Positions 1-27,784 of a DNA stretch of 27,784 nt are shown here, piece by piece (within the stretch, counting starts at the first letter, position 1; the number at the start of each line of letters is the position of its first letter). Both the position numbers and the translations under genes were made by a program. Origin of the DNA: a virus; the IMG/VR virus record IMGVR_UViG_3300037628_000090, positions 1-27,784 of that record; one strand, given 5' to 3'. Under the pieces are notes generated by a model, which was not told where the DNA came from, did not search any database, and saw only the letters and a program-made list of their open reading frames with translations.

Positions 1-174
1 GAAATTTACTGTAAAGGGTTTCCGGTTGTTCACGTTGAGCTTGATTGTGAGTTAATTAAAATTGATGTGATGGGTCAGGTTGAGATATTGCATTTGCATG
101 ATGAGCCGTTAACCATTGGTTATGAGGGTGAAGTTATTGAAGATGTTTATGCTACGCCTGAGCTTATCAAGTGA
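1..174 (+). CDS. Partial hypothetical protein (3' end only)
   Basis: The window opens inside a reading frame that runs for 57 codons from base 1 to a TGA at 172-174; the start lies outside. The visible part is rich in acidic and branched residues with no recognisable motif, and it ends in ATPELIK. Its stop overlaps the GTG start of the next gene in the four bases GTGA, a spacing typical of translationally coupled phage operons, which is the main reason to believe it is coding. It is the first visible member of the rightward early (nin-like) operon. I do not recognise the family. Confidence 0.6.
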   Translation, partial: EIYCKGFPVVHVELDCELIKIDVMGQVEILHLHDEPLTIGYEGEVIEDVYATPELIK

Positions 175-617
175 TTAAGCATTTCACACTTAAGCTAACT
201 ACCCGGGCATTGGCTATTAAGAAGATTGACGAAATTCTTACTACTAACCCGGGTCAGGATTATGACTTAACAGTTGTCAAGAAAAGCGATAAACGCAGCA
301 TACCAGCTAACCGGGCATATCAAGCGTGGATACCTGCTATATCAGACGAATTAGCGCTAACTATCCCGGAGGCAACGTGTTACATAAAGCGCAACTTTGG
401 ACTGCCTATATTGCTTGCTGATGAGTATATGGGCGACATTATGGGGTGCACGCTGGAATCTAAGGGTTATTTTCAATTGAGCTATGAAGATCAAATGATT
501 GTAATGATTAAGTTCCCGGTAACAAGGTTATTCGACACACCGATGCACAAGAGGCTTCGTGATGATTTACAGAATCATTTCGGGTTACTTGGTTTAAATT
601 TGGATTATAGGAAATAA
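171..617 (+). CDS. NinB/YbcN-like recombination protein (tentative)
   Basis: A 148-residue protein starting at GTG 171, overlapping the previous stop by four bases. NinB/YbcN proteins are about 145-residue phage proteins that assist recombination. Here residues 41-56 hold KRSIPANRAYQAWIPA, which resembles the family pattern of Arg-Ser, two residues, Gln-Asn, then Trp, but with Ala-Asn in place of Gln-Asn. The context is the stronger argument: in the E. coli DLP12 prophage the order is ybcN, ninE, ybcO, rusA, and here a protein of YbcN size is followed by a small protein, a YbcO relative and RusA. The rest of the chain does not match anything I can name, so this could be a non-homologous replacement. 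Confidence 0.4.
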   Translation: MIKHFTLKLTTRALAIKKIDEILTTNPGQDYDLTVVKKSDKRSIPANRAYQAWIPAISDELALTIPEATCYIKRNFGLPILLADEYMGDIMGCTLESKGYFQLSYEDQMIVMIKFPVTRLFDTPMHKRLRDDLQNHFGLLGLNLDYRK

Positions 618-620
618 ATT

Positions 621-779
621 ATGTCTGAATTAAGCCCTCTCGATTGGGCAATAATAAAAATTGATAAGCTAGAAAAAGAAGATGCACGCAAAGAGGTTAG
701 ATTAGCAGCGCTCAGATGTAGACTAAAAGAGTTGTTAGATAATCCGACTATTGTAATCGTAAAGGAGAATGAATCATGA
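621..779 (+). CDS. Small hypothetical protein, NinE position
   Basis: A 52-residue ORF starting at ATG 621, preceded by AGGAAA at a good Shine-Dalgarno distance and ending in TGA at 777-779, where it overlaps the next start as ATGA. It is highly charged, with a lysine/glutamate-rich middle predicted as one helix, and ends in VIVKENES. It occupies the place ninE takes between ybcN and ybcO in DLP12, but I see no CxxC pair or other NinE-type motif, so only the position is shared. Confidence 0.6.
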   Translation: MSELSPLDWAIIKIDKLEKEDARKEVRLAALRCRLKELLDNPTIVIVKENES

Positions 780-886
780 TTATCACAGAAACCATGGCAC
801 CTTATTACGCAGTGTTATTTGCTGGGGTTATTGCTGCCGTGTTGATGTTGAACACATATATTTATATAGGGGTAACATATGGCTAA
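776..886 (+). CDS. Single-span membrane miniprotein
   Basis: A 36-residue ORF from ATG 776, coupled to the previous stop (ATGA) and overlapping the next gene by eight bases. The ribosome site AAAGGAG at 761-767 is the best in this operon. Residues 9-33 are almost entirely hydrophobic (for example YYAVLFAGVIAAVLML) and form one membrane helix with very short ends. Function is unknown; single-span miniproteins in early phage operons can modulate host membrane proteins, but nothing here shows that. Confidence 0.5.
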   Translation: MIITETMAPYYAVLFAGVIAAVLMLNTYIYIGVTYG

Positions 887-1175
887 GCAAACAAAGATAA
901 CTAAATCAGCAAGAGGTGAAGATTGCTCGCTTCGCTTGAGTGATAACTGCCAAGACGGGGAAACGGTTGTGCTTTGTCATATAGGAAGAGATAGAGGTAT
1001 GGCTATAAAGTGCGGCGATCATTTCGCTGTTTATGGGTGCTCAAATTGCCATGATATTATTGACGGCAAGGTTAGTACAATATTTACCGCTGGTGATTTA
1101 AACCGTGAAAAACTTCGGGCACTTGAGGAAACTCAAAGTAAATTAATTAATAAAGGCTTACTGGTGATTGCATGA
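879..1175 (+). CDS. YbcO-like (DUF1364) putative nuclease
   Basis: A 98-residue protein beginning at ATG 879 after AGGGG. It matches the DUF1364/YbcO family in length and in its metal-ligand pattern: ARGEDC at 11-16, a second Cys at 24, His34 in LCHIG, then CSNCHDIID with Cys54, Cys57 and His58. YbcO of E. coli prophage DLP12 has a zinc site and is a predicted nuclease usually encoded next to rusA; the next gene here is rusA-like. Expected role (family knowledge plus context): processing of branched DNA in phage recombination. Its stop and the rusA start overlap as ATGA. The catalytic activity of the family is not firmly established. Confidence 0.82.
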   Translation: MAKQTKITKSARGEDCSLRLSDNCQDGETVVLCHIGRDRGMAIKCGDHFAVYGCSNCHDIIDGKVSTIFTAGDLNREKLRALEETQSKLINKGLLVIA

Positions 1176-1504
1176 AAATAAATATTAAGCCGTTATCAGT
1201 CAATGAGGCATGGCAAGGTAAGCGATTTAAAACAAAGAAATATAAGCAGTATGAGCGCGATGTTTTATTGTTGCTGCCTAAGTTAAAGGTTAATGACGTA
1301 CCTATGTCGTTAACTATAAGCTTCGGGTTTAGTAATGTAGCAAGTGACGTTGATAATCCTGTTAAATGCTTCGTTGATTGCTTACAAAAGAAATACGGTT
1401 TTAACGATCGTAATATTTACCGCCTAATTTTAATTAAAGAATTAGTTAAAAAAGGCGATGAATACATTGATTTTAGCATTAAAGAATCAATAGCACTTAC
1501 ATAA
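1172..1504 (+). CDS. rusA: RusA-like Holliday junction resolvase
   Basis: A 110-residue protein starting at ATG 1172 within the preceding stop. RusA is a small dimeric endonuclease that cuts four-way junctions symmetrically. The family's acidic cluster is present: DVDNPVK puts Asp59 and Asp61 at the places of E. coli Asp70 and Asp72, and Lys65 at that of Lys76; a further acidic residue (Asp79 in FNDRN) sits close to where Asp91 is expected. Asp69 and the sequence around it (FVDCLQKKYGFND) also fit. It is the last gene of the rightward operon and ends seven bases before the tailspike gene, which runs the other way. Confidence 0.88.
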   Translation: MKINIKPLSVNEAWQGKRFKTKKYKQYERDVLLLLPKLKVNDVPMSLTISFGFSNVASDVDNPVKCFVDCLQKKYGFNDRNIYRLILIKELVKKGDEYIDFSIKESIALT

Positions 1505-1513
1505 GTAAGCGCT
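1492..1513. terminator. Hairpin between convergent operons, possible bidirectional terminator
   Basis: AGCACTTAC, a four-base ATAA loop and GTAAGCGCT form a nine-position stem (one A-C mismatch in + RNA, a G-U pair in - RNA). It covers the stop codons of both rusA (1502-1504) and the tailspike gene (1512-1514). A clean T-run is missing on either side, though the + strand continues with ACACTTCTTTAA, so termination strength is uncertain. Confidence 0.4.
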
Positions 1514-3770
1514 ACACTTCTTTAACTGTTAGAGCTCCATCAAGCGATTTGATTTTAACCCTAAATACGGCCCTGCCATTGGCATTATTATATGCCGCTG
1601 AGCTTATATTAATAAAGCCTCCGTCAGTGGCATCGCCAGTTGTCAGCCCTATCGTTAATGCTGGTGTTGGTGCGGTAGAGAGCTGTTCTGGTATGTATTG
1701 CACTTGGGATTGATATAAACCCCATGAGCCATCGGATGCAACAGTAGCCGTTAGCGATATAACGCCATAAGCTTCAACCCTTGTGCCAGCCAGTCTGTCT
1801 TGAACGAGATAATACTCAATCTCTATCAATATTTGATTTTTCTTGACTTGAGCTAGATTTATAGGGGTGGATAAATCACCACTAATCTGTTTAACAATTT
1901 CTCGCTGACCTCCGAATGACAACTGATAAGAGTCGACCATAGCCCCTGATACTTCAGTATTTATAAAGGTTTTATTTGCTTCTATGTCGGCTAGTATTGC
2001 CGCTGTTATCTCACAATCAATATAAGTTTGATTGTATGTGTTAACACCAGTTTTATTTAACAGTAAAGTCTTACATCCTGTAAATGTAATCCTACTGTTC
2101 GCGTTTGTTGGTACATTAAAAGCATCGGCACCGTCTGCCGCTAAAACATTGCGAATATTTGCACCACCAACAAGGGCGAATAAGTTTAAGTTACTTGTGC
2201 CGCCGTTACAAATTAGATCGCTTATGTCAACGCCGGTAATTATCTCTGATCCTTCAACGAATACACCTGTTGTTTTGATTGGTAAAGTGCCAGTTGCAGA
2301 GCCTTTAATTGAACCGTGAATTTTTAACCCTGCTACGTTATGACCTCTACCTGTAGGGTCGGCGACAGCGCTTGCGAATTTACCTAACTCAAAACCCCAA
2401 GTCCAACCAGCGCCAGCCTTAGTCTCAATATCAAAGTTGAATTCAATATTTCTGAATGTTGCCGGAGTAATATCTCCGAACCTTAATGCTGCGTAATTTG
2501 TTGAATTGATAAATTCATCTGTGTTCTTATCTTCTGCGTTGATTGTTATGTTTGTTGCGCCTTGCCCAAGGAATGCAGCAACCAACCCTGTTTTAAAACT
2601 ATTCTTGGTTGTGGCATTTACTGTGATGTTAGTAGCGCCGCCATAAATATACCAAGGGCGCCCCGTTTCCTCACAGTTTAGGTTTACCGTGATATTCTTA
2701 CCGTTACCTGTAGCTCTAAAAGCGTAATGAACGGTAAATGTATCAAGGTTAACTGTAAAATTACCACTGAACTCATCTTTAGGTATAGGGCTTATATTTG
2801 GAACATCAAAACCAACAGCCCTTTGGCCACCAACTTGCTTTAAATTAATAGTTCCTGACTTACAGCCACCTTCAATGGTAAATGTAACCATACCAAGTTT
2901 AGGTACTTTGTCGGCGTCTATTGGCTCAGTTTTTACTATAGACGGTTGTGATTCGGCAACCATATCAATATATGTAGTACCGATATTTTTTAAGTTGTAT
3001 AGCGTAAATCCTTCGCCGTTAAGCCAATCTGTTTTAATGTCCTTTACTTTGTGTCCGTTAGTAACATGACTAAATGACTCTAAACCATCAAGAGCCGCCA
3101 TTACTTGACCGTCTATTGCCTCGATTAATAAGTCAGAGTTTTGGATTAACGAGCCACCACCCTTCGCAGCAAGTTTTGTTATTACCTCTAAAAATCCGTT
3201 TGTGTCAGTCGTTCCACTAATACCAAGGACACCATAAGAACATAAATCAAAAGTATCACCGTCTTGAATTTCTGCATGCCCTCCACTATCTAAATCAGGA
3301 GAGCCAAAAGGCAACGCTGTTGCTCCTGTTCTTTTTATGTAAGTAGCCCCACCAACCCCTGATCCTGATGTATGCTGTGTCGTTACTATCTTCTTGCCAA
3401 CAGGGAACGCTATTAAACTATCAATCATTAATTGCTGAGTATCAAACTCATACGCTTGTGATAGGTCATTGATTAAATTAGTATCAAAATTACCGGTTGC
3501 AAATTCGCTAACTTCAGCCCCTGCGAATATTTGACTGCCGTTTTCATCTTTCAAATCAACCTTGTAATCTCCGTCAATGTAAATATCACCAAAAACGCCG
3601 ACAGCATTTGCAATCACAGGGTTAGTGTTAGGTGTTGGCGTTGATAGTTGATCGCTAAATGTATCTTTAGGCGTTACACCGTCAGTTTGAAAAAAGAAAA
3701 GTTTTGCACCTGAACTTAGTTTTATTCCGCTACCAACGTCAGCGAATGGCAATATAAATCTTGAAGTCAT
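1512..3770 (-). CDS. Tailspike / host-attachment protein with beta-helix
   Basis: A 752-residue protein at the end of the late operon, where P22-like phages carry the tailspike. Residues 1-95 form a head-binding domain of a type common in podoviruses, opening MTSRFILPFADVGSGI and including NPVIANAVGVFGDIYIDG and YKVDLKDENG. Residues about 105-160 (YEFDTQQLMIDS, ATYIKRTG) resemble the entry of pectate-lyase-type beta-helices, and residues 200-620 are a long run of short beta strands rich in Asn, Thr and Gly, consistent with a trimeric beta-helix. The last 130 residues look like a separate beta-sandwich. It probably recognises or cleaves host surface polysaccharide; I cannot assign catalytic residues. 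ATG 3770 overlaps the stop of the upstream gene by one base (TAATG). Confidence 0.85.
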   Translation of the reverse strand: MTSRFILPFADVGSGIKLSSGAKLFFFQTDGVTPKDTFSDQLSTPTPNTNPVIANAVGVFGDIYIDGDYKVDLKDENGSQIFAGAEVSEFATGNFDTNLINDLSQAYEFDTQQLMIDSLIAFPVGKKIVTTQHTSGSGVGGATYIKRTGATALPFGSPDLDSGGHAEIQDGDTFDLCSYGVLGISGTTDTNGFLEVITKLAAKGGGSLIQNSDLLIEAIDGQVMAALDGLESFSHVTNGHKVKDIKTDWLNGEGFTLYNLKNIGTTYIDMVAESQPSIVKTEPIDADKVPKLGMVTFTIEGGCKSGTINLKQVGGQRAVGFDVPNISPIPKDEFSGNFTVNLDTFTVHYAFRATGNGKNITVNLNCEETGRPWYIYGGATNITVNATTKNSFKTGLVAAFLGQGATNITINAEDKNTDEFINSTNYAALRFGDITPATFRNIEFNFDIETKAGAGWTWGFELGKFASAVADPTGRGHNVAGLKIHGSIKGSATGTLPIKTTGVFVEGSEIITGVDISDLICNGGTSNLNLFALVGGANIRNVLAADGADAFNVPTNANSRITFTGCKTLLLNKTGVNTYNQTYIDCEITAAILADIEANKTFINTEVSGAMVDSYQLSFGGQREIVKQISGDLSTPINLAQVKKNQILIEIEYYLVQDRLAGTRVEAYGVISLTATVASDGSWGLYQSQVQYIPEQLSTAPTPALTIGLTTGDATDGGFINISSAAYNNANGRAVFRVKIKSLDGALTVKEV

Positions 3771-6058
3771 TATTTGTTTTCCTTGTCTAATTCTCTAATT
3801 TCTAAAAAGGCCAATGCTTTTGCTGCTTTCTCTAATGAGCTTCTACTCATTTTAGGGTTGTTAGCTTTTAGCGTTTCAATTTTTGTATTAACAATACCAT
3901 CAAGCGTTTTCTTTCTTGTTGCTAATTCTTTGCCTTTTTTAGCGCCGGCAACAGCAAGCGAACCAAAGTTAAATTGACCAGCACCAGCAAAATTACCTAG
4001 CCTTTCAGTTATATTTAACAACTTGGTAAAAGTTCCGCTCGGGTTGGTTGTTCCTGGTGGCGCAATTGTCGCATCACCAATCGTTTGTTGTAATCGTTTT
4101 AACTCGGCAAATTGTTTTTTGCCTAGCAATTCCCGTAATGCTTCAGGTCTGTATTTTTTCATTGCTGAATTAAGTCGCGCGCCTGATATTTCTAGCGTAT
4201 CTTTATTTATTGCCTGACTTAAGATGTCACCAACAGTTTCAGCTTGAATTGATCGCCATGCTCTTTTACTTGAGTCGGTCGGATTTTCAAGAAGTATTTT
4301 TTTAATCTTGCGAATATTAGTTACCGCTTTATCACCTTTGGCAATTTTATTAATAACAGTTTCAGGGTCAATTTTAGGCGTTGACGTGCCGCGCTTAAAG
4401 CTAGTTAAATCTTCAATTACATCTTTGGCTGAGAACTTACCTTTCTCTGAAGCAAAAGCCTCTCTAGCCTGTTTAAATACAGTTGTGCGACCTGACTCAG
4501 CCCCTTCTTTAATTATCGAGTTAACCTGCTCGTCAAGCGCATTAACAACAATTTTAGCTGAGCCGGTCTGGTCAGCTCCAACGGCCTTGTTTAATGCCTG
4601 CCTAAACTCTTCAGCATTATTTAAGGTTAAAGGGGTGACATCGCCGGTAATGGTTATCACATCAGTGCCATCAGTTACCTTGAACTTGTTTCTTGAAGAT
4701 TGCTCAACACTGTCACCAACCAAGCCAAATTTAGCTAAAGCTGTGTTTATTGATTTCTCAACTTCTGGCGTTATAGGTCGGTTAACGATAATCTCATCAG
4801 CAACATCAACAATAGAGCCTTTATCCAGTGGCACAGCATCACCGGCAGATTCGCCAGCTAATTTATACAACTCTGAAACTTCTTTTCTGCCAAGCTCTTT
4901 AATATCCAATAATTCCGCTTGAATTACAGAGCCTTTATCTCTCGCCGTTATATCTGCCAATTCTCCCGTTGCTTCAGTTAATCGAGCGGATCCGCCAAAC
5001 TTATCAGTAAACGCCTTTGCTGCGCCTTTTAATTGCTCTTGTTGCTGGTCGGCAAATTGACGCGATTGAACACCTTCAGGTGAAATAGATTTTAACAATG
5101 TTTGCTCTGCATCACTTGCACCAAAATCACCAGTTGCTTGTGCTCTTGTTAATTGAACGCCTTGACTCTCTGCGCGCCTAATTTTTTGTAAAGCTTCAGG
5201 TGTTAAGTCTGCCTGAGTTGCCTTTCTAATGGTTTCTTGTGTACTATCCTTTCTGCCAAAAACCTGCCTCTCACGACCTAGTGACTTACTAGTAAACCCT
5301 TGCGGCTCAAAGCTCTTTAATAGCTGATTAGGATCAATTTTCGCATCATTACGCAACACATCTTTAATAGAACGACCTGTTGCTTTTGCCACTTCAAATG
5401 CTTTATCTAAAACGCCAGCGGTAACGGTATCTATAGCAACTTGTGAAACATCAAATTCACCACCAGACAAAGCCTGTAACGCTTCAATTCCTGCGCTTGT
5501 AGCGCCAGCAGCACCAGCAACTTTTAAAGCACCAGCAACGCGACCAGCAGGAGTAAAGGCAGCGGCAATACCTAAGCCTTGCAAGATATCAATTTGACTA
5601 ACGCCAGGTTTATTTAGAATAACCTTTGCGCCGGTTTTGTTATTGGCCGCGATCAAGTTTCCTTTTTCGTCTGATTGAATGCCAATACTTTCAAATCCAC
5701 TTTGGAGTATTTGCGCCATTTCTTCGGGATTTGTAGCGGTTAATAATGCCGGTGTTATTGCTGCTGCCGTGGCTTTATCTTCGCCAAACAATAAACCACC
5801 TTGTCCAATTTCAGGTAATTCTTTAGTTGCTGCGGTTTCACGTTCCGAGCCTGTGAAAAACTCGCTAACACTACCTAAGAATCCCTTTTCTTCTACCGGT
5901 TGCGCTCTTTGTTGGATTGGTTGACTATCCAGCCCACCAACACTAGGAGTAACCACAGGAGTGCTAGATATTGCATTTTGACCACCTTGCTTAGCTTCAA
6001 GTTCACGTAACCGCTTTAATTTTCTTAAACGGTCTAGCTCTTGCCTTTCATCAGCCAT
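3770..6058 (-). CDS. DNA ejection (internal virion) protein, P22 gp16 position
   Basis: A large mainly helical protein, 762 residues from ATG 6058. A TTG at 6073 would add five residues, but the ATG lies one base after the upstream stop and has GGGGG as ribosome site, so I prefer it. The N-terminus is a charged heptad-like helix (DRLRKLKRLRELEAKQ), followed by Gly/Ala-rich stretches near residues 165-205 (LGIAAAFTPAGRVAGALK and after) that could insert into membrane, then long helical segments. In P22 the gene just before the tailspike is gp16, an ejected protein needed for DNA passage across the host membranes; here length (P22 about 609) and position fit, while the sequence is strongly diverged. 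The role is inferred from order and composition. Confidence 0.7.
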   Translation of the reverse strand: MADERQELDRLRKLKRLRELEAKQGGQNAISSTPVVTPSVGGLDSQPIQQRAQPVEEKGFLGSVSEFFTGSERETAATKELPEIGQGGLLFGEDKATAAAITPALLTATNPEEMAQILQSGFESIGIQSDEKGNLIAANNKTGAKVILNKPGVSQIDILQGLGIAAAFTPAGRVAGALKVAGAAGATSAGIEALQALSGGEFDVSQVAIDTVTAGVLDKAFEVAKATGRSIKDVLRNDAKIDPNQLLKSFEPQGFTSKSLGRERQVFGRKDSTQETIRKATQADLTPEALQKIRRAESQGVQLTRAQATGDFGASDAEQTLLKSISPEGVQSRQFADQQQEQLKGAAKAFTDKFGGSARLTEATGELADITARDKGSVIQAELLDIKELGRKEVSELYKLAGESAGDAVPLDKGSIVDVADEIIVNRPITPEVEKSINTALAKFGLVGDSVEQSSRNKFKVTDGTDVITITGDVTPLTLNNAEEFRQALNKAVGADQTGSAKIVVNALDEQVNSIIKEGAESGRTTVFKQAREAFASEKGKFSAKDVIEDLTSFKRGTSTPKIDPETVINKIAKGDKAVTNIRKIKKILLENPTDSSKRAWRSIQAETVGDILSQAINKDTLEISGARLNSAMKKYRPEALRELLGKKQFAELKRLQQTIGDATIAPPGTTNPSGTFTKLLNITERLGNFAGAGQFNFGSLAVAGAKKGKELATRKKTLDGIVNTKIETLKANNPKMSRSSLEKAAKALAFLEIRELDKENK

Positions 6059-6059
6059 C

Positions 6060-7208
6060 TTATTGGCCCCCAAATTCTGCGCGTAATTGTTGAAGCTCTG
6101 ATTGTTCAGCTTCGCTTAATCCTGATTGCTGTGCTTCTGCTACCGGTGCGGTTGTTAATCTAGCCCTGATTAGTTCATCAATAAACATGATTTTAGTTCT
6201 TCGTGCTTCGGCTGAATCGCTTCGAGTTGGAATCATATCAGTTAATATTTTTTGATCCCCTTCTGTAAATGTACCCTCACCAGCGCCACGGAAAACATCT
6301 TTCATCAATGGCAGCATCATTGCAATAGCGCCATCTGCTATTTGAGCGTTAGCAGTTAATGCAGGAGTCAAACCAATAAACGGACCGGTTATAGTATTAT
6401 CTAATGCCTTGGTTAAATTACTCATTGAATTATTGTATATGGCAAGTGTTTTAATGCTTGAACGTTCTTCGCCTAATTTAGCAACTTCTGCTTTAGCTTG
6501 TCCAACGGCAGCAATAACAGCGGCTTCAACAGCAGGTTTTAATTTTTGTTGCGCTGTCAGTTTACCGGCTTCTTTTGCTGAAGAAATAACCTTTTCAACA
6601 TCAGCTATTGTTGCAGAAGTCCCTAAATCGGCAATAGTTTGAGTAGCTGATCCTATCATTCTAGGATCTAAACCGGCTTTAACTCTTCGGGCCTTGGTTT
6701 TGTCGGCGGGTGAAAAGTTAGCAATTAAGCTCTCAAAAGTTATACCTTCTGCTGATTGTTGTTGCTGCCCAGCTGGCGCCTTAATATCACCTTGACGAAC
6801 ACCTATTTCAATAAGGTTATTAGCGCGGCTTCTTATCGTGTCAAAATCACCTTGTCGAGCCAGTTGCAATGCGTTCATCGCTTGTTCTGGATCACCACCT
6901 AAACGATTAACCATTGCAATCTGAGCCTCTAAAATAGGAATTATTTGATCGTCACTCGCGGTAGAAACTCGCAAGGCAGCATTAAATAATGACTGATTTT
7001 TCTGCTGGTCAGTGCGTTGATCAATTTGCTGCTGTAAACCTTGGTTTCTAAGTGCTGAAAACTGACCTTGTTGCTGCTGTTGATTTTGCTGACCAATTAA
7101 AGCTTGTTGCGCTGCCGCAATCTCTAAAGGTCTGATTTCGGCTTGATGCTTGAATTGCTGCCCACGAGCAGCTGCTCCTGGTACATCTGCTACTTGAAAT
7201 TGTGCCAT
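6060..7208 (-). CDS. DNA ejection protein, P22 gp20-like
   Basis: A 382-residue helical protein starting at ATG 7208 with GGAG upstream. The first 75 residues are very glutamine-rich, including a QQNQQQQQGQ run, and contain the AAARGQQF and EIAAAQQALIG segments seen in ejection-protein leaders. The centre and C-terminal part are predicted coiled or bundled helices, with DMIPTRSDS and FIDELIRARL near residues 325-350. It sits between the gp7-like and gp16-like genes, the position of P22 gp20, whose product leaves the head with DNA. It is followed after one base by the gp16-position gene. Family membership rests on synteny plus composition. Confidence 0.72.
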   Translation of the reverse strand: MAQFQVADVPGAAARGQQFKHQAEIRPLEIAAAQQALIGQQNQQQQQGQFSALRNQGLQQQIDQRTDQQKNQSLFNAALRVSTASDDQIIPILEAQIAMVNRLGGDPEQAMNALQLARQGDFDTIRSRANNLIEIGVRQGDIKAPAGQQQQSAEGITFESLIANFSPADKTKARRVKAGLDPRMIGSATQTIADLGTSATIADVEKVISSAKEAGKLTAQQKLKPAVEAAVIAAVGQAKAEVAKLGEERSSIKTLAIYNNSMSNLTKALDNTITGPFIGLTPALTANAQIADGAIAMMLPLMKDVFRGAGEGTFTEGDQKILTDMIPTRSDSAEARRTKIMFIDELIRARLTTAPVAEAQQSGLSEAEQSELQQLRAEFGGQ

Positions 7209-7225
7209 TACGCTTCTCCTGCTAT

Positions 7226-7924
7226 TTATGGGTTAAGTGGGTTGAATTGTGGAACATTGACAGGGCTTTGGCCGCCTACTTGATTGAATTGACCAGCCGG
7301 AGGTTGTGTTGAATTAAATAAGCCGCTTTGAAATAGCCCTGTTGTTACCCCTGCAATACCTTGCTGTAATGCTGCGTTTTGATTTAGAATACCAGTTGCA
7401 CGAGCATTGCCGCCAGCTATTAATGCGTTTCCAATATTGCCTGATGTTTGCTGCCCAAATTGACCAATAGAGGTCGCAGCGCTTTGCCCTTGTCCTGCCA
7501 GTTGACCTAATCGACCAAACTGATTTTGTAAGTCTTGCTGAGCAAAACCTACACCTTGCTGAACTAAAGCAGACCTAACATTGCCACCACCTAAACCGCC
7601 AATAGCTGAAGAGTTGCGTAATAGGTTTTTTTGTGCCCTATCTCTTAGGAATTGCTGCCCAGGGGATTGCTGCATTGCTGCAAACGCTGCCGCCTGAGCG
7701 TCCTCACCTGAAAGACCTAGCAAAGCTTGCTGTTGCTCTCTTGCTAAATTACCAGCCTCTATAGATGGATCTAAACTCGACTGAGTCGCGTCAAATTGCC
7801 GTTGTTGCTCTGCAATACTGGCATTTGTAGCTCGTGTTTGTGCTTTTCTCGCCTTACTTGCTGAGCTAGCTGCTACTCCGCCAGCTATCACTGCGCCGCC
7901 TATTATCGCTGCTGCTACACCCAT
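7226..7924 (-). CDS. DNA transfer protein, P22 gp7-like
   Basis: A 232-residue protein, nearly the length of P22 gp7 (229). Residues 2-20 (GVAAAIIGGAVIAGGVAA) are a small-residue hydrophobic helix with glycine-zipper spacing, as expected for a protein that joins a trans-envelope channel after ejection. A charged helix (SKARKAQTRATNASIAEQQ) and a Gln/Gly/Ala-rich low-complexity body follow, with repeated GQFGQQ and NIGNALIAGGN-type segments. ATG 7924 lies inside the end of the upstream sulfotransferase gene (ten-base overlap), so it is translated in the same late message. Gene order gp7, gp20, gp16 is conserved in P22-like phages. Confidence 0.8.
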   Translation of the reverse strand: MGVAAAIIGGAVIAGGVAASSASKARKAQTRATNASIAEQQRQFDATQSSLDPSIEAGNLAREQQQALLGLSGEDAQAAAFAAMQQSPGQQFLRDRAQKNLLRNSSAIGGLGGGNVRSALVQQGVGFAQQDLQNQFGRLGQLAGQGQSAATSIGQFGQQTSGNIGNALIAGGNARATGILNQNAALQQGIAGVTTGLFQSGLFNSTQPPAGQFNQVGGQSPVNVPQFNPLNP

Positions 7925-8565
7925 AAATCACCTGTATTACTCTGGTTTTCTAATGAATATGAAAAACGCTCTAAGTCACACCCCCACATATCCTTAACTA
8001 TTTCGATAGTTTCATCATTATAATATTCACTATAATGTTTGTGGTTAGTTCCGTTTAGCGATTCAAGATTATCGGCATCAAACATACCGCTTAGTTCGTT
8101 TTTGTTTATAAAGTCGTTAACGCCCTCTTTTAAATTCTCAAACTTAATTACTGTGAAGTTATCTTTTTCAGCATGTTCTATAAATTCAACCTGTGTCATT
8201 GCGTGGAAAAAATTATTATCTTTGCTTAAATCGTAAAACCCTCTGGCAAAATTTAAGAATTCGCTAGTATCTATATCGTATATTTTACCAAGATCGTACT
8301 TCTTAGCAAAAAAATACATAGAAACAAGTCTGTCGTATGGGTTTCTAACAACCGCTAAAACAGGTTTTTTAAGGATGCCATGCCCTAAATTAACCTCTAG
8401 TTCCGATATGCTTTGATGTGAAGATTCAAATATATTTAGATGCCTAGGATTGTCTCCGCTAAGATATTCGTTCCTTACTGTGTTTGAATCCCCAAAAAAT
8501 GCGTAAATAGATGTGCTGGCATTCTTTGGAATACGAATAAATGTTACTAGTTTCTCTATAGCCAT
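7915..8565 (-). CDS. Sulfotransferase-family protein
   Basis: A 216-residue protein with both cofactor signatures of PAPS-dependent sulfotransferases. The 5'-phosphosulfate loop is RIPKNASTSIYAFF at 11-24, with Lys14 and the Ser/Thr group. The 3'-phosphate site is VVRNPYDRLVSMYFF at 72-86, with Arg74 and Ser82 in the usual places. Such enzymes move sulfate from PAPS to a hydroxyl, often on a carbohydrate; the acceptor cannot be read from sequence. The gene overlaps its neighbours by ten bases at both ends, so it is fixed in the virion operon between the gp14-like and gp7-like genes. Its codons are visibly more AT-rich than the flanking structural genes, suggesting later acquisition. No signal peptide is visible, so it should act in the infected cell's cytoplasm. 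Confidence 0.85.
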   Translation of the reverse strand: MAIEKLVTFIRIPKNASTSIYAFFGDSNTVRNEYLSGDNPRHLNIFESSHQSISELEVNLGHGILKKPVLAVVRNPYDRLVSMYFFAKKYDLGKIYDIDTSEFLNFARGFYDLSKDNNFFHAMTQVEFIEHAEKDNFTVIKFENLKEGVNDFINKNELSGMFDADNLESLNGTNHKHYSEYYNDETIEIVKDMWGCDLERFSYSLENQSNTGDLWV

Positions 8566-8933
8566 GATAAAACCTCAAAGTATGTAATTTCTCCGTCGGT
8601 TTTGTAAGGCGACATTCCTAACTTAATAACAAAATTGCTTGCTTTCCCTTTAGGGCAGTCAGTGATCACACGCTTTACCCCGTAATTAAATAAAAAGTTT
8701 AAGATGTCTTTTGCCATCTCTCTACATTTTAAAATACTATCTTTTTTGCAAGCGATATGAACCTCGCAAGTATCCCTGTCTACCATCCAAAAAACAAACA
8801 TCATCTTAAATTTATCTATTTGCACAATCCAAGGCTGGTAAATTAATCTTTCTGTAGCCATACCTATTCTGTCAGCGTTCTGTTTTTCGTTCAGTATTTC
8901 AATAGCTTCATCTTGCGATGCTAATCTAATCAT
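8556..8933 (-). CDS. GNAT-like protein, P22 gp14 (DUF2824) position
   Basis: A 125-residue protein with an acetyltransferase-like (GNAT) outline: strands around MMFVFWMVDR and CEVHIACKK, a long helix (CREMAKDILNFLFN), then GVKRVITDCPKGKASNFVIKLGM, which resembles the C-terminal half of GNAT domains where a helix leads to an F/M-containing end strand. The glycine-rich acetyl-CoA loop (Q/RxxGxG/A) is not clear, so activity is doubtful. P22 gp14, a head-assembly factor of 156 residues in the DUF2824 family, sits in the same place between the needle and gp7 genes. Start ATG 8933 overlaps the upstream stop by one base; the end overlaps the sulfotransferase start by ten. Confidence 0.6.
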   Translation of the reverse strand: MIRLASQDEAIEILNEKQNADRIGMATERLIYQPWIVQIDKFKMMFVFWMVDRDTCEVHIACKKDSILKCREMAKDILNFLFNYGVKRVITDCPKGKASNFVIKLGMSPYKTDGEITYFEVLSWL

Positions 8934-9277
8934 TATGACTCCACTATTGTTGCGGTTAATGTGACGCTTATCGAGCTATTAGCGGATGCTTTAGCCTCTA
9001 TTGTACCACCTGTGAGCACTGCTTGCCCAATCATTGCCGGAGCAAGGTTGTTTTGACCACCTCGTATGGTTATATTACTTATGATTTCGTCTAATTGACC
9101 ACCTGATGCATCTTGAGTCAATCTTACGCTATAATCAACCTTACCTGCTGAGTAATTATTAAATACAGCAGCATCTATACCGACCCGTAACGAATCACTA
9201 GGGGCTTGATAAAGAACCTGCCATGCGGTTGTAAGATCAAATCCGCTTACAATCGGTGTTAGTGGTGCGCTTGCCAT
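8933..9277 (-). CDS. Hypothetical beta-rich virion protein
   Basis: A 114-residue protein dominated by alternating hydrophobic and polar strands (KVDYSVRLTQD, DEIISNITIRGG, SISVTLTATIVES), few charges and no cysteine. This is the look of a small virion decoration or fibre-associated protein. It belongs to a run of three such genes (8933-10390), each joined to the next by overlapping or near-overlapping stop and start codons, placed between the needle-position and gp14-like genes. I do not recognise a named family. Confidence 0.7.
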   Translation of the reverse strand: MASAPLTPIVSGFDLTTAWQVLYQAPSDSLRVGIDAAVFNNYSAGKVDYSVRLTQDASGGQLDEIISNITIRGGQNNLAPAMIGQAVLTGGTIEAKASANSSISVTLTATIVES

Positions 9278-9278
9278 G

Positions 9279-9563
9279 TTACACCCCTACCAGTAAGGCC
9301 GCTAAAGATGTCACTAAGCCCTCGTTAGTTGCAGGTATTACGCTATTTAAGGTTACATCAGCACCTCTAACTTTGTTTACATCTAAAGTCCAGTGTGCAC
9401 CATCTGAAAACCTAACTTCTACATATGTACCTCTAGGACCTTCAAACAAGATCACAGACTCCATACTTCTAAGTGTGCGGTAAGCCGAAACTATACCTTC
9501 TTCACTTATCCCGGGCTCTGATTTAATATAAGTCGCGTTACTTGTAATTACTACATCAGCCAT
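9279..9563 (-). CDS. Hypothetical small virion-region protein
   Basis: A 94-residue protein starting at ATG 9563, one base shared with the upstream stop. It contains mixed strands and a short helix (ISEEGIVSAYRTLRSM), then SVILFEGPRGTYVEVRFSDG and a Val/Ala/Leu-rich end (LVTSLAALLVGV). It is always read with its neighbours in one message and probably acts with the 275-residue protein encoded before it. No motif identifies a function. Confidence 0.7.
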   Translation of the reverse strand: MADVVITSNATYIKSEPGISEEGIVSAYRTLRSMESVILFEGPRGTYVEVRFSDGAHWTLDVNKVRGADVTLNSVIPATNEGLVTSLAALLVGV

Positions 9564-10390
9564 TAGGTTATATCCTCAAGTATTAACTCTATACCACCAG
9601 CAACACCTATATTGTTAGTGTCAGTATCCGCTTGTAACTTAATATCAGTACCAGCAGGCACAGGGATTAAAGGTATATTAAACTGCCTATCTATATAAGA
9701 ACTACCAGAGCCAGATATAGCCAGCCATTCAACCACCTGAAACACCCCGCCAGGAAACCTCACCAGCGCTCTTGGCTCTACACCGGCATTACCTTTTTTT
9801 GCTAAAGTGGCAAAAGCACTCCTTACATAACCGACTTTATTTGCCGGTATAGTAAGGCAACAAATAGTGGTCCTATTGGCACCAATAGGAATATGAAAGA
9901 AAGCGTTAGCTGTGGTTACGCTCTGTCTGCCTGAAATGGTCCCGACGTTCTCACCACCAGAGCCGCCGGTCAACACTATAGCTCTATCTAAACGAAGATA
10001 AGAAAGGTTGGTATTTACGGGGGTTGTGCCATTTAGGTTTATTATTTCGGTTTGCTCTACATTTCCAGCCCCTTGCCCTATAAGTTGTACCGTCCTAGCC
10101 CCTGTGCCTGCTAACGTGTCAGCAGCGCTACTAGAGAATACCTCTACAATCTCCGCTACTGTTGCATCAAACCCAGTATAGTGTCCCACACTTAGGAAAT
10201 CATTCCATAAATCAGAAAATCCCGATACCGTGTCAATATCAGGATTGCGTCCAAACTTATGTATAGCGGAGAATCCTGGCACTCTACCAGCAGCGACCTC
10301 TAACTCCCAGTTAGTCACAGCGGTAACCGGTAACGGATCAGGTGATACTACATTTACATTCATCGGATCAGGAAAAGCGTTATTACTCAT
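9563..10390 (-). CDS. Virion structural protein with conserved IHKFGRN-type segment
   Basis: A 275-residue protein. Residues 33-60 read RVPGFSAIHKFGRNPDIDT and continue to a Gly-Phe-Ser-Asp-Leu-Trp-Asn stretch, a segment I associate with structural proteins of several marine podoviruses, though the name of the family is unknown to me. The rest is beta-rich with Gly/Asn turns (GTGARTVQLIGQGAG, LTGGSGGENVGTISG) and ends in an ELILEDIT strand, compatible with a multimeric appendage or capsid decoration. It begins at ATG 10390, immediately after the stop of the needle-position gene. Assignment as virion component is by composition and position inside the tail-gene cluster. Confidence 0.7.
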   Translation of the reverse strand: MSNNAFPDPMNVNVVSPDPLPVTAVTNWELEVAAGRVPGFSAIHKFGRNPDIDTVSGFSDLWNDFLSVGHYTGFDATVAEIVEVFSSSAADTLAGTGARTVQLIGQGAGNVEQTEIINLNGTTPVNTNLSYLRLDRAIVLTGGSGGENVGTISGRQSVTTANAFFHIPIGANRTTICCLTIPANKVGYVRSAFATLAKKGNAGVEPRALVRFPGGVFQVVEWLAISGSGSSYIDRQFNIPLIPVPAGTDIKLQADTDTNNIGVAGGIELILEDIT

Positions 10391-10852
10391 TTATATTTCA
10401 CTCCAATCAGTACCGTCAAATATTAAGTGCATACTGTAATTTAAAACGTTGATTATTTTATTTGCAAGCCCATCAATTAAGCCTATAACCTCAATTGATT
10501 CACCGCGCCTTTTAATGTGTACTTCATCATCTTTAATAGCGTTAGGATCAAGAGTTACTGTTATTGGTGATGTGTTTTTACAGATTATCACCTGAAATTC
10601 TTCAGTTGTTACGCTTTCCGTTGTATTTACAATCTCGAATTCCTTTAGCTCTATCGAGTTTATTCTCGCTGCATTCCTGTTAACTCTTGAGCCAGTACTT
10701 GTCAGTGTTTGCTCAGTATTTTCAATAACAATAGATGAGCTATTTGTTTGCCCTGTAACTAACTCAATCCAATTTATAAATCTCGTTGTCGGGTTTCCGT
10801 TTTTATCAAAGAAATCTTCTCGCCTTCTCGGGACAATTATATTATTTGCCAT
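10391..10852 (-). CDS. Needle-position protein (possible gp26 analogue)
   Basis: A 153-residue protein following the gp10-like gene, where P22 has the tail needle gp26. Residues 1-25 (MANNIIVPRRREDFF, then a conserved-looking NGNPTTRFINW) resemble short anchors of podovirus tail proteins. Residues 35-75 (IVIENTEQTLTSTGSRVNRNAARINSIE in outline) could form a short trimeric coiled coil with Asn/Ile heptads. The remainder is beta-rich, ending FDGTDWSEI. It is much shorter than gp26 (233), so it may be a minimal plug or a head-tail fibre adaptor rather than a homologue. Starts overlap as TAATG with gp10. Confidence 0.55.
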   Translation of the reverse strand: MANNIIVPRRREDFFDKNGNPTTRFINWIELVTGQTNSSSIVIENTEQTLTSTGSRVNRNAARINSIELKEFEIVNTTESVTTEEFQVIICKNTSPITVTLDPNAIKDDEVHIKRRGESIEVIGLIDGLANKIINVLNYSMHLIFDGTDWSEI

Positions 10853-12309
10853 TATTGTTCGCCAAGCTCAGGTGTTGCGGCAATTCTAATCAAGTTAGCA
10901 TTAACTGGATCGGTCACAGTAAACCTAATAGTTCTTGCGTTAGGGGATCGCCCTTGTCTATTCCATACTGTTTCATGACCAAACTCGCCAATTTTACCGA
11001 TAAATCTTTTAAATGGCCCTTTGAAATTATGACCGCCATCGTCTGAAAATTCCATCATAGCAACAGGGTTAGAGCCTTGCCCAACAGTTAAACCAACACC
11101 CGCCTCAAAATCAGCTTCTAACTCGCCTGCAAATATCTTCATGCCATCCTGAGACATTGGCTTTAACGCTGCTTGTCTTAATACTGCATTGTCGTATTCA
11201 GTGTAAACATTATCAACTATTTCACCAATACGCCCATCAATAGAATCACCGCAAAGCAACTTACCATAAGCTTTAACTATCGCATTAACTCGCCACGGTG
11301 CATCGGTCATACCTGTTTGTAATTCAAACCAAACTGACAGCCCAGCAAGAACAGAGGCAGTGCCATTATAAACAAATGTTTTCCCTGGTATGCGCGTTGA
11401 ATTAAAGCTGAATATAGCGAAAAACTGCCCTTTTTTAGAGAATGTCATTGTAAAGGCGCTTGCTATTTCATCCTCAGTAAATTTTTGAATTGCATTATCG
11501 ATAGCATCAGTTGAAACCTTAACGGCTGAACTGCTTGATGATTGACGCCAAATCGCTGTTAGCTCGTTTTCTCCACCACCAATAAACATATAAGTGTTAT
11601 CAAATTTAACTACGCCATATTTAGTGTGAGCGCCTTTTTGGGTGAATGCTCCTGGTATAATTTGAAGCGGGAAGTCAGCGCCGCCAATATTGCGAAATAC
11701 TTCAGTAGTTTTAGCGCCAATTATTGACAACTCATCATGGTCAACAATTTGTGTAACTATCCTGTCGGGATCCCCTTCTGCACTGCCAAAATCTAAAGCA
11801 TCAAAAGTTAGTGGTTGATTTAAGTTTGATACGAATAACTGCTTTCCATCCGTAGTGGTAAATACGAAAAACCCGCGGTAAAAAGTAACACTGTCGGATA
11901 ATTGAAAGTCAGGGTCGGTTACTTGCGTTAATACATTAGTCTCATTACTAAAGCCATAAGCATCACCACCAGGAACAACTATCACTAAGAATGTGCCATT
12001 GTCTGCCATTGATACACGAACACTACCGGTAATAGTGCCGTGACTTGTTACTGTTCCGTTTTCTGAAACTGATACCAAAGTATTGCCCATAACAAAATAT
12101 GGTATTTTTTTCATTACCCAAGCGCCACGACAAGCACCTAACCCAGTAGCAACAAACTGAGTTATTCCGCTTGGCTGAATTAATGCGCGATTATTTAGCG
12201 CCTCACCTTCTGGCACTGTTGGAATCCAATTAATGCAGCGCTGAGAAGATAACGGCTGACTTTCGCTTTGATAAAAGCCTAATGGTATTGGTAACGGTAC
12301 TCTTGGCAT
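10852..12309 (-). CDS. Packaged-DNA stabilisation protein, P22 gp10-like
   Basis: A 485-residue protein close to P22 gp10 in length (472). The N-terminal segment PLGFYQSESQPLSSQRCINW is typical of this family, as are LIQPSGITQFV, FYRGFFVFTT and GRIGEIVDN-type beta-propeller strands. Gp10 forms the hub ring of the tail machine below gp4, closes the portal channel after packaging and carries needle and tailspikes. The repeated pattern of strand, Gly-turn, strand through residues 50-400 supports a propeller-like fold. Start ATG 12309 overlaps the gp4-like stop by one base, and the next gene overlaps its stop by one, so the three tail-closure proteins are produced together. Confidence 0.88.
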   Translation of the reverse strand: MPRVPLPIPLGFYQSESQPLSSQRCINWIPTVPEGEALNNRALIQPSGITQFVATGLGACRGAWVMKKIPYFVMGNTLVSVSENGTVTSHGTITGSVRVSMADNGTFLVIVVPGGDAYGFSNETNVLTQVTDPDFQLSDSVTFYRGFFVFTTTDGKQLFVSNLNQPLTFDALDFGSAEGDPDRIVTQIVDHDELSIIGAKTTEVFRNIGGADFPLQIIPGAFTQKGAHTKYGVVKFDNTYMFIGGGENELTAIWRQSSSSSAVKVSTDAIDNAIQKFTEDEIASAFTMTFSKKGQFFAIFSFNSTRIPGKTFVYNGTASVLAGLSVWFELQTGMTDAPWRVNAIVKAYGKLLCGDSIDGRIGEIVDNVYTEYDNAVLRQAALKPMSQDGMKIFAGELEADFEAGVGLTVGQGSNPVAMMEFSDDGGHNFKGPFKRFIGKIGEFGHETVWNRQGRSPNARTIRFTVTDPVNANLIRIAATPELGEQ

Positions 12310-12746
12310 TAGAAATTATCCGTTTTATTATTAGGAAAGAATCTTCTATCGGTGTCGCTATCAGGACACCTATTGCCTGAACCTAAGGGAAGTGTATCAG
12401 GGTAAGCAATATTACTTAAATCGGTACTTGAAGCCATTAATACCTCAACAGTGCCGCTAGCTAAAGCAGCCAACGCTGCACCAACAGCCTTTTGATAGGA
12501 CGGGGCAAGACGAATGGCTAAGTTATATTTAACCGCTGCTATAGCGTTACGATCAACGTTAACAACATCATCGCCGTTCAATACTTCAGTGTACCCAGTG
12601 ATTATGCCGATATCATCCCACTCGGTGAGCATGTCATTACAACGGCGGATACCTGATTGTAATTCATCGTCGGTTAAAGGGACTTCGGCAGTTTTAACGC
12701 CTATTTCCTCGAAAGCATCCTCTACAATTACAAGCATGGTGGACAT
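12309..12746 (-). CDS. Head-to-tail connector, P22 gp4-like
   Basis: A 145-residue protein (P22 gp4 is 166). It has the family layout of a helical head-tail adaptor: an N-terminal helix with LVIVEDAFEEIGV, the LTDDELQSGIRRCNDMLTEW segment, then AIAAVKYNLAIRLAPSY, and a low-structure C-terminal tail with DTDRRFFPNN that in P22 contacts the portal. Gp4 joins twelve copies to the portal and gives the platform for gp10. GGTGATTAATT precedes ATG 12746. The muramidase activity reported for P22 gp4 cannot be judged from this sequence. Confidence 0.82.
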   Translation of the reverse strand: MSTMLVIVEDAFEEIGVKTAEVPLTDDELQSGIRRCNDMLTEWDDIGIITGYTEVLNGDDVVNVDRNAIAAVKYNLAIRLAPSYQKAVGAALAALASGTVEVLMASSTDLSNIAYPDTLPLGSGNRCPDSDTDRRFFPNNKTDNF

Positions 12747-12748
12747 AA

Positions 12749-13093
12749 TTAATCACCTAATAATTCTTTAACTTCCGCACGTAGCTTTTTAATGCTTCTG
12801 CGCCTGTCTAATTCGACATTAAAATGAGTGAAGGCATAATCTTCTAGCTCTTTTTTATTCATCGAGCCAACGTTTAACGCGCCATTTGCTGCATCTTTAA
12901 CGCCTTGAATAGCCTCACCTAGCACTTGAACTTGTGACGGATCATCGCCATCAATACCAAAATCAGATATTAATATAAAATCAGCTGGTGTATCGGACCA
13001 CCCCAAAGCTTTCATTATTTCAAACTCATCAGAGTTAATTACTTTTGGTTCTTTGGTTTTGTGGTAAATCCACCGCTTGAATATTTTAGCCAT
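12749..13093 (-). CDS. Small protein with C-terminal HeH/LEM-like helix pair
   Basis: A 114-residue protein between coat and gp4. The N-terminus KIFKRWIYHKTKEPKVINSD and GWSDTPADFI recall phage proteins at this position. The C-terminal 35 residues (MNKKELEDYAF, then VELDRRRSIKKLRAEV) look like the short helix-extended loop-helix (HeH/LEM/SAP-like) domain often placed at the end of phage head-completion proteins; it may bind nucleic acid or coat. The stop lies three bases before the gp4 start. A terminator precedes this gene, so it needs readthrough of that terminator or a promoter I cannot see. Confidence 0.7.
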   Translation of the reverse strand: MAKIFKRWIYHKTKEPKVINSDEFEIMKALGWSDTPADFILISDFGIDGDDPSQVQVLGEAIQGVKDAANGALNVGSMNKKELEDYAFTHFNVELDRRRSIKKLRAEVKELLGD

Positions 13094-13145
13094 TATTTAG
13101 CCCTTTTGATTAATAAACTAAGTATATCACTAATTGAACAGAAAC

Positions 13146-13176
13146 AAAAAAGGCTAGGTAATTAGCCTAGCCTTTT
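13146..13176 (-). terminator. Rho-independent terminator after coat gene
   Basis: On the - strand AAAAGGCTAGG, a seven-base loop and CCTAGCCTTTT make a perfect eleven-pair stem running straight into six T residues (13151-13146). It lies 17 bases past the coat stop. It likely reduces transcription of the tail genes relative to coat, which is required in hundreds of copies. Confidence 0.9.
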
Positions 13177-13192
13177 CATTCAAACCGCTAGA

Positions 13193-14419
13193 TTAAGAGG
13201 TGGTTCTTACCGCAAAGTCTGGGTTTTGAGCTTTAACACCGAACAAGATATCAAAACGATAAGTCGTGGTATCTGTACCGATTGCGTATTGAGTAACGGT
13301 ACGAATAGTGATGTTATCAAAACTCTCACGGCTAGATGAAGCCCCTTCAGTCGGCATATCAAGTGGAGCCATCGCAAGCGTAATAGCATTCGGGTGGAAT
13401 GCAATATTTTGCTTATGACTTGTGCCGCTTGCACCAGTTTTAACGGTAATTGCTGCATCTTCTGCCGGTGCTGCTGTTACTGTCTGGTATGGTCCACTAG
13501 TGATCATCGGTGGCGATATGGTTAACGTAGCTGGACCAGTAGTTGCGCCCGCTGCTGCGTCTGCTGTAACAACAAATGTTTGTAAATCACCAGTATCAAC
13601 ACGAGTACGGCGGTTAACAGAGTTTACACCCGCAATCGTGATAACGTCACCAGCCAGCAAAATACCCGCAGTGTCATTAGTCCAACCATCAGTGATTAAA
13701 GACTGCGACCATGCCGCGCCGCTTGCTGCGTAGGTAGTGTCCTGCGATGTACCGTTAACTAACGGCGTACCAGTAGCGACACCAACAGTATGCAGTTTAA
13801 GTGATTGGTTTTCAAATAACATAAACTTACTGTAACGACCGATGGCAGCTTCTTCGATTGCTTTGCGTGCGATCTCTGTAGGGAATACAGCTTTAAGGCC
13901 GTCAGCCAATGCAAGAGATGCATCTTCATCATAGAAAGCATTCCATCGAACATTCATCGGAGTGCCAAGTTTAGTTAATACCTTAGCTGCTGCGCCAACT
14001 TCTAAGAAAGTTGATGGTGCAGTACCAGGAGTACCGACAAAATTACCGATTTGTTTGTATGTATCTGCAATCGCTGACTCAACATCCTGCGCCAATTCAG
14101 CCATTGCCGGTTGAATATATCGCTCGTTAAAATCTTCAATACTTAATGTTAAGTCTTTAGATGTGGCAGCGAAATGAACATGCTTACGCTTATCAAGAGT
14201 AACGTTAGCACCTACCTCTTCGATATCTGTCGCTGTACCTAATGTAGCACCATCTTGTGATACAAACATAACAGGACGGCGAACCGTGATTGAATCACCA
14301 ACCTTGCGGAATTCGGTATCTAATTGGCGATCTACTTTTGCCGCTAACTGAAAAGAATTTAAAAACTCTTTAACTGCGTGGCGTGTAATTTTACTGGTTG
14401 TAATTAATGCGTTAGTCAT
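13193..14419 (-). CDS. Major capsid (coat) protein, P22 gp5-like
   Basis: A 408-residue protein related to P22 gp5 (430), a HK97-fold coat with an inserted domain. The N-terminus NALITTSKITRHAVKEFLNS and the following QLAAKVDRQLDTEFRK and GDSITVRRP match the pattern of the P22-type coat family. Residues about 210-310 (a Thr/Ala/Gly-rich stretch with VITIAGVNSVNRRTRV) correspond to the inserted I-domain. C-terminal TTYRFDILFGVKAQNPDFAV is also typical. It is encoded directly after the scaffold gene with 19 bases between, and followed by a strong terminator. Confidence 0.9.
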   Translation of the reverse strand: MTNALITTSKITRHAVKEFLNSFQLAAKVDRQLDTEFRKVGDSITVRRPVMFVSQDGATLGTATDIEEVGANVTLDKRKHVHFAATSKDLTLSIEDFNERYIQPAMAELAQDVESAIADTYKQIGNFVGTPGTAPSTFLEVGAAAKVLTKLGTPMNVRWNAFYDEDASLALADGLKAVFPTEIARKAIEEAAIGRYSKFMLFENQSLKLHTVGVATGTPLVNGTSQDTTYAASGAAWSQSLITDGWTNDTAGILLAGDVITIAGVNSVNRRTRVDTGDLQTFVVTADAAAGATTGPATLTISPPMITSGPYQTVTAAPAEDAAITVKTGASGTSHKQNIAFHPNAITLAMAPLDMPTEGASSSRESFDNITIRTVTQYAIGTDTTTYRFDILFGVKAQNPDFAVRTTS

Positions 14420-14438
14420 GATTTAGTCCTTTTAGACC

Positions 14439-15251
14439 TTACCCATTTTTTGCCATCCATTCATCCATTGACATATCATCTTCATTTACTTCTAAAGCTG
14501 ATCCGCCTGAACTAAGGGGCGTTATTGGGTCTGGTGCTGCACTTGGTTTAATTTCGGGTTTAGCAGATAATTGCACTGACAACTTGCCTAGCTCCATCAT
14601 TGCCATTGCTGGCGTCATGTTGGCCATAGCGTTAGCCTGTTCTGCGTTTTCAGGTGAGCCAAGATGATAAACCATCTCAGCACCTAACTCAGATTGCATA
14701 ATTGCATCAGCAACACCGGCAGGCAAATTAGGTATAGCGTTTTGTTTTTCAGTAAAATCCGCCTTACCTAAAGCACTAACGCGATCGTTATAATCACCTT
14801 GTACTTTTTCAACTGCTGTTTTTTGCTGTTCGGCTTTCGCTTCTGCTGATTGTTGCGCTAAAGCATCTTGAACACCTTGCTTAATTTCATAATCACGATT
14901 CGCCTTGTCAAAAGCTTCTTCGTCATAATCAATTGCAGGATCATCCAATTTCGGCTTCTGCAAAGTTTCCTTTGCTTTGCTTGCTTCAAATGCGTCAACA
15001 CGTTTTTGCAAATCATCAGCACGGCGCTTTTCAGTGTACTTATCTGCCGTTACTTTATCGATGCGCTTTTGAAAACCATCTTCTTTCGGCTTTTCGGCTT
15101 CGGTCGCTTCTGGTTTGGTCGCATCTACTACGGGGGCTGATTCCGTGGATTGGTTCTCCGTTGGCGCTTGCTCTGTACCTTGATCAATAGGTCCTTGAAC
15201 AAATACTTCTAACGGGTCTGCCTGTGCAGCTTCTGTATTTTCTGTGGTCAC
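14439..15251 (-). CDS. Scaffolding protein, P22 gp8-like
   Basis: A 270-residue, very acidic and Ala/Gln/Glu-rich protein directly before coat, the place and style of P22 gp8 (303 residues), which binds coat with its C-terminal helix-turn-helix, templates the procapsid and exits. The first 60 residues are disordered (Thr, Glu, Gln, Pro); residues 60-165 form long charged helices (FQKRIDKVTADKYTEKRRAD); the end is DMSMDEWMAKNG. Here the start is GTG 15251 with AAAGGTG upstream. The C-terminus is acidic rather than the basic coat-binding helix of P22, so the docking mode may differ. Confidence 0.8.
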   Translation of the reverse strand: MTTENTEAAQADPLEVFVQGPIDQGTEQAPTENQSTESAPVVDATKPEATEAEKPKEDGFQKRIDKVTADKYTEKRRADDLQKRVDAFEASKAKETLQKPKLDDPAIDYDEEAFDKANRDYEIKQGVQDALAQQSAEAKAEQQKTAVEKVQGDYNDRVSALGKADFTEKQNAIPNLPAGVADAIMQSELGAEMVYHLGSPENAEQANAMANMTPAMAMMELGKLSVQLSAKPEIKPSAAPDPITPLSSGGSALEVNEDDMSMDEWMAKNG

Positions 15252-15277
15252 GTGAACACCTTTCGGTTGATTTTAGC

Positions 15278-15295
15278 CCTCTTTAAAGCAAGAGG
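15278..15295. other. Perfect hairpin in scaffold leader
   Basis: CCTCTT, loop TAAAGC, AAGAGG: a six-pair perfect stem lying 27-44 bases upstream of the scaffold GTG. No T-run follows, so it is not a terminator. It could be a translation-control site, since P22 scaffold is known to regulate its own synthesis after transcription, but the link is speculative. Confidence 0.35.
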
Positions 15296-15309
15296 TTAGC
15301 TTGTGGTTA

Positions 15310-15339
15310 ATTCTACTACATATTAGTGAGAATGACCAA
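15310..15339 (-). promoter_or_regulatory. Possible promoter for scaffold and coat
   Basis: TTGGTC (15339-15334), an 18-base spacer, then TAGAAT (15315-15310; five of six to consensus). It lies after the cassette terminator and about 60 bases ahead of the scaffold start, a position where a promoter would be useful. The -35 half is weak. Confidence 0.3.
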
Positions 15340-15354
15340 TAAGGTATTTTTGGC

Positions 15355-15380
15355 AATAAAAAAGAGCCGTTAAGCTCTTT
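15355..15380 (-). terminator. Rho-independent terminator closing the three-gene cassette
   Basis: On the - strand AAAGAGC, a six-base loop and GCTCTTT form a perfect seven-pair stem that runs into TTTATT. It lies 60 bases after the last cassette gene (stop at 15440). Confidence 0.85.
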
Positions 15381-15439
15381 ATAGTATTGCTTGTATTGAT
15401 AGGCATACACCTATAAGAATAATAATAAATCTAAATTTT

Positions 15440-15646
15440 TTATCGCTCATAATACTTATCTTTACCAAAAGGGAATACAGGTTCGCTTTTCATTACGACC
15501 TCTATGGTTTCCTTAGTCATCAAGTAAAACTCCTTAACAACAGTTCCGTTAGTTTTTAACTGCTGAATGATAACACCGTTAGCCTCGGCCTCTTCTAACA
15601 CCTCGGCGCGCTTGTGAGTTAAGTCGCTGCTTTTATATGTTTTCAT
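15440..15646 (-). CDS. Small Phd/YefM-antitoxin-like protein (tentative)
   Basis: A 68-residue protein, last in the three-gene cassette; its ATG follows the upstream stop directly (TAAATG). The segment KTYKSSDLTHKRAEVLEEAE, then a Gly and VIIQQ, resembles the N-terminal fold of Phd/YefM antitoxins: strand, helix with Arg-x-x-x-Leu, strand. The typical Arg-Arg-x-Pro after the second strand is absent. There is no toxin-like partner with a Doc or RelE motif next to it, so it may be an orphan antitoxin-like regulator or an unrelated small protein. Function unproven. Confidence 0.6.
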   Translation of the reverse strand: MKTYKSSDLTHKRAEVLEEAEANGVIIQQLKTNGTVVKEFYLMTKETIEVVMKSEPVFPFGKDKYYER

Positions 15647-16072
15647 TTAATTTCTCGCTATGTGAAATATGATGGTATCCATTACATCGTGCATTTGATT
15701 TCTATCTAGCTCAAAGCCTAGTAACTTTAACTTACCTCTAATGTCATCATTGGCAACTTGGCAACCAAGAGAGAATAACTCACCATCAATAGGCGACCAT
15801 AATATAGGGTCTTGCATTGCTTGCGCAGGCTTAGTTAGCTTATAATCAACATCAAGACTAGCTTTAAGGTAATAACAATCATCGTCACCTCTTTTGTATT
15901 CATTACCGTTAGTGGTTGCTAAATCATTACACCCCATAGTAAGGACGGCAACAGCCATCCTATTAAGTCCTGACTGTTTTGATATTGGCGTTTCTCTTGT
16001 GTCAACGGTCTTTTCAACATCAAACCCTAGCGCATCAATAAGCGCGTCTAATTTCTTTTCGGTGTTGCTCAT
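15647..16072 (-). CDS. Hypothetical cassette protein, 141 residues
   Basis: Starts at ATG 16072, which overlaps the upstream TGA as ATGA and has GGGGAAAG as ribosome site; a TTG 15 bases earlier opens the same frame but is less likely. The protein begins with an amphipathic helix (TEKKLDALIDALGFDVEK), has an Asp/Tyr-rich middle (RGDDDCYYLKASLDVDYK) and ends with DVMDTIIFHIARN. No family is recognised. It is the middle gene of an independently transcribed unit inside the late operon, so it may be expressed in the prophage state or early in infection. Confidence 0.75.
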   Translation of the reverse strand: MSNTEKKLDALIDALGFDVEKTVDTRETPISKQSGLNRMAVAVLTMGCNDLATTNGNEYKRGDDDCYYLKASLDVDYKLTKPAQAMQDPILWSPIDGELFSLGCQVANDDIRGKLKLLGFELDRNQMHDVMDTIIFHIARN

Positions 16073-16389
16073 GACTTTCCCCACCAAAGCATTGCATTAG
16101 CAATACTCATTTGTGTAATTATAATGCTTACTCCTGTATTAACAGTGTCCTGACGGGTCTCTTGCTTTGCTCTGGCTAGGTCACGCGTTAGCTTTAGCTC
16201 CCGATTCTCAGCCTCTAATTTACGTATATATTCAAACCTTTCTGATTGGGTCATACTTTCTTTATTATTACTCGCATCTATTATCACTAAAAGCCTGCAC
16301 AGGTCGTGATTAGTCAGCCCTACATCAAGCCCTCTACTCACCTTTGTTTTAAGCTCGGAAATTAGCATTTTATCGCTTACTGTGCTCAC
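16069..16389 (-). CDS. Hypothetical coiled-coil cassette protein
   Basis: A 106-residue protein, first gene of the cassette, starting at GTG 16389 after AAGGGG. Residues 48-78 (SERFEYIRKLEAENRELKLT and on) form a strongly charged coiled coil; the last 20 residues (VSIIITQMSIANAMLWW) are hydrophobic and could lie on or in a membrane. No catalytic motif is visible. It is coupled to the next gene by ATGA overlap. Confidence 0.7.
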   Translation of the reverse strand: MSTVSDKMLISELKTKVSRGLDVGLTNHDLCRLLVIIDASNNKESMTQSERFEYIRKLEAENRELKLTRDLARAKQETRQDTVNTGVSIIITQMSIANAMLWWGKS

Positions 16390-16403
16390 TATAACACCCC
16401 TTA

Positions 16404-16421
16404 ATTAAAATTAGTTTTAAT
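16404..16421. promoter_or_regulatory. Inverted repeat over the cassette promoter start site (putative operator)
   Basis: ATTAAAA, four bases, TTTTAAT: perfect seven-base arms next to the -10 box and covering the expected transcription start (about 16415). Such placement suits a repressor site. The AT-rich setting makes chance more likely than for a GC-containing palindrome. Confidence 0.4.
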
Positions 16422-16450
16422 AATATAGTAAAATAAAAGGCGGTTGTCAA
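16422..16450 (-). promoter_or_regulatory. Sigma70 promoter of the three-gene cassette
   Basis: TTGACA (16450-16445), exactly 17 bases, TATATT (16427-16422): a consensus -35 and five of six at -10, the best promoter match I found in the window. The GTG start of the first cassette gene is 33 bases beyond the -10 box. The -35 lies within the loop of the terminator that follows the portal gene. Confidence 0.8.
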
Positions 16451-16457
16451 TCGCCTT
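16428..16457 (-). terminator. Terminator after portal gene, overlapping the cassette promoter
   Basis: On the - strand AAGGCG, a nine-base loop and CGCCTT make a six-pair GC-containing stem, followed by TTATTTTA. It begins seven bases after the portal stop. The stem is short and the T-run interrupted, so it is probably partial, which would let late transcription continue to scaffold and coat. Confidence 0.65.
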
Positions 16458-16463
16458 AGTTAT

Positions 16464-18632
16464 TTAGATGTTATCTTGTCCAATACTTGCGCTAGGTTGT
16501 TGCACTGTTAGCACTCTAGCATTATCAGCTTCAGCGGCTTGCTCTTGGCTTACTGCCTGATTAACTAGGTCGGCTGCTTGCTCTCGGTTGGGCCCCTCGT
16601 CTAAAGCTTGCTGACCTTCTATTATAATATCTTGCTGCTTAACTCTGATATTATGGTCTGCTTGAGATAGTGGGATACCTGATTCAATTTGAGTTTTAAA
16701 CGTGTCGATAAGCTTCTCATAAGCCTCAATAGTAGCTTGTTGAGTGTTGACCTGTTTACTTAGTGTGTCAGCATCCTTGTTTTCAATCTCAGACTGAAGC
16801 TTGGCGGTTTGCATTTCAATGTTTGTAGTGATAGCTACTTGTTGAGGGTCTGGCGCTTGAGGTTGATTTAAACCTAAATCTTCGATTTCTTGCTCGGTAG
16901 GCTCAACAGTGCCTTGTTGGATCATTACCTTTCTAACGCGCTTAGTAAGCTCTTTAGTTTCAAGGATAGGTAAATCTTTTGCCACTAAATCCATAGCTAA
17001 ATTCTCAAACATTGGTGACGTTGCTATCAATTCAAGTATTTGCTGTGCTGACTCTTGACGTTGAGTTGCAAACGCTGGTCCTGTTTCGGTTACTACGTCA
17101 TATTTACCAACTGATAAATCATTAACTAATACTTTCTCGCCTGTTTGCTTATCAACAACCTCCTCGTTAACGGTGTTAATTTCAACGTTTTCGGTTTCGC
17201 CATCCTGTTGCATGATGCGAACCTGGCGCGCCGTGTCATAAATGCGAGGAATTAAATCAACAAGTATTTCACCACAATAATCAATCGACTTAGACAGGTT
17301 GTCAGTAAAGATAAACGAGCCTCTATCACCCTGTTTTTCCTGTGCAATAATCGCCTTGCCTGATTTAAGCTCAGGATTAACACCGATTGAAGGTGGTTGC
17401 ATACCGGTAACGTGGTATAAATCCATACTTGTCTGTTGGAGTATCTGTAAACTAGCTGATTGAACCGCTGGCGCACCTCCGCGAATAGGTGGACCACCTC
17501 CTGTTTTTTGGTCAGGATTGTATGGCATGAATGGGCTATTCTGCGTAGCAAAGTTACGGTATTTTGACTCGTGACCTTTAGCTTGTGCCGGCGTGTACCA
17601 TAACGGGTCTTTAGGTGTTAAGGCGTTAGTCTCAACAATGGAAGATGTTTCATAGTTGTAAATACGTGCGGGATCTTTAGCGAAGCGCACAATGCCTCGG
17701 GTATAAGTCTGCCCTTCGATATGACTTTGACGCCCGTACATAGGAATTAACGGGATGAATTTACCCGCCCATGCTTTCGGTCCTTCTAATATACCGCTAC
17801 CATCTAACAGGTACATTTCAATCTTGTGACTTTTAACTGAGCGAGTCTTTTTAACTGTAACGCCTTTGGCTGATAACTCATCCATGACAGATTTTTCTTC
17901 ATCGCTATCAATAACACGACCATCAGATAGTAAAGCAAGGTTTCTGGTTATCTGTGTTTTAACCCAGTACTCAGCAACCCGAACAGAATCTTCTCTAAAC
18001 CAACTTTGGCATGATGAAGCGTTATATTGTTCTTGGCTCCATTCGCTCATTGGTGAACCTTTAAAGCGCTCCTTATGCTCTTCTTTTGGCATATCAACAG
18101 TAACGAATGCAAACATTGCATCGCGCTTATCATATTCCGTTGCTGCATCATCAAACCATAGTGAAGTTGTAGCAGTGTTCAAAGCCTTAATCTTTATATC
18201 CTGGTCAAACGCATCATCATCGCTGAACTCAGTAGTGACACGCCAACCACCAAAACCACCGTTAACCACTTCATCGAATGCGGTGTCATAAGCGTTATTA
18301 GCTTTACTGTTGCTTTCAATGTTACGGATTAAGCCGGTAAGTGTTTTGGCTACATCTTCAGTAGCGCCACCTGATACCGGTCTTATTTTAATGTTAGTGC
18401 GGTTTTGACGTTGATCACCAATTAGTTGATCAACAGCACCGGCAACACGGTTAATTGTGAAACGAGGACGGTTCTTGCGTTTTTCTTTCGCGCCCTCGTC
18501 CCATTGTCCATCTTCAGTTTGTGCAAATTTAATATCTTCAACGGCTAATTTGCGCTGGTCGCGTTCTTTGTTTTCTATACGCTCAAATCGCTTGATTGCG
18601 AGAGCGTGAAGTTTTTCGTCTTGTTTAGCCAT
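16464..18632 (-). CDS. Portal protein, P22 gp1-like
   Basis: 722 residues from ATG 18632 (P22 gp1 is 725). An in-frame ATG at 18641 adds three residues but overlaps the terminase end; the later start is two bases after the terminase stop and is preferred. Family features: an N-terminal KRFERIENKERDQRKLAVED helix, RPRFTINRVAGAVDQLIGD, RGIVRFAKDPARIYNYETSS, and LYHVTGMQPPSIGVNPELKS near residue 405. The last 150 residues are Gln/Glu-rich coiled helix, equivalent to the barrel region. Twelve copies form the ring through which DNA enters and leaves, docking the terminase and gp4. Confidence 0.92.
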   Translation of the reverse strand: MAKQDEKLHALAIKRFERIENKERDQRKLAVEDIKFAQTEDGQWDEGAKEKRKNRPRFTINRVAGAVDQLIGDQRQNRTNIKIRPVSGGATEDVAKTLTGLIRNIESNSKANNAYDTAFDEVVNGGFGGWRVTTEFSDDDAFDQDIKIKALNTATTSLWFDDAATEYDKRDAMFAFVTVDMPKEEHKERFKGSPMSEWSQEQYNASSCQSWFREDSVRVAEYWVKTQITRNLALLSDGRVIDSDEEKSVMDELSAKGVTVKKTRSVKSHKIEMYLLDGSGILEGPKAWAGKFIPLIPMYGRQSHIEGQTYTRGIVRFAKDPARIYNYETSSIVETNALTPKDPLWYTPAQAKGHESKYRNFATQNSPFMPYNPDQKTGGGPPIRGGAPAVQSASLQILQQTSMDLYHVTGMQPPSIGVNPELKSGKAIIAQEKQGDRGSFIFTDNLSKSIDYCGEILVDLIPRIYDTARQVRIMQQDGETENVEINTVNEEVVDKQTGEKVLVNDLSVGKYDVVTETGPAFATQRQESAQQILELIATSPMFENLAMDLVAKDLPILETKELTKRVRKVMIQQGTVEPTEQEIEDLGLNQPQAPDPQQVAITTNIEMQTAKLQSEIENKDADTLSKQVNTQQATIEAYEKLIDTFKTQIESGIPLSQADHNIRVKQQDIIIEGQQALDEGPNREQAADLVNQAVSQEQAAEADNARVLTVQQPSASIGQDNI

Positions 18633-18634
18633 TG

Positions 18635-20074
18635 TTACCATTCCGAATCAAAGTTAATATCTTGTGTTGTTCCGTTCAGTATATCACCAAATGGCACAGC
18701 TTCGCGCCTCATCATATAAGCGTAACGAATAGCATCAAGTAAATCATCCATTGTCTTGACTATTTTACCCTTCTCGTCACGATGGTGTTGAAGCACCTCA
18801 TCGAGTAAATCTCTTAGCCCTGCAAATATTTTAAACTTACCTTTGCTCATTAAGTCACGTATTTCATAAAGCCCAGCCTCAACACCGTTACCGCCATCTT
18901 CCCATGTTGCGCGCTCGTCTAACATATTAAAGCCTGCTTCAGTGTAGTATTGCATTTGCTGCTTGCCTGAACCTTTCTCAGTTTGCAAACCATCAAGAGG
19001 CCATGATGTCGGGATGCCTTCAGCCCAGCACTTAACAGTTCCCCATGCTTCATTAGGTGAAGTCTTGCGCATTTTCTGAGCCTTGGTCACATAGAATATA
19101 TCACTATCACGGTCCCATACTAACTGAATATGCGCTTGAGGATGGTCCCACCCGAAATCCATACCGTTAATAACATAAAAATGTTTAGGGATAGGAAAGG
19201 CATCACAAGTTAAGAATTCTTCACTCAAGTCATATATGCGACCATGGCCTAGCATTGGTGTACCTTTTGATCTCATATCCCGCTGATGTGCTGGATAGCT
19301 AGCTAATAGGCGCTCTGACTTCTCAGGGCTTATATGTGGCGCATCCTTCCAACCTTTCATCATAAAGAATTGGTCTGCACTAGGGTCGTCCATGAATTGA
19401 ATAACTAAATCAGTGCGACCGTTTTCAGGAGTAAACGTGTAAATACCCCTACCGCCACGACCTTTGTCGCCGTTAATTGTACGGGTTAACAGTTGTGGCC
19501 TAATCTTTTGATCTCTCGGCTCTTCATCAACATGAAACCAATCAACAACATCACCCATGATAGCGTGCTGCCCTTGAGCGTATGACCAGAACTGAACACT
19601 TGAAACACCAAGCTTATGCTTAACTCTAACCGTTCTCATGGCGTTGACTGTACCGCCTGAACTCTCATGGTTTAGTATTTTGTCAGCAGGAATAAGCCCA
19701 CCCTCAAACTTTCCGTTTATCATTTTACCAAATAAAGCGGTTTGCAATAGGTCGCGTGTTTTCTCCATTGAGTAACCAAGTAACCAGCAAAGGGGCGGAA
19801 AGTCGAATCTATGCCCTTCGTAATTATCAGGGTAATCACCAAGCAAATGAAGCGCATCCAAATCTGTGCCAGTGTAAGTCTTACCTATTTGGTTGGCAGC
19901 ACAAAGGCAGCATTCGAAATATTCTTTGGTAGCCGCGGCAAATTCTTTCTGCCAGGGGTAAAAGGAATCGTATACAGTTTTATAAAGGATGGATTTTTGG
20001 TAAGTATCTTCTTGTTCGAGCAGCGTTAACAACTCGATTTCTTCAGTTTCGGTTAGTTGCTGCGCTAAATTCAC
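18635..20074 (-). CDS. Terminase large subunit, P22/Sf6 gp2-like
   Basis: A 479-residue packaging motor with both active centres. ATPase: Walker A AANQIGKT at 59-66 and Walker B VVDWFHVDEE at 176-185 with Asp183-Glu184. Nuclease (RNase H-like): GMDFGWDHPQAHIQL with Asp306, and MDDLLDAIRYAY with Asp444 and Asp447. The segment around HPQAHIQLVWDRDSDIFYV and DEKGKIVK closely recalls Sf6 gp2, so headful (pac) packaging is expected. The start is GTG 20074 with a distant AAAGGG, and 60 bases separate it from the small subunit gene. Confidence 0.95.
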   Translation of the reverse strand: MNLAQQLTETEEIELLTLLEQEDTYQKSILYKTVYDSFYPWQKEFAAATKEYFECCLCAANQIGKTYTGTDLDALHLLGDYPDNYEGHRFDFPPLCWLLGYSMEKTRDLLQTALFGKMINGKFEGGLIPADKILNHESSGGTVNAMRTVRVKHKLGVSSVQFWSYAQGQHAIMGDVVDWFHVDEEPRDQKIRPQLLTRTINGDKGRGGRGIYTFTPENGRTDLVIQFMDDPSADQFFMMKGWKDAPHISPEKSERLLASYPAHQRDMRSKGTPMLGHGRIYDLSEEFLTCDAFPIPKHFYVINGMDFGWDHPQAHIQLVWDRDSDIFYVTKAQKMRKTSPNEAWGTVKCWAEGIPTSWPLDGLQTEKGSGKQQMQYYTEAGFNMLDERATWEDGGNGVEAGLYEIRDLMSKGKFKIFAGLRDLLDEVLQHHRDEKGKIVKTMDDLLDAIRYAYMMRREAVPFGDILNGTTQDINFDSEW

Positions 20075-20134
20075 TATTTAAAAACCCTTTTGTTTTCAAT
20101 GCTATTGTTAACTTCTCTCACCGTGGATATAAAG

Positions 20135-20554
20135 CTATTTCTGCTTAGCTAGTAAAGCTTGTATTCTTGCTTGCCGATCTTCTTTGGTTAGCCCGTCTGT
20201 TGCCATTGAACCATCTGAACTAGTGTGATCAACTTTATCTGAGAATAAAGCTAAATGCTTACCGAGCAACTCATAGCCTTTATAAGCGCTTTTAGGGTCT
20301 TCACCTTGCGATAGCGTGTCGGTTAACTCTTTGATGCCGTTAAGGACGTAATCAGCCGTTATACCAGTGGATTCGCTGCGTTCAGCCATTGCCGCTTGTA
20401 TAAATAGGGCAATATTAGGTTTTCTTAGGTTTTCAGTGCCAATAGCACAAGCTGTGTTCTTTGAATAGCCAGCCCTGATAGCTGCTTGGGTCGCGTTCAA
20501 GTCAATCAAGTATTCTTTACAAAAAAGAGCTTGTTTACTTGTTAGCTTACTCAT
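20135..20554 (-). CDS. Terminase small subunit (Terminase_2 family)
   Basis: A 139-residue protein. Residues 3-50 carry the Terminase_2 signature: LTSKQALFCKEYLIDLNATQ, AAIRAGYSKNTA and the RKPNIALFI segment, an HTH that recognises the packaging start. The C-terminal half is charged and ends RIQALLAKQK. The small subunit of Sf6 belongs to a different family, so this phage has recombined its DNA-recognition subunit onto an Sf6-type motor. ATG 20554 overlaps the previous stop as TAATG. Confidence 0.92.
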   Translation of the reverse strand: MSKLTSKQALFCKEYLIDLNATQAAIRAGYSKNTACAIGTENLRKPNIALFIQAAMAERSESTGITADYVLNGIKELTDTLSQGEDPKSAYKGYELLGKHLALFSDKVDHTSSDGSMATDGLTKEDRQARIQALLAKQK

Positions 20555-20874
20555 TACGCTAACACCCTAAACTTTTGAAAGTCGTTCTGTTGAATGTCAC
20601 TAGATGAAAAATTAAGTTTAGCTTTCTTTCTCCATCTGCCCACGTAATCTAAATCACCATCAATAGTATTATATTCGATATACTCACCGGCTTCGAATGT
20701 TTCAAGGTCGGTTACTACTTGCACATTAGGGATTGTTACACCTGTTGTTATTTCTTTAGTGATGCCGATTTCAGGTTGCAGAATCAAAGTAGGAGTTGAT
20801 GCGGTTATGTCATAACCCAGGTTAACGCGAATGGTTGAGCCTATCTCGTTTAAGTTCAGGTTTAAATTATCCAT
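20554..20874 (-). CDS. Hypothetical protein upstream of terminase
   Basis: A 106-residue protein, beta-rich with alternating Ile/Thr strands (TPTLILQPEIGITKEITT, GVTIPNVQVV) and a basic RWRKKAKLNF patch before FSSSDIQQNDFQKFRVLA. AAAGG precedes ATG 20874, and its end is coupled to the small terminase gene. No named family is recognised; it may be a virion or packaging-associated protein. Confidence 0.7.
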   Translation of the reverse strand: MDNLNLNLNEIGSTIRVNLGYDITASTPTLILQPEIGITKEITTGVTIPNVQVVTDLETFEAGEYIEYNTIDGDLDYVGRWRKKAKLNFSSSDIQQNDFQKFRVLA

Positions 20875-20892
20875 TGGGTAACCTTTATTTGT

Positions 20893-20907
20893 TATTACAC
20901 TGTAATA
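20893..20907. promoter_or_regulatory. 15-base palindrome in intergenic gap
   Basis: TATTACA, one base, TGTAATA: perfect seven-base arms, centred 26 bases upstream of the 20874 start and in a 47-base gap without genes. Size and symmetry resemble a dimeric repressor operator; no matching promoter is clear. Confidence 0.35.
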
Positions 20908-20921
20908 CGCTTTGTTGTTAA

Positions 20922-21317
20922 TTATTTAACTTTAATTGATGATGGGTCTATACCGAAATAAACAGATACGCCAACGGCTAACAACGCCATTAACACCCAC
21001 CCTATCTTGCTAAATATACCTTTCACCATAAAATCAACATTGTCCTGGCTCTTTTTAGACCTTAGCAGTATCGGTGACGCATACTCTAGGTGTTTATTTA
21101 ACGCTTCACTTGTTGCGTTAGCTGTGGCAACTGACCCTTCAATCATTAAGTCATATTTTACATTCGATTCTTTTATTGTCCCGACCAATTCAGTTATTTG
21201 AATGTTTAACTCTGTGTGGGACTTTGTGTTTTGGCGCGACGCTTCAGCGGTTGCAATATTACTCTGCTCAAGTGTTGCGAGTGCTATTTTAATGTCTGTT
21301 AGGTCGTCGTTAGCCAT
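20922..21317 (-). CDS. Coiled-coil protein with C-terminal membrane anchor (lysis region)
   Basis: A 131-residue protein. Residues 5-90 are a long helical, heptad-rich region (DDLTDIKIALATLEQSN, ELNIQITELVGTIKESN), followed by a basic SKIGW and one membrane span at about 106-123 (WVLMALLAVGVSVYFGI). The tail-anchored layout resembles XhlA-type and other accessory lysis proteins. It begins eight bases before the end of the two-span protein gene. It is not a spanin by layout, since the anchor is at the C-terminus. Confidence 0.7.
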   Translation of the reverse strand: MANDDLTDIKIALATLEQSNIATAEASRQNTKSHTELNIQITELVGTIKESNVKYDLMIEGSVATANATSEALNKHLEYASPILLRSKKSQDNVDFMVKGIFSKIGWVLMALLAVGVSVYFGIDPSSIKVK

Positions 21318-21525
21318 CTTTTGTACTTTTACGGTTTGTGATTGATAGTCTGATTATACCAAAAACCCACATTAAAACCATAGTTAGTGCTGACAGCCCG
21401 AAAAGCTGAAGTGATATAGCCCAGAATGGAGATAATTCTTCGCCTTTGAATAAATGTAGAAACGATACAACAATGAATAACAACAAGAATGTACTTGTAA
21501 GAAATAAACAGATATGTTTTATCAC
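21310..21525 (-). CDS. Two-span holin-like membrane protein, overlapping another gene
   Basis: 71 residues from GTG 21525, preceded by GGAG eight bases upstream; a TTG at 21546 opens the same frame but lacks as good a site. Two hydrophobic helices (LFLTSTFLLLFIVVSFLHLF at about 7-26 and LQLFGLSALTMVLMWVFGII at 41-60) are joined by KGEELSPFW and followed by a charged tail RKSTKDG, the build of a class II holin. The gene overlaps the 159-residue membrane gene for 197 bases in another frame on the same strand. It also overlaps the next start by eight bases. Its even TM pattern and good ribosome site make it likely real. Confidence 0.6.
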   Translation of the reverse strand: MIKHICLFLTSTFLLLFIVVSFLHLFKGEELSPFWAISLQLFGLSALTMVLMWVFGIIRLSITNRKSTKDG

Positions 21526-21808
21526 CGTCGCAACTCCAGCAATCAACGCTCATAATTAACTGAAATAAAACCATTGCGCCACATAGTTTTAATAATTTAT
21601 CGTTTGGTTTGCATAATAATAAATAAGATGCGTAAATCATACCCCACATTAAATGGGTTAGCATCCCGTAATAAACATCTTCAGACCAAGAAAATATAGT
21701 TGCCCATCCTACATATTCAGCACACAGGAATGTTATCAATAACGGTCCTGCGCGCCTGTTGAGTAGGAAAGCGACCATATAGATCGCTGTTATAATAATA
21801 GTTAACAT
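21329..21808 (-). CDS. Polytopic membrane protein (about four spans)
   Basis: A 159-residue protein from ATG 21808, with weak ribosome binding. Spans are visible at about 3-16, 20-39, 47-66, 71-86 and 100-117 (LLITFLCAEYVGWATIFSW, MLTHLMWGMIYASYLLL, LCGAMVLFQLIMSVDCW, YKYILVVIHCCIVSTFI). Short polar loops separate them. The last 40 residues after FIQRRRI are less regular and lie where the holin-like gene overlaps. Members of unknown function with this look occur near phage lysis genes; it may be a holin partner or an envelope-modifying protein. Confidence 0.65.
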   Translation of the reverse strand: MLTIIITAIYMVAFLLNRRAGPLLITFLCAEYVGWATIFSWSEDVYYGMLTHLMWGMIYASYLLLCKPNDKLLKLCGAMVLFQLIMSVDCWSCDGDKTYLFISYKYILVVIHCCIVSTFIQRRRIISILGYITSAFRAVSTNYGFNVGFWYNQTINHKP

Positions 21809-21837
21809 TTAATATGTCTATTACAAGGCATTACAAC

Positions 21838-21909
21838 CTACTTTTCTTCTTTAGGTGGTGGTGGCGGATCGCGTGGCGGCTGGTTTGTTGTCATGGTGTT
21901 GATTAACAT
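21838..21909 (-). CDS. Proline-rich 23-residue miniprotein (candidate)
   Basis: ATG 21909 follows GGAG by seven bases and is the first start after a promoter-like sequence. The peptide contains QPPRDPPPPPKEEK and no membrane segment or lipobox, so it is not an Rz1 lipoprotein. It could be a leader for the downstream membrane genes. Confidence 0.4.
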   Translation of the reverse strand: MLINTMTTNQPPRDPPPPPKEEK

Positions 21910-21945
21910 AATTTTACTCCAATTATTAATGCGTTATGCCTCGTA

Positions 21946-21974
21946 ATTATATCACTTCTCTTTGTAAGTCTTAA
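21946..21974 (-). promoter_or_regulatory. Extended -10 promoter, candidate for lysis/packaging transcription
   Basis: TTAAGA (21974-21969), 17 bases, then a perfect TATAAT (21951-21946) with the extended TGA directly before it. It overlaps the stop of the 3TM holin gene and faces the membrane, terminase and virion genes. Confidence 0.6.
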
Positions 21975-22341
21975 CTGATTTCTCAATAGTTCGCCCTACG
22001 GTATAGCCGCCAATACCGATTTTTAATAAATCCCACATATCCGGCGGCAAGTCTAATTTAGGCGCCGCTTCAAAGAATAATGATAGGTATGGATAAATAA
22101 TATAGTTGTTGGCTATGATAAAAACAAACACCAGCATCGTAATAGGGCGCCAAGCTGCAACTAAAAAGTGCTCGCTCTTTGCTTCTGCTGTAATAATACC
22201 AGCGCTAATTTGTAATTTAGATAGCTCACCATTCATTTGCATTTCAAGGAGTTTTATCTTTGCCTTTTCTGCGTCACCTTTGTCGGGGAAAAACTTATCT
22301 AACAGTGTTGACCCGAAGTCTAATAGTGCTAATGGGTTCAT
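21952..22341 (-). CDS. Holin, 3TM GTA-holin type
   Basis: A 129-residue protein of the 3TM holin family named after gene-transfer agents. An amphipathic start (PLALLDFGSTLLDKFFPD), a charged helix (KAKIKLLEMQMNGELSKLQ), then the conserved block WRPITMLVFVFIIANNYIIY at 64-83, a second hydrophobic run to 90, LDLPPDMWDLLKIGIGGYTV and RTIEKSVKTYKEK. These features match the family in order and length. Holins open the inner membrane so that the endolysin reaches the wall. ATG 22341 overlaps the upstream miniprotein stop (ATGA); the endolysin gene lies just beyond. Confidence 0.88.
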   Translation of the reverse strand: MNPLALLDFGSTLLDKFFPDKGDAEKAKIKLLEMQMNGELSKLQISAGIITAEAKSEHFLVAAWRPITMLVFVFIIANNYIIYPYLSLFFEAAPKLDLPPDMWDLLKIGIGGYTVGRTIEKSVKTYKEK

Positions 22342-22505
22342 AATAAACGCTCCAATTCATAAAGGCAGTTTAATTGATTACACCAGTATTCAGCCTGCCC
22401 TCTAGAATCATAAACATCTTTAGTAGGGCTAAACCAAAAGATAAACATAAAGCGCTTTTGTACTTTGTATTTATTCCAGCCGTTTGCTTTTTTAACTCTA
22501 TACAT
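22338..22505 (-). CDS. 55-residue hypothetical protein between endolysin and holin
   Basis: An ORF of 55 codons from ATG 22505, ending in a TGA that overlaps the holin start (ATGA) and beginning two bases after the endolysin stop. The protein is aromatic and basic at the start (YRVKKANGWNKYKVQKRF), with a hydrophobic FMFIFWF segment at 19-25, and ends in a helix with two Cys (YWCNQLNCLYELERLL). Tight coupling on both sides supports coding. No function recognised. Confidence 0.65.
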   Translation of the reverse strand: MYRVKKANGWNKYKVQKRFMFIFWFSPTKDVYDSRGQAEYWCNQLNCLYELERLL

Positions 22506-22507
22506 AA

Positions 22508-22885
22508 TTAATATGTCCAGATAACTAATGGCTCGCCTTCACGGTAACCAAGATGAATGAATGTTTTAGCAATACCTATTGCGTTAAACCCATGCTTCAA
22601 TCCTAACTTTACTATCTGCCCTCTTTCAAGTCCACCAGCTACAGCAATATCAATACCTATTCGTTTTTGATGGTCTGCCGGTGTTTGTCGATTGATTTCG
22701 TCTTCATGATAAAGGCATCTTCCGCCTGAAGTTACCGTTAACCCTCGCATAGCATCATCACGAACCAGTTGAGCTCGATTTAAATGCTCTTGGCTTACTG
22801 TGCGCTTATCACACTTAGGATGACCACAAGTACAAGCTAATTTAGGATCGCTTTGCAAGTTAAAGTTTTCAGTTCTTACTGTCAT
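22508..22885 (-). CDS. Endolysin, M15-type peptidase
   Basis: 125 residues from ATG 22885, with AAGGAG and a second GGTG upstream; an earlier TTG (22918) lacks support. The M15_3 pattern is clear: LTVTSGGRCLYHEDEIN at 49-65, then HQKRIGIDI with His72 and Asp79, and FIHLGYRE with His111, giving the His-Asp-His zinc set of L,D/D,D-peptidases that cleave wall stem peptides. A Cys cluster (CTCGHPKC, residues 18-25) near the N-terminus could bind a second metal. There is no signal peptide, so release depends on the holin. It overlaps the previous gene by 17 bases. Confidence 0.85.
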   Translation of the reverse strand: MTVRTENFNLQSDPKLACTCGHPKCDKRTVSQEHLNRAQLVRDDAMRGLTVTSGGRCLYHEDEINRQTPADHQKRIGIDIAVAGGLERGQIVKLGLKHGFNAIGIAKTFIHLGYREGEPLVIWTY

Positions 22886-23042
22886 CACCTTTCTCCTTGT
22901 GCTTTGCCATAAACTCAATATCAGCAGTGTGTATTTCTGCCCATAAATCTTTAGCGGGATCTACCTGGATGAATATTTCACCGGTATTGGTTTTCATGTA
23001 TTCAATCTTTGAATCAACAAACTTGTAATCTGGTTCTGGCAT
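22869..23042 (-). CDS. 57-residue hypothetical protein
   Basis: Starts at ATG 23042 after GGAGAG; a longer frame to 23132 exists but would overlap the preceding membrane gene and begin with residues unlike the rest. The protein (MPEPDYKFVDSKIEYMKT in front, AEIHTADIEFMAKHKEKGDD later) is acidic and soluble. Its end overlaps the endolysin start. No family recognised. Confidence 0.55.
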   Translation of the reverse strand: MPEPDYKFVDSKIEYMKTNTGEIFIQVDPAKDLWAEIHTADIEFMAKHKEKGDDSKN

Positions 23043-23113
23043 CTTATCTCTCCGTATTATCAAATGTGATAGGTTATTAATGACGATAAGCGGAAGCTTA
23101 CCGTCTATTGTAG

Positions 23114-23353
23114 TTAGTTTACTTGTGTGCATTCGAATACTGGTGTTATCGCTGGAGATCTAAACACACCAAAATCAATCATCTCTGTAAAATCGTACCC
23201 AATAAAGCTCAATATACCATTACAGTTATTATATTCAATTACTGCACATACAATAAAGCTAAGCACAAATACCAGTGAACACATAAGTAAAACAAATATA
23301 ACAGTTACGGCATGATCATTATCTAAACACCACTTTGCTATTTTTACTTTCAT
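23114..23353 (-). CDS. Small single-span membrane protein
   Basis: A 79-residue protein from ATG 23353, with AGGGTAAAG upstream; its start lies six bases after the stop of the zinc-ribbon miniprotein. A basic N-terminus (KVKIAKW) precedes one long membrane segment at 16-40 (VTVIFVLLMCSLVFVLSFIV), then about 40 exposed residues with three Cys. By the positive-inside rule the C-terminal part would face the periplasm. Too short and without coiled coil to be a typical i-spanin. Function unknown. Confidence 0.6.
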   Translation of the reverse strand: MKVKIAKWCLDNDHAVTVIFVLLMCSLVFVLSFIVCAVIEYNNCNGILSFIGYDFTEMIDFGVFRSPAITPVFECTQVN

Positions 23354-23358
23354 AATCT

Positions 23359-23535
23359 TTACCCTACTTTATTGATTAACCATTGCCAGAACTGATCATC
23401 TTCATCTGGCTTTGGTGGGCATACAGCGCATTCGTGCATACCTCCGTTAATGTATCTTAATGTGTTACTAACTAACAAAGTGTCGCATTTACAGCAATGT
23501 TTATCTGTTAGTCGGCTCTTTGCTAGTTTTTTCAA
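23359..23535 (-). CDS. Zinc-ribbon miniprotein (58 residues, TTG start)
   Basis: Starts at TTG 23535, six bases after AAGGAG; an ATG just upstream hits a stop after two codons. The protein has two CxxC knuckles, Cys14/Cys17 in HCCKC and Cys36/Cys39 in ECAVC, spaced as a compact zinc ribbon, plus a basic N-terminus (KKLAKSRLTDK) and an acidic, Trp-rich end (DEDDQFWQWLINKVG). It may bind nucleic acid or a host protein. It is the last small gene before the SSB-like gene, and coding is supported by the ribosome site and motif. Confidence 0.65.
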   Translation of the reverse strand: MKKLAKSRLTDKHCCKCDTLLVSNTLRYINGGMHECAVCPPKPDEDDQFWQWLINKVG

Positions 23536-23578
23536 TACATTCTCCTTACCCCTAAGAGGCTTATTAGTTTAGTTACTG

Positions 23579-24253
23579 TTAAATCACGTGAATCAATGAA
23601 TTATTATGTGCTAATCCGATTGGAGCGAATGGGATGTCATCATCAAAATCAACGTTATTATTTGGATGTGTTTCAGCAAAACTACCTACTGGCTTTTGTT
23701 GCTGACCTTGATTGCTAAACCCGCCCGCTTGAGGCTGTGTGCGCTCGTCTTTATCTTCGATTGAGCCAGCGTATTGATCAAACGCTGTTGCAGGGCTGTT
23801 TGTTGTGGTTTCTTTTACCGTTTTACCTGTATTGATATTTGCAGGTAATTTAAATTCAAACTTATATCCGTCTTGCCCTGCTTTTTCACCTGATTGCTTG
23901 GTGTAATCAACGCGCTGAACAACGCCCTTTAAACCTTTGTTGAATAATTCAGGGCAATTACCATCATTACCAAGCGTCAAATTTTGAACACCCATAGCAC
24001 CCATGATTGCATTAATCATTTTATTGCCAAATTCATTAGGATTTCCATCACCCTTGGTGAAGTTGATAGATACATAATTAAGCTTTAAGCCTTCGCGCGT
24101 TTCAAAATCAAATTCTAGAAACTCAGCGTTATTATTAGGGCTTTTGGTGAACTGAGCGCGAACCACTTTAAAATCATAACCACCAGATTTTGTAACATAT
24201 TGACCGCCGCCGATTTGCGATGCTAATTCTTCGTTGTAATTAAATTTATTCAT
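23579..24253 (-). CDS. SSB-like single-strand DNA binding protein of the Sak4 module
   Basis: A 224-residue protein. The N-terminal 140 residues are beta-rich with GGGQYVTKSGGYDFKVVRAQ, EFLEFDFETREGLKLNYVS and YKFEFKLPANI, in keeping with an OB-like phage single-strand binding domain. A flexible Gln/Gly/Thr linker follows (QAGGFSNQGQQQKP). The tail contains DFDDDIPFAPIG, like the acidic tip of bacterial SSB, but 15 more residues follow, ending in HVI. It sits with the exonuclease and Sak4-like ATPase genes. Sak4 annealing is known to depend on an SSB, which supports the role. Confidence 0.68.
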   Translation of the reverse strand: MNKFNYNEELASQIGGGQYVTKSGGYDFKVVRAQFTKSPNNNAEFLEFDFETREGLKLNYVSINFTKGDGNPNEFGNKMINAIMGAMGVQNLTLGNDGNCPELFNKGLKGVVQRVDYTKQSGEKAGQDGYKFEFKLPANINTGKTVKETTTNSPATAFDQYAGSIEDKDERTQPQAGGFSNQGQQQKPVGSFAETHPNNNVDFDDDIPFAPIGLAHNNSLIHVI

Positions 24254-24267
24254 TTTTATATTTTCCT

Positions 24268-24780
24268 TTATTTAGAGTTTAAGATATTAATTAAGTGTAA
24301 TGCTTGGCTTTCTGCATCGTCAACGGCGTTATGATAAGTACCAACACGCTCAAGCTTTATATGCTTATTCATTCCTTTCACTGTCCGATAACACATATCA
24401 TTCCAAAACTTCCAAGGGACAATTAAGCCACATCGTTTATATGCGTTACCGAGAATTGCATTGTCAAACATTGCACCATTACCCCACACCTCACCCACGC
24501 CAACAGATATAAGCCACTGGTTAAAAGTATTCAAAGCATCAATTAATTTTGGTGCGTTATCGTTATCTTTAAAGGCAGACCTTGCTTCATCGCTCTGCTT
24601 CATCCACCACATAATAGTTGAACCATCCAGCCAACCACCAGCATCAATAGCGCTCTGTAGGTTTATTTCTGTATAAAACCTATCTACCACTTTATCATCA
24701 TCAAACGATACAGCACCTATGGCGATCATTGCTGAGTTTGAGCTATTACCCATTGTTTCTAAATCTAGCATTACTTTCAT
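24268..24780 (-). CDS. DEDDh 3'-5' exonuclease (DnaQ-like)
   Basis: A 170-residue exonuclease of the Rv2179c/DnaQ-like group. Motif I is MLDLETMG with Asp6 and Glu8; motif II is VWGNGAMFDNAIL with Asp106; motif III is YHNAVDDAESQALHL with His150 and Asp155, giving all five residues of the DEDDh two-metal centre. In phages it often replaces RecE/Exo-type nucleases beside annealing ATPases and would produce or trim single-stranded DNA. It is spaced three bases from the Sak4 stop and read in the same message. Confidence 0.88.
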   Translation of the reverse strand: MKVMLDLETMGNSSNSAMIAIGAVSFDDDKVVDRFYTEINLQSAIDAGGWLDGSTIMWWMKQSDEARSAFKDNDNAPKLIDALNTFNQWLISVGVGEVWGNGAMFDNAILGNAYKRCGLIVPWKFWNDMCYRTVKGMNKHIKLERVGTYHNAVDDAESQALHLINILNSK

Positions 24781-24783
24781 TTT

Positions 24784-25428
24784 CTATTTCTCCAGAGTGT
24801 AGTATTCAACTATTGTGTTATCAATCATTTGTAAATCATTATCTATGTGCATATCGCTAAACATATCCATAGGGCTTTTAACCGTGTTGCTTCCGTTGTT
24901 CTGCGTTGAGAATGTATACTTACCATCGCTAACGCCAGCACCTAAGACTATTGTGAACATGCCTTCAAGTGTTATTTTTTCATCGAGCATTTTTCCGATT
25001 GTTTTTATTTTCGTTTTGCCAGCCATATCAGTTTCAACGTGTGACATAAAATATATACGCATATCGCCGCTAACCGCTTGTGCGTGATTTATGATTGACC
25101 AAGCGTTAAAACCTATGTCGTTAAACTTATCGTATGACTTCTCTTTACTACGGCGCATGAACTCATTAGCCATTACATATTGAAAGTCATCAATGATAAA
25201 AACATTCTTTCCAGCTTTAGCTGCGCCGGTAATTAGTTTGCATATCATCTCGGCGTTGTCAGTAGCTTTTATTTGCCCACCTTTTTTTGTCATATCAGTA
25301 AATTTATTACGAAATGGTAGGCGCTTCTTTACCGGCTGAACAATTACCGTGTCATCAGGATGTAGATTGCGGATGCTTGTTGATTTACCGCAACCACTCT
25401 CACCTAGTATCAATACTGGAATACCCAT
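24784..25428 (-). CDS. Sak4-like RecA-fold annealing ATPase
   Basis: A 214-residue AAA_24/Sak4-type protein. Walker A is GESGCGKST at 9-17, Walker B is VFIIDDFQYV with Asp80-Asp81. A conserved-looking RIYFMSHVETD at about 124-134 resembles the sensor strand of the family. Sak4 proteins are phage single-strand annealing proteins with a RecA core and work together with SSB. ATG 25428 overlaps the previous stop by one base, tying it to the Gp157-like gene. Confidence 0.85.
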   Translation of the reverse strand: MGIPVLILGESGCGKSTSIRNLHPDDTVIVQPVKKRLPFRNKFTDMTKKGGQIKATDNAEMICKLITGAAKAGKNVFIIDDFQYVMANEFMRRSKEKSYDKFNDIGFNAWSIINHAQAVSGDMRIYFMSHVETDMAGKTKIKTIGKMLDEKITLEGMFTIVLGAGVSDGKYTFSTQNNGSNTVKSPMDMFSDMHIDNDLQMIDNTIVEYYTLEK

Positions 25429-25916
25429 TATTTAATCCTTAGACTTGGATTGCCCGTTGAAATTTCAGCGCCAGCACAAGTAAAGCCCTTTTTCATTTCT
25501 ATTAATAGTAAGCGCTTATCGACACTCCATGATTCAGGCTTGTTAACCATGAACTTCATCGGTACTTTTTTATCATCAGTGACGCTTAGTACTTCGCGGC
25601 CTTTTACACGGCTAACCTTGAATAAATCAAACTCATGCTTTTCGCCGTCTTTCATACTCATAAGTAGCCAATCTTTAGTTCGTTTTAGCGCTTTTGCTTT
25701 TGCTTTTTCGATATCGTTAAGCCTGTCTAGCTCAGCAGTAACAACCACAACATCAGCGGTTAATCGGTTAATTACATGTAAATAGTTTTCAATCTTCTGT
25801 TTTCTCTCGTCATCAAGCAACTCTAAATGATCACTTACTTCATCAAGAGAAAAATCACCACTTTCCACTTGTGCCAAAATAGCGTCTTGGTCATTTGTTA
25901 ATTCACGTAAATTCAT
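25428..25916 (-). CDS. Gp157-like phage protein
   Basis: 162 residues from ATG 25916 after CGGAG; the upstream extension of this frame is the other frame of the preceding zinc-ribbon gene. It has the layout of the siphovirus Gp157 family: a helical N-terminus (NLRELTNDQDAILAQVESGD), a long charged coiled coil (LDRLNDIEKAKAKALKR) and a small beta end with VSVTDDKKVPMKFM-like and PESWSVDKR segments, then GNPSLRIK. Gp157 in Streptococcus phages was linked to phage resistance of the host; in this setting it is normally next to recombination genes. Confidence 0.78.
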   Translation of the reverse strand: MNLRELTNDQDAILAQVESGDFSLDEVSDHLELLDDERKQKIENYLHVINRLTADVVVVTAELDRLNDIEKAKAKALKRTKDWLLMSMKDGEKHEFDLFKVSRVKGREVLSVTDDKKVPMKFMVNKPESWSVDKRLLLIEMKKGFTCAGAEISTGNPSLRIK

Positions 25917-26056
25917 TATTGATTCTCCGTTATATGGTCTGCATTTGCATCGGCTTGGTACTCGCAAGGCTTGCACTCTAAATCTTCATCTAGTGGAGCA
26001 AAACAGCGTTTACACTCTACCGGCTCGTTTGTTGATTGGTCGTGGTAATTATTCAT
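25916..26056 (-). CDS. Zinc-ribbon miniprotein (46 residues)
   Basis: ATG 26056 overlaps the upstream stop as ATGA; its stop overlaps the Gp157-like start as TAATG. The peptide contains two CxxC pairs, Cys15/Cys18 (VECKRC) and Cys28/Cys31 (LECKPC), within a strongly acidic chain. The spacing of ten residues between pairs gives a minimal zinc knuckle. Coupling on both sides argues that it is translated. Probable regulator or adaptor; function unknown. Confidence 0.65.
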   Translation of the reverse strand: MNNYHDQSTNEPVECKRCFAPLDEDLECKPCEYQADANADHITENQ

Positions 26057-26247
26057 TCTGGTAGCTCCAGCCATTCAATAAAATTCTGCGCCTCAAGGTA
26101 ACTAGCGAATTCATCTTGATTCATCACACTAGAATCAAACTCTAAAATATCGAATGAACGCCCGAACCCTAAAAAATCAGCAGTTCTTACCGCGATAGGT
26201 TTACCTAACTTAGGCGGGTTAATGTTAATCGTTAGCCATTCAGTCAT
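26053..26247 (-). CDS. DUF551-like small protein (tentative)
   Basis: A 64-residue protein from ATG 26247 following GTGAGAGATT. It opens with W-L-T-I-N and PPKLGKPIAV, and closes with FIEWLELPE, a pattern like the DUF551 family (W near the start, Pro-x-x-Gly-x-x-V, THWxxLP at the end). DUF551 proteins are common small early phage proteins of unknown role. Confidence 0.6.
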   Translation of the reverse strand: MTEWLTININPPKLGKPIAVRTADFLGFGRSFDILEFDSSVMNQDEFASYLEAQNFIEWLELPE

Positions 26248-26281
26248 AATCTCTCACTTATATTTAGTTATATTCTAATAA

Positions 26282-26491
26282 TTAATCACGAGGACCAAAG
26301 CTGTCAACCCATGAAATAGCGCTACCGATAGTGTAAAAACTATCCTGTAGCAACGCACCATTACCCTTATCAAAAACCGCCACTACTGGATTGTCCTCGT
26401 TAAAAATAGTTGAAACACTGATTTCACAATTACCTTGAACAAAAGAAAAACACGCTTTAATTTTATCACCGTTCAAATTTACAATTTTCAT
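26282..26491 (-). CDS. Small early protein, first gene of leftward operon
   Basis: 69 residues from ATG 26491 after GAGAGA; a GTG at 26503 opens the same frame but covers the ribosome site. It has alternating strands (MKIVNLNGDKIKACFSF, CEISVSTIFN, VVAVFDKGNGALL) and one helix with SAISWVDSFG. As the first gene after the leftward promoter it would be made earliest. No family recognised. Confidence 0.65.
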   Translation of the reverse strand: MKIVNLNGDKIKACFSFVQGNCEISVSTIFNEDNPVVAVFDKGNGALLQDSFYTIGSAISWVDSFGPRD

Positions 26492-26671
26492 AATCTCTCT
26501 CACTGTTAGTTGCTTACTCTTCTACCCAGAAACCCCAATTAAGGGGCCGTGTAGTTAGTCCATGATATAAACCCTCAGTTATGTTTAGCAGTTATCAACA
26601 CCTAAGCTCCGACTCTAAACCTCGCCCTCCATCTAATCGACTTCGACAGGCGCTTTATCTAAGTGACCTTA
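26492..26671 (-). other. Long untranslated leader of leftward operon
   Basis: About 175 bases separate the leftward promoter from the first start codon. No ORF longer than a few codons is present. It contains short hairpins (CCCC/GGGG around 26535-26548) but no terminator. An antitermination or riboregulatory function is possible but not demonstrable. Confidence 0.4.
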
Positions 26672-26699
26672 ACTTTAGCACAGTGATTTATTACGTCAA
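26672..26699 (-). promoter_or_regulatory. Leftward early promoter
   Basis: TTGACG (26699-26694), 16 bases, TAAAGT (26677-26672), with TGC just before the -10 as an extended element. It faces the leftward recombination operon and lies back to back with the rightward promoter, the -35 boxes being about 19 bases apart. Confidence 0.6.
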
Positions 26700-26718
26700 C
26701 CTTTTATTGATATATTTG

Positions 26719-26747
26719 TTTACTTATTTTGAGTTGTCGGTTACTAT
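26719..26747 (+). promoter_or_regulatory. Rightward promoter of the HTH gene, with overlapping inverted repeat
   Basis: TTTACT (26719-26724), 17 bases, TACTAT (26742-26747); four of six at each box, so weak without an activator. TTGAGTTG (26729-26736) and CAACTTAA (26753-26760) are inverted copies (seven of eight) that flank the -10, a plausible operator for the HTH protein. Confidence 0.42.
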
Positions 26748-26775
26748 TAGTTCAACTTAAATAAAAGGTGAATTT

Positions 26776-26979
26776 ATGAATATCCCAGAATCATTAGAAA
26801 AAGCTTACAAGATGAATGACACGAAGCAAATCAAACTAGCTGCCGGCATTAATGTTACCCGTTCTTATGTGTCAGCTATAGAAAATAGTGTCAAGCAAGC
26901 ACCAATAGGTTTTATTGTAAAGTGCGCGTTATTCTTTAACATGAAAGTAAGCGAGTTTATCGCGTTAGGAGAAGATTAA
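26776..26979 (+). CDS. Small XRE-type HTH regulator (Cro-like)
   Basis: A 67-residue protein from ATG 26776 after AAAAGGTG. Residues 16-60 form an HTH_3-type domain: TKQIKLAAGINVTRSYVSAI is the helix-turn-helix (Gly24 at the turn), followed by PIGFIVKCALFFNMKVSEFI, which packs below it. It is a one-domain protein like Cro, without a cleavable or oligomerisation domain. It probably binds the control region directly upstream and governs the divergent promoters. No C1-type repressor is encoded next to it on the opposite strand. Confidence 0.82.
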   Translation: MNIPESLEKAYKMNDTKQIKLAAGINVTRSYVSAIENSVKQAPIGFIVKCALFFNMKVSEFIALGED

Positions 26980-27041
26980 TGATTACATCTAACAACACCA
27001 CTGAAGTATTTTATAAACCAGCTAATAGGACGGGTAAATAA
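26979..27041 (+). CDS. 20-residue ORF coupled to HTH gene (candidate)
   Basis: ATG 26979 shares a base with the HTH stop (TAATG), and the frame ends two bases before the next ATG. The peptide MITSNNTTEVFYKPANRTGK has no motif. It may simply keep ribosomes moving to the following gene. Confidence 0.3.
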   Translation: MITSNNTTEVFYKPANRTGK

Positions 27042-27042
27042 C

Positions 27043-27681
27043 ATGAATATTATTGATACAGTAGAATATTATGGCGGCTCTTACTTTGTAAGTGGAAAGC
27101 ATGAAGAGCACCATACACACATTGTATATAGCAACCTTAGCAACAGCCCTTACAGTGTTTACGCCTCAGATATTGGCTCAAACCCTATTATTTGCACTAT
27201 CGAGGAATACAATAAATGCATAGACATGTTAATAGGTGACCCATTAAAATTAATTATATGGAAAGAAAGCAATAACCTTAACCTTGATAAGCCAGTTACA
27301 TCACCTATTTACACGCAATCAATGGCTGATGCAGGCGTATTGCCGTTAGTAGGTATGGAGTGTTTAATGTCTTTAGGTGAAGAAGTTTGGTTTAAATATC
27401 GAGTAGATTTCATAGGCAAGGTTTACACTGTTGGATTTTGGTTTGATAAAAATAGAGAGGCTTCATTTGGATTGCAAGGCGTAATATTCAAACCACTAAC
27501 CCCACCTATAGAGCTAGTAGATGGTGAAGCGTACCAATTCAAAGCCACGCTACCCAACAAGATAGAAACGGTTAACGGTGTATTTCGTGGAACAAACCGT
27601 AGAATGTATACTCCTTATGGAGATTACGATTTAGATGAATGCACCAACATTAAACCCCTTACTGTAGAAGGTGAATCATAA
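27043..27681 (+). CDS. Hypothetical early phage protein
   Basis: A 212-residue protein of the rightward operon. It has two parts: residues 1-75, with VEYYGGSYFVSGKHEEHHT and CTIEEYNKCIDMLIG, and residues 85-140, with YTQSMADAGVLPLVGMECLM and EVWFKYRVDFIGK. The second part is a segment I associate with many accessory phage proteins of unknown function. A third portion after residue 155 (VDGEAYQFKATL, FRGTNRRMYT) may be a small beta domain. ATG 27043 is preceded by GGACGGG; the stop overlaps the next start (TAATG). Confidence 0.7.
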   Translation: MNIIDTVEYYGGSYFVSGKHEEHHTHIVYSNLSNSPYSVYASDIGSNPIICTIEEYNKCIDMLIGDPLKLIIWKESNNLNLDKPVTSPIYTQSMADAGVLPLVGMECLMSLGEEVWFKYRVDFIGKVYTVGFWFDKNREASFGLQGVIFKPLTPPIELVDGEAYQFKATLPNKIETVNGVFRGTNRRMYTPYGDYDLDECTNIKPLTVEGES

Positions 27682-27784
27682 TGTCAGAATCAAGTATTGA
27701 TAACGATAAAGAATATGAGCCGATAAATAAACGAATACAAGAGCGTTGTTTATCTATATTTGACTCAGTTAATTTAACTGAAAA
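27681..27784 (+). CDS. Partial hypothetical protein (5' end only)
   Basis: Begins at ATG 27681, overlapping the previous stop by one base and preceded by GAAGGTGA, and runs off the window after 34 codons. The visible part (YEPINKRIQERCLSIFDSVN) is charged and helical with no motif. It continues the rightward early operon. Confidence 0.6.
   Translation, partial: MSESSIDNDKEYEPINKRIQERCLSIFDSVNLTE

Follow-up and report, generated by a model that had tools for sequence, protein, structure and literature searches.

What is an additional operon doing between the portal and scaffold genes of a phage, and how is it controlled? The window, a 27.8 kb IMG/VR virus record, has the minus-strand gene order TerL, portal, cassette, scaffold and coat, and the genes around the cassette are P22-type (portal, PF16510, 2e-169; scaffold, phrog_8865, 6e-33; coat, PF11651). 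All cassette features lie on the minus strand between portal and scaffold (Table 1). A sequence-only reading of this DNA had described a near-consensus promoter, a palindrome spanning the presumed start site, three coupled genes and a dedicated terminator, and each of these is present; the open reading frames P1, P2 and P3 overlap or directly abut one another. Searches of the window with Rfam and for tRNAs gave no match.

Table 1 Features of the cassette and its boundaries in the window, and loci of one cargo family in related records
Feature	Position	Strand	Basis or description
Terminator hairpin AAGGCG-ATTGACAAC-CGCCTT with T-tract, after the portal gene; loop contains the -35 box	16437..16457	-	Stem covariation
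Sigma70-type promoter TTGACA-17-TATATT; spacer is the terminator T-tract	16422..16450	-	11/12 matches
Candidate operator, the palindrome TTAAAA-CTAA-TTTTAA spanning the presumed start site	16405..16420	-	Arms covary; sequence follows P3-head type
P1, GTG start, 106 aa	16069..16389	-	Charged helical segment, hydrophobic C terminus
P2, ATG start overlapping the P1 stop, 141 aa	15647..16072	-	Alignment A3, relatives
P3, 68 aa, starting immediately downstream of the P2 stop	15440..15646	-	Predicted Phd/YefM-fold head (residues 1-42), variable tail
Possible fourth gene MSDKKFRFIIILIGVCLSIQAIL, a hydrophobic micro-ORF of 23 aa that overlaps the P3 stop	15379..15450	-	Putative; peak hydropathy 2.07
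Cassette terminator AAAGAGC-TTAACG-GCTCTTT with T-run	15361..15380	-	Sequence; relatives
Separate scaffold promoter TGGTCA-17-TAGAAT	15310..15338	-	Also in relatives
LKFFGAKK cargo family loci	L008 4648-5001; L016 4338-4715; L031 2486-2806; L034 7254-7592; L039 4801-5127		

The block had been taken for a self-contained, moron-like insertion rather than a set of head genes conserved in all relatives, and comparison with related phages bears this out. Among 17 related portals, the cassette is present in eight and absent in nine, and on the portal tree (n = 17) its distribution is unclustered and requires at least five gains or losses. Portal relatives at 58–84% identity have either the cassette or a portal–scaffold gap of only ~110–240 bp, and in six loci (L035, L036, L038, L041, L044 and L045) portal and scaffold adjoin directly. 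Because related portals occur without it, the extra operon is accessory and not a head gene, and we rejected assignment of its products as conserved head proteins. Cassettes of the same kind are also found in phages with portals only 25–30% alike to that of the window; another phage type has them either immediately ahead of the terminase genes (L010 and L031) or behind a different portal (L015). L040 has an apparently decayed cassette, reduced to the terminator and the end of a last gene. Many contigs among the related records are fragments. A different insert, HNH/homing-endonuclease-like by eye, occupies the same portal–scaffold gap in L042 (7094-7892).

A location next to scaffold, together with the Q/G/A-rich C termini encoded by several first genes, could mean that the products are late proteins of the virion, such as internal head proteins or proteins that are ejected, with their genes sited there for co-expression. 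This we regard as extremely improbable, given that the cassette is missing from close relatives, has its own promoter with an operator, and sits beside terminase in the other phage type.

Both ends of the unit are marked by hairpins of ~24 nt that are unlike each other, and there is one cassette per record. Cassette 3′ ends form one conserved class of terminator, with TTAAC in the loop and a TTTTTTATTGCC tail. Downstream, a scaffold promoter of the form TTGTCAA..TAGTATAAT is found in relatives with or without the cassette. As judged from sequence, the cassette has its own promoter as well as its own terminator. The promoter is the best match of six regional sites and is kept in more than 20 related cassettes.

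A feature missing from the sequence-only reading is that the -35 box TTGACA forms the loop of the terminator hairpin that serves the portal transcript. The 5′ element consists, in order, of the terminator hairpin with the -35 in its loop, the T-tract as spacer, the -10 and, immediately 3′ of this, the palindrome, with the consensus AAAGGCAT-TTGACAC-ATGCCTTT-TATTTTAC-TATATT-A-TTAAAA-CTAA-TTTTAA-TTAAGG. Across relatives the hairpin stem varies in sequence while retaining its pairing (93.1% over 20 distinct rows), with 38 doubly changed cells; none of 2,000 shuffles scored as high, and the shuffle mean was 68.5%. We scanned for the geometry of terminator, -35 in loop and -10, a search blind to both the palindrome and the proteins, and obtained one site in the window and ~22 further distinct sites in ~600 kb of related, partly overlapping loci, all of these further sites standing before P3 cassettes. 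Since the sites are confined to P3 cassettes and 1.8 Mb of shuffled sequence gave a single match, the arrangement is not due to chance. We found no precedent for a fused terminator–promoter element in the open-access literature, which is weak evidence of novelty.

The arms of the palindrome also change together across relatives. An RNA hairpin at the 5′ end was rejected as an explanation: the window palindrome TTAAAACTAATTTTAA has no stable RNA fold, and the GC-richer variants of L002 and L050 fold weakly as RNA. A DNA operator is therefore more likely than an RNA element. When IMG/VR was searched at the DNA level with the -10 and palindrome, using no protein, P3 was encoded in all ten loci recovered, eight of which were previously known through P3, leaving an independent result of two out of two; these two new loci (L087 and L089) both encode diverged P3 proteins.

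P3 is the only gene present in all 28 cassettes, a count that is not independent because the cassettes were gathered mostly through P3. The sequence-only reading had likened the last gene to Phd/YefM, and structure prediction supports this. An AF2 model has pLDDT >90 over most of the head, a predicted E-H-H-E-E-H order, and Foldseek top matches to Phd (4zlx and 3hs2, both Phd of phage P1) and YefM (2a6q). The best match has E 0.038, probability 1.00 and TMt 0.74, the modest E being as expected for 68 residues, and PDB ranks 1–20 are all toxin–antitoxin entries, nearly all of them Phd/YefM. At the sequence level P3 remains below the cut-off for PF02604 (best E 0.0074, alignment A1), and a P3 profile gave chance matches only against PDB sequences. 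The model supports P3 being a Phd/YefM-fold DNA-binding protein. Conservation lies in the first ~42 residues (mean identity 0.71, pN/pS 0.26); of 378 pairs of tails, 369 are unrelated. Heads and tails are exchanged: the identical heads of L009 and L010 are joined to unrelated tails, and the different heads of L002 and L016 bear tails that are nearly identical.

The Phd/YefM fold, the coupled genes and the putative autoregulatory palindrome are all traits of a type II toxin–antitoxin module, in which P1 or P2 would be the toxin and P3 the antitoxin. However, no toxin family is matched in any cassette and P3 has no constant partner: P1 is unique to the window, P2 is missing from half of the cassettes, and near-identical P3 tails stand beside different neighbours in L002, L003 and L016. 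The earlier suggestion of an antitoxin acting with P1 or P2 is therefore not supported, and we judge a complete module very improbable. We likewise rejected a tail-specific downstream partner, as L018, L022 and L062 share a downstream gene and have different tails, and the shared tail of L002, L003 and L016 also argues against it.

P3 might instead be an orphan phage antitoxin, with the variable tail mainly neutralizing host toxins and operator binding being secondary. Phd-type antitoxins neutralize their toxin through the C-terminal part, and neutralizing elements are interchangeable (PMC10440598); antitoxin mimics are known from phages (PMC11481870); and variation among P3 tails, which are swapped, is extreme. 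Against this, many tails are only 10–20 residues long, and it is the head and operator that are conserved, not the tail. We consider such a primary role rather unlikely, although it would be compatible with autorepression by P3.

Autorepression draws on how operator and P3 head vary together. A search with P2 yielded P3 subtypes that had not been used before. The palindrome CTGA-CTAA-TCAG stands in all three loci with type II heads (SKKPS; L050, L109 and L116) and in none of 25 others (p 3e-4), and that of L117 reads TGAA-CTAA-TTCA. L116 and L008 are identical from the -35 to the -10, and this near-identity of promoters bearing operators of type I and type II would offer a natural test of specificity. 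Distances between P3 heads correlate with those between operators (Mantel r 0.63–0.64; 0 and 1 of 5,000 permutations), a correlation that rests on few lineages and is carried by the divergent heads; within type I it disappears (r 0.10 without type II heads and L117). By contrast, P3-head distance shows no correlation with that of the adjoining promoter (r -0.06), and for the P2 N-cap against the operator r is 0. Because the palindrome sequence follows the P3 head and not the adjoining promoter, P3 is best read as the autorepressor of the cassette, which supports the earlier proposal of autoregulation by the small protein. L016 has a standard P3 head and only half a palindrome. P2-type cassettes without P3 (L098, L099, L103, L111 and L112) encode small putative HTH proteins, with notable Pfam support only in L112 (HTH_3, E 1e-4), and a further P3-less cassette, L106, has the sole member that passes the PF02604 Phd/YefM cut-off. 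These sequences look as if the regulator were swappable between cassettes. Repeated TATAGTGTCAA-like motifs precede the putative HTH genes in L098 and L112.

The remaining genes turn over extensively. P2 is found in 14 of 28 cassettes, every other family besides P3 in at most five, and 44 of 56 cassette gene families are singletons. P1 is among these, making it cargo unique to the phage of the window; its charged helical segment is probably a coiled-coil, and it has no family match in Pfam, PHROGs or PADLOC. In P2 the N-cap (M.NTEKKLDALIDALGFDVE) and a DYK(V/L)TK motif are conserved, and the middle and C-terminal segments are swappable (alignment A3, relatives). Its structure model is poor (pLDDT 65), making a fold search from the model meaningless. 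Family searches with P1, P2 and P3 found nothing, and P2 and P3 have no relative among GenBank phages. The micro-ORF, likewise absent from the sequence-only reading, is possibly a fourth gene encoding a 23-residue membrane peptide; several relatives have small membrane proteins in its place. Cargo with family matches in relatives comprises a PagP-like protein (L006), which would suit surface modification, an HNH endonuclease (L016) and a zinc ribbon. Searches of Pfam, PHROGs and PADLOC detected no known anti-defence family among the cargo and no known anti-CRISPR in the operon.

Another cargo protein recurs in L098, L100, L108, L111, L031 and L010; it is small and zinc-ribbon-like, with paired cysteines and the motif SAPR/SAPK..GN. 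The LKFFGAKK family (Table 1) has a conserved LKFFGAKK..FISCYAKKPRI N terminus and a variable Q/G-rich C terminus. A short MADAG.LP.VGMEC motif is common to window 27043-27681 (+) and L020 343-1068, and because it is shared with this window gene, cassette cargo may be drawn from other phage regions.

The sequence-only reading envisaged that a lysogen would express the cassette independently of the lytic programme, with superinfection exclusion or anti-abortive infection as a possible function. A classical prophage-expressed moron for exclusion or fitness would account for the promoter–gene–terminator unit, its patchy distribution and the PagP-like cargo. However, 20 related records, some of them fragmentary, contain no tyrosine or serine integrase, and GTDB genome contigs, searched with a single short pattern, contain no P3 relative. 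The phages look virulent, expression in a lysogen is not supported by gene content, and we hold this explanation to be decidedly unlikely. With regard to function, anti-defence is at least as likely as exclusion or anti-abortive infection.

We conclude that the cassette is probably an autonomous, autoregulated accessory operon with shuffled cargo, the turnover of which fits action against varying host targets, most likely counter-defence; this functional assignment is drawn only from layout and turnover. As the -35 sits in the terminator loop, we propose that the 5′ element would terminate the portal transcript and initiate that of the cassette within ~60 bp. On phage entry, host sigma70 polymerase would produce a burst of cargo (P1, P2 and possibly the micro-peptide). 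The same mRNA would also yield P3, and this would build up until a P3 dimer binds the start-site palindrome through its Phd/YefM head and shuts the promoter. The second terminator and scaffold's own promoter would insulate the head genes. Recombination exchanges cargo, P2 segments and P3 tails and leaves the 5′ element and P3 head in place.

Aca proteins repress acr operons through promoter inverted repeats (PMC9410906), and the cassette resembles acr–aca in having variable small cargo, a constant downstream gene for a putative DNA-binding autoregulator and an inverted repeat, here the palindrome, in the core promoter. It differs in that the Aca proteins in PMC9410906 are all HTH, whereas P3 has a predicted Phd fold and possible HTH regulators occur only in P3-less relatives; moreover, the terminator is fused to the promoter, small genes may follow the regulator, and no known Acr was matched in Pfam, PHROGs or PADLOC. 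Anti-defence genes of archaeal viruses were found through shared regulatory sequence (PMC11065993) and similarly combine a conserved promoter or regulator sequence with fast-changing small genes and a candidate own repressor, although the present cassettes are from bacterial tailed phages, with one operon per record and a sigma70 promoter inside a terminator. P3 is predicted to share with Phd/YefM antitoxins the beta-alpha-alpha-beta-beta-alpha fold and a short N-terminal DNA-binding head, and it has a variable C-tail and a candidate palindromic operator as they do, but it has no toxin partner, falls below the Pfam cut-off and follows unrelated cargo families. Like phage morons, the cassette places extra genes, with a promoter and a terminator of their own, between two genes that are neighbours in relatives; unlike them, it is apparently under its own repressor in phages that look virulent, and forms a modular family rather than a single gene. 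The simplest account is that its control logic would be that of acr–aca and the archaeal-virus genes, reached with a different fold.

More tentatively, and against somewhat unfavourable odds, these cassettes may constitute a previously undescribed mobile family in which a fused terminator–promoter–operator and a Phd-fold autorepressor form a chassis for shuffled counter-defence genes and segments, with P3 as a non-HTH 'Aca' that could serve as bait for many unknown counter-defence proteins. If the reading as an autoregulated accessory operon is right, P3 and its operator would offer a way to search for phage accessory proteins that evolve too fast to be found by homology, much as aca genes did for anti-CRISPRs. 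Viruses would then also provide an example of the Phd/YefM fold serving simply to autorepress an operon, and of a terminator whose loop supplies the -35 of the promoter that follows it.

Elsewhere in the window, 26797-26958 (+) has an above-cut-off match to HTH_3 (Cro/CI-like), with no integrase present, and a sulfotransferase-like gene at 7915-8565 (-) (PF03567, 5.6e-9) lies among the late genes and is possibly also accessory.
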